Positions 1 to 44,220 of a stretch of 44,220 bases of DNA are shown piece after piece. The DNA lies in contig JABMRT010000051.1 of the NCBI GenBank assembly GCA_013202295.1, forward strand, positions 1-44,220. Reading direction: 5' to 3'. This stretch comes from Candidatus Zhuqueibacterota bacterium. Its GTDB lineage: Bacteria; Zhuqueibacterota; QNDG01; JABMRT01. Made by a program: the position numbers and the translations under genes. Positions within the stretch are counted from its first letter, which is position 1; every line of letters starts with the position of its first letter. The notes below the pieces were generated by a model that worked only from the letters and a program-made list of their open reading frames with translations, was not told where the DNA came from and did no database searches.

Positions 1-1
1 G

Positions 2-1732
2 ATGCAACTGGTTCGCATTCTGATGACAGTGCTATTCAGTGTGCTCGCGCTTCGTTTTTTTCAGATCCAAATCATTCAAAAAAATACCTATCGATACCGC
101 TCAAATCAAAATCACATTCGGCAGATTTCCCTGCGTGCTGCCAGAGGGATCCTTTATGACCGGGAAGGGTGTGTGCTGGCGGATAACCAGCCAAGCTACT
201 CACTATACATCATCCCGCACATTTTTGATAAAAATAAAATGGATCAGGAGATTATTGCGTCAACCATTCAATTGTCCGTGGATTCTATCGAACAGATGAT
301 TCGATTGTCAAATACCGGGCCGTTCACGCCGGTCCGATTGATGCGGGATATCGATTTCAACCTGCTCTCCCGGATTCAGGAGAACCAACTGGATCTACCG
401 AGTCTTGTGATTGAACAGGAGCCGGTGCGGCGATACCCGCAAGGTAATGTGGCCGTGCATACGCTTGGTTTTACCGGAGAAATCAGTTCAAAAGAATTGG
501 ATGCACGTCAGAAAGAGGAGTATCGGCGAGGCGATTTAACAGGCAAGAGTGGTGTGGAAAAGATTTATGATCCGGATCTTCGGGGTCAAAAGGGCTTTCG
601 CTATATCGAAGTGGATGTGCGGGGTCGTGAGGTGGGCGATCTGGGCGGCAGAATGGATCAACCACCGCAGGTGGGCCGTTCACTGCGTTTGACCATTGAT
701 CTCGATTTGCAGAACACATTGCAGGAAGTGTTTCCCGAAGCTCGTGGTGCAGCGGTTGCGCTCGATCCCAACAACGGTGAAGTGCTGGCCATGATCAGCC
801 GTCCCGGACTGGATTTGATGCGATTTGCGTCCACCACAAATTTATCCTTTTGGCAGGATATTCTAACAGATACAACGCATCCAATGATGAATCGTGCCAT
901 TCAATCCCAGTTGCCGCCGGGTTCCACATACAAGATTGTGTCCGCTTTGGCTGCGCTCTCCGATCCCTCCTTCAATCCACAAGATACCATTATCTGTCAT
1001 GGCGCCTATTATCTGGGCCGCAAACGGTTTGCCTGCTGGAATCCGGGGGGACATGGCGCGGTCAATTTCATTGAAGCGATCCGAAAATCCTGCAATGTTT
1101 ATTTCTATCAAATGGCGTTTCGAATCAATTGGGACGGATGGTTCAAGCAAGCGCGTCAATTGGGATTCGGGCAGCGCACCGGGATTGATTTGTATGGCGA
1201 GATGACAGGGCTGCTACCGGATTTGGCCTATCATCAGGACAAATATCACCGCAACAATTTAGGCAAAGGATCGAAATTAAATCTGGTGATCGGGCAGGGT
1301 GATTTGCTGGTGACACCCATTCAGATGGGAGTGCTGGGTGCGGTAATTGCGTCCGACGGAAATTTGATTCAGCCGCATGTGGTGCAGGCCATTCAGGACG
1401 GGGAGGGGAATTGGCGATCATTGCCAGTGGGCTCGCAAAAAGTGGATGTTTCCAAAAAGTCAATTTCGCTGATAAAACGGGGGATGCGGCTGGCTGCGGA
1501 GCCAGGGGGAACGGCGGTACGGGCTGCGGTGCCCGGTCTGTCCGTTTGCGGTAAAACCGGAACGGCGCAGAATCCACACGGCAAATCCCACGCCTGGTTC
1601 CTTGGATTCGCTCCAGCGGACAATCCCAAACTTGTGATCGTGGTTGTCCTTGAGCAAGCGGGCGGTGGTGGGGCCATGGCCGCTCCGATAGCACACCATC
1701 TATTTTCCAACTTTCTGAAAGCGAACCCATAA
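2..1732 (+). CDS. mrdA: Penicillin-binding protein 2, peptidoglycan D,D-transpeptidase of the elongasome
   Basis: Class B PBP that cross-links peptidoglycan during lateral wall growth together with RodA. One N-terminal membrane anchor (about residues 4-25) is followed by a PBP dimerisation domain and a C-terminal transpeptidase domain. All three catalytic motifs are present: S308-T-Y-K311 with the acylated serine, S363-C-N365, and K518-T-G520 within KTGTAQN. At 576 residues it is slightly shorter than the usual ~600. The ATG lies one base from the window edge, so a start slightly upstream cannot be excluded, although the N-terminus already looks complete. The stop abuts the ATG of rodA (TAAATG), the classical mrdA-mrdB arrangement. 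Confidence 0.95.
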   Translation: MQLVRILMTVLFSVLALRFFQIQIIQKNTYRYRSNQNHIRQISLRAARGILYDREGCVLADNQPSYSLYIIPHIFDKNKMDQEIIASTIQLSVDSIEQMIRLSNTGPFTPVRLMRDIDFNLLSRIQENQLDLPSLVIEQEPVRRYPQGNVAVHTLGFTGEISSKELDARQKEEYRRGDLTGKSGVEKIYDPDLRGQKGFRYIEVDVRGREVGDLGGRMDQPPQVGRSLRLTIDLDLQNTLQEVFPEARGAAVALDPNNGEVLAMISRPGLDLMRFASTTNLSFWQDILTDTTHPMMNRAIQSQLPPGSTYKIVSALAALSDPSFNPQDTIICHGAYYLGRKRFACWNPGGHGAVNFIEAIRKSCNVYFYQMAFRINWDGWFKQARQLGFGQRTGIDLYGEMTGLLPDLAYHQDKYHRNNLGKGSKLNLVIGQGDLLVTPIQMGVLGAVIASDGNLIQPHVVQAIQDGEGNWRSLPVGSQKVDVSKKSISLIKRGMRLAAEPGGTAVRAAVPGLSVCGKTGTAQNPHGKSHAWFLGFAPADNPKLVIVVVLEQAGGGGAMAAPIAHHLFSNFLKANP

Positions 1733-2953
1733 ATGCGGAAAGTCTGGCAATATATTCAACAATTGGGCGCTTTTTTCTGGATGCCATTCATCCTGAGTTT
1801 GATTGGATTGCTGTGTCTTTACAGCAGCGCGAGCACTTCCGGATCAGCCATGCAGGCTCTTTTCACCAAACAGATTATCTGGTGGTGTGTTGGCTGGTTC
1901 CTATATATTATATTCCTTCGCATTCCGATTCAGCCGATCATTCAATCTAGTTATCTCCTGTATGGTTTCACACTCCTTCTTCTCGTCGCACTTTTCCCCT
2001 TCGGTTCAGGACCGGCCGGTCGATGGATCGATCTGGGAATTTTCCGAATCCAGCCATCAGAAATCGCTAAACTGATCACGCTGCTTGCGATTGCTCGATG
2101 CTTGTCTGCGGATCAGGAAGGACGTATTCCCGGAATCCGATACCTGCTTGTGATCCTTCTCGCAATGCTGCCCGCCGTGCTTGTCCTGATTCAACCGGAT
2201 GCAGCTACGGCTATGGTTTTTGTCGTGATCGGAGTGGCAGCGTTATTCTGGGCGGGATTGAGTGCCAAAGTATGGGGCCTCCTCGGAATTATTGTAATAT
2301 CAGGATTGACGGGGATCTCCTGGATCGCGAGTCTCATCTTCTTCGGATTGCTGTTCTCCATCATCCTCTTTCATTTTCGAAATGGCTTCATGCTGGGATT
2401 CACACTGTTTTGTGTGTTGATCAATCGGATGATTCCAAAACTATTGGTGTTGGTCAAACCCTATCAACTTGATCGACTCCGGATTTTCTTTGGGATAAAA
2501 ACAGATCCATTCGGGAGTGCGTATCAAGTCATTCAATCCAAGATCGCTGTGGGTTCCGGCGGATTTTTCGGAAAGGGATTTCTGAAGGGATCCCAGACTC
2601 AATTGCGCTTTCTTCCAGAGCAGCATACCGATTTTATTGTATCCGTTCTGGGAGAAGAATTTGGTTTTTTCGGAATATTCATTGTACTCAGCTTGTTTTT
2701 CTGGTATCTGCTTCGTACTTTTCAGTTGGCCGAAACAGTTCAGTACCGATGGGCCGGATATGTGGCTTTTTGTGCCGGCGCCCTGTTGCTTTTTCAGGTT
2801 ATTGTTAATGTGGGTATGACCGTCGGATTGTTTCCAGTGATGGGGCTTCCTCTTCCTTTTTTCAGTTATGGAGGATCTGCCCTTTGTATGGCCCTAAGCC
2901 TGTCTGGACTGATTGGCAATAGTTGTCTCAGCCAACGTTCGTTTTTAAACTGA
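1733..2953 (+). CDS. mrdB: RodA, SEDS-family peptidoglycan glycosyltransferase
   Basis: Polytopic SEDS protein (FtsW/RodA/SpoVE family), the glycan-strand polymerase that partners PBP2. About ten hydrophobic segments are visible across 406 residues. Recognisable family stretches are GPAGRWIDLGIFRIQPSE, the region around GSGGFFGKGFLKGSQTQL followed by FLPEQHTDFIVSVLGEEFG, and PLPFFSYGGSA near the C-terminus. The position directly after PBP2, with no intergenic gap, and the rod-type sequence make RodA more likely than FtsW. Translation is probably coupled to mrdA. Confidence 0.95.
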   Translation: MRKVWQYIQQLGAFFWMPFILSLIGLLCLYSSASTSGSAMQALFTKQIIWWCVGWFLYIIFLRIPIQPIIQSSYLLYGFTLLLLVALFPFGSGPAGRWIDLGIFRIQPSEIAKLITLLAIARCLSADQEGRIPGIRYLLVILLAMLPAVLVLIQPDAATAMVFVVIGVAALFWAGLSAKVWGLLGIIVISGLTGISWIASLIFFGLLFSIILFHFRNGFMLGFTLFCVLINRMIPKLLVLVKPYQLDRLRIFFGIKTDPFGSAYQVIQSKIAVGSGGFFGKGFLKGSQTQLRFLPEQHTDFIVSVLGEEFGFFGIFIVLSLFFWYLLRTFQLAETVQYRWAGYVAFCAGALLLFQVIVNVGMTVGLFPVMGLPLPFFSYGGSALCMALSLSGLIGNSCLSQRSFLN

Positions 2954-2972
2954 TCAAGGAGGAGTTTGATAC

Positions 2973-3779
2973 ATGCATCCAGTATTACTAAAATTGGGAC
3001 CCATTGAAATTCATGCCTATGGATTATTACTCGCCGTCTCATTTATGCTCGGCATTTATTGGGCCATGGCGCGCGCACCGAAACGGGGCATTGAAAAGAA
3101 TGATATTCTGGATCTATCCATTGTTGTTGTTGTCTGTGCTATTTTCGGCTCACGTTTATTTTATGTAATCACACATCTTGATGAGTTCAAGGGCCGGTGG
3201 GCGGATACAATCAATCCCTTGCAAAGTTCGGGCGAAGTGGGAATATCTGGTCTCTCGATGTTGGGCGGTGTGGTTCTGGTTCTCATTGCGCTTGTGGTGT
3301 ATTGCAGGATTAAAAAAATATCCATCGTCAAGTTGTGTGATACACTTGCACCCACGTTTGCTCTTGGGATCGGTTTGACTCGAATCGGATGTTTTCTCAA
3401 TGGGTGTTGCTTTGGTCAGCCAGGTGATTTGGCGTGGTGCATGAAGTTTCCGTTAAACAGCCCGGCCGGATCGGTGCTACAGAATATACAAATCCATCCT
3501 ACACAATTGTACTCCTCCCTATACGGATTTCTGATACTCATTGTGATTGTGCTCGTTGATCGGAAAAAACGTCCTGATGGATTGTTGCTCTCCATCTTTT
3601 TCATGATGTATGGTGTCGCCCGGTTTTCCATTGATTTTGTGCGGTATTATGAGGCCTCGGTACAATTCCATTTTCTAGGTTTGGCATTTACATTTAATCA
3701 GCTGATTTCATTGGTTCTTTTTATAATCGGATTGGCCTATTTTATAAGGCTCACATTAAAAAAATCAGCTGTGGAATAA
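2973..3779 (+). CDS. lgt: Prolipoprotein diacylglyceryl transferase Lgt
   Basis: Integral membrane enzyme that transfers diacylglycerol from phosphatidylglycerol to the lipobox cysteine of prolipoproteins. The 268-residue protein begins in the standard way (LGPIEIHAYGLLLA) and carries GLTRIGCFLNGCCFGQP, corresponding to the Lgt signature region, and IHPTQLYSS, the conserved HPTQLYE block with Ser in place of Glu. About seven hydrophobic segments are present. A clear AAGGAGG at 2957-2963 precedes the ATG. It lies 19 bases after rodA and is probably co-transcribed. The next gene encodes a lipoprotein, a likely substrate. Confidence 0.94.
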   Translation: MHPVLLKLGPIEIHAYGLLLAVSFMLGIYWAMARAPKRGIEKNDILDLSIVVVVCAIFGSRLFYVITHLDEFKGRWADTINPLQSSGEVGISGLSMLGGVVLVLIALVVYCRIKKISIVKLCDTLAPTFALGIGLTRIGCFLNGCCFGQPGDLAWCMKFPLNSPAGSVLQNIQIHPTQLYSSLYGFLILIVIVLVDRKKRPDGLLLSIFFMMYGVARFSIDFVRYYEASVQFHFLGLAFTFNQLISLVLFIIGLAYFIRLTLKKSAVE

Positions 3780-3784
3780 AATCC

Positions 3785-3813
3785 TTGATTTTATATAAGA
3801 ATTTCAATATATT
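3785..3813 (+). promoter_or_regulatory. Candidate sigma70-type promoter before the TPR lipoprotein
   Basis: TTGATT at 3785-3790 and TATATT at 3808-3813 are separated by exactly 17 bases in an AT-rich gap between lgt and the lipoprotein gene. Matches to consensus are 4/6 and 5/6. Transcription would start near 3820, about 34 bases before the preferred start codon. FCB-type bacteria may use different promoter consensus sequences, so this is a prediction only. Confidence 0.4.
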
Positions 3814-3843
3814 TATCAGTTAAATGCCTGAAAAAAAAAGAAA

Positions 3844-3849
3844 AGGAGG
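3844..3849 (+). promoter_or_regulatory. Shine-Dalgarno AGGAGG deciding the lipoprotein start
   Basis: A perfect AGGAGG lies four bases before the ATG at 3854. It selects that start over the in-frame ATG at 3824, which has no SD and would place ten charged residues ahead of the lipoprotein signal peptide. Confidence 0.7.
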
Positions 3850-3853
3850 GGGC

Positions 3854-4657
3854 ATGATTATCAAACAATTGCTCCGAAGTTTCCTAGCAGGCATTGCCGT
3901 AGGGGGCATGCTTCTAGTTATTGGTTGTGCTTCAACAAGTCCAGCCACTTATGAAACCTCAGATGATATCGCTGATATCGACGCATTGCTGGGATTAAAT
4001 GAAACGGATAATGAGACAATCGGAGAGGATGATGTGCTCCGGCTTCTCGGTGTCATGGATGAGTCAGAAGAGGAATTGGGGCTAGCATCCTCAGAAGAAT
4101 CCGGCACGGATATTGATTGGTCCGGAACCTCTTCATCAAACAAAGAACAACCTGCCGGATTAAACTCGGTTTCGGGGCCATCTTCAGAGACTCAATCATC
4201 ACAAAACCTTGCTTTTCATGAGCCAGAGAGTCCATCCCCATCTGGTGCAACAAAAGTTCCTTCGACAAAGTCGGGATATGAACAAAGCTACGATAATGCA
4301 AGACGGTCGTATAATGCGCGGGATTATCGTAAAGCCTTACAGCAATTCAACGACCTGCTAACCCAGGATATGAATCATTCGTTGTCTGACAATTGCCAGT
4401 ACTGGATTGGAGAATCCCATTACGGCATTGGGAATTATCAACAGGCAATTGTGGCGTTCGAAAAGGTGTTTACCTTTCCTAAATCCAATAAATATGCCGA
4501 CTCACAGCTTAAACTGGGTCTGAGTTACATGCGTTTGAACAATAGCAGTCGGGCGGTTGAAGAATTTGAAAAGCTGGTTCAAAACTACCCGACAAGCAGC
4601 TATGTGACCATTGCCAGACAGTATCTGGACAGAATGAAAACTGAACAAACACCTTAG
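3854..4657 (+). CDS. CpoB/YbgF-like TPR outer-membrane lipoprotein
   Basis: Predicted lipoprotein of 267 residues. A signal peptide ends in a lipobox with C25 (LLVIGC), so it should be processed by Lgt, encoded just upstream. Residues about 30-135 are acidic, Ser-rich low-complexity sequence. From about residue 140 to the end, tetratricopeptide repeats resemble the C-terminus of YbgF/CpoB (NCQYWIGESHYGIGNYQQAI, YADSQLKLGLSYMRL, YPTSSYVTIARQYL). CpoB coordinates PBP activity with outer-membrane constriction, and the neighbourhood of PBP2/RodA fits such a role, but no tol-pal genes are present here. The N-terminal coiled coil of true YbgF is not evident, so the exact function is an inference. 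Confidence 0.8.
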   Translation: MIIKQLLRSFLAGIAVGGMLLVIGCASTSPATYETSDDIADIDALLGLNETDNETIGEDDVLRLLGVMDESEEELGLASSEESGTDIDWSGTSSSNKEQPAGLNSVSGPSSETQSSQNLAFHEPESPSPSGATKVPSTKSGYEQSYDNARRSYNARDYRKALQQFNDLLTQDMNHSLSDNCQYWIGESHYGIGNYQQAIVAFEKVFTFPKSNKYADSQLKLGLSYMRLNNSSRAVEEFEKLVQNYPTSSYVTIARQYLDRMKTEQTP

Positions 4658-4795
4658 ATGTTTCGTATCTGGGGTTGGTCCCGATATCTCTCGCTAAACT
4701 ATCTGATGCTGCGAGCAGCTGGTATCGCGCGTGTTCTGATCCAGTTGTTTTTTTATTGGTTCTTGATCGTTATCAGGAATCTATTGTATGCATAA
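4658..4795 (+). CDS. Possible 45-residue hydrophobic membrane peptide
   Basis: A short open frame whose ATG directly follows the stop of the TPR lipoprotein (TAGATG) and which ends ten bases before glgA. The product would have a basic, aromatic N-terminal part (MFRIWGWSRYLSLNYL) and one hydrophobic segment (about residues 24-39, including LIQLFFYWFLIVI) followed by Arg-Asn. This looks like a single-pass or amphipathic membrane peptide. There is no obvious Shine-Dalgarno of its own, so translation would depend on coupling to the upstream stop. No family is recognised and it may be chance, but it fills almost the whole intergenic space. Confidence 0.35.
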   Translation: MFRIWGWSRYLSLNYLMLRAAGIARVLIQLFFYWFLIVIRNLLYA

Positions 4796-4804
4796 GGACT
4801 TTTC

Positions 4805-6286
4805 GTGAAGAAAAAACTTAAAATATTAATGGCATTATCAGAAGTTGCACCCTTCGCTAAAACGGGGGGATTGGCAGATGTAGGCAGTGCGCTTCCGAAG
4901 GCACTAAAGGATGATGGCCACGATATTCGGGTTATTATGCCTCAATATCGCGTCATCAACGAGCGCAAATATGTGCTGCGTGATGTCATCCGTTTGCAGG
5001 ATATTTCCGTTCAGTTGGGTAAAAAGGATATCACTGTCAATGTCAAAGCAGCTTTTATCCCCAATTCAAAAGTTCAAGTGTATTTCATTGATTACAAACC
5101 CTTCTTTTTCAGAGAAGGCTTGTATATAGATCCAAAAACAGGCAAGGAATTCTCTGACAATGCTGATCGTTTCACGTTATTCGCAAAAGGCACTCTTGAG
5201 ACGCTGAAGAAACTCCAATGGCAACCCGATATAATACATTGCAACGATTGGCAAACCGGCCTGATTCCCCTATTTTTAAAAACACTTTATGCTGAAGATC
5301 AATTTTATGCGAAAATTCGTACTGTATTTACAGTTCATAATTTTGTTTATCAGGGTATTTTTCCTTCGAAGTGCCTTTCATCGTTTAATCTGAATGATCA
5401 ATTCAATGCCGAAGATTCAGGTATCCTGCAGCATGGCAAGTGCAATTTTCTTCAGGCTGGATTATCACATGCCGATCTTCTCAATACAGTGAGTGAGACA
5501 TACTGCCGGGAAGTGCAATCCTCGCCTGAATATGGATGCGGTATGGAATCACTTCTTCAAAAACGTAAGAGGGATTTTTTCGGAATTGTCAATGGATTGG
5601 ATGAAAGTGTCTGGAATCCCGAAAGCGATGAATTAATTCCCAAAAAATACAGTGCCGCCGAATTCGAGGGCAAGCAGGAAGCCAAGACCGCACTGTTAGA
5701 GCAATTGCAGCTTAATACAGACTCATCCATACCATTGATTGGTGTTGTATCCCGGCTCACCATGCAAAAAGGATTTGATTTAATTTGTGATGTTCTGGAT
5801 GATTTGATGAAGTTGGACCTTTCTATGATCATCCTTGGTGTGGGCGATAAAAAATATGAAACCTTTTTCAAAAAGGCTGAGAAGAAATATAAAAGCAAAT
5901 TTAAGTTTTTGCCTGCCTTTGATGAGCCTCTGGCCCATCTGATATCCGCAGGTTCGGATATCTTCCTCATGCCCAGCCTACAGGAACCTTGCGGATTAAC
6001 CCAACTGTCAAGCTTGAAATACGGTACTGTACCAATCGTGCATCACACAGGAGGTCTGGCTGATACGATCACATCCTTTCATCCAAAGAAGAAATCAGGA
6101 AATGGATTTGTCTTCAATGAGCCAACTAAACAAAAGATGTTCGGCACCATAAAGGAAGCACTCAAACTTTATGAAAACACCAATCTATGGAATAAATTAA
6201 TCCAAAACGGCATGAAAGAAGACCATTCCTGGAAAGTATCCTCGAATAAATACGTCCAGCTTTATCAAAAATGCATATTAAAGTAA
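4805..6286 (+). CDS. glgA: Glycogen synthase GlgA (ADP/UDP-glucose-dependent, GT5)
   Basis: Transfers glucosyl units from ADP-glucose (or UDP-glucose) to alpha-1,4-glucan. The 493-residue GT-B protein has the GT5 N-terminal donor motif K19-T-G-G-L23 and the C-terminal E394-P-C-G-L-T-Q motif. Typical internal blocks include the DIIHCNDWQTGLIP region, FTVHNFVYQGIFP and PLIGVVSRLTMQKGFD. Length is normal for the family. The start is GTG at 4805, with TAAGGA (4793-4798) as ribosome-binding site. No other glycogen genes (glgB, glgC, glgP) are in the window, so this copy stands alone. Confidence 0.93.
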   Translation: MKKKLKILMALSEVAPFAKTGGLADVGSALPKALKDDGHDIRVIMPQYRVINERKYVLRDVIRLQDISVQLGKKDITVNVKAAFIPNSKVQVYFIDYKPFFFREGLYIDPKTGKEFSDNADRFTLFAKGTLETLKKLQWQPDIIHCNDWQTGLIPLFLKTLYAEDQFYAKIRTVFTVHNFVYQGIFPSKCLSSFNLNDQFNAEDSGILQHGKCNFLQAGLSHADLLNTVSETYCREVQSSPEYGCGMESLLQKRKRDFFGIVNGLDESVWNPESDELIPKKYSAAEFEGKQEAKTALLEQLQLNTDSSIPLIGVVSRLTMQKGFDLICDVLDDLMKLDLSMIILGVGDKKYETFFKKAEKKYKSKFKFLPAFDEPLAHLISAGSDIFLMPSLQEPCGLTQLSSLKYGTVPIVHHTGGLADTITSFHPKKKSGNGFVFNEPTKQKMFGTIKEALKLYENTNLWNKLIQNGMKEDHSWKVSSNKYVQLYQKCILK

Positions 6287-6316
6287 TCCAATAAAGATAA
6301 TCCAAAACGAATTCTC

Positions 6317-7045
6317 ATGGCAGATCATAAACAGCAAACAGCAATTCAAGGTATGAATTTGGCGGTGCATCGAGTTGGCGCCAAGCTAGATATTGTCCTT
6401 CTTATCCTCTCTGGTTATATTGATACAACCACTTGTCAGGAACTCACCGAGACGATCCAGGGCCTGATTAAACAGGAGCAATATTTATTAATTGTGGATA
6501 TGTCGGGCGTCACTTATGTCAGTAGTGCTGGGTGGGGAGTGTTTATGGGTGAGATCAAGAATATACGTGATTTGGGTGGAGATCTTAAAATCACACAGAT
6601 GCCACCAGAAGTATTTGAAGTTTTCGAGATGCTTGAATTCAATCGCATTTTGAATTATTATGATACGGTTGAAGAGACCATTAATGAGTTTGATATCATT
6701 CGTGGTTTTGATATCACACAAATTGATGAAGAAACTCGAAGACTTCTTCAGAATACAAACCCTGAAAAGACTGAGAAAAAACAGATTCCTCAAATGATTC
6801 ATCGTCCCTCTGTTCAGAAGAAGAATGCAGATAAGGGAGTTGGACTCAGAGATTTACCCCTGATGGAAAAGGTAAAAAGGATTGTAGTGGATAACCCATT
6901 TCTTGGTACCCGTGGAATCGCCCGTGAATTGAATACAAATAAATATGGATCTGTAAAAATTAACTGGTTTAAAATGCGGTCGATCTTAAAGAAATTGAGT
7001 CTTGATTCAACGGAAAAACGGCACCGTTTTTATCGTTCACGATGA
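6317..7045 (+). CDS. STAS-domain protein with a C-terminal winged-helix-like domain
   Basis: Residues about 12-130 form a STAS/anti-anti-sigma domain. The VDMSGVTYVSSAGWGVF block has the phosphorylatable serine region at S69/S70, where SpoIIAA-like proteins have DSSGLG. After a polar linker (about 131-170), the last 70 residues form a small basic domain (LMEKVKRIVVDNP, GTRGIARELNTNKYG, MRSILKKL). This pattern resembles the winged helix that precedes IS3-type integrase domains, a DNA-binding fold. Such a fusion could join a phosphorylation switch to transcription control. It is the last gene before an intrinsic terminator and sits next to the polysaccharide locus. No partner serine kinase or anti-sigma factor is present here. 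The STAS call is strong; the winged helix rests on pattern only. Confidence 0.8.
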   Translation: MADHKQQTAIQGMNLAVHRVGAKLDIVLLILSGYIDTTTCQELTETIQGLIKQEQYLLIVDMSGVTYVSSAGWGVFMGEIKNIRDLGGDLKITQMPPEVFEVFEMLEFNRILNYYDTVEETINEFDIIRGFDITQIDEETRRLLQNTNPEKTEKKQIPQMIHRPSVQKKNADKGVGLRDLPLMEKVKRIVVDNPFLGTRGIARELNTNKYGSVKINWFKMRSILKKLSLDSTEKRHRFYRSR

Positions 7046-7075
7046 TTTTTATTTATGCTCATTATGCATATATAT

Positions 7076-7110
7076 AAAGCATCCGTTCAGGGCCACACGG
7101 ATGCTTTTTT
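7076..7110 (+). terminator. Rho-independent terminator after the STAS gene
   Basis: An 11-bp perfect inverted repeat, AAAGCATCCGT (7076-7086) and ACGGATGCTTT (7097-7107), flanks a 10-base loop and runs into a T tract ending at 7110. It begins 30 bases after the stop codon. It separates the upstream genes from the exopolysaccharide locus. Confidence 0.88.
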
Positions 7111-7157
7111 ATGATTAGAAGATTTATCCAAGATATTTGATTTTTATGGTATAACAT

Positions 7158-7186
7158 TTGCTTTTTTATCAGTACTTCGATATTGT
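7158..7186 (+). promoter_or_regulatory. Candidate promoter of the exopolysaccharide locus
   Basis: TTGCTT at 7158-7163 and TATTGT at 7181-7186, spaced by 17 bases, lie between the terminator and the first export gene. Matches are 4/6 and 4/6. A start site near 7193 would give a short leader before the ATG at 7215, which has an AAAGGA Shine-Dalgarno at 7201-7206. Some promoter is required here because of the strong terminator upstream, but this exact placement is a guess. Confidence 0.3.
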
Positions 7187-7214
7187 TACATGCGAATGTG
7201 AAAGGAAGTCATAG

Positions 7215-7937
7215 ATGTTTAGATTCGTTAATAGGCATGAAAATCATTTAATACAACATGTTACGCTATCAACATTTCTCCTTGTATTCCTGTTTGTGTC
7301 TGATGTGCATAGCCAAGCTTTACCAAGTCCCAGCTGGAGTAAAACCGCCGGTTCTCTGACTATTTTTCAACCAGGTGATGCAGTTCGTATTCAAGTCTGG
7401 GAACTCTATTCGGAGGGAGGTAACTCCACCCTCGGGCGGAATATGAGTCAGGATTATCCTATAAGTCCTGGTGGTTACATCATTATGCCCATCCTTGGAG
7501 AAGTCAAGGTAAAAGGCCTCACCGTTTATGAGCTCATGCAAGATCTTCAGGAAAAATTGCGCGAATATATGCGGAATCCGCTGGTATATGTTCAGCCCTT
7601 GATTCGACTGACACTTCAAGGCGCATTTAATCGTCCCGGTGCATTGCGAGTACCTCCCTCCAGTTCTCTCTGGGATGTGATAGCAATTGCCGGAGGACCT
7701 CGCGGTGATTGTGACTTAAGTAAAATTTCTATAGAGCGCGGGGGGCGAGTGATCATTAAAGGGCTTCTTAATAGCTTTGAGCAAGGATATTCTCTTGAAG
7801 ATATTGGTGTTGAATCAGGAGATCAAATTGTTGCTCCCACCCGAAGTCGTTTGAATCTCTATACATTAATAGGAATTATTAACTTATTGACATCTGTTGC
7901 GCTTCTTTATTTGCGATTACAATATAAAACTTATTAA
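7215..7937 (+). CDS. Wza-like polysaccharide export protein (Poly_export + SLBB)
   Basis: Periplasmic/outer-membrane export protein for capsule or exopolysaccharide. An N-terminal signal sequence is apparent, with a hydrophobic stretch at about 18-29 and possible cleavage after VHSQA. A polysaccharide-export domain follows (FQPGDAVRIQVWE through the VYVQP region), then one SLBB domain (LTLQGAFNRPGALRV and AIAGGPRGDCDLSKI), and finally a hydrophobic helix near residues 215-233. It has 240 residues against about 380 for E. coli Wza, has a single SLBB and lacks a lipobox cysteine, so it is a short non-lipoprotein variant. Its terminal helix may act as a membrane anchor. It directly precedes the Wzc-like kinase, the normal partner. 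Confidence 0.88.
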   Translation: MFRFVNRHENHLIQHVTLSTFLLVFLFVSDVHSQALPSPSWSKTAGSLTIFQPGDAVRIQVWELYSEGGNSTLGRNMSQDYPISPGGYIIMPILGEVKVKGLTVYELMQDLQEKLREYMRNPLVYVQPLIRLTLQGAFNRPGALRVPPSSSLWDVIAIAGGPRGDCDLSKISIERGGRVIIKGLLNSFEQGYSLEDIGVESGDQIVAPTRSRLNLYTLIGIINLLTSVALLYLRLQYKTY

Positions 7938-7967
7938 AGATTTCAAAAAGATAAGTATACGTTTTTT

Positions 7968-7973
7968 AGGAGA
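7968..7973 (+). promoter_or_regulatory. Shine-Dalgarno AGGAGA fixing the Wzc-like start
   Basis: AGGAGA lies four bases before the ATG at 7978. It favours that codon over the in-frame ATG at 7897, which sits inside the upstream export gene and would add 27 residues unlike any Wzc N-terminus. Confidence 0.65.
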
Positions 7974-7977
7974 ATTC

Positions 7978-10284
7978 ATGGAAGACTTTTTTAGCGAACA
8001 AACACAGCAAACCGAAAGCTTTGATATAAAGCGATATCTATTTGGAATTTTAAAACGATGGTGGTTGGTTTTAGTAATAACGTTGGTCGTGACAATCCCC
8101 TGGATTATACATTTAAAAGGTCAACCGCCTGTTTACCTGGCTGAGGTCTGGGTAAGTTTTGACAATATGACAGGCGACGTACCCGCCAGCCTACTTGAGA
8201 GTCGTCGGCGCAAACTGCAGAGTCGTACTTTTGCAGCTACTGTCAGTGCAAAGCTCGGTTTGTGTATTCAGGATTTAAAGTGGGACAATACAACAATCTT
8301 TGACAGAGACCGGATATTTTCTGCCTTTTATTCTCGAGAGACTCCCGAGCCTATACCAGGGTATTACAATATAAATGTCTATCCGAATGGGTATTGTGCA
8401 ATCTATCATGATGCAGTTCGATTGGATACCGTACGAACTATTTCAGCCGTTCTGGATACAATCCATTTAAATGGGTTGTCTTTTTCACTCACTCCTGAAA
8501 TAAATAAACAACATGGAACAATATCCTTTTATATTCAGGGTTTGGAGAGTTCAGTTAAATCGCTTATTGCCAGAGAAAATGTTATTTTTGATCAGACTGG
8601 CTCATTAATGCGAGTGACATTGAAGGATGCGAATCCCAATATGGCCAGCGAGACTTTGAATATGCTCACAGAGATTTTTCTTTCAGAAATTTTGGAAATG
8701 CAACGTGAGAATGAAAGTTATAATCGAAAATCGATTGAAGATAAACTCATCCTCGCTGAGAAAGAGTTGACTAGGTCAGATTATTTACTGAAAAGTTTTC
8801 GAAACAACCATTTACGCGGCATCAATCAGGAAACTCAGGATATTGTTGAACGATTGAATCGAATAGAACCCCAAACCAGGCAGATCAATAACAATAAGAA
8901 TGAATTGGAATTGTTACTTAGCAGGCTGGATCCGGAAGTCTCTGATTTTAATGATGGTGTTTCAGCCCATTATATTTATCGCGAGATCGCATCGCTTGGT
9001 ATATTTGAACAAAGTTCTGCAATGACTATAGCCAGGCAGGAACTCGACGATCTGGATCGCAATCGTGCGAATTTATTGGGTCGCCTTCCAGAACATAATA
9101 ATGCTGTAAGGGAGGTCACAGAAGATATTACTATTCTTGAGATGACAATTTCCCAGATCGCTACAGAAAAAGTGCGCGAAATGGAGAAAGACATCTCGGA
9201 ACTCGAAGAGAACGCCGAGAGGCTTCAAAAAGAATTAAAGTTGCTGCCTGAAGAGGAGATGAAATTAACTCAGCTTTCTCGTCAGAGAAGGGCCAATGAA
9301 GAGATTCACCAACTGTATTTACGCTATCATAAAGAGGCTGAATTGGCCGAAGCAGTTGCTCCAAGCAATGTTTCAATTATTGATGATGCCATTCCACCCT
9401 CGGCACCAATCACAGGCGATAAAAAACGTAAGGCCCTGATTGGGCTATTTATTGGATTCATGTTGGGGATTTCAAGTGCGTTTCTCTGGGAAATGGCGGA
9501 TAAAAGCATTCGAACGCGTGAGGATATCAATCGATATCTGAAATTGCCAATTCTTGGAAGCATTCCCAAGGTGAGGTTTGATACATACGAGGTTCAGGAT
9601 TCTGAGAAGGCCAAGAGTGTCAGCTCTCAGATTGTCACACATGATTATTCTCCGACTCCGGTTGGGGAGGCTTATCGGGTGTTGCGAACCAACCTGCTCT
9701 TTTCCAAACAAACTGACGCGATTCGTTCCATTGTGGTTGGAAGCATGTCTCCGGGAGAGGGTAAATCGTTCACATCGACCAATCTGGCAATTGCACTCGC
9801 TCAACAGAAATCTAATACACTGCTCATTGATGCAGATCTTCGGCGTGGTGTACTGCACAATACATTTAATTGCCCCAAGAAACCAGGCCTGACGAATTAT
9901 CTGACCGGTGTTGCACCGTTGAGTAGCGTTTTAAATGAGACCTATATCCCAAATTTATCGTTGATCACATGTGGTTCAATGATTCCCAATCCATCAGAGA
10001 TTTTAGGATCACTTCGTATGCAGAAGTTTATTGAGGGAATCACAAAACGCTTTGATTTTGTAATTTTTGATACACCGCCGCTGAATGCTGCAACAGATGC
10101 TGTGGTGCTGGGTACATTGGTTGATGGTGTCGCAATCGTCGTGCGTTCTGGAATTTCCAACGGGGATGTGGTACGTCGCCGATTGGAAATGTTTCAGAAT
10201 GTGCAAGCCAAGATTGTGGGGGTTATTTTAAATGGCGCGGGAGCGGAAGTCGCCCACGAAGGATACAGTTATTACAGATATTAA
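7978..10284 (+). CDS. Wzc/GumC-like chain-length regulator and autophosphorylating tyrosine kinase
   Basis: Inner-membrane polysaccharide co-polymerase fused to a BY-kinase, 768 residues from the chosen start. In order: a Wzz domain with the first membrane segment (about 28-45), a long periplasmic coiled-coil region (about 250-450), a proline motif and second membrane segment (about 485-503), then the cytoplasmic kinase. Walker A is GSMSPGEGKS with K596, Walker A' is DADLRR (D618, D620), and Walker B is VIFDTPP (D698). The C-terminus is a short tyrosine cluster, EGYSYYRY, as expected for autophosphorylation sites. It would control chain length and export together with the Wza-like protein upstream. 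Confidence 0.93.
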   Translation: MEDFFSEQTQQTESFDIKRYLFGILKRWWLVLVITLVVTIPWIIHLKGQPPVYLAEVWVSFDNMTGDVPASLLESRRRKLQSRTFAATVSAKLGLCIQDLKWDNTTIFDRDRIFSAFYSRETPEPIPGYYNINVYPNGYCAIYHDAVRLDTVRTISAVLDTIHLNGLSFSLTPEINKQHGTISFYIQGLESSVKSLIARENVIFDQTGSLMRVTLKDANPNMASETLNMLTEIFLSEILEMQRENESYNRKSIEDKLILAEKELTRSDYLLKSFRNNHLRGINQETQDIVERLNRIEPQTRQINNNKNELELLLSRLDPEVSDFNDGVSAHYIYREIASLGIFEQSSAMTIARQELDDLDRNRANLLGRLPEHNNAVREVTEDITILEMTISQIATEKVREMEKDISELEENAERLQKELKLLPEEEMKLTQLSRQRRANEEIHQLYLRYHKEAELAEAVAPSNVSIIDDAIPPSAPITGDKKRKALIGLFIGFMLGISSAFLWEMADKSIRTREDINRYLKLPILGSIPKVRFDTYEVQDSEKAKSVSSQIVTHDYSPTPVGEAYRVLRTNLLFSKQTDAIRSIVVGSMSPGEGKSFTSTNLAIALAQQKSNTLLIDADLRRGVLHNTFNCPKKPGLTNYLTGVAPLSSVLNETYIPNLSLITCGSMIPNPSEILGSLRMQKFIEGITKRFDFVIFDTPPLNAATDAVVLGTLVDGVAIVVRSGISNGDVVRRRLEMFQNVQAKIVGVILNGAGAEVAHEGYSYYRY

Positions 10285-10408
10285 CTTGGGGAGGCGACCA
10301 CTTTCTATTTGACCCGAATTCGATTGATCTTCATCCGCCTTAGGCAGACTCGATTTTAATAGGGTTGGCACTCAGGGTGGATATTTACTGACATTGAGGA
10401 GTAAATCT
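10285..10408 (+). other. 124-base intergenic leader with a small palindrome
   Basis: This non-coding gap separates the export pair from the sugar-biosynthesis genes. It contains the perfect odd palindrome GCCTTAGGC at 10337-10345. I see no convincing terminator hairpin with a T tract and no well-spaced promoter pair. It could carry an internal regulatory site. Confidence 0.3.
10396..10401 (+). promoter_or_regulatory. Shine-Dalgarno GAGGAG deciding a TTG start
   Basis: GAGGAG lies seven bases before the TTG at 10409. That start places the protein directly at the dinucleotide-binding strand. The in-frame TTG at 10394 overlaps this ribosome-binding site and is unlikely. Confidence 0.65.
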
Positions 10409-11368
10409 TTGCGCGTACTGGTCACGGGGGGAGCCGGATTTATTGGCTCCCATTTCTGCGAAAGGCTGATTCAAAAGAAACATCAAGTTGTATGTTTCGA
10501 TAATTTCAACGATTATTACAATCCTGAAATCAAACACCAAAATATTTCATCGTTGATTGGTCATCCAGATTTCACTTTGATTGAGGGGGATATCCTTGAT
10601 CAGGCTTTTCTGAATCAATTGGCTGAACAGACTGCCTTTGATGTGGTGGTGCATCTTGCCGCTCGTGCCGGTGTGCGTCCCTCCATACAGCAGCCACTTC
10701 TTTATCAGCAAGTGAATGTGGAAGGCACAGCGAACCTGCTTGAATTTTGCGTGCAAAATAAAATCCCCAAAATTGTAATCGCCTCCAGCTCTTCGGTGTA
10801 TGGCGGCAATAAAAAGGTGCCATTTTCTGAAGAGGACCCGGTTAATCATCCCATTTCGCCCTATGCGGCAACCAAACGGGCATGTGAATTACTGGCTTAT
10901 CCTTATCATGCCCTTCATGGATTGTCCACAACTTACCTTCGATTTTTCACAGTCTATGGGCCCAGACAACGGCCGGATATGGCTATTCATAAATTTACTC
11001 GTCTTATCCACAATGGCGAACCTATTCCCTTTTTTGGAGATGGCACAAGTCGCCGTGATTATACTTACATCTCTGATATAATCCAGGGTATCGAGCAGGC
11101 CGTTGAACACTGTGATGGATATCACATCTATAATTTGGGCGAATCCAAAACAATCCAGCTCAAAGATCTTATCGTTTTAATTGAGAACGCTTTGAATAAA
11201 AAGGCAATCATCCAGAAATTACCGAATCAGCCCGGGGATGTACCAGTTACCTATGCGGATATCTCCAGAGCTGAAGCAGACCTCTCATATCATCCAGAAG
11301 TGCTAGTGCAAGAGGGTATCCCGAAATTTGTTGAATGGTACTATGGTCAGATTGGGGAGACAGGGTAA
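10409..11368 (+). CDS. UDP-glucuronate 4-epimerase-like SDR (CapI family)
   Basis: Extended short-chain dehydrogenase that most likely interconverts UDP-glucuronate and UDP-galacturonate. The Rossmann motif GGAGFIG is at residues 7-13 and the catalytic Y152-x3-K156 is in YAATK, with SSSSVYGGN upstream. FDNFNDYYNPEIKHQNI and FFTVYGPRQRPDMAIHKFT match the pattern of the CapI/GAE subfamily rather than GalE. The start is probably TTG at 10409, giving 319 residues. It shares the locus with UDP-glucose dehydrogenase, which would make its substrate. Exact substrate specificity is inferred. Confidence 0.82.
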   Translation: MRVLVTGGAGFIGSHFCERLIQKKHQVVCFDNFNDYYNPEIKHQNISSLIGHPDFTLIEGDILDQAFLNQLAEQTAFDVVVHLAARAGVRPSIQQPLLYQQVNVEGTANLLEFCVQNKIPKIVIASSSSVYGGNKKVPFSEEDPVNHPISPYAATKRACELLAYPYHALHGLSTTYLRFFTVYGPRQRPDMAIHKFTRLIHNGEPIPFFGDGTSRRDYTYISDIIQGIEQAVEHCDGYHIYNLGESKTIQLKDLIVLIENALNKKAIIQKLPNQPGDVPVTYADISRAEADLSYHPEVLVQEGIPKFVEWYYGQIGETG

Positions 11369-11371
11369 AAT

Positions 11372-12835
11372 ATGGTTCACGAGAAGGAAATCTTTCTTAT
11401 CCGGATGATGAAAATCTCTGATGCCATTGTCATCGGAATCGCTTTTGTGCTTGCATATTTTGTGACAATTATTCTCAAGCAGGTACTGGATTTGGGTAAT
11501 TTTGGATTCACTGCATTTTATTCATTTACGCTGTCCGGTGCAATGGATTTTTTAAAACTACATATCTGGCTGGTTATCACAACCATACCGGCATGGGTCA
11601 GCTTGATGTCGCTAGATGGTGTCTATTTAAATTTTCGAACCAAATTATTTGTCGAAACAGGATTTCGTGTTTTACGTACAGGTGTTGCTTCCCTGTTGTT
11701 ATTGGGCAGTATGGTATTTCTGTTAAAAATGACGATGACCAGCCGTATGTATGTAGGCATTTATGCAATGACTGCATATTTAGGATTACTTGTTGAAAAA
11801 GCCGTCTGGAAGAAGATATTAGATTATTCCTATCGCCAGGGATACAATCTGGTTAATTTATTGATCGTGGCCACTGGTCATCGTGCCCGTAATTTTATTG
11901 AACTTGTAAAAGCGCATTCCAACTGGGGACTCCAAATCGTCGGTGTTGTGGATGATGATCCGAAGCTCATGGGAAAACATGTGATGGAGCATGAGGTCAT
12001 TGGACGGATCAGGGATATTCCACGGATTCTCCGTGAAAAAGTGGTGGATCGCGTGATTTTTGTGGTGCCGCGGATTTGGCTAAACCGGATCGAACCAGCC
12101 ATCCAGCATTGTGAGAGGGAGGGCGTGAATACAGCTGTGTGTGTGGATCTTTTCAAACCCAAGCTGGCTCATATTGAACTCACCAGCTTTGCGGGGATTC
12201 CTCTTATCAATTTTCAAACGTCTGCTGCAAAGGAGTGGCAGCTGTTCGTAAAACGCTTCTTTGACTGGGTTACTGTTCTAATTGCCATGCTTCTTCTTCT
12301 GCCGGTTTTTCTGTTTATTATGCTTGGAATTAAACTTACATCCAGGGGTTCCATTTTTTACAGGCAGGTTCGGTGCGGCTTGAACGGGCGCACGTTTACA
12401 TTATACAAGTTTCGATCCATGGTTGTGGGTGCTGAAATGCGCAAACGGGCTCTTGAAAAACAGAATGAAATGAATGGTCCAGTTTTTAAAATGAAACGCG
12501 ATCCGCGTGTGACCAGTTTTGGCCGTTTCATCCGAAAATTCAGCCTTGATGAACTTCCCCAGCTTTACAATGTATTGAGAGGCGATATGAGTCTGGTCGG
12601 CCCCCGTCCCGCGCTTCCGGCTGAAGTAGATCTTTATGAATCATGGCAGCGTCGCCGGCTCAGTATGAAGCCCGGTATTACCTGTGTCTGGCAGGTGAGT
12701 GGAAGAAACCGGATCGATTTCGATCAATGGATGGAGATGGATCTTCAGTACATTGACGATTTTTCATTGTGGCTTGATTTTAAACTGTTACTTCGAACCA
12801 TATTTGTTGTGCTTACAGGGTACGGCGCAGCCTAA
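11372..12835 (+). CDS. Polyprenyl glycosylphosphotransferase initiating repeat-unit synthesis (WbaP/WcaJ type)
   Basis: Transfers a sugar-1-phosphate (hexose or related) from its nucleotide donor to undecaprenyl phosphate, the first membrane step of exopolysaccharide assembly. The 487-residue protein has N-terminal membrane helices (about residues 10-150), a nucleotide-binding-like central domain (LLIVATGHRARNFIEL), one more hydrophobic segment at about 300-320, and the catalytic bacterial sugar transferase domain. Diagnostic stretches are LYKFRSMV, RDPRVTSFGRFIRKFSLDEL, PQLYNVLRGDMSLVGPRPAL and KPGITCVWQVSGRN. It starts 3 bases after the epimerase stop. Confidence 0.95.
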   Translation: MVHEKEIFLIRMMKISDAIVIGIAFVLAYFVTIILKQVLDLGNFGFTAFYSFTLSGAMDFLKLHIWLVITTIPAWVSLMSLDGVYLNFRTKLFVETGFRVLRTGVASLLLLGSMVFLLKMTMTSRMYVGIYAMTAYLGLLVEKAVWKKILDYSYRQGYNLVNLLIVATGHRARNFIELVKAHSNWGLQIVGVVDDDPKLMGKHVMEHEVIGRIRDIPRILREKVVDRVIFVVPRIWLNRIEPAIQHCEREGVNTAVCVDLFKPKLAHIELTSFAGIPLINFQTSAAKEWQLFVKRFFDWVTVLIAMLLLLPVFLFIMLGIKLTSRGSIFYRQVRCGLNGRTFTLYKFRSMVVGAEMRKRALEKQNEMNGPVFKMKRDPRVTSFGRFIRKFSLDELPQLYNVLRGDMSLVGPRPALPAEVDLYESWQRRRLSMKPGITCVWQVSGRNRIDFDQWMEMDLQYIDDFSLWLDFKLLLRTIFVVLTGYGAA

Positions 12836-12875
12836 TCCTTAAATTTTAAATCATTTTTTATAAAGGGAGTTCTTT

Positions 12876-14177
12876 ATGCATATCACAATTGTGGGAACCG
12901 GGTATGTCGGGTTGGTTACTGGAACCTGTTTTTCCGAATTTGGAGTGGATGTGATTTGTGTAGACTCCGATTCTAAAAAGATAGATATGTTGAATTCAGG
13001 CGGTGTTCCCATTTACGAACCGGGTCTTGAAGATATGATCCAGCGGAATGTACGGGAGGGACGCCTTTCTTTTTCCACTGATCTTAAGAAGGCTGTACAA
13101 GGCGCACTGGTTGTTTTTATCGCAGTGGGTACGCCTCCCAAAGAAGACGGTTCTGCGGATCTGAAGTATGTGGAGCAAGTTGCCAAAGAAATTGCCAAAT
13201 CCATGAACGGCTATAAGGTCATTGTGAACAAGAGTACGGTCCCCGTTGGAACAGGTAAATGGGTCAAGAGCGTGATCCAGAAACATCAGAAGGACTCGCA
13301 TCGTTTTAGCATGGTCTCCAATCCCGAATTCTTACGTGAAGGTTCTGCCATCGAAGATTTCATGCGTCCCGATCGCGTGGTCATTGGCACTGAGGATGCC
13401 GAGGCTCTGGCCATCATGAAAGATGTTTATGCACCGCTCTATCTGATCGAAACCCCGATTGTGTGCACGAACCTGGAATCCGCTGAGCTGATTAAATATG
13501 CCTCAAACGCATTCCTCGCCACGAAGATTTCCTTTATCAATGAAATTGCCAATATGTGCGATCTCATGGGTGCAGATGTGCATCATGTGGCCAAGGGTAT
13601 GGGTTTGGATGGCCGTATTGGATCCAAGTTTTTACATCCCGGACCCGGGTTTGGCGGATCATGTTTCCCAAAGGATACTTCCGCATTGGTTGATATCGCA
13701 GACAAGGCCGGATATGATTGTAAAATCGTCCGTTCTGTGATTGAAGTGAACACGCTACAGCGACAAACGGCCTTTAATAAAATTCAAGAGATTGCCGGAT
13801 CATTGAAGGATAAAAAAGTTGGCATGTTGGGGCTCTCCTTTAAACCCAATACGGATGACATGCGGGATGCGCCTTCACTCACTATTATCCAGAAATTAAT
13901 GGAAGCAGGAGCGTCGGTTCAGGCGTTTGATCCGGTCGCCATGGACGAAGCAAAGAAGGTTATACCGGATATCACCTATACTACCGCAGCGTATGATACT
14001 GCGAAAGATGCGGATGTTCTGATCTTTATGACTGAATGGAACCAATTCAGAAATTTGAATATGGATCGCATTAAAACATTGATGAAAACGCCGATTGTTG
14101 TTGATTTGAGAAATATTTACGATCCTGAAAAAATGCGCAAGCTGGGATTTAAATATGTTTGTGTAGGACGATCCTGA
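12876..14177 (+). CDS. ugd: UDP-glucose 6-dehydrogenase
   Basis: Oxidises UDP-glucose to UDP-glucuronate with two NAD+. The 433-residue protein has the N-terminal dinucleotide motif GTGYVGLVTG (residues 7-16), the substrate-loop sequence NPEFLREGSAIEDF, the catalytic cysteine C263 in GFGGSCFPKD, and the C-terminal block GLSFKPNTDDMRDAPS. AAAGGGAG upstream of the ATG is a good ribosome-binding site. Together with the CapI-like epimerase it should supply uronic-acid donors for the polymer. Confidence 0.96.
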   Translation: MHITIVGTGYVGLVTGTCFSEFGVDVICVDSDSKKIDMLNSGGVPIYEPGLEDMIQRNVREGRLSFSTDLKKAVQGALVVFIAVGTPPKEDGSADLKYVEQVAKEIAKSMNGYKVIVNKSTVPVGTGKWVKSVIQKHQKDSHRFSMVSNPEFLREGSAIEDFMRPDRVVIGTEDAEALAIMKDVYAPLYLIETPIVCTNLESAELIKYASNAFLATKISFINEIANMCDLMGADVHHVAKGMGLDGRIGSKFLHPGPGFGGSCFPKDTSALVDIADKAGYDCKIVRSVIEVNTLQRQTAFNKIQEIAGSLKDKKVGMLGLSFKPNTDDMRDAPSLTIIQKLMEAGASVQAFDPVAMDEAKKVIPDITYTTAAYDTAKDADVLIFMTEWNQFRNLNMDRIKTLMKTPIVVDLRNIYDPEKMRKLGFKYVCVGRS

Positions 14178-14222
14178 TCCGTCTAAATCTCCGGATATGA
14201 TGCAAGATGTAATGAGGACTTG

Positions 14223-15395
14223 ATGAAGATATTGATGATAGCGCCTGAGCCAATTTTTCAGCCGAGAGGGACGCCTTTAAGCGTGGTTGGACGCTTGAAG
14301 GCGTTTTCGGATATGGGGCATGAGGTGGATTTGGTCACCTATCCCATCGGTGAAACGGTCCGACTGCCCCACATTCAATTTCTTCGGACGAGATCGATTC
14401 CCGGTATTCGAAATGTGAAGATCGGTCCGTCTTTAACCAAGCTCCCGCTTGATTTTCTATTAATGCTTAAGACGTTTGATCAACTCCGCAAGAAAAAGTA
14501 TGACTTCGTCCACACCCACGAAGAGGCGGGACTCTGGGGGACAGCGTTTTCGCGCTGGTTTGGTGTGCCTCATATTTATGATATGCATTCAAGCCTGCCG
14601 CAGCAATTGGGCAATTTTAACTTTACCAGTTCCAAATGGATCAAGCGGCTTTTTGACAGTCTCGAGAATTGGATTTTAAAATACGCCAGCGCGGTGATCA
14701 CAATTTGTCCAGATCTGGAGTCACATGTGGCCGCTCAGTTTCCAGAGCGCGGTTCCATCCTTATTGAAAATGTGCTGGATTATGCCACAGTGTTCGGTGA
14801 GACAGATCAATCCAACTTCATCCGTTCTAAATACAATTTAGATGGCAAAAAGGTCGCGCTGTATGCTGGTACGTTTGAGCCGTATCAGGGATTGGATATG
14901 CTGATCCGGGCTGCGGAAGTTGTGTTGAAAAAGCAATCCATCCAATTTCTCATGGTGGGTGGTCATCCGGAACAGGTCCAACTCTATCAAAAGCAGGTTG
15001 ATGATGCCGGGCTTTCATCCAATTTCACTTTCACGGGACAGGTGAAACCGCAGGAGGTACCCAGTTACATGCGTTGTTCGGACCTGTTGCTCTCTCCACG
15101 TATTTCTGGCACAAACACGCCTTTGAAGATTTATAGCTATTTGCGATCCGGCCTGCCGATTGTAGCTACCCGGATGCTGACACACACGCAGGTGTTGAGT
15201 GATGAAACAGCCGAGCTGACTGGAACTTCTCCCGAAGCCTTTGCCGAAGGCATCCTCCACGCAATCAAGGATTCAAAGTCCTCCCAAAACAAAGTCAAAA
15301 ACGCCCAGAAACTTGCGGCTGATAAATACAGCACCGCACTGTACAAAGAGAAACTGATGCGATGTGTGCATCTGGCGATCGAGCGGGGAGTCTGA
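14223..15395 (+). CDS. GT4-family glycosyltransferase
   Basis: GT-B fold glycosyltransferase, probably adding a sugar to the lipid-linked repeat on the cytoplasmic face. The N-terminus (MKILMIAPEPIFQPRGTPLS) and DFVHTHEEAGLWG are typical of the acceptor domain. The donor domain starts near VALYAGTFEPYQGLDMLI and contains SGTNTPLKIYSYLRSGLPIV, the nucleotide-sugar binding region. ATG 14223 is preferred, with GAGGA at 14214-14218; a TTG lies immediately before it. The stop is one base before the ATG of the amidotransferase gene. Donor and acceptor cannot be read from sequence. Confidence 0.88.
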   Translation: MKILMIAPEPIFQPRGTPLSVVGRLKAFSDMGHEVDLVTYPIGETVRLPHIQFLRTRSIPGIRNVKIGPSLTKLPLDFLLMLKTFDQLRKKKYDFVHTHEEAGLWGTAFSRWFGVPHIYDMHSSLPQQLGNFNFTSSKWIKRLFDSLENWILKYASAVITICPDLESHVAAQFPERGSILIENVLDYATVFGETDQSNFIRSKYNLDGKKVALYAGTFEPYQGLDMLIRAAEVVLKKQSIQFLMVGGHPEQVQLYQKQVDDAGLSSNFTFTGQVKPQEVPSYMRCSDLLLSPRISGTNTPLKIYSYLRSGLPIVATRMLTHTQVLSDETAELTGTSPEAFAEGILHAIKDSKSSQNKVKNAQKLAADKYSTALYKEKLMRCVHLAIERGV

Positions 15396-15396
15396 T

Positions 15397-17280
15397 ATGT
15401 GCGGCATTTGCGGCATGGTTTATCAGGATACGTCCCGTCGTCCCTTGCCCGAAATCATTGATGCGATGTGCAAGACCATTACACATCGGGGTCCTGACGA
15501 CCAGGGTGTGCAAATCATCGGTCAGGCCGGACTTGGTATGCGTCGGCTCTCCATCATCGATTTATCCACAGGCCATCAACCGCTGAGTAATGAAGATGAG
15601 TCGATCTGGATCGTCTTCAATGGTGAAATATATAATTTTCAGGAACTGCGGAAGACTCTTCAATTCCAGGGTCACTCCTTCCGAACCAACTCGGATACAG
15701 AAACGCTGGTTCACGGGTATGAAAGCTGGGGTACGGATCTGTTCCAACACCTAAATGGCATGTTCGGTTTCGCAATCTGGGACAGTCGCCGACATCGACT
15801 GCTGATCGGCCGCGATCGATTAGGCATCAAACCGCTTTATTATTATCACGATTCGGAACGGCTCATTTTCGGATCAGAAATCAAAGCGATCCTGAAGGCA
15901 CCGGGCATCGATAAAGAAATTGATCTCTTAGCACTTAACAACTTTTTAACCTTTGAATATGTCAGTGCGCCAAAATCAATTTTCAAGAAAATCAAGAAAC
16001 TCCCGCCGGGCCATTTCCTCCTCTATGAAAACGGCAAGGTCGATATTCAGCCTTACTGGCAGCTGGAACCCAAAGAAGAGGACTGGACAGAAGCCGCTGC
16101 CTCCGAACGATTGCGTGAATTGATGGAGGATTCTGTCCGCTTGCGCCTCATCTCGGATGTACCACTCGGCGCATTTCTATCCGGAGGTATTGACAGCACG
16201 ATTTTGGTTTCCCAAATGGCAAAACTGAATGACCGGCCGGTGAAAACCTTTTCTATCGGATTTAAGGAATCCTCCTATAACGAGTTGAAATATGCACGGG
16301 CTGTTGCGAAGAAATATGAAACCGAGCATCATGAGTTTACGATTGAGGCAAACGCGCTCGAATTAACCGAGAAACTGGCGTTTCATCTCGATGAACCTTT
16401 CGGCGATTTTTCCATCTTCCCAACCTATTTGGTCTCTAAAATGGCGCGTGATCATGTCACGGTCAGCCTTTCCGGTGACGGCGGGGATGAACTTTTCGCG
16501 GGCTATGACACCTATCGCGCCCATCAATTTGATCGGAGATATTATCGACATATTCCCGCTTTGATCCGAAAAAAGATGATCGGCCCCTGGGCCCGGTCGC
16601 TTCTACCGACCGAGCAAAAGAAAGGATTGGTCAACAGCATCAAACGGTTTGTAGAAGGCGCTGGTCTGTCCGAATCCCTGTATCATGCACGGTGGATGAC
16701 CTTCCTTCAAGAGAACGATCGCGAACAGCTTTTTTCAGCGGATGCCTTTAATGCAATCCGGGATACAGATCCATACGAACCAATCCATGCCTTTAGCCTG
16801 GCCTCCCAATTCATGGATGATGTGACGCGTACCGGATATATTGATGTGAATACCTACCTCGTGGATAATATCCTGGTCAAGGTGGATCGGATGTCCATGG
16901 CCACATCCTTAGAGGCGCGGGTGCCATTTCTCGATCATCGGATTGTCGAGTTCGCGTTCAGTCTGCCATCCCATCTCAAGATGCGAGGATTCAAGACCAA
17001 AGCCCTTCTGAATCGTACTTTCTGGGATGAGATGCCACCGGAAGTTCAGAATCGTGACAAACAAGGATTCAGCATTCCCATCAAAAACTGGATTCGCAAT
17101 GAGCTCAAATCCATGATGCTTGACTTGCTCGAGCCAACACGAATTCAAAATCAGGGATTGTTCAATCCAACTACCATCAATCGATTAATGGATGCCCATT
17201 TGAAGGGCGAGGAAAATCACAGTCACAGGTTGTGGGCGCTTATGATGTTTCAACAATGGTATGACTTGTATGCGAAATAA
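15397..17280 (+). CDS. asnB: Glutamine-dependent asparagine synthetase-like amidotransferase (complete)
   Basis: Two-domain class II amidotransferase of 627 residues. The start must be ATG 15397, because Cys2 (MCGICG) becomes the N-terminal nucleophile; GGGGAG at 15385-15390 supports it. The glutaminase domain keeps RGPD, FNGEIYN and SDTETLV. The synthetase domain has the PP-loop SGGIDS at 262-267 and SLSGDGGDELFAGYD. The family includes true asparagine synthetases and enzymes in glycan loci that amidate sugar carboxylates, as reported for WbpS in Pseudomonas O-antigen. Its place beside Ugd and the uronate epimerase favours a sugar-modifying role, though this is an inference. Confidence 0.93.
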   Translation: MCGICGMVYQDTSRRPLPEIIDAMCKTITHRGPDDQGVQIIGQAGLGMRRLSIIDLSTGHQPLSNEDESIWIVFNGEIYNFQELRKTLQFQGHSFRTNSDTETLVHGYESWGTDLFQHLNGMFGFAIWDSRRHRLLIGRDRLGIKPLYYYHDSERLIFGSEIKAILKAPGIDKEIDLLALNNFLTFEYVSAPKSIFKKIKKLPPGHFLLYENGKVDIQPYWQLEPKEEDWTEAAASERLRELMEDSVRLRLISDVPLGAFLSGGIDSTILVSQMAKLNDRPVKTFSIGFKESSYNELKYARAVAKKYETEHHEFTIEANALELTEKLAFHLDEPFGDFSIFPTYLVSKMARDHVTVSLSGDGGDELFAGYDTYRAHQFDRRYYRHIPALIRKKMIGPWARSLLPTEQKKGLVNSIKRFVEGAGLSESLYHARWMTFLQENDREQLFSADAFNAIRDTDPYEPIHAFSLASQFMDDVTRTGYIDVNTYLVDNILVKVDRMSMATSLEARVPFLDHRIVEFAFSLPSHLKMRGFKTKALLNRTFWDEMPPEVQNRDKQGFSIPIKNWIRNELKSMMLDLLEPTRIQNQGLFNPTTINRLMDAHLKGEENHSHRLWALMMFQQWYDLYAK

Positions 17281-17331
17281 TCCAATGAATGATATATTTT
17301 TAATGTATGATTTTCCTAAGGGACGGAGAAT

Positions 17332-19014
17332 ATGAAACGGGATTTAAACCAGCTATCCAATACTGAATTTGACATTCTGATTATCGGTGCAGGCATTTAT
17401 GGAGCTACCGCAGCATGGGAAGCCGCCTCTCGTGGTTTTTCAGTTGCGCTTATTGATAAGAATGATTTTGGCAGCGGGACTTCAGCCAACAGTTTGAAAA
17501 CTGTACATGGCGGTCTCCGTTATTTGCAAACCCTCGATTTGAAAAGATATTTTGAATCGGTACGCGAACGTAAAATATTATTGCGTATTGCTCCTCATCT
17601 TGTTCATCCCTTGCCGGTGGTGATGCCTACATACGGCCACGCGATGAAAGGCAAAGAAATTCTGTGGGCCGGTCTTCTTTTGAATGATATTATGAGTTGT
17701 ACACGCAATTCGGGGATGGATCGGAGCAGACATATCCCGAACGGCAGGGTGTACCGAAAAAGCAGCTGCATGCGTTTACTGGCGGGAATCATGGAGAATG
17801 GAGTCACCGGCTGTGCCAGTTGGACGGATGCGCAGATGTACAGCTCCGAGCGCATGATTTTATCCTTCATACACTCTGCAAGTAAACAAGGTGCAGTTGC
17901 GGCAAATTATGTCACGTGTACAGGTTTTCGCAAGAATCCGGACCGTATTCTGGCGGTGCAAGCCAAAGATACCCTGGCTGGAACGACCTTTGAAATTAAG
18001 GCCAAATGTGTAATCAATATGACAGGGGGGTGGGTCGATCATGTGTTGGGGATGAACGGATTTACAACGAAGAAGCCGCTTGTGCAGTTATCCACAGCCA
18101 TGAATCTGGTAGTAAATCGTGAATTGCTGCCGCAAGTCTCTGCGGGTTTGCGCAGTCACTTTGAAAATCCACTTCAGGATGGATCGGTCTATCGTGGATC
18201 TCGCATACTTTTTGTGGCGCCCTGGCGTAAGTATACCATGATTGGTACATTTCATCGTCCCTATGCGGGGCATCCCGATGAAATGCATGTTTCGGCAGAT
18301 GAGATTCAATCTGCAATTCATGAATTCAATAGTGCCTATCCCGGATCGCTCATTCGACGTGAAGATGTCAGTTTTGTGCATAAAGGTTTTCTTCCCATGA
18401 ATGGGATATATTCTAAAACGGGGGAAGTCAATCTGACCAGCAATTATGTGCTTCGTGATCATCTTAAAGAGGGCGGACCCGCGAATTTGATTAGTGTTTC
18501 GGGTGTGAAATATACGACCGCGCGTGATGTTTCTCAGAAAGCGGTCAATCTGGCGATCAGAAAACTGGATAAAAAAGGTCAGTCTTCGAAAACCGCCGAT
18601 ACTCCAATTTATGGTGGCGAGATTTATGACTTTAACGAGTATATGAGTGATGTGCTCCAGATCCTTCCGAAGAGCATGGATGAATCTGTGCTACGTCGAC
18701 TTGTGAGATGTTATGGCAGCGAACATAAAACCATTCTTTCGCTTACAGATACACAGCTGGATTGGCGCGAGAAAATATCCGGTTCAAACGAGGTGATCAA
18801 AGCTGAAATTGTGCATGCCGTACGAAATGAAATGGCCATGACGCTCTCGGATGTTATCCAGCGGCGTACCGATATTGGGTCGGGGGAGAAGCCTGCGAAA
18901 TCCGCATTGAAGGCCTGTGCTGAGGTGATGGGTAGTGAACTCGGCTGGGATTCCCAGCGCATCAATGAAGAAATTCAGGCGGTTGAGGAAATTTACAAAC
19001 CGTTCCACTCCTAA
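17332..19014 (+). CDS. GlpD-like FAD-dependent glycerol-3-phosphate dehydrogenase family protein
   Basis: FAD-dependent oxidoreductase of 560 residues. The Rossmann motif is G19-A-G-I-Y-G24, followed by LIDKNDFGSGTSANSLKTVH and GGLRYLQTLDLKRYFESVRE, which align well by eye with the GlpD signature. CVINMTGGWVDHVLG and a C-terminal DAO_C-like helical domain (about residues 430-560) are also present. GlpD oxidises sn-glycerol-3-phosphate to dihydroxyacetone phosphate at the membrane. No glp regulon genes are adjacent; the gene lies between an amidotransferase and an SDR inside the glycan locus, so its substrate may be a glycan precursor. Confidence 0.85.
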   Translation: MKRDLNQLSNTEFDILIIGAGIYGATAAWEAASRGFSVALIDKNDFGSGTSANSLKTVHGGLRYLQTLDLKRYFESVRERKILLRIAPHLVHPLPVVMPTYGHAMKGKEILWAGLLLNDIMSCTRNSGMDRSRHIPNGRVYRKSSCMRLLAGIMENGVTGCASWTDAQMYSSERMILSFIHSASKQGAVAANYVTCTGFRKNPDRILAVQAKDTLAGTTFEIKAKCVINMTGGWVDHVLGMNGFTTKKPLVQLSTAMNLVVNRELLPQVSAGLRSHFENPLQDGSVYRGSRILFVAPWRKYTMIGTFHRPYAGHPDEMHVSADEIQSAIHEFNSAYPGSLIRREDVSFVHKGFLPMNGIYSKTGEVNLTSNYVLRDHLKEGGPANLISVSGVKYTTARDVSQKAVNLAIRKLDKKGQSSKTADTPIYGGEIYDFNEYMSDVLQILPKSMDESVLRRLVRCYGSEHKTILSLTDTQLDWREKISGSNEVIKAEIVHAVRNEMAMTLSDVIQRRTDIGSGEKPAKSALKACAEVMGSELGWDSQRINEEIQAVEEIYKPFHS

Positions 19015-19029
19015 AATGAAATTGAGTAT

Positions 19030-20016
19030 ATGAAGAAAATATTAGTTACAGGCGCGACCGGATTTACGGGCGGTCATCTGGCGCAGCGGCTTGCAAAAGA
19101 GGGAGCCAATGTGCGTACTCTAGCCCGTCCCGGAGAAGATTGTGCGGCGCTCGAAGCAGCGGGCATTGAGATTGTCCGGGGCGATCTCACGGATCGGGAC
19201 TCTCTTTTTCCGGCGGTCCAAAATGTCGAAATTGTGTACCATATCGCGGCCGCATTTCGCGAAGAAGGCGTGCCTCAACAACTTTTTTGGGATGTCAATG
19301 TCGAGGGCACCAGGAATTTAATGAACGTTTCCATCTCCGCAGGTATTAAACGATTCGTCCACTGCAGCACAGTGGGTGTTCAGGGCGAAATTAAGAATCC
19401 CCCGGCAACCGAAGAAGCGCCTTATCAGCCAGGTGATTATTATCAGGAATCCAAGGTGGATGGTGAGAAGCTGGTACTCCAATATATCCACGATAAAAAA
19501 TTTCCCGCAGTAATTTTCCGTCCCGTGGGCATTTACGGACCCGGCGATACGCGCTTTCTCAAGATATTCCGTTTTATCCACAAAGGGTCGTTTCGCATGT
19601 TCGGATCGGGAAAAGTGCTGTACCATCTAACTTACGTGGAAGATCTCGTGGACGGGATTATTCTTGCGGGAACTGTCCCGGATATAGAAGGAGAGATTTT
19701 CACTCTGGGCGGTGCGCAATATGTCCCGCTCAACGAACTTGTCCAATTGATCGGACACGCCTTGAATAAAACCGTTTCTACCAAACATATTCCAGTGTGG
19801 CCCGTCTGGCTGGCCGGGGCCATATGTGAGGCGCTGTGTCGGCCGTTCAGAATCAATCCGCCTCTTTACCGGCGCCGCGTGGATTTTTTTATAAAAGACC
19901 GTGCGTTTGATATTTCCAAAGCCCAGTCCCGTTTGGGATACGCGCCCAAAGTGGATTTGCAGACCGGCCTGAAGCGAACAGCTGAATGGTATCATGAAGA
20001 GCACCTGCTCGATTAG
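19030..20016 (+). CDS. NAD(P)-dependent SDR epimerase/dehydratase
   Basis: Extended SDR of 328 residues. The cofactor motif is GATGFTG (residues 8-14) and the catalytic pair Y138-x3-K142 lies in YYQESK, with CSTVGVQG before it. IYGPGDTRFLKIFR and HLTYVEDLVDGI are typical of sugar-nucleotide epimerases/dehydratases and of the related HpnA/3-beta-HSD-like group. It starts 15 bases after the GlpD-like gene and is followed closely by an acyltransferase, so a nucleotide-sugar or lipid-linked substrate is likely. The specific reaction is unknown. Confidence 0.85.
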   Translation: MKKILVTGATGFTGGHLAQRLAKEGANVRTLARPGEDCAALEAAGIEIVRGDLTDRDSLFPAVQNVEIVYHIAAAFREEGVPQQLFWDVNVEGTRNLMNVSISAGIKRFVHCSTVGVQGEIKNPPATEEAPYQPGDYYQESKVDGEKLVLQYIHDKKFPAVIFRPVGIYGPGDTRFLKIFRFIHKGSFRMFGSGKVLYHLTYVEDLVDGIILAGTVPDIEGEIFTLGGAQYVPLNELVQLIGHALNKTVSTKHIPVWPVWLAGAICEALCRPFRINPPLYRRRVDFFIKDRAFDISKAQSRLGYAPKVDLQTGLKRTAEWYHEEHLLD

Positions 20017-20042
20017 ACCGTCAAACCAATCAGGAACACTTT

Positions 20043-20777
20043 ATGACTAAACGTGAAACCATTGAAATCCAGAAAGTATATTCTGAAGAGGGCGGCAAGC
20101 TCGCCAAATATCAGGATTTGATCCTGGGTCAGCGGAGTTTGCTCCGTTTATTTTTGTATGAATTTATTATTGGATTATGCGGAAGTATGTCCGGTGCTCC
20201 CGGATTGTTGCTTCGCATGAAACTCTATCCCAAACTTCTCGGCTCTGTTGGCCGAAACGTGACATTTGGTAAAGATGTGGTGCTGCGGCATCCACACAAA
20301 ATCCATATCAGTGATAATGTGGTGATTGATGATCATGTGGTTCTTGATGCCAAGGGACAAGATAACAAAGGCATTCGCATTGGCAACGGAGTGTTTGTGG
20401 GCCGCAATACGATTCTGAACTGCAAGAATGGTGATATTGTATTGGAAGATCGTGTCAACATCAGTTCTAATTGTCTGATTTTCTCTGCCAGCCATGTCTG
20501 CGTTGGTGCGGACAATCTGATGGCAGCCTTCTGTTATTTGGTGGGCGGTACGCATAAATTTGATGATCCACACATTCCCATTCTCGATCAGGAACGGGAA
20601 TCCAAAGGCATCACGATCGGTCAGGGCGGTTGGCTCGGCGCGCATATTACTGTATTTGATGGAGTCAATATAGGAAAACATGTGGCGATAGGCGCCGGAT
20701 CCCTCGTGAATCAGGACATTCCGGACTATTCGATCGCGGCAGGCAGTCCGGCCCGTGTGGTGAAGAGGAGAAAATAG
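20043..20777 (+). CDS. Left-handed beta-helix (hexapeptide repeat) acyltransferase
   Basis: 244-residue protein with multiple hexapeptide repeats forming a left-handed parallel beta helix (IRIGNGVFVGRNTIL, GITIGQGGWLGAHITV, NIGKHVAIGAGSLVNQDI) and the family ending SIAAGSPARVV. The N-terminal 60 residues are helical (LILGQRSLLRLFLYEFI). H552-type catalytic histidines are hard to place, but GGTHKFDDPHIP is the usual active-site loop. It resembles WbbJ/WcaF-type O-acetyltransferases, which decorate sugars during polysaccharide assembly. Confidence 0.88.
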   Translation: MTKRETIEIQKVYSEEGGKLAKYQDLILGQRSLLRLFLYEFIIGLCGSMSGAPGLLLRMKLYPKLLGSVGRNVTFGKDVVLRHPHKIHISDNVVIDDHVVLDAKGQDNKGIRIGNGVFVGRNTILNCKNGDIVLEDRVNISSNCLIFSASHVCVGADNLMAAFCYLVGGTHKFDDPHIPILDQERESKGITIGQGGWLGAHITVFDGVNIGKHVAIGAGSLVNQDIPDYSIAAGSPARVVKRRK

Positions 20778-20818
20778 GGTAGGTTTCCTGTGCTTTTTCA
20801 TCCAATGGAATTTAAAAC

Positions 20819-21832
20819 ATGAAACAGGTCACAGTCGGTATTATTAATTTCAACGGAGAGTCAGTATTAGCCGATACGCTGGATTCCGTTCTGGCTCAGG
20901 ATTATCCCGAAATCAAAGCGATCCTGGTCGTGGATGACGGATCCAATGACCGAAGTGCAGCCATGGTCAGAAATAAGTATCCTCATGTGCGTGTGATCGA
21001 ATTGGGAGAAAATCGGGGGCCCAATCCGGTGCGCAATCGCGCCCTGCAAGAATCCACAACCGAATACGTCTTGCTCATGGATAATGATATTGTGATGGAT
21101 AAGGACGTGATCCGATTGCTTGTCGAAGCACTCGAAGCCGTGCCGGATTCTGGGGTAGTGAGTGCGCAGATTCGTTTTCGTGAAGATCCACATAAGATTC
21201 AATACAATGGAGTTCTTATACACTATACTGCTGGTGCGGTGATGAACACTATAGAGTCCGACCATCCTATTCAGGTGAGAGCAGTCTCCGGTGGTACGAT
21301 TCTGGTGGATCGGGAGAAAGCATTTAAAATTGGTCTGTTCGACGAAGACTTTTATTCGGGATGGGAAGACGGCGATTTTGCATTTCGCATGGGACTGGCT
21401 GGATATCCTGTGCTTATAATGACACGTGCCCACGTATATCATAAAAAAGAGGCTACGGGTTTGGCACGTGTGGCTTTTCAGGTGCGTAACCGCTGGTGGT
21501 TCATTTACAAGAACTTTTCATGGCGTACGATTATTCTGATCTCCCCAGCCCTATTATTAAATCAAATTGCAGTCGGTTTGTTTATGACAATGAAGGGGCA
21601 GTTGGGCGGATTTCTCAAAGGGAATTTTGATGCCATGATTTCTATTGGGCAAGTTCTCCGCAAACGGAAAAAAGTCATGGAGATCAAGCAGGTACGTGAC
21701 CGGGATCTCCTGACAGGAGAATCCGTAAGCCTGATCGGCGATGTGGCTCCGTCCGGTCCTCTAAAAACAGGATTGCAGTTAATGAATGGTTTTTTCAAAG
21801 TTTATTGGTGGTTGGTTAAATGGGCGTTGTAG
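20819..21832 (+). CDS. GT2-family glycosyltransferase
   Basis: GT-A fold transferase of 337 residues. The nucleotide-binding Asp motif is VVDDGSNDRS (D39/D40) and the metal-binding DxD is D88-N-D90 in LLMDNDIVMD. FSGWEDGDFAFRM-like sequence (YSGWEDGDFAFRMGLAGYPV) is the catalytic-base ED region. A C-terminal hydrophobic segment (about 235-260) may associate with the membrane. It is related to rhamnosyl- and other WbbL-like transferases in O-antigen loci. Donor unknown. Confidence 0.9.
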   Translation: MKQVTVGIINFNGESVLADTLDSVLAQDYPEIKAILVVDDGSNDRSAAMVRNKYPHVRVIELGENRGPNPVRNRALQESTTEYVLLMDNDIVMDKDVIRLLVEALEAVPDSGVVSAQIRFREDPHKIQYNGVLIHYTAGAVMNTIESDHPIQVRAVSGGTILVDREKAFKIGLFDEDFYSGWEDGDFAFRMGLAGYPVLIMTRAHVYHKKEATGLARVAFQVRNRWWFIYKNFSWRTIILISPALLLNQIAVGLFMTMKGQLGGFLKGNFDAMISIGQVLRKRKKVMEIKQVRDRDLLTGESVSLIGDVAPSGPLKTGLQLMNGFFKVYWWLVKWAL

Positions 21833-21839
21833 TGGAGCA

Positions 21840-22958
21840 ATGAAAACACTTGAATCTGAAATTCTGCCTGGCAGCCAATGGAAGACGTTCCGGATTCGTC
21901 TGATTGGTATGCTGCGCATGATCCACTCGCTTTGGATGCGGCAGTATCCGGATTTCATTTACCGTAAAAATGCAGGAAAGGATTTTCCAGTTTTTACGTT
22001 CCACCATATTCAGACAACCCGGTTTCGAACCCAACTTGACTTTATTCGACTGAACGGCTATGAGACTGTGCAGACAGATGTACTGCTGTCAAACCCCGAG
22101 TCTGCGGATGGTGCGCGTACCAGAAGGGTTATGTTGACGTTTGATGATGGCACGGAGGATTTGTATCGTATCGCATTTCCAATACTTCGTGAATTTGATA
22201 TGAAAGCGGTCGCATTCATCAGTCCGTTCTGGATCGATCAAACCGGCCTGGTCTCCTGGAATCAGATTCAGGAAATGCATGAAAGCGGTGTAATTGATTT
22301 CCAGTCCCATTCCTACTCACATCAAATGATTGAGGTGGGCCCAAAAATTGTGGATTTTTATAATCCAGGACTCACACACTTGCATCGCTGGGATTTGCCC
22401 TTTTTCCAAGATGTAAAAGAAAGTGGGATTTTAAATACAATGTCTTTTGGCACTCCCATTCGACCGTTTACTTCTGGAATGGGAGATCAAAGGGTGTTGC
22501 TGAAGGAATTGGATTTTGACGTGTCTTTTCGGAGTGAAGTTCAATCTCATGGAGGCAAGACATTTTTCCGGCAGTCTGGGTGGAGCAGACAGTTGCAGTC
22601 CATCACGAAAAAAACTACAAAAATAATTCAGTATGAGAGTGAGGCAGAACAGAACGATCGCATCCGATCCGAGTTGGAAAAATCCAAAACCGAGATTGAA
22701 GCGCGGCTGCCGGGAAAAGAGGTGATTGCATTTGCCTATCCCAATCACATTCAAGGACGTATAACCTCCAGGCTGCTGAGTGAAATCGGATATAGCCTGG
22801 TGTTTGGTGGTATTCAGTCCGACATCGGATTGAATGATCCAAACCGGTCTTATAAATATTTTAAACGGGTCAACGCTGATTTTATCCATTGTCTGACGGG
22901 CAATCAATCGCAGGGCATTTTCAGTGTGATGCGACATAAATTCATCCAGAAGCAATGA
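21840..22958 (+). CDS. Polysaccharide deacetylase-like protein (CE4/NodB fold)
   Basis: Predicted CE4 deacetylase of 372 residues. Motif 1 is MLTFDDG with D102/D103 (base and metal ligand), and motif 2 is SHSYSH with H157 and H161 as metal ligands. AFAYPNH stands where family members usually have FAYPxG. No signal peptide is apparent from the start at 21840, so it may work in the cytoplasm on lipid-linked intermediates. A longer in-frame start at 21786 overlaps the upstream gene. It is flanked by GT2 genes, consistent with removal of N-acetyl groups from the polymer or its precursor. Confidence 0.85.
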   Translation: MKTLESEILPGSQWKTFRIRLIGMLRMIHSLWMRQYPDFIYRKNAGKDFPVFTFHHIQTTRFRTQLDFIRLNGYETVQTDVLLSNPESADGARTRRVMLTFDDGTEDLYRIAFPILREFDMKAVAFISPFWIDQTGLVSWNQIQEMHESGVIDFQSHSYSHQMIEVGPKIVDFYNPGLTHLHRWDLPFFQDVKESGILNTMSFGTPIRPFTSGMGDQRVLLKELDFDVSFRSEVQSHGGKTFFRQSGWSRQLQSITKKTTKIIQYESEAEQNDRIRSELEKSKTEIEARLPGKEVIAFAYPNHIQGRITSRLLSEIGYSLVFGGIQSDIGLNDPNRSYKYFKRVNADFIHCLTGNQSQGIFSVMRHKFIQKQ

Positions 22959-23019
22959 ACAAAACCTTCGGATTCGAATTATGACCGCAGGTCGCATCCA
23001 TTTCAAAGGGCAGAGCATT

Positions 23020-23946
23020 ATGGGAACATCTATTCGGGTGACATCAGTCACACTCAGTTGGAAGGGCAAGGAGGTGCTGTTGCGTTGCATCCGGTCTCTG
23101 AAAGCGCAGACGCATTCCCTCTCCGAAATCATTGTGGTGGATAATCACTCTCAGGATGGTTCAGTTGAAGCTGTGCGTGAAGCCTTTCCCGATGTGGTTG
23201 TGCTCGAAAATCCCACTAACTTCGGTGCCCCTAAGGGGCGCAATGTGGGCCTAAGGCGTGCGCTTGAGAAACCGGTTGATTATATTTTTACTCTGGATAA
23301 TGATTTATATGCGGCACCCGATTGTGTTGAAAAAATGATTGCGCCTATGGATAAAAATAAGGATATTGCTACTGTGGGGGCATTCATTTACGATGATAGC
23401 GATCCGGATATTCTTCTATCCGCAGGAGCAATTGTGGATTACACCCAGAATGTCAGTCGTCAGCTTCGGAATGTGAATGATCCGGACAAGCTGTATCCGA
23501 TCTCATATTGTGGTACCGGGCACATGATGACACGCGCGTCTGTGTATCGGGAGGTTGGCCTTCTGGATGAAGGATTTATTGGATACGGATTCGAAGACAC
23601 AGATTTCGGAATGCGAACCCGGAAATCCGGATACAACATCGTAAGCTATGGCCGTGCACGGGTCTGGCATACAGCACACGCCAATATCGGGAATTACACG
23701 TTCCGAAAGAAGTATCTGGAATCGCTCAATGCCATCCGATTTATGAAGCGATACGGAACCCTGCTTACATGGCCCAAGTATCTTTTCTTTATGGGGCTAA
23801 GCCTGGTTGGTGCGGCATTGATCCAGATTCCGAAGGGTCGAAAATCTGGTGTGATCGGAAAATGCCGGGGCGTGTTTGACGGTTTGTTCGGTCGAACCAG
23901 TCTGGCTGAAAAGATCCTGCTGGCCAGTGAAAAAGAATATGTATAA
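23020..23946 (+). CDS. GT2-family glycosyltransferase
   Basis: GT-A transferase with VVDNHSQDGS as the first Asp motif, TLDNDLYAAPDC as the DxD, and GYGFEDTDFGMRTRKSGY as the acceptor/catalytic ED region. It resembles WbbL/rhamnosyltransferase-like GT2 enzymes. The start at 23020 is preferred because AAAGGG lies nine bases upstream (23005-23010). An in-frame ATG at 22981 would add 13 residues but has no Shine-Dalgarno. Preferred length is 308 residues. Confidence 0.88.
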   Translation: MGTSIRVTSVTLSWKGKEVLLRCIRSLKAQTHSLSEIIVVDNHSQDGSVEAVREAFPDVVVLENPTNFGAPKGRNVGLRRALEKPVDYIFTLDNDLYAAPDCVEKMIAPMDKNKDIATVGAFIYDDSDPDILLSAGAIVDYTQNVSRQLRNVNDPDKLYPISYCGTGHMMTRASVYREVGLLDEGFIGYGFEDTDFGMRTRKSGYNIVSYGRARVWHTAHANIGNYTFRKKYLESLNAIRFMKRYGTLLTWPKYLFFMGLSLVGAALIQIPKGRKSGVIGKCRGVFDGLFGRTSLAEKILLASEKEYV

Positions 23947-23982
23947 CAGCTGCATTTTGATAAGCCATGGGGGGCTTTAAAG

Positions 23983-26571
23983 ATGTTCAGAATATTTAAA
24001 CAGGAACTTTGGCTCGTTCTTGCCATCCTTTTTATCTCTCAAATACTCATTGCTCAGGGTATATTCACCGATTATTACGCAACCTATATGGGAACCCACC
24101 CAAGCGAACGAATTGGTTATGCCATGAATCCCGGCGGAGACATCAACAACGACGGTTTTGATGACTGGATTATGGGCACGTTTCATTACAACAATGAGAG
24201 TGCGTATTGGTGGGATCGCGGCGCTGTCTATGTAGGATTGGGAAAACCTGACGATCAGGGCATGAATAAATCCATTTCACAGCTTGATGCCCGTTTTTTG
24301 GGAACCAATGGGGGTGATGGGATTGGCTATTCTGTCGCTGCTGGTGATATCAACGGAGACGGATATGATGATATTCTGATTGGTGGACCGGATGGCGCTG
24401 GCATTCCAGGTCATGCTTATTTGGTCTTCGGAAAATCGAATATTGATTGGGGTATAAACGCCGATATCAATCAGGCGGCCAGCGTCCGGTTTAACGGGAC
24501 CGAGAATGGGGAAGGTGCGGGCATTTCTGTCGCTGTAATTGGCGATATGGATGGAGATGGATGCAGCGAGTTCTTAATCAGCGCATCAAGTCATCCCACT
24601 GCGACACGCGCAGGCAAGGTCTGTTTTTTTAAAGGCAAGCCTTCCGGATGGGCCTCGCAAATTGATCTTCGTTATCCGGATGTTTTGTTTTCCACAACGT
24701 CAAGCAACTCCAGACTGGGGTATTGGGCAGAGGGTGTAGGCGATGTGAATGGAGATGGTATTCCTGATTTTGCTATGGGTGCCTGGGGGATAGCATCCCA
24801 TAATGACCATAGAGTTTATCTATTTCTGGGTCGTACGGCCATGAACTGGGCAGCCAATACTGATGTATCCAATGCGGATGTGGTGCTTTATTCCTCCGGT
24901 TTGGGATGGAACGTACGACCCGCCGGTGATGTGAATGGCGATGGATATGACGATTTCATCATGGCCGATATCGGATATGATGGCAGCCGAGGAATTGTGT
25001 ATCTGGTGTTAGGAAGAGCCACATTTCCAACTAACATGGGACCTGGATCCATGTCGGCGTCTCTGTATGGGGAGAACAGCGGCGATGTGGCCGGATTCTG
25101 GATTTCTCGTGCGGGCGATGTGAATGCAGATGGGCTGGATGATTTTATGATCGGCGCACAGAATTACAGTATTCCAAACCTGAGAAACGGAAAAGCATAC
25201 ATGGTGCTTGGCCGAACGACCGGATGGGTTCAGAACATGCCCCTTTCGTCGATTTCCAATACACTTGTCGGTGAAACGACCGAGACCATTCAATTGGGGG
25301 AGTGCGTCAGTTATCTGGGAGATATTAATGGAGACGGCGGTGATGATTATGCTGTGGCCGCACCCTATTTTGATCCTTGGGGTATTTATAACGCAGGCAA
25401 GATCTATCTTTTCAAAGGGACAGCACAAAGAACGATCATTGGTGAATGCTTGCATGATCCGTCTGGTGCAGGTGTGTCTGATGTGGAATTAGCCTGGGAC
25501 AGCAGCAATGCTGCCACGGATCAGGATGGCGCTTATACATGCAATGTAGCCAGTCTTACGGATTTTCGTGTCACGCCTTCCAAACCTTCCCTTGAGGATG
25601 TGCCGTTTGGTGCGATCTCAGCTTATGATGCCTCGCTCATTGCACGATATGAGATTGGACTCACTACACTGGGATCTGATCAATTGGCTGTCGCGGATGT
25701 AAATGATGACAGTTATGTGAATATGATTGACGCTGTGTGTGTTGCTCGTGCTGTTGTAGGCATGGAAGCACTTGCCGGCACCTATGCTGGGAATTGGCGT
25801 TTCGATCCTGAATACAGAGATTATATCAATTTTTCATCTAATCAAACCGGCCAGGATTATTCTGTCTCCCTAAGGGGAGATGTGGATATGGATTGGGCAG
25901 ATTATTTGACGCCAAAACATATTGCAAATCCAGATGATATGGGTGTGCATGTTTTACAGGGAGAACAGGGCGCTGAAATTTTCCTGTCTTATAATAGTAA
26001 CGAATCGCTCTTCAGCGCCGAGGTGCTTCTTGAGTTCGAAGAGGCGGACCTGAATGCAATTCAAGTTGTAAAAGGGGAGGCTGCTTCAGCATTCCAGTTA
26101 TTTTCCGGACAGAAGCCTGGGCAATATCGCGCCTGTGTTTTCGGAGCGCGACCGATTGAGCAATCCGGACAGCTTATGAAATTAGCTATAGAGTTTGTTC
26201 CGGAAACGATTTGCATTGATATTCAGTATCGAATTAACAATTATGCATTTGTTAAAAAATATTTTGAACTATCTCAAGGGCAAGTGACAAAACCGGAGAA
26301 TTTCCAGTTAACATCCCATCCGAATCCGTTTAATCCATCCACCTTGATCCAAATACATTTTTCTGAAGATCTTCACCTGGACCTTACGATTTACAATCTA
26401 TCCGGTCAGCCGATCAAGAATTTAGTTCATCAGCATATCGAAAGCGGCTCCCATCAATTTAGTTGGAATGGTCGGAATGAATCAGGGCATGTAGTCTCAA
26501 GCGGTATCTATCTCTGCCGGGTTGAAACGGATCATATTGTGAAAACTCTTAAGCTTGTGAAAGTTAAATAA
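23983..26571 (+). CDS. Secreted seven-bladed FG-GAP beta-propeller protein with dockerin-like and C-terminal sorting domains
   Basis: 862-residue exported protein. The signal peptide is about residues 1-25 (ILIAQG at the end). Seven FG-GAP calcium loops of DxNxDGxxD type begin near residues 53, 122, 188, 254, 316, 379 and 447, spaced 62-69 residues apart, which predicts a complete integrin-alpha-like seven-bladed propeller. A carboxypeptidase-regulatory-like beta domain follows (about 485-540), then a dockerin-type helix-loop region (about 546-592, with VADVNDDSYVNMIDAV). The last 85 residues (from HPNPFNPST to KTLKLVKVK) match the FlgD-like/type IX sorting C-terminus of FCB bacteria. It lies between glycosyltransferase genes and could bind or anchor the exported glycan; that role is inferred. 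Confidence 0.9.
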   Translation: MFRIFKQELWLVLAILFISQILIAQGIFTDYYATYMGTHPSERIGYAMNPGGDINNDGFDDWIMGTFHYNNESAYWWDRGAVYVGLGKPDDQGMNKSISQLDARFLGTNGGDGIGYSVAAGDINGDGYDDILIGGPDGAGIPGHAYLVFGKSNIDWGINADINQAASVRFNGTENGEGAGISVAVIGDMDGDGCSEFLISASSHPTATRAGKVCFFKGKPSGWASQIDLRYPDVLFSTTSSNSRLGYWAEGVGDVNGDGIPDFAMGAWGIASHNDHRVYLFLGRTAMNWAANTDVSNADVVLYSSGLGWNVRPAGDVNGDGYDDFIMADIGYDGSRGIVYLVLGRATFPTNMGPGSMSASLYGENSGDVAGFWISRAGDVNADGLDDFMIGAQNYSIPNLRNGKAYMVLGRTTGWVQNMPLSSISNTLVGETTETIQLGECVSYLGDINGDGGDDYAVAAPYFDPWGIYNAGKIYLFKGTAQRTIIGECLHDPSGAGVSDVELAWDSSNAATDQDGAYTCNVASLTDFRVTPSKPSLEDVPFGAISAYDASLIARYEIGLTTLGSDQLAVADVNDDSYVNMIDAVCVARAVVGMEALAGTYAGNWRFDPEYRDYINFSSNQTGQDYSVSLRGDVDMDWADYLTPKHIANPDDMGVHVLQGEQGAEIFLSYNSNESLFSAEVLLEFEEADLNAIQVVKGEAASAFQLFSGQKPGQYRACVFGARPIEQSGQLMKLAIEFVPETICIDIQYRINNYAFVKKYFELSQGQVTKPENFQLTSHPNPFNPSTLIQIHFSEDLHLDLTIYNLSGQPIKNLVHQHIESGSHQFSWNGRNESGHVVSSGIYLCRVETDHIVKTLKLVKVK

Positions 26572-26762
26572 ATTCTATTGACATAGTTCTCCGTTGAAGT
26601 CGACACGGTATCCTCTTTTTGGCCAGAAAATCCGGTGTTTTCGGTTCATTTTCACGGATTCTTCGCTTTGTTTATTTCCCATTTCTTATTATATTAAAAG
26701 TCTTGAATTTAAAGTAAGTTAATTGTGGTTTTTACTTTATAATTTAGAGGTCGGATAATACT
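26572..26762 (+). other. 191-base gap after the propeller gene with a possible -10 box
   Basis: This is the largest untranslated gap within the glycan locus. It contains a perfect TATAAT at 26738-26743, 20 bases before the next start codon, but no convincing -35 element at 16-18 bases. A loose inverted repeat AATCCG/CGGATT (26629-26634 and 26655-26660) lacks a T tract, so I do not call it a terminator. An internal promoter is possible. Confidence 0.3.
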
Positions 26763-27740
26763 TTGAATTACTTTTGTTCAGTCATTGTTCCGAATTATAA
26801 CGGTAGTGACCTTCTACCTAAATTGATTGCGAGTTTGGAGGAGCAATCCGGTCTGGATCTGGAAATTATTATTGTGGATAATGGATCGACCGATCTATCT
26901 AAAGAGGTGGTTCCAAAGACTGTTCGATGGATCCAGCTGGATCGAAATTATGGTTTTGCCTATGCAGTGAATCGCGGATTTGAGGCGGCAATGCATCCTT
27001 ATATTTTTATTGTCAACAGTGATATGGTACTTGAACCCGATTGTTTAACCCACTTAATTTCCTTTCTCGATGCCCATAAAGAATATGGATTCGCACAGCC
27101 GAAAGTTCGCTTTCTGGACAGGAAAGATACGATTAATACGGTTGGTGACGTCTGGTCCGTGTATGGTCTGGCCATTCAAAAAGGATTCGGACAAGAGGAC
27201 AAGGGACAATTTGATCAGGGCAGAGAGATATTTTCACCGACCGGTGGAGCGGCTGTTTTCAGAAAATCCATGCTCGATGAGGTGGGTCTGTTCGATGAAC
27301 GATTTATATCCTATCTTGAAGATGTGGATCTTGGATTTCGGATACGGACGGCGGGTTTTCGGGGGGTGCTGGTACCGGAGGCAGTGATCTATCATGCCTT
27401 TCAGGCCACATTCAGAAAGGTCCCCAATCTGTCCAGGTTCTATGTTACACGTAACAATTACTTTGTAATTATCAAGAATATGCCATTCCTGCTTTTGGCC
27501 AAATATTTACCCCAGCTTCTGATCGGGTTGTTACGCATTTTAATTGTGAGCGTGAAAGATCGATGTTTGCCGGTTCTTTTGAAAGTTCAGTTCAGTATAT
27601 TGAAACACTTGTTTTCTCTGATAAAAGAACGCAGACGCATCCAGCGAAGACGTCAGATAACGGCTCGTGAACTGGATGGCTGGTTTACGAAAGAGCGTCC
27701 TTTTCCAATACTCTTTTGGAAGAAAGCGCATCGGCCGTAA
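26763..27740 (+). CDS. GT2-family glycosyltransferase
   Basis: 325-residue GT-A transferase starting with TTG; AGAGG at 26746-26750 is the nearest ribosome-binding site and is rather far. IIVDNGSTDLS and VNSDMVLEPD are the nucleotide and DxD-type motifs, and SYLEDVDLGFRIRTAGF is the catalytic ED region. A hydrophobic patch (about 240-265) and a very basic C-terminus (KERRRIQRRRQITAR) suggest peripheral membrane attachment. It resembles the WbbL-like group. The stop directly precedes the next GT2 gene. Confidence 0.88.
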   Translation: MNYFCSVIVPNYNGSDLLPKLIASLEEQSGLDLEIIIVDNGSTDLSKEVVPKTVRWIQLDRNYGFAYAVNRGFEAAMHPYIFIVNSDMVLEPDCLTHLISFLDAHKEYGFAQPKVRFLDRKDTINTVGDVWSVYGLAIQKGFGQEDKGQFDQGREIFSPTGGAAVFRKSMLDEVGLFDERFISYLEDVDLGFRIRTAGFRGVLVPEAVIYHAFQATFRKVPNLSRFYVTRNNYFVIIKNMPFLLLAKYLPQLLIGLLRILIVSVKDRCLPVLLKVQFSILKHLFSLIKERRRIQRRRQITARELDGWFTKERPFPILFWKKAHRP

Positions 27741-27761
27741 TTGTCAAGTACGGTACAGGGT

Positions 27762-28748
27762 ATGGATCTTTCAATCATTATTGTCAATTGGAACACGCAG
27801 GACTTATTGCGCGCGTGTCTTGAGTCTATTCATAAAGAAAGCAATGATCTTTCGTTTGAAGTTTTTGTTGTGGACAATGCTTCAAAAGACAACAGTGTGA
27901 AGATGGTTCAGCAGAATTTTCCCTCTGTTTGTCTTATAGCGAATTCCGAGAATGCCGGATTTGGACGGGCTAACAATCAGGCCTATCGTGAATCCAAGGG
28001 TGAATATGTGCTTTTCCTGAATCCCGATACTGAGATTCATGATCGGGCGATTCATAAAATGATCGATTTCATGAAATCGCATCCAAAGGCCTGGTTGGTC
28101 GGGCCACGCGCTGTGCATCCGGATGGAACGATTCAGGTGAGTTGGTCCTATTTTCCATCCCTTGCTATGGTCTGGACAAACGGTGTGCCTCTGAAAGAAG
28201 CCCTGGCGATGTTCCCGCTGTTTCGAAAAATACTGCGATCCGACGCGATCTACACGAATGACCGGTATACACTTCCCGAGACAATCACTTCCCGGCCCGT
28301 GGATTTCGTATACGGGCAATGCATGATGACCAAGCGCTCGGTTCTCGAAAAGGTGGGCGCGTTTGATGAATCCATTTTTATGTATGAAGAAGAAGCCGAT
28401 CTGTGTTATCGCATTCATCAGGCCGGCGGTCAAGTTTGGTTTGTGAATGAGGCCGAAATTCTGCACCATGAAAGACAAAGCATCAAACAACTCCAAAACG
28501 AGCTCAAAGAAGAGGCAGGCTGGTTTATAAACGCCCGTGCTCACTTCTTTAAAAAATATAGGGGTTTGGCTGCACTTTTCCTGTTCCACATTATGACTGT
28601 GCTGAGTACGTTTCTCAAGTTGATTGCTTTCTCGGCGGCCCTTCTGATTGATCGGAAGAAAAAGGCTTATCTGAAGCGCAAGCGACAGTATCATGCATAC
28701 ATTGGGTTGTACTACATCCATTGGTTATTTGACAGCAAGGCATCCTAA
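27762..28748 (+). CDS. GT2-family glycosyltransferase (WbbL-like)
   Basis: 328-residue GT-A enzyme. It begins MDLSIIIVNWNTQDLL, the usual start of rhamnosyltransferase-type GT2 proteins, so ATG 27762 is preferred over an in-frame TTG at 27741 that abuts the upstream stop. VVDNASKDNS, FLNPDTEIHD and FMYEEEADLCYRIHQAGG are the nucleotide, metal and catalytic regions. A C-terminal hydrophobic segment (about 275-300) is followed by a basic tail. It is one of two consecutive GT2 genes after the propeller gene. Confidence 0.9.
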   Translation: MDLSIIIVNWNTQDLLRACLESIHKESNDLSFEVFVVDNASKDNSVKMVQQNFPSVCLIANSENAGFGRANNQAYRESKGEYVLFLNPDTEIHDRAIHKMIDFMKSHPKAWLVGPRAVHPDGTIQVSWSYFPSLAMVWTNGVPLKEALAMFPLFRKILRSDAIYTNDRYTLPETITSRPVDFVYGQCMMTKRSVLEKVGAFDESIFMYEEEADLCYRIHQAGGQVWFVNEAEILHHERQSIKQLQNELKEEAGWFINARAHFFKKYRGLAALFLFHIMTVLSTFLKLIAFSAALLIDRKKKAYLKRKRQYHAYIGLYYIHWLFDSKAS

Positions 28749-28764
28749 AAAAAAGAATGAGTTT

Positions 28765-30627
28765 ATGTTCAACGGTATTTTTTCACAACATCTGAGTCCC
28801 AAAGAATCCCGCAAACATCTGGAAATGATGATCGGCTCCTCCGATAAGGCGGATTCGATTTACTCGTTTTCTAATCCATTTGGCGGCGTGATTGGTCTGC
28901 GTAACGCGTTTGCAGATCAAGTCTCCACAGCCACGGATCAGTCCAAACAGATTTCGATTTACTTTTACGGCGTGTTGTACCGTCCGCCCTCTGTAAAAGG
29001 TGTGGATACCGACATACATACCTCCAGCCCGGCTGAAGAGGTACTGCGGCTCTTTGAAATGGCAGGCCTTGAAGGGCTGAAGCGTTTGAATGGCCGGTTT
29101 GCCTGTCTGATAGCGGATTCCAAAACAAAAAGAATTACCCTCCTACGTGATCAGATTGGATTGATGCCGCTCTATTACAGCAACTTGGATAGTAAAGTAA
29201 TTTTCAGCACCTCGATCTGGGACCTTACACGGCATCCGGGTTTGGGAAAACAAATTGATCCCACCGCTCTATATCGGTATCTTCTGTTTAATTATCTGCC
29301 TGGTGAATTGTCCATCTTTCGCGGAATTAAAAAACTTCGCCCCGGTCATTTGATACAGCTTAATGTGAACGGGATTTCAACCCGGCCGTATTGGCGGTTG
29401 AGCTTTGCTGATCCGCTTAATTTGTCGGAAGAAGAGATTCAATCCGACCTGTTGGATCTGTTCCGTAAATCCATCCAAATCAGAACCAATGAAAATGAGG
29501 CCGCATCGGGTGTGTTTCTGAGCGGTGGTATGGATTCAAGTACAATGGTGGGTCTGCTGCGTCCTATGACAGGCAAACCGATTCACTCCTATTCATTCCG
29601 CTGCAAAGGCAGATCGTTTGACGAATCCGGTTACGCCAAGGTCATGTCGGACGCGTACGGCACCGAGCATCATCTGGTTGAATATCCGGCTGATGAAGTG
29701 TTCTCCCTCCCAAAACTTGTGGAGCACATGGATGAACCGTTCAGCGACATCGGCATTGAGATTGCATCCTTTATCCTTGGTCGCGCAGCGCAGGGTCAGG
29801 TTTCTTCCATTTTCACTGGTGATGGCGGCGATGAGTTGTTCGGCGGCCATCCTGTTTATCTGGCAGATCGTATGGCCAAGACATTTGACAGCCTCCCGCA
29901 AGCGTTACGTAGATCGGTTCAATGGGCAGCGGGACTGCTCTCCGACACAGATAACAAGAAAAGTTTCGCAGTGAAAGCCAAACGGTTCGCGTATAGTGTG
30001 AACTTTCCGGCCAAGCTTTACAGCAACCGCTGGCGCATGTATTATCTGCCCCATGAGATCCAGCATCTCTGTACACCTGAATTGAGCCAAACGCTAGCGC
30101 AAGCTGATCCGCTTTCCGAAATCATCCATCTTTACGATGAAGCGGATGGTCCGGACACTTTGAGCCGCACATTGTACGGCGACTATCACACAGTGGTGAA
30201 TTTTTATCTGCGGCGTATGGATCTGCTCCGCGGGTTTGGGCTTGAGGGACGGTTCCCGATGTTCGATCCGGAACTGGTGACTTATGCGGCTCGGATTCCT
30301 TCAGCTCTCAAAATCCGTAAAAATAATGAAACCAAATACATTTTTCATAAAACCATGGCAGGCGTGCTGCCGGATTCCATCGTTTTCCGAAAAGACAAAC
30401 TCGGCCACAGCGTGCCCTTTAAAAACTGGATGCGGGAATCTGATCCGGTATTGCAATTTGTTCGCGACACTTTGTCTGAATCCAATTTGAAGAAGCGGGG
30501 ATTTTTTAATTCCTCATTTATAAATAATTTGTTAAATGAGCATCTCCAGAAAAAGCACAATCATTCACATCGATTGTGGGCGCTGGTTGTGCTTGAAACC
30601 TGGATGAACCATCATCAAATACAATGA
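28765..30627 (+). CDS. Asparagine synthetase-like protein lacking the glutaminase nucleophile
   Basis: 620-residue AsnB-family protein. The synthetase domain looks intact: PP-loop SGGMDS at 253-258, FTGDGGDELFGGHP, the KYIFHKTM region and FRKDKLGHSVPFKNWM. The N-terminal class II amidotransferase domain keeps its fold markers (LKRLNGRFACLIAD, LLRDQIGLMPLYY) but starts MFNGIF instead of MCGI. It also lacks RGPD, has FYGVLY where FNGEIY is expected, and has SPAEEVL in place of SDTETLV. It therefore cannot use glutamine by the usual mechanism. It might use free ammonia or another amine, or work with the complete paralogue at 15397. An upstream in-frame ATG at 28693 would not restore the cysteine motif. 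Confidence 0.87.
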   Translation: MFNGIFSQHLSPKESRKHLEMMIGSSDKADSIYSFSNPFGGVIGLRNAFADQVSTATDQSKQISIYFYGVLYRPPSVKGVDTDIHTSSPAEEVLRLFEMAGLEGLKRLNGRFACLIADSKTKRITLLRDQIGLMPLYYSNLDSKVIFSTSIWDLTRHPGLGKQIDPTALYRYLLFNYLPGELSIFRGIKKLRPGHLIQLNVNGISTRPYWRLSFADPLNLSEEEIQSDLLDLFRKSIQIRTNENEAASGVFLSGGMDSSTMVGLLRPMTGKPIHSYSFRCKGRSFDESGYAKVMSDAYGTEHHLVEYPADEVFSLPKLVEHMDEPFSDIGIEIASFILGRAAQGQVSSIFTGDGGDELFGGHPVYLADRMAKTFDSLPQALRRSVQWAAGLLSDTDNKKSFAVKAKRFAYSVNFPAKLYSNRWRMYYLPHEIQHLCTPELSQTLAQADPLSEIIHLYDEADGPDTLSRTLYGDYHTVVNFYLRRMDLLRGFGLEGRFPMFDPELVTYAARIPSALKIRKNNETKYIFHKTMAGVLPDSIVFRKDKLGHSVPFKNWMRESDPVLQFVRDTLSESNLKKRGFFNSSFINNLLNEHLQKKHNHSHRLWALVVLETWMNHHQIQ

Positions 30628-30637
30628 GAGAAGGCCT

Positions 30638-31636
30638 ATGCATATTTTAATTACAGGCGGAGCCGGATTCATTGGATCCCATCTCAGCGACGCGCTGATC
30701 AAGCGGGGAGAAGATGTCACGATCATTGACGATCTGTCTACCGGCAGGATGGAGAACATCGCCCATCTGAAGGACAACAAACGGTTTCATTTCGTGATTG
30801 AAACAATCTTGAACGAAACGGTCATGGATCGGCTGGTTTCGGAATGTGATGTGATTTATCATCTCGCTGCAGCCGTGGGAGTTGAGCTGATTGTGAATCA
30901 TCCTGTTGAGGTGATTGAGCGAAACATACTCGGTACTGAAATGGTGTTTAAAACGGCCAACCGGTACAAGAAAAAAGTGTTTGTCGCGTCTACGTCCGAG
31001 ATTTACGGAAAGAATGAGAATGTGCCGTTCAAGGAAACGGATGACCGCCTTCTCGGTCCCACGATCAAAAGCCGGTGGAGCTATTCCAGCTCAAAAGCCA
31101 TTGATGAATTTCTGGCTCTGGCTTATTGGAAGGAAAAACAGCTTCCCGTGGTCATCGGCCGTTTTTTCAATACCATCGGCCCCCGGCAGACGGGCCAGTA
31201 CGGTATGGTCGTACCGCGCTTTGTCAAACGCGCCCTGCTTGATCAGCCCATTGTCGTATACAGTGACGGCGAACAGTCCCGCTGTTTTACGGATGTGAGC
31301 GATGTGATCCAGGCGGTTTTAAATTTAATGGATCATCCCGAGGCGGTCGGGAATATTTACAATATTGGCAGCCAGCAGGAGATTAACATCAACGGTCTGG
31401 CCGAGCGCATCCTTGAAGTGACGAGAAGCGAGTCGGTGATAGAACACATTTCCTACGAACAGGCCTATGAAAGCGGATTCGAAGATATGCGCCGTCGTGT
31501 GCCGGATGTGAGCCGATTGAAAGCGCTGACAAGGTACACGCCCAAAGTCAAGCTGGATGTGACCATTCAAAAGATCATGGAGGAAATGAAAGCAAACGAT
31601 CCTGATGTTCAGGCGTATCTGAAGTCCAAAGCATAA
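30638..31636 (+). CDS. NAD-dependent nucleotide-sugar epimerase/decarboxylase-like SDR
   Basis: Extended SDR of 332 residues. GGAGFIG is at residues 7-13, ASTSEIYG precedes the catalytic Y149-x3-K153 (YSSSK), and DDLSTGRMENI follows the cofactor strand. FFNTIGPRQTGQYGMVVPRF and YSDGEQSRCFTDVSDVIQ are shared with UDP-glucuronate decarboxylase/UXS-like and GalE-like enzymes. Given UDP-glucuronate synthesis in this locus, UDP-xylose formation is one option, but specificity is not determinable. AGAGAAGG upstream of the ATG is its ribosome-binding site. Confidence 0.85.
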   Translation: MHILITGGAGFIGSHLSDALIKRGEDVTIIDDLSTGRMENIAHLKDNKRFHFVIETILNETVMDRLVSECDVIYHLAAAVGVELIVNHPVEVIERNILGTEMVFKTANRYKKKVFVASTSEIYGKNENVPFKETDDRLLGPTIKSRWSYSSSKAIDEFLALAYWKEKQLPVVIGRFFNTIGPRQTGQYGMVVPRFVKRALLDQPIVVYSDGEQSRCFTDVSDVIQAVLNLMDHPEAVGNIYNIGSQQEININGLAERILEVTRSESVIEHISYEQAYESGFEDMRRRVPDVSRLKALTRYTPKVKLDVTIQKIMEEMKANDPDVQAYLKSKA

Positions 31637-31638
31637 TC

Positions 31639-31643
31639 GGAGG
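31639..31643 (+). promoter_or_regulatory. Shine-Dalgarno GGAGG before a CTG start
   Basis: A perfect GGAGG lies four bases before CTG 31648 and three bases after the upstream stop codon. The first in-frame ATG, at 31681, is 37 bases away and has no Shine-Dalgarno. Confidence 0.55.
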
Positions 31644-31647
31644 CGTT

Positions 31648-32217
31648 CTGTCGACACCAATCGCACATACCCTGTTCGGGATGGCACTGGCCCGTTTGTC
31701 ACTGCCTACGAATCCACCCTCCATGGCGTGGATCGCCCTCTACTCCCTGATCTTTGCAAATCTGCCGGATGTGGATTATTTGTTCGGTTTTATTGTTGGT
31801 CGGCCAAACGCCTTTCACCGCGACTGGACCCATTCCCTCGTGTTCGCGCTGGGGATCGCAGTGCTGTTTATGTGGATCCGTTTCCTGAAATCCAGTACGG
31901 TCGAAATCCGATCATCCCTGCTTGTTTTTGGATTGATTTCATCCCATCTGGTTGTGGATTATTTTGCACTGGATATGAGTGATCCGGTTGGAATTCCGTT
32001 GTTCTGGCCATTCAGTTCTGAACATTATATCGCGCCAATCATCCTCTTCAGGGATGTTCATAAAGGAGTTACAAACGCTGCTTTTTTCAGGGTGCTTTTC
32101 TCGTCGCATAACTTGATCACCCTGCTATCTGAATTGATGATTTTTGGTCCTTTTGTTGCTATAAGTTATTGGATTTTAAATCGTAAGACACAGAGATTCA
32201 ATGCAGAATCAAAATAA
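31648..32217 (+). CDS. YdjM-like membrane-bound metal-dependent hydrolase, probable CTG start
   Basis: Small polytopic membrane protein of the YdjM/DUF457 metal-dependent hydrolase group. Starting at CTG 31648 gives 189 residues with the conserved N-terminal STPIAHTLFG (H7). Further likely metal ligands are NLPDVDYL (D41, D43), FHRDWTHSL (H57, H62) and SSHLVVDYF (H100, D104). Using the first ATG (31681) would lose the conserved PIAH motif. Four or five hydrophobic segments are present. The biochemical role of the family is poorly known; phospholipid or lipid-linked substrates are an inference. It overlaps the next gene by 17 bases. Confidence 0.78.
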   Translation: MSTPIAHTLFGMALARLSLPTNPPSMAWIALYSLIFANLPDVDYLFGFIVGRPNAFHRDWTHSLVFALGIAVLFMWIRFLKSSTVEIRSSLLVFGLISSHLVVDYFALDMSDPVGIPLFWPFSSEHYIAPIILFRDVHKGVTNAAFFRVLFSSHNLITLLSELMIFGPFVAISYWILNRKTQRFNAESK

Positions 32218-33178
32218 AAAATCTCCCTTCCTCTCGGTAGTTGTGCCGATCTATAATGAAGTCGAGAATGTACGGTTGCTGTATACCGCCATTCGGGACG
32301 TTCTGGATACGCTGAACAAACCATGTGAAATTCTACTTGTAGATGACGGCAGTACGGATGGTACGCGGGAGATTCTGTATGAGTTGGCAGCTTCTGATCC
32401 GCAACTTCGTGTAATTCTGTTTCGGAATAATTTTGGGCAGTCCGCAGCCATGGGTGCCGGATTTCGCGCGAGCCGCGGTGAAATGGTAGTCGCGATGGAT
32501 GGCGATTTGCAGAACGATCCGAAGGACATCCCCAAGCTCATCCAGAAAATCGAAGAAGGATATGATGTGGTCAGCGGGTGGCGCAAGAACCGCAAGGACG
32601 GATTGATTATACGTAAAATCCCCTCGCGAATCGCGAACCGGCTGATCTGCTCCGTCACGGATGTCCAACTGCATGACACAGGCTGTTCGCTTAAGATTTT
32701 CCGCAGAGCAGTGATTGACCGCATCCGGCTGTATGGTGAGTTGCATCGGTTCATCCCGGCGCTTGCACGAGTTGAAGGTGCGCGTATTGCAGAGATGGTG
32801 GTGGCCCATCATCCACGGCGGTTCGGGGAATCCAAATACAATATCACGCGCACGTTCCGCGTGCTCATGGATCTGAGCAGCCTGAACATGTTCATAAAAT
32901 ATCTTGGGAATCCCCTGCGGTTTTTTGGACGCATCGGATTTATGATTCTGTTTTTCGGCGCTCTGTCCACAGCCTGGGCCGGATGGCTGGCCATTGATCA
33001 ACATTGGCAAGCGGCCGAACTTAATATATTAATCACACTTATCTTTTTATTAGCCGCAACCGGTTTTCAGTTTGTTTTTTACGGGTTGATTGCGAGCTTG
33101 ATCGTCAAAACAGGAAATCGAAAAGGGCGCACCCTGTCCGCGCAAATGGCTTTTCGACAAGAGGATGAAAATGAGTAA
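32201..33178 (+). CDS. GtrB/DPM1-like polyprenyl-phosphate glycosyltransferase (DxD intact)
   Basis: 325-residue GT2 enzyme that should load a sugar onto polyprenyl phosphate to make a lipid-linked monosaccharide donor. VPIYNEVENV and LLVDDGSTDGT form the nucleotide-binding part, D100-G-D102 in MDGDLQNDP is the metal site, and HHPRRFGESKYN is the conserved acceptor-lipid region. Two C-terminal membrane helices (about 238-262 and 275-302) match the GtrB architecture. It overlaps the YdjM-like gene by 17 bases and is followed by a degenerate paralogue. Confidence 0.92.
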   Translation: MQNQNKKSPFLSVVVPIYNEVENVRLLYTAIRDVLDTLNKPCEILLVDDGSTDGTREILYELAASDPQLRVILFRNNFGQSAAMGAGFRASRGEMVVAMDGDLQNDPKDIPKLIQKIEEGYDVVSGWRKNRKDGLIIRKIPSRIANRLICSVTDVQLHDTGCSLKIFRRAVIDRIRLYGELHRFIPALARVEGARIAEMVVAHHPRRFGESKYNITRTFRVLMDLSSLNMFIKYLGNPLRFFGRIGFMILFFGALSTAWAGWLAIDQHWQAAELNILITLIFLLAATGFQFVFYGLIASLIVKTGNRKGRTLSAQMAFRQEDENE

Positions 33179-34115
33179 AGCTTCCCATTCATTAATTATT
33201 TCCGTATTTAATTTGTCCAATACGGTGAAAACCGTGTATCAGGATTTGACCAAAGCCATGGGCCGGCTGCCCGGTTCGTATGACATCGTTTTTGTGGATG
33301 ATGCCAGTACGGACAATACCTATGAGCAATTGGTTGAACTGGCACAAACAGATTCGAATCTACGTGTGATCAAAATGAGAACCTCATTCGGTGAGGCCGC
33401 GGCTCTGGATGCAGGTCTGCGTCATTCTACGGGTGAACGCATTGTGTTTATCAGCGGACGCGTGCGAGTGAATGTGGCGCAGATCCCTGATCTTGTGAAT
33501 GCGTTGGATCTGGGTAATGATTTGGTCATCGGCCGCCGCTATCCCAGACGTGATGCCTTGATGAATCGATGGATTTCCGGCCTGTTCAACTGGATCGTCA
33601 GTCGGATCTGCAAAGTCCGTTTGCGAGACATGAACAGCGGTGTATTTGCTTCAACCCGTGCCGTTTTTGACAAGATCGCGGTATATGGCGATTTGAATAA
33701 TTTTATTGCCGTGCTCGCATCACAGCAGGGGTATCAGCTGGCCGAGGTGGATATTGAACAGCTTTCTGGTACATTTCGTATGTCCCGCTACCCGAAAGAG
33801 TATGTGAGCCGCCTGCTTGATATTATCACTGTCTTTTTCCTGACACGGTATTCGAAGAAACCGATTCATTTTATGGGATTTATGGGCGCATTGTTTTTTC
33901 TCATCGGATTGGGCATTGAGATTTACCTGTTCATTTATCGCATCCTTCAACTCGGCCCGATTGCCGGAAGGCCGCTGATTATCCTGGGTGCGTTACTGCT
34001 GGTGATCGGTATTCAGCTCATTTCCATCGGTTTATTGGGCGAGATGATTATTTTCACCCATGCCGGGGATATTGAAGAATATAACATCGAGACCATACTC
34101 AATGAGGATTCCTGA
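33171..34115 (+). CDS. GtrB-like glycosyltransferase paralogue that has lost the DxD motif
   Basis: 314-residue GT2 protein with the same layout as the gene before it: an N-terminal GT-A domain and two C-terminal membrane helices (about 233-256 and 266-290). FVDDASTDNT keeps the first Asp motif, but the metal-binding site reads IVFISGRVRVN, with S95-G-R97 where the neighbour has D-G-D. The lipid-binding block is SGTFRMSRYP in place of RRFGESKYN. It is probably catalytically altered or inactive, perhaps a partner subunit. ATG 33171 is preferred (GAGG 33161-33164, six bases upstream) and overlaps the previous stop by 8 bases. Confidence 0.87.
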   Translation: MSKASHSLIISVFNLSNTVKTVYQDLTKAMGRLPGSYDIVFVDDASTDNTYEQLVELAQTDSNLRVIKMRTSFGEAAALDAGLRHSTGERIVFISGRVRVNVAQIPDLVNALDLGNDLVIGRRYPRRDALMNRWISGLFNWIVSRICKVRLRDMNSGVFASTRAVFDKIAVYGDLNNFIAVLASQQGYQLAEVDIEQLSGTFRMSRYPKEYVSRLLDIITVFFLTRYSKKPIHFMGFMGALFFLIGLGIEIYLFIYRILQLGPIAGRPLIILGALLLVIGIQLISIGLLGEMIIFTHAGDIEEYNIETILNEDS

Positions 34116-34141
34116 GAATCCTCCAATTTAATTAAAGTGTG

Positions 34142-35821
34142 ATGATGATAAAGCATCTTAAAATTCAAAATCTGGTTCAAAGTCCTTGGCCGTATATTCT
34201 ACTGGCCATTCTGCTGCGTCTGTGCTTTCTGCCGCTTCACAGGGCCATTTCTTTTGATCAGGCCCATTATCTGCGTATGGCCGCAAGCATGGCGCAGGGC
34301 GGATGGCTGAGTTCCTTTCATCCCTACTGGACGCCTGGTTATCCTTTTGTGGCAGGATTGGTTTCCCTGTTCATTCGGAATTTCGAACTGGCAGGCCGTC
34401 TTGCAAATATCCTTCTGGGCAGTCTTACCATTCTCCCCATTGTTTATTTCAGCCGGGAAATTCTTGGTAAAGAAAGAGCCATGTGGCCCGCGCTTTTCTA
34501 TGCGCTATTTCCGCCGCTTTTACTGCAGCATACTATCCCATTGGCGGAGCCGGCATATGTCTTTTTTGGTTTTATGGGTATGTGGCTGGGATGGAAAACT
34601 CTCTCCCGCAGAAAAATCGTTTGGGCGTTTCCCACTGGCCTGTTATTCGGTTTGTCCTACTTGAGTAAGCCTGAAGGTGTGGGATTCCTTGTCGTATTTA
34701 TCGGAATCGCGGTTTGCATATTTCTCCTCCAACTCATTCAGAAAAAACATCCGCAAGCAGGAATCGTTATACTTTTCGCCGGAGTTGGATTCCTAATCGC
34801 TGCATCTCCCTATCTGCTTTATCTTCACGGTGAAGCCGGGTATTGGACACTCAGTGCTAAGGGAGAGGCCATGCAGCAATTTCAAATGACCTATTTCACG
34901 CCTGAATCTGATGATGTGTATGAAGATCTCGATGCTAAGAATTCCACCTTCGGTATGGACGAAATTTTTCATGATGGTTCCTTCCTCAGAAAAGATAGCG
35001 AGCGGGGGGCGCGTGTTCCGATTCAGGTGAATTTGCTGGTCAAAAAATATTTCACGCATCTGTACCGCAATTTAAAATATGGCATGCCGGTTGTCCTGAC
35101 CTTTCCTGTATTTATCCTTTTTACTCTCGGTTTATTTGGACAAGCTTGGCGGAAAGAGAGTGCGCTCCCTGGATTATATGTTATAGCGTTCCACGTTTTT
35201 TTCTGGTTTGTTCTGTTACCCATGTTCGTGATTCAGGAACGGTATTTGACCGCGATGATGCCCGCAGCTGCGATCTGGATCGGTCAGGGGAGTGTACTCC
35301 TCAAAGACTGGATTGAGACAACCGTTGGATATGTAGAGAAGCTTCGTCCGAGAGCCCGGCAAATCGGGATTGTACTGACAGTCTTCTTCTTTGTTGGACT
35401 TTCCTTTTTTCCCGAAATGGCAAAAATTGTTCAGGGTCAGTCTATTTCGCAAGATGAATGGGGTGACCCGATAGAAGCGAAAATGGCAGGTACGTGGATT
35501 AAGGATTATCATTCAGGAGCACCGCCTATTATCATGAGTCGTAATAAGGCCGTGGATTTTTATGCGGGAAATTATAATGCCAAGCAGGGTGTGAGCTTTC
35601 CCCTTGATCCGACTGAACGCGTACTGGCCTATGCCCGCAATAAAAATGTGGATTATTTTGTGGTGAACGACCGATACCTGCACCGCAATCCCAATATTAA
35701 ATCATGGATTCAAGAAACACCACTGGGACTTCAACTCGTGTATAATGAGGCAGGACCGAGCGGTTTACGTATCCGGATTTTTACGTGGGCAGATGCTCAA
35801 GTCATGGAGGATGTAAAGTGA
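34142..35821 (+). CDS. GT-C family membrane glycosyltransferase (PMT/ArnT-like)
   Basis: Large polytopic protein of 559 residues with about ten to twelve hydrophobic segments. The first extracytoplasmic loop has ISFDQAHYLRMAASMAQGG and HPYWTPGYPFVAGLV, the arrangement of GT39/GT83 enzymes in which an acidic residue after the first helix is catalytic. The soluble C-terminal part (about 440-559) is periplasmic. It would transfer a sugar from polyprenyl phosphate to a glycan, lipid or protein outside the membrane. It sits between GtrB-like genes that could make its donor. GTG 34139 and ATG 34145 are alternative adjacent starts. Confidence 0.85.
   Translation: MMIKHLKIQNLVQSPWPYILLAILLRLCFLPLHRAISFDQAHYLRMAASMAQGGWLSSFHPYWTPGYPFVAGLVSLFIRNFELAGRLANILLGSLTILPIVYFSREILGKERAMWPALFYALFPPLLLQHTIPLAEPAYVFFGFMGMWLGWKTLSRRKIVWAFPTGLLFGLSYLSKPEGVGFLVVFIGIAVCIFLLQLIQKKHPQAGIVILFAGVGFLIAASPYLLYLHGEAGYWTLSAKGEAMQQFQMTYFTPESDDVYEDLDAKNSTFGMDEIFHDGSFLRKDSERGARVPIQVNLLVKKYFTHLYRNLKYGMPVVLTFPVFILFTLGLFGQAWRKESALPGLYVIAFHVFFWFVLLPMFVIQERYLTAMMPAAAIWIGQGSVLLKDWIETTVGYVEKLRPRARQIGIVLTVFFFVGLSFFPEMAKIVQGQSISQDEWGDPIEAKMAGTWIKDYHSGAPPIIMSRNKAVDFYAGNYNAKQGVSFPLDPTERVLAYARNKNVDYFVVNDRYLHRNPNIKSWIQETPLGLQLVYNEAGPSGLRIRIFTWADAQVMEDVK
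35806..35810 (+). promoter_or_regulatory. Shine-Dalgarno GGAGG deciding a GTG start
   Basis: GGAGG lies seven bases before GTG 35818, within the end of the upstream gene. It supports a GTGA overlap between stop and start instead of the longer in-frame ATG at 35785. Confidence 0.7.
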
Positions 35822-37008
35822 GTGGAACAGAAAAAATCCTTCATACAGTGATTGTGCCTGCCTACAATGAGGAAGATGGCCTGCCTGTGGTTATTGACGC
35901 ACTCAACAAGGTGCTTGATGCATCTTATGAAATTATTGTTGTAGATGATGGCAGTGTGGACAAGACGCGTGAGGCAGCGAATCAATGTTCCTGCAGGGTG
36001 ATTTCACATCGTGCAAACAGGGGCAAGGGATCGGCTATGCGTACAGGACTTCGATTCGCGAAGGGCGAGAATATTGTCTTTATTGATGCGGATGGGACCT
36101 ATCCGCCTGCGGCCATCCCGGATATATGTAAACGCCTGGAAAAGGCAGACATGGTTGTGGCGAAACGGAAAGACTCAGAGAATATCCATCTTCTCAATCG
36201 GCTTGGCAACCGGCTCTTCACCCGTTTGATGAATTCCCTTTATAAATCCCGTGTGACGGACGCCCTTTCGGGACTGTACGGGGTTCGCAAATCCGTGCTC
36301 CAGAATATGGATCTCTCTTCGCAAGGCTTTGAGATCGAGACCGAGATGACGATTAAAGCCGCTCAAATGGATCTTCGAATCGAACAGATCGATATCTCTT
36401 ATGAGCAGCGCATCGGCCAAACCAAACTGAGGCCCCTTCAGGACGGCTACCGCATTCTGAAGAAAATTGTGATGCTCATGTTTCTCTATAATCCCACGGC
36501 TGTGTTTACACTGCCGGGGCTTACGCTTTTCCTGTTCTCCTTCGGATTGATGGCGGCTTTACTTCAGGGTCCACTATATATCGGCGGGATTGCACTTTCG
36601 TACCATGCCAGTATTTTTGCAAGTCTGATGGCGTTGGTGGGATTACAACTTACAGTATCCGGCATTGCTATTCGTGTGTACGCGATCCTTCATAAATTCG
36701 CGCAGCCTGATTTCTCTACACGTTTGTTCACACGTCCGCAGTTTGCCAAGGGCGCGGTGATCGTGGGATTACTCAGTATTGCGGCTGCTATTTATTTCGG
36801 TGTCGGGATTTTCATCCTGTGGATTGAGACGGATTTTTCTCCGATTTTCGAATTACAGAAGGCAATCTTTATGTTCTTTCTGCTCTCCTTTGGATTGCAG
36901 ATTATATTCTCATCTGTATTTCTTTCGATATTCTTTGGAGAATTTCGTCGCGTGGAGATGGAGAGAGAGGATATTAAAAATTATTTAAGACTTGAGGACA
37001 GGGAATAG
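35818..37008 (+). CDS. DPM1-like polyprenyl-phosphate glycosyltransferase with a C-terminal membrane domain
   Basis: 396-residue GT2 protein. VIVPAYNEEDGLP and VVDDGSVDKT form the nucleotide site and D90-A-D92 in FIDADGTYPP is the metal site. LSGLYGVRKSVL, GFEIETEMTIKA and YEQRIGQTKLRPLQDG are hallmarks of dolichol-phosphate-mannose synthase relatives. The C-terminal half has four hydrophobic segments (about 222-248, 258-285, 308-335 and 343-372), more than in simple DPM1. The GTG start overlaps the stop of the GT-C gene by four bases, so the two are probably translationally coupled and may form a donor-synthase/transferase pair. Confidence 0.9.
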   Translation: MSGTEKILHTVIVPAYNEEDGLPVVIDALNKVLDASYEIIVVDDGSVDKTREAANQCSCRVISHRANRGKGSAMRTGLRFAKGENIVFIDADGTYPPAAIPDICKRLEKADMVVAKRKDSENIHLLNRLGNRLFTRLMNSLYKSRVTDALSGLYGVRKSVLQNMDLSSQGFEIETEMTIKAAQMDLRIEQIDISYEQRIGQTKLRPLQDGYRILKKIVMLMFLYNPTAVFTLPGLTLFLFSFGLMAALLQGPLYIGGIALSYHASIFASLMALVGLQLTVSGIAIRVYAILHKFAQPDFSTRLFTRPQFAKGAVIVGLLSIAAAIYFGVGIFILWIETDFSPIFELQKAIFMFFLLSFGLQIIFSSVFLSIFFGEFRRVEMEREDIKNYLRLEDRE

Positions 37009-37085
37009 AACTCAATAGAAAGAGGTAATGGGTCAGAAATGAGTGGGCCCTTCTCCTCTCAAACAAAACCAGTGAAATATTTTAA

Positions 37086-38237
37086 ATGGAATTGAATATA
37101 AAGACATCCCAATATTCTGATCGATCCCCTGTCACGGTGTGTTATGTGGTGGGCCGTGAGCGCTCCTATGTGCGCACCCGGACCATGTTGAAGGCATTGC
37201 GCCAGGCCGGTTATCAGGTAGAAACCTGCATTCCTCCAAATAAAAAATTCAGGCATTATCCAAAATTAATTCTCCAATTTCTCCTAAAGAAACAAAAATG
37301 CGATGTCGTGCTTGTCGGATTTTACGGTGCTTTGCTCATGCCGATTGTCCGGCTCTTTACACATAAGCCAGTCATTTTCGATGTGCACAGCGGCACGCAT
37401 GAAACCATGATTGACTGGGGACGTGCCCGGAAAGACGGACTTCGTGCCCGGATCTACTGGTGGGTTGATCATTGGACTTTCAATTTGGCAGATCGGATTA
37501 TTCTTGAGGCCCATGATCATATCCGCATCTGGTCGGATCGGTATAAAGTCCCCAAAGATAAATTCTTCCGTGTCTTTCTGGCCACGGAGGATAGCTTGAT
37601 CTTTCCCAGACCTGAACCTGAAGAGGATCCATTTCTTGTGCATTTTCACGGAGAGTACGCACCCTTTCATGGCGTGAATGTGATTCTCCGGGCCGCAGCG
37701 CTGCTTCAGAATCAGGGTGTGCATTTTCAGATTGTGGGATTTGGAACCACTTATGAAGAGGACATGCATTTGGCGGAATCCCTGGATTTGCAAAACTGTA
37801 ATTTCATCGAATGGGTGCCGTATGAAACTTTAAGCGAGACCATGGGCAGGGCGCATGTTTGTCTCGGTTTTTTTGGCACTACAAACCGCGCAAAAGAGGT
37901 CTTTACCAACAAGGTCATCGAAGCAATTGCGGTGAAACGTCCACTCATTACGATGCGAAACAATCCGGTTCAGGAATTGCTTAAGGACGGTGAGAGCGTT
38001 CTCCTGGTTCCGCCGAATGATCCTGAAGCGCTGGCTCAGGCTATTCTCCAACTCAAAAAAGATAAAGCACTCCGACAATCCCTGACGGATCGGGCCTACG
38101 ATGCATTCCTTGCACATTGCACGATACGGGCATTTGCTGAAGCCATGCAGGATTTGATCCATGGAATTCTAAACGTCAGCCCGAAAATCGTAACAAAATC
38201 CATAGAAACCGAGATAGAAGTTCCAGTACAGAATTAA
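37086..38237 (+). CDS. GT4-family glycosyltransferase
   Basis: 383-residue GT-B transferase. The N-terminal domain has VTVCYVVGRERSYVRTRTM and VLVGFYGALLMPIVRLF; PVIFDVHSGTHET closes the acceptor half. In the donor half, VHFHGEYAPFHGVNVILRAA, IVGFGTTYEED and the ANRAKEVFTNKVIEAIAVK-like region (TTNRAKEVFTNKVIEAIAVK) correspond to the nucleotide-sugar site. It is separated by 77 bases from the previous gene, where nothing else was seen. Donor and acceptor unknown. Confidence 0.87.
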   Translation: MELNIKTSQYSDRSPVTVCYVVGRERSYVRTRTMLKALRQAGYQVETCIPPNKKFRHYPKLILQFLLKKQKCDVVLVGFYGALLMPIVRLFTHKPVIFDVHSGTHETMIDWGRARKDGLRARIYWWVDHWTFNLADRIILEAHDHIRIWSDRYKVPKDKFFRVFLATEDSLIFPRPEPEEDPFLVHFHGEYAPFHGVNVILRAAALLQNQGVHFQIVGFGTTYEEDMHLAESLDLQNCNFIEWVPYETLSETMGRAHVCLGFFGTTNRAKEVFTNKVIEAIAVKRPLITMRNNPVQELLKDGESVLLVPPNDPEALAQAILQLKKDKALRQSLTDRAYDAFLAHCTIRAFAEAMQDLIHGILNVSPKIVTKSIETEIEVPVQN

Positions 38238-38239
38238 AA

Positions 38240-39196
38240 GTGAAAGATTTGAATTTGTCTAAAACTTCAGAAAATCCTGAAATCTCAGTCGTTATACCCT
38301 GTTATAATGCCCGATCCACGATGGGCAAGACACTTGAGGCAATCCAGAAACAAGTAGTGGATTTTCCTTTTGAAATAATCGTGATTGACAGCTCGGATGA
38401 CGGCACCACGGAACTGATCCGAGATGAGTTTCCCGAGGTTCACCTCCATCATCTCGATAAGAAAACCTTGCCGGGCAGCGGCCGCAATCTGGGCATACTG
38501 GAAGCCCGGGGCGGGATCATTGCGTTTACAGATTCTGACTGTGTGCCCGATCCGGACTGGCTGCAGCGCATCTATAACCGGCACCAGGAACTTGATTGCG
38601 AGGCTGTGGGCGGATCGGTGGTGAACGGGTATCCGAAGAGTTACGTAGCGTGGGTGAGCCATCTGATTGAATTTAATGAGTGGACCGAGACATCCCCTAA
38701 AGGATTCGTGCAGAACATTCCGACCTGCAATATTTCATACAAGAAGGATGTATTCCAAAAACTCCACGTGGAGTTCACTGACAATTTCCCGACAGAAGAT
38801 ACGATTCTGAACTGGCACATCACCTCCAAAGGCGGACGAATTTATTTTGATCCTGCTATTCGGATGGTGCATTTGAACCGCATGCAGTTTCGCAAGCTGT
38901 TCGGCCATCAGTACCGGCTTGGCCGGGCCGTGGCCATTGAACGCCAGATCACGGATCTTCCTGGCAAAATTCTCCTAAAGTATCGCATTTTATGTCTCGG
39001 TATTCCGCTGGTTCGCTGGGTGCTTGCGCTGAAACGACTGGCTGGAATTGATTTAAAACAAACACTGATTTTTCTCTGGATTACCCCGCTCTTTCTCTCC
39101 GCCGCACTGGCCTGGTCATTCGGTTTCATGACGCGTGGTGAAGCGCGGAACGCAGATATTTTGATACATAAAAATTTATCTCCACAAAAAGGATAG
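38240..39196 (+). CDS. GT2-family glycosyltransferase
   Basis: 318-residue GT-A enzyme with a GTG start two bases after the previous stop. VVIPCYNARSTMG and VIDSSDDGT form the nucleotide site, D98-S-D100 in FTDSDCVPDPDWL is the metal site, and NFPTEDTILNWHITSKGG is the catalytic ED region. One C-terminal hydrophobic segment (about 283-300) is present. The class is common in exopolysaccharide loci; donor unknown. Confidence 0.9.
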   Translation: MKDLNLSKTSENPEISVVIPCYNARSTMGKTLEAIQKQVVDFPFEIIVIDSSDDGTTELIRDEFPEVHLHHLDKKTLPGSGRNLGILEARGGIIAFTDSDCVPDPDWLQRIYNRHQELDCEAVGGSVVNGYPKSYVAWVSHLIEFNEWTETSPKGFVQNIPTCNISYKKDVFQKLHVEFTDNFPTEDTILNWHITSKGGRIYFDPAIRMVHLNRMQFRKLFGHQYRLGRAVAIERQITDLPGKILLKYRILCLGIPLVRWVLALKRLAGIDLKQTLIFLWITPLFLSAALAWSFGFMTRGEARNADILIHKNLSPQKG

Positions 39197-39199
39197 TGA

Positions 39200-40216
39200 G
39201 TGGACTACTCGCAGTTAAAAAATAAACGTGTATTGATCACTGGTGGGCTCGGTTTCATTGGCAGCTCCATCGCACATAAATGTGTTGAACTGGGAGCGCA
39301 GGTGACACTCCTTGACGGCTGTCTCGAACCATATGGCTGGAATCCCTATAACATCCACGAAATACGGGATCAGGTGCGATTCATTAAAGGTGACGTGCGC
39401 GACCGCAGTGTTCTGGAATCCACCGTCCCTGACCACGATATCATCTTTCACATGGCCGCGCAAGTCGGACGCGAAATCTCGATGGAGGATCCGATCCTGG
39501 ATGTGGAAGCCAATTGCCACGGGATGATTCATCTGCTTGAGGTCTGTCGCAATCTTAGTCCTTGCCCTAAAATCCTTTATGCTGGATCACGTGGTCAGAT
39601 TGGCGAACCCATCACTTTACCAGTGGATGAGTCCCATCCGGAAAATCCCACGGACATTTACGGCATCAACAAGATGGCGGCCGAACGGTATTTGATGCTG
39701 TATGGCAAGGTCTATGACATGCCGGTCGTGTCGCTACGGCTGAACAATGTGTACGGACCGCGCTGCCAGATGCACGCCGGATTTTACGGGATTCTGAATT
39801 GGTTTATGTCCAACGCCATGACAGAGATACCGATCACGGTGTATGGCGAGGGCAGTCAGACCCGTGATTATGTATATATAGACGATGTGGTGGAGGCGTT
39901 TCTCCGGGCGGCGATTTCTCCGGTCGCTAATCAGGAGGTGTTCTTCGTCGGGTCCGGTGTGGAGACAATATTCCTTGATATGGTTAAGGAAATTGTCCGC
40001 GCCGTGGGGAAGGGTGAAATTACATACATCCCGTTTCCAGAATCACGTGAGAAGATTGATATTAAGCGGTTTGTCGTGTCCACTGCCAAGATCCAAAACA
40101 CATTGGGATGGACTGCTAAAACCAACTTGCGCGAGGGCATTGAAGCCACTGCGCGATATTACAAAGATTGCTTGAAGCATTACCTTGAACCCAAGACATC
40201 CCCTTCGGATGGGTGA
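39200..40216 (+). CDS. NAD-dependent epimerase/dehydratase (GalE-like SDR)
   Basis: 338-residue extended SDR with a GTG start and an AAAAGGA-type ribosome-binding site. GGLGFIG is the cofactor motif, AGSRGQIGEP replaces the usual SSSxVYG block, and Y154-x3-K158 (YGINK) is the catalytic pair. LNNVYGPRCQMHAGF and GEGSQTRDYVYIDDVVEAF are typical of UDP-glucose 4-epimerase and CDP-sugar epimerase relatives. It is the fourth SDR of the locus, implying several distinct sugar nucleotides. Substrate not identifiable from sequence alone. Confidence 0.87.
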   Translation: MDYSQLKNKRVLITGGLGFIGSSIAHKCVELGAQVTLLDGCLEPYGWNPYNIHEIRDQVRFIKGDVRDRSVLESTVPDHDIIFHMAAQVGREISMEDPILDVEANCHGMIHLLEVCRNLSPCPKILYAGSRGQIGEPITLPVDESHPENPTDIYGINKMAAERYLMLYGKVYDMPVVSLRLNNVYGPRCQMHAGFYGILNWFMSNAMTEIPITVYGEGSQTRDYVYIDDVVEAFLRAAISPVANQEVFFVGSGVETIFLDMVKEIVRAVGKGEITYIPFPESREKIDIKRFVVSTAKIQNTLGWTAKTNLREGIEATARYYKDCLKHYLEPKTSPSDG

Positions 40217-40229
40217 TCGGAGTTCACAC

Positions 40230-41849
40230 ATGAATCCAATGAATAAAATCACAACCGTTCTGATTCTCGGCCTGCTCGTTCTTGCAGGTACAGGCGTTCG
40301 CGTTTTGAATCTGGACCGAGCCAGCTTTTGGGTGGATGAGGTCAATACAGTTTTCACTGCCAAATCTCTCAATGAAACTGGCGTGGATACCCTGCCTTCG
40401 GGTGCTATCTATGGCAGGGCACGGATATATACCGCTATCGTGGCGGCATCTTTCAAATTATTTGGAGTGAGTGAGTTCTCTGCCCGGATGCCTTCAGTGC
40501 TTTTCGGAGTGCTTTCCATCTTATTGGCATATGGCCTTGTACGGATCTGGTTTGATCCTAAAACCGCTTTGTTTACAGCGTTTTTCATGGCCTTCTCCCA
40601 TTTTGAAGTCGGATGGTCCCGCACGGCACGGATGTATACACTCCTTCAATTTATAACACTCTGGCTCTCAGTCTGCTATATTAAAGGATTTCGTGAAAAT
40701 CATGTTCAGGATCCGAATAAAAAGTTTTTCGATTCCATCTCTATTCCATGGCTGGTCATTTTCCTGGTCACGCTTGGCGTGACTACTCTGCATATTCATA
40801 CTATTGCTACGATGCTTATTCCCGGATTTGGCCTATATATGCTTATCCGGGCTGGAATTCTTCTATTTGGTACGGAGGGTCGATCACGCTGGATGAATCC
40901 TTATACTGTTGTTTTGGTTGGGGGTGGAATCCTAGGTGGGTTGCTGATTGTTGCGCTCCCTTCACTACGGGTACAGGTGGTGGAATCCTTTAATTATACA
41001 CCAACCTGGGCATCGGGTGTTGCCTACGCGGCAAAAAAGACGGCCCTTCTTGAGTTTTTGATGTCTCCTTGGCGTATGCCGATCACGGTGTTCGCGTTCC
41101 TTGGAAGCTTCCAGCTCATCACACGAAAACATATCTCCGGATGGCTGCCCGCATCGCTCTTTTTCGTTCCATTCATATTGCTCACTCTTGTCTTTACACA
41201 TCGGGTCGAAGCGTATCTGTTTTTTGTGTATCCCTATTTTCTGATGATTGCCGCATTCGGGCTGTCCAACTGGCTGGACTCAGAATATGAGAAATCCCCA
41301 TTTATAAAATGGATCGGTGCGCGGGGCAACCGATTTCTAATTTTGGGTATGGTCCTTTTCATGTTCGTATTATTTCCCTGGTTCAGAATTACACTTAAGA
41401 TTCCAAAACAACCTGATGGCATTACCAATATGGCTGTCACACCGGAGGAGTGGCGCGGTGCGAGCCAAACCGTCTTTTCACAAAAACAGTCCGATGATTT
41501 GATTATTACCAGCCTGCCGCAGGTTGCGCTGTATTATGGATTGACTTCCAATTACGGATTGAATCAGGTGAATCTCGAACAGGCGGAATCCAAAGGGCTT
41601 GTGAACAAGAAGGGGCAGAGGTTCGACTTGTATGCCGGGGCTCCCTGTGTGGAATCCCTGGAGGATCTTCAATCTATCATCGCCGATCATCCGTCGGGCT
41701 GGTTGCTGATTTCAGATTTTCATTTTACTCATCCTCAGTATACTTCTGATGCGGTTCGAAATTATATTGAGGAGACCTTTGCTCCGCCGCAGATGACGCC
41801 ACAGGGTACCGTGAGACTCTATCACTGGACAGATGGGGGATTGAATTGA
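40230..41849 (+). CDS. Second GT-C family membrane glycosyltransferase (PMT_2-like)
   Basis: 539-residue polytopic membrane protein. ATG 40230 is chosen because GGAG at 40219-40222 lies seven bases upstream; an earlier ATG at 40185 lies inside the previous gene. Just after the first helix, FWVDEVNTVFTAKSL holds the DE pair used as catalytic base in PMT-like GT-C enzymes, and FEVGWSRTARMYTLL is another family block. About ten hydrophobic segments are followed by a periplasmic C-terminal region (about 405-539). It should take a polyprenyl-phosphate sugar as donor. The stop overlaps the TTG of the flippase gene. Confidence 0.86.
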   Translation: MNPMNKITTVLILGLLVLAGTGVRVLNLDRASFWVDEVNTVFTAKSLNETGVDTLPSGAIYGRARIYTAIVAASFKLFGVSEFSARMPSVLFGVLSILLAYGLVRIWFDPKTALFTAFFMAFSHFEVGWSRTARMYTLLQFITLWLSVCYIKGFRENHVQDPNKKFFDSISIPWLVIFLVTLGVTTLHIHTIATMLIPGFGLYMLIRAGILLFGTEGRSRWMNPYTVVLVGGGILGGLLIVALPSLRVQVVESFNYTPTWASGVAYAAKKTALLEFLMSPWRMPITVFAFLGSFQLITRKHISGWLPASLFFVPFILLTLVFTHRVEAYLFFVYPYFLMIAAFGLSNWLDSEYEKSPFIKWIGARGNRFLILGMVLFMFVLFPWFRITLKIPKQPDGITNMAVTPEEWRGASQTVFSQKQSDDLIITSLPQVALYYGLTSNYGLNQVNLEQAESKGLVNKKGQRFDLYAGAPCVESLEDLQSIIADHPSGWLLISDFHFTHPQYTSDAVRNYIEETFAPPQMTPQGTVRLYHWTDGGLN

Positions 41850-43288
41850 GCCTCAAACAGGGCACATTCTTTCTTGTTACGGCATGGACGATTTTTCTCC
41901 TTACCGGCGGGCTTTTAAATATCGGCATGGCCCGTATACTTGGCCCTGAACAATACGGTCAGTTTGGGCTGGTTTTCTCCATTCTCTTCTGGCTGGAAAT
42001 TCTCATTGTTAATGGTCTACCCTATGCGGTGCAGAAATTCGTGGCCTCCGATGAGAATCAGGGACCTGCCATTCTCTGGGCCGCTTTTCGAATTCAGATC
42101 CTGATTGCCGTTGGATTGTTCGGTGTTTCCATGGCAATGTCTCCGATTATCGCGAAAATATTCAATGACAACACCCTCGTGAATCTCTTGCGATTTGCTT
42201 TCCTAGATATCCTTTTTCTTGGATTATTTCACCTCATCACGGCCTATCAGAATGGATTGCGGCGTTTTTCCAAGCAGGCATTGTTACTCATCGCGTGGTC
42301 AGTGCTGCGCGTGGTGTTCATGTTCCTTGCAGTCTGGCTGACCCGATCATTGCCCTTTATTTTTATCGCAAACGCAGTCGGTGCTTTTACAGGATTTCTG
42401 ATTGGTCTCGTTCTTGTCAAACCCTGGCAGAATCGCATGTTCTATGATTCTCGAAAGATAATCCACTTCATGACTTCATCATTGATATATTTCTTTATGC
42501 TCAATCTTTTTTTTAATATGGATCTCTGGGTGGTTCGTTATTTTCTCGGGAATGAATCAAGTGGATTTTATGTGGCCGCATCAATGATGGCAAAGGTGCC
42601 GTATTTTGTGTTTATGGGGCTGTCCGCAACTGTACTGCCCATGGTCTCTCTCGGACTGGCCAACAAAGACATGAGCCATGTGATGCAAACCATCCGGCAT
42701 GCAACGTACTTCCTGACTGTACTTGCCATCCCTTTTGCGGTAATGATCATGGTATGCCGTCCTGGATTGATCTCAATGATCTACACTAATTTGTATTTGC
42801 CGGCATCGTCAATCCTTGGAATTTTAGTTTGGGGTATGACGGGTCTTGCATTTTTCGCACTATTTACGACCATTCTGAATGCGGATAACAAACCATTGAT
42901 TTCATCCATTGTTTCATTTGCGGCAATAGGGATTAATTTCTTGCTTTGTATTTTTCTTGTGCCCAGGATGGGGCCTACGGGGGGTGCTTTATCTACGACC
43001 ATTTCAGTTTGGCTGGGAACACTGGTTACAATTGTCATTGTGTTCAACCGATTCGGTACCATATTGCGCCCGTTATCCGGATTGCGGATTTTACTGTCTG
43101 CAGCAGTTGCCGGATGGATCAGCACCCTGCTTCCGACAGATGGCATTCAGGTACTCTGGATTTTCCCACTTGGATTGATTGTATACATATTGCTTCTTGT
43201 CCTGACGGGGGAGCTAAAACCAAAAACTCTTGGGCTATGGATCAGTAAATATCGGGAATTTAATTTCATTTCGTTATTTCGGTCATAG
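41846..43288 (+). CDS. Wzx-type polysaccharide flippase
   Basis: 480-residue MOP-superfamily transporter expected to flip undecaprenyl-diphosphate-linked repeat units to the periplasmic face. About fourteen hydrophobic segments span the whole protein. ARILGPEQYGQFGLVFSILF near the N-terminus and MGPTGGALSTTISVWLGTLV are typical polysaccharide-biosynthesis/MATE blocks. The TTG start overlaps the previous stop (TTGA), with GGGGGA at 41835-41840 as ribosome-binding site. It is the only Wzx-like protein in the window and is far from the Wza/Wzc-like genes, which suggests that the whole region is one pathway. Confidence 0.92.
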   Translation: MSLKQGTFFLVTAWTIFLLTGGLLNIGMARILGPEQYGQFGLVFSILFWLEILIVNGLPYAVQKFVASDENQGPAILWAAFRIQILIAVGLFGVSMAMSPIIAKIFNDNTLVNLLRFAFLDILFLGLFHLITAYQNGLRRFSKQALLLIAWSVLRVVFMFLAVWLTRSLPFIFIANAVGAFTGFLIGLVLVKPWQNRMFYDSRKIIHFMTSSLIYFFMLNLFFNMDLWVVRYFLGNESSGFYVAASMMAKVPYFVFMGLSATVLPMVSLGLANKDMSHVMQTIRHATYFLTVLAIPFAVMIMVCRPGLISMIYTNLYLPASSILGILVWGMTGLAFFALFTTILNADNKPLISSIVSFAAIGINFLLCIFLVPRMGPTGGALSTTISVWLGTLVTIVIVFNRFGTILRPLSGLRILLSAAVAGWISTLLPTDGIQVLWIFPLGLIVYILLLVLTGELKPKTLGLWISKYREFNFISLFRS

Positions 43289-43322
43289 CCTGAACCCATT
43301 GATTAATAAATATGGATTACGT

Positions 43323-44033
43323 TTGAGAACATTAATTATCATACCGGCTTTGAATGAAGAGGCAAATATCACGACCGTGATCGAAGATATCCGAATCCAC
43401 GCGCCTGATGTCGATCTTGTGGTTGTGGATGATGGATCCACGGATTTGACGGTTGAAAGAGCATCAGAAGCCGGCGCGATCGTTCTTTCGTTGCCATTCA
43501 ATCTTGGCATAGGTGGTGCGGTTCAAACAGGATTCCAATATGCTTATCAGCAGGGCTATGACACGGCTATACAAATTGACGCAGATGGTCAGCACGCTGC
43601 AGCAGAGATCCCAAAAATTCTGGAGCCTCTCCATGAGTGTGATTGTGACGTTGTGATCGGATCACGATTTCTCGAGACCTCCGGTTATAAGGTTCCTTTT
43701 ACACGCATGATGGGCATCCGTGTATTCTCATTCCTGAATTCGCTGATCTTGCGCCAGAAAGTGACTGATAATACATCAGGATTTCGTGCGTATAATCGCA
43801 AAACAATCCGATTCCTGGCTGAGTTTTATCCGTGGGATTATCCAGAACCTGAAGCAGTTGTGCTCTTGAGCCGTCATGGATTTCGTATCAGGGAAGTGCC
43901 CGTTCAAATGCGTGAAAGGCAACATGGAGAATCCTCAATAAACGCTTTCCGTGCGATCTATTATATGATTAAAGTTGTTCTGGCCATACTCATTGATTTA
44001 TTGAAAGAAAGAGAAAGGATTGACAAATCATGA
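43323..44033 (+). CDS. DPM1-like GT2 glycosyltransferase
   Basis: Short GT2 protein of 236 residues from the preferred TTG start (MRTLIIIPALNEEANI). DLVVVDDGSTD and D86-A-D88 in QIDADGQH are the nucleotide and metal sites. GSRFLETSGYKVPFTR and the NTSGFRAYNRKTI block match the DPM1/polyprenyl-phosphate transferase group that lacks membrane helices. An in-frame ATG at 43230 would overlap the flippase gene by 59 bases. No good Shine-Dalgarno exists for either start, so the N-terminus is uncertain. It overlaps the following DUF2304 gene by four bases (ATGA). Confidence 0.88.
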   Translation: MRTLIIIPALNEEANITTVIEDIRIHAPDVDLVVVDDGSTDLTVERASEAGAIVLSLPFNLGIGGAVQTGFQYAYQQGYDTAIQIDADGQHAAAEIPKILEPLHECDCDVVIGSRFLETSGYKVPFTRMMGIRVFSFLNSLILRQKVTDNTSGFRAYNRKTIRFLAEFYPWDYPEPEAVVLLSRHGFRIREVPVQMRERQHGESSINAFRAIYYMIKVVLAILIDLLKERERIDKS

Positions 44034-44220
44034 ATCAGCGGATTGAGATTATCGCGATTCTGGTTGTTCTACTAACCGGAGCGACATTGTTTGAGCTAAT
44101 ACGCAAAAAAAAGCTCATGGAAAAATATGCCCTGCTCTGGTTCGGCTCTACTGTGGTGATGATTGTGTTGACCATCTGGCGGGACTTGCTTGAAAAGGTT
44201 GCGGCGCTTATGGGAGTGTA
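44030..44220 (+). CDS. DUF2304-family small membrane protein (3' end outside the window)
   Basis: The first 63 codons of a gene cut by the window edge. The protein begins with a hydrophobic helix (IIAILVVLLTGATLFEL), then the conserved RKKKLMEKYALLWF segment and a second helix. This is the pattern of DUF2304 proteins, which are commonly found next to short DPM1-like transferases and may help hold them at the membrane. The ATG overlaps the upstream stop by four bases, and GAAAGGA at 44013-44019 is a fair ribosome-binding site. Confidence 0.8.
   Translation, partial: MNQRIEIIAILVVLLTGATLFELIRKKKLMEKYALLWFGSTVVMIVLTIWRDLLEKVAALMGV

Follow-up and report, generated by a model that had tools for sequence, protein, structure and literature searches.

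Two overlapping genes in a 44,220-nucleotide stretch of DNA from a Candidatus Zhuqueibacterota bacterium (contig JABMRT010000051.1 of assembly GCA_013202295.1; hereafter the window) probably encode the two subunits, P1 and P2, of one hetero-oligomeric polyprenyl-phosphate glycosyltransferase. We computed a conserved loss of motifs from P2, the linkage of the two genes, purifying selection on both, and a reciprocal pattern of conservation between their products. A homo-oligomer that split into one active and one dead chain would explain the fixed linkage, the joint loss of both genes from some genomes, the purifying selection and the reciprocal conservation.

A pair of overlapping glycosyltransferase genes

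The two genes are located as follows.

32201-33178, + strand: P1, 325 aa, ATG start, intact frame; ArnC/GtrB-type polyprenyl-phosphate glycosyltransferase (GT2, two TM helices), predicted catalytic subunit
33165-34115, + strand: P2, 316 aa, ATG start, intact frame; pseudo-glycosyltransferase paralogue, predicted non-catalytic partner subunit

A preliminary description of this DNA had reported adjoining, overlapping genes for two proteins of the same GT2 plus two-helix architecture, both with the first Asp motif, the second in an intact frame. The coordinates, the overlap of 14 bases, the match of both proteins to Pfam PF00535 (GT2) and the AlphaFold2 models bear this out, and the first Asp motif reads LLVDDGSTD in P1 and VFVDDASTD in P2. 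With 33% identity over 295 residues (E 3e-43), the two proteins are paralogues. Their closest solved relatives by sequence are ArnC and then GtrB, ArnC being the best match of P1 among solved structures (E 1.2e-51). The cut-off of the NCBIfam ArnC model NF007986 (529 bits) is reached by neither P1 (191.3 bits) nor P2 (102.8 bits).

The AlphaFold2 models (mean pLDDT 81 for P1 and 80 for P2) each contain a GT-A domain, an interface helix and two long TM helices. For both proteins, the best Foldseek matches are ArnC and GtrB; P1 has ArnC 9asc at the top, and its E-values for ArnC and GtrB go down to 1.6e-24. As modeled, P1 and P2 share the fold and the GT-A/juxtamembrane/two-TM architecture of polyprenyl-phosphate GT2 enzymes. 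The model of P2 differs from ArnC by an rmsd of about 6-7 Å over the whole chain, which makes the domain orientation in this model unsure.

A third ArnC-like paralogue, P3 (contig C272:2476-3414 of genome G000; loci L002 and L109), has both the DxD and the TM2 signature described below intact. Almost every genome of the host phylum has a copy of P3, even where P1 and P2 are missing, and the DxD is present in 23 of 23 copies.

Catalytic motifs of P1 and their counterparts in P2

Two motifs distinguish the proteins.

32498..32506, + strand: P1 DxD, D100-G101-D102; Asp at both positions in 55/55 P1 orthologues
32816..32839, + strand: P1 acceptor-loop motif R206-RFGESK-Y213; R206 in 55/55, K212 in 55/55
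33453..33473, + strand: P2 SGRVRVN (residues 97-103), where P1 has DGDLQND; from the alignment of 62 orthologues
33768..33791, + strand: P2 G202-TFRMSR-Y209, where P1 has RRFGESKY; G202 in 62/62, Arg in 55/55 P1 and 23/23 P3

Residue roles were taken from PMC4728340, which defines D94xD96, R122 and R200 of GtrB, and from PMC5526996. Equivalences to GtrB were assigned by alignment, and those to PfDPMS by motif matching rather than by structural superposition. P1 contains MDGDLQNDP at residues 99-107 and RRFGESKYN at residues 206-214. The DxD recurs in every P1 orthologue that covers this region, and R206 corresponds to R200 of GtrB and R202 of PfDPMS in a register taken from the phmmer alignment to GtrB. 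Judged by its sequence, P1 is an ArnC/GtrB-type polyprenyl-phosphate glycosyltransferase with all catalytic residues.

At the equivalent places of P2, the preliminary description had noticed ISGRVRVN (residues 96-103) and SGTFRMSRYP (residues 201-210). This contrast is confirmed, and the DxD is missing from all 62 aligned P2 orthologues, a number that rules out chance or a frame error behind the motif loss. Position 97 is T, S, A or N, but never D. Position 99, the second Asp of the DxD, is Arg in 60 of 62 sequences, and position 101, the second metal ligand (Gln93 in PfDPMS), is Arg in 46 of 62. The sole two orthologues without Arg at the DxD position come from loci L103 (5659-6678) and L101 (6244-7197), where the replacement motifs are NSAKRMN and AGIGVN, respectively; the L103 protein also has DS in place of the first DD motif.

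The acceptor-loop Arg (GtrB R200, PfDPMS R202) is replaced by Gly in 62/62 P2 sequences, its partner, equivalent to Glu12 of PfDPMS, is lost, and the basic acceptor-site residue (GtrB K132) is Asn in 62/62. The earlier claim that P2 has lost its lipid-site motif holds for this Arg, but goes too far for the site as a whole. Within the SKY part, Y is kept by most orthologues and K or R by two thirds, and the acceptor-phosphate Arg (P2 R125; GtrB R122, PfDPMS R117) and Ser (P2 S138; PfDPMS S135) are invariant (62/62). The next Arg after GtrB R122, R125, is likewise found in 62/62, and the first Asp pair on the nucleotide side, Asp45/46 in P2, is kept in 62 and 61 of 62 sequences. As far as these alignments can predict, the donor, metal and acceptor-loop network of P2 is gone as one unit, and part of the lipid-phosphate site is left. 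We also considered that P2 might keep GtrB D157 as a catalytic acid, and rejected this assignment: the conserved Asp155 of P2 is not aligned to D157 by phmmer.

The Arg-Val-Arg motif could replace the metal, such that P2 binds a nucleotide or nucleotide-sugar metal-free, either as a metal-independent polyprenyl-phosphate glycosyltransferase or as a nucleotide-sensing gate of P1. We regard this broader idea as unlikely, if worth keeping in mind. Its first version, in which the Arg pair neutralises the donor diphosphate and P2 catalyzes a step of its own beside P1, seems decidedly unlikely. It fits with the frequent Arg at both ligand positions, with the retention of Asp45/46, R125 and S138, and with the purifying selection on P2; and bacterial GT6 enzymes are reported to need no metal, unlike their mammalian relatives (PMC3961637). 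It is difficult to reconcile with the fate of the acceptor loop, given that mutation of R200 or K132 left GtrB inactive (PMC4728340). Because the acceptor-loop Arg, its paired Glu and the basic acceptor-site residue were lost along with the metal ligands, the metal-independent chemistry that the preliminary description had offered as an alternative becomes less likely.

Distribution, linkage and selection

P2 was found in 72 of 82 genomes of the host phylum (E below 1e-125) and in none of about 306 further genomes that were searched alongside (at E 1e-91). Most of the genomes compared are draft metagenome assemblies, and some from the host phylum were deposited as Calditrichota, "Deferribacteres" or "Bacteroidota" bacteria. 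Outside the host phylum, one of 149 genomes of another phylum contains P2. This genome (G099), a MAG labeled Marinimicrobia, holds the sole P1-P2 pair found outside the host phylum (L042, 4045-5990), which may reflect either horizontal transfer or mislabeling of the genome. Eight host-phylum genomes, several of them >90% complete, contain neither P1 nor P2.

The search for the same gene pair in other genomes returned P1 and P2 as adjoining genes on the same strand and in the same order in nearly all loci; at one locus (L094), a glycosyltransferase gene lies between them. P1 or P2 seemed to stand alone in five genomes (G009, G021, G065, G071 and G074). We dismissed these cases, since all five lie at contig ends: remnants of the partner gene are visible in three of them (G021, G065 and G074; remnant loci L056, L086 and L105), and the contigs of G009 and G071 stop too soon for the partner. 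No P2 orthologue with an intact DxD was found, either alone or beside P1. In a quick tree, P2 forms one clade with a support of 100 and a long stem, and P1 forms one clade with a support of 94.

Comparisons of close pairs gave a dN/dS of 0.03-0.13 for P2 and of 0.04-0.12 for P1. A value of about 0.1, and not 1, is the opposite of relaxed selection. The loss of the DxD and of the acceptor-loop Arg could in principle mark P2 as a decaying duplicate without function; this possibility is refuted by the dN/dS values and by conservation, that is, by the presence of P2 in most host-phylum genomes, the fixed replacement motif and the almost invariant membrane domain, and we assign it virtually no weight.

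The linkage and co-loss of P1 and P2 are also compatible with proteins that serve different steps of a shared pathway, which counts against a hetero-oligomer. In such a scenario, the two proteins would act separately in one glycan pathway, P2 for example as a lipid-binding scaffold for further enzymes of the cluster, and would be linked by inheritance of the whole block. Indeed, the neighboring genes keep their order as well and likewise show correlated distance matrices; the P1-P2 correlation (r 0.76-0.83) does not clearly exceed that of other genes in the cluster, and we do not take it as a sign of contact. What makes separate roles very improbable is that the adjacency of P1 and P2 is far tighter than that of other neighbors, and that a reciprocal loss is specific to these two paralogues.

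Reciprocal conservation of the membrane domains

This reciprocal loss concerns the following regions.

32912..33112, + strand: P1 membrane part, residues 238-304; variable, mean conservation 0.49; TM2 signature lost, S299 for the family Glu
33861..34064, + strand: P2 membrane domain, residues 233-300; mean conservation 0.81; RP....G.Q....GL.GEMI.FTHA

In the 55 genomes that contain both proteins, mean column conservation in the GT part is higher for P1 (0.74) than for P2 (0.60), and the order is reversed in the membrane part (0.49 and 0.81). The Wilcoxon test gives p 7e-17 and 5e-13 for this contrast when columns are treated as independent; in a circular-shift test, which is safer here, 1 of 311 shifts attains the observed contrast. 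P3 is conserved in both its GT and its membrane part.

The contrast is seen again in the TM2 signature RP...G.Q....GLLGE, a feature conserved in close relatives rather than a published family criterion. Its Pro and Glu are present in 62/62 P2 sequences, and the signature is kept in 23/23 copies of P3. In P2, E293, T298, H299 and A300 each occur in 62/62 sequences, THA after TM2 being an invariant addition of its own. In P1, N[IV] replaces RP, and the Glu is found in 2 of 55 sequences. In other phyla, the closest relatives of P1 with an intact DxD retain both RP and Glu, which places the loss of the signature on the P1 line. The loss is thus reciprocal: P1 keeps the catalytic residues, and P2 keeps the TM2 signature and the most conserved membrane domain. 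This loss in P1 is a second feature of the pair, absent from the preliminary description.

The reciprocal loss points to a division of labor rather than to plain regulation. The preliminary description had suggested that P2 may be a pseudoenzyme that forms a heteromer with P1, like the regulatory partners of other glycosyltransferases. The idea of a heteromer withstands both refuting signs that this description had named, a lone second copy with an intact DxD and relaxed selection; a purely regulatory role is less probable. A more specific form of regulation would make P2 a sensor subunit, the Arg-rich former donor site of which binds free nucleotide or phosphate and switches P1. The conserved Arg cluster and the kept DD motif do lie where relatives bind nucleotide; yet conservation is strongest in the membrane domain, not in this pocket, and we consider a sensor very unlikely. 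The same pattern bears on a metal-independent transferase: the GT domain is the less conserved part of P2, opposite to P1, and independent catalysis by P2 would leave the loss of the TM2 signature from P1 unexplained. Two observations weigh against the hetero-oligomer. Conservation of the P2 GT domain remains appreciable (0.60), so that a catalytic or ligand-binding role is conceivable, and P1, with two TM helices of its own, may be able to reach the membrane without P2.

Proposed hetero-oligomer and its gene neighborhood

We propose that the gene of an ancestral homo-oligomeric enzyme was duplicated and that the two copies lost complementary parts, which would have turned the enzyme into an obligate hetero-oligomer. 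P1, with its donor site, metal ligands and acceptor loop, would transfer the sugar from a nucleotide-sugar to polyprenyl phosphate. P2, without the donor, metal and acceptor-loop network, should not transfer sugar. It has kept the Arg and Ser for the acceptor phosphate, along with the juxtamembrane helices and the conserved transmembrane domain. With these parts, P2 probably forms or stabilizes the membrane bundle and assists P1 by holding the lipid or passing it on. The physical complex, its stoichiometry, this role in lipid handling, the sugar and the final acceptor are the parts of the model that we infer.

The genes on both sides of the pair are the following.

31681..32217, + strand: YdjM-family membrane protein (PF04307), overlaps the start of P1
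34139..43288, + strand: downstream glycan genes, namely GT-C, AglJ-like GT2, GT4, GT2, epimerase, GT-C and Wzx-type flippase

The downstream glycosyltransferases, epimerase and Wzx-type flippase identify the setting as a surface glycan cluster, and much of this gene order recurs in other P1/P2 loci. The proposed enzyme would supply its product to the GT-C transferases encoded in this cluster. Across 62 loci, homologues of the YdjM-family protein cluster in 41; almost all of them lie some 2 kb upstream of P2, usually as the gene before P1. This protein may be a third part of the P1/P2 module. Also inside the glycan cluster, positions 23983-26571 of the window encode an 862-aa protein with FG-GAP repeats, a dockerin domain and a FlgD-type Ig domain, homologues of which lie upstream of P1/P2 in several other genomes.

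Comparison with known systems

ArnC, the undecaprenyl-phosphate 4-deoxy-4-formamido-L-arabinose transferase (PDB 9asc, 9bhe), has the same GT-A, juxtamembrane and two-TM layout as P1 and P2, and its catalytic motifs are kept by P1. In contrast to the situation described here, with two gene products and a P2 that lacks the DxD, the solved ArnC entries contain one gene product. GtrB from Synechocystis (sll0501; PDB 5ekp, 9nyf) shares the same architecture and belongs to a tetramer-forming family, but it too is encoded by one gene, and its tetramer consists of identical chains (PMC4728340). Moreover, the TM region of GtrB is without strong conservation (PMC4728340), whereas the membrane domain is the most conserved part of P2. 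A search of the open-access literature gave no earlier description of a DxD-less ArnC/GtrB partner.

GtrB and other solved polyprenyl-phosphate glycosyltransferases combine catalysis with the handling of membrane and lipid in one chain, and the two are hard to separate. In the host phylum, evolution seems to have parted these functions within one fold. P1 and P2 therefore bear on the contribution of the TM domain and of the oligomer to catalysis, a question left by the structures of GtrB and DPMS. For these genomes, the pair also implies that the annotation "glycosyltransferase family 2" can hide a non-catalytic subunit.

A complex of two glycosyltransferase paralogues, one of them partly inactive, is known from the heparan sulfate polymerase EXT1-EXT2. 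A structure of the EXT1-EXT2 complex is the subject of PMC9675754. In contrast to P1 and P2, these proteins belong to families GT47/GT64, are eukaryotic and form a polymerase.

By analogy, the nearest working counterpart of P1 and P2 is human dolichol-phosphate-mannose synthase, in which DPM1 acts with DPM2 and DPM3 and which likewise splits the catalytic chain and the membrane function between subunits (PMC5526996, PMC7728079). DPM2 and DPM3 are small membrane proteins of two helices each, whereas P2 is paralogous to the catalytic chain over its full length and has a catalytic domain that is predicted to be dead.
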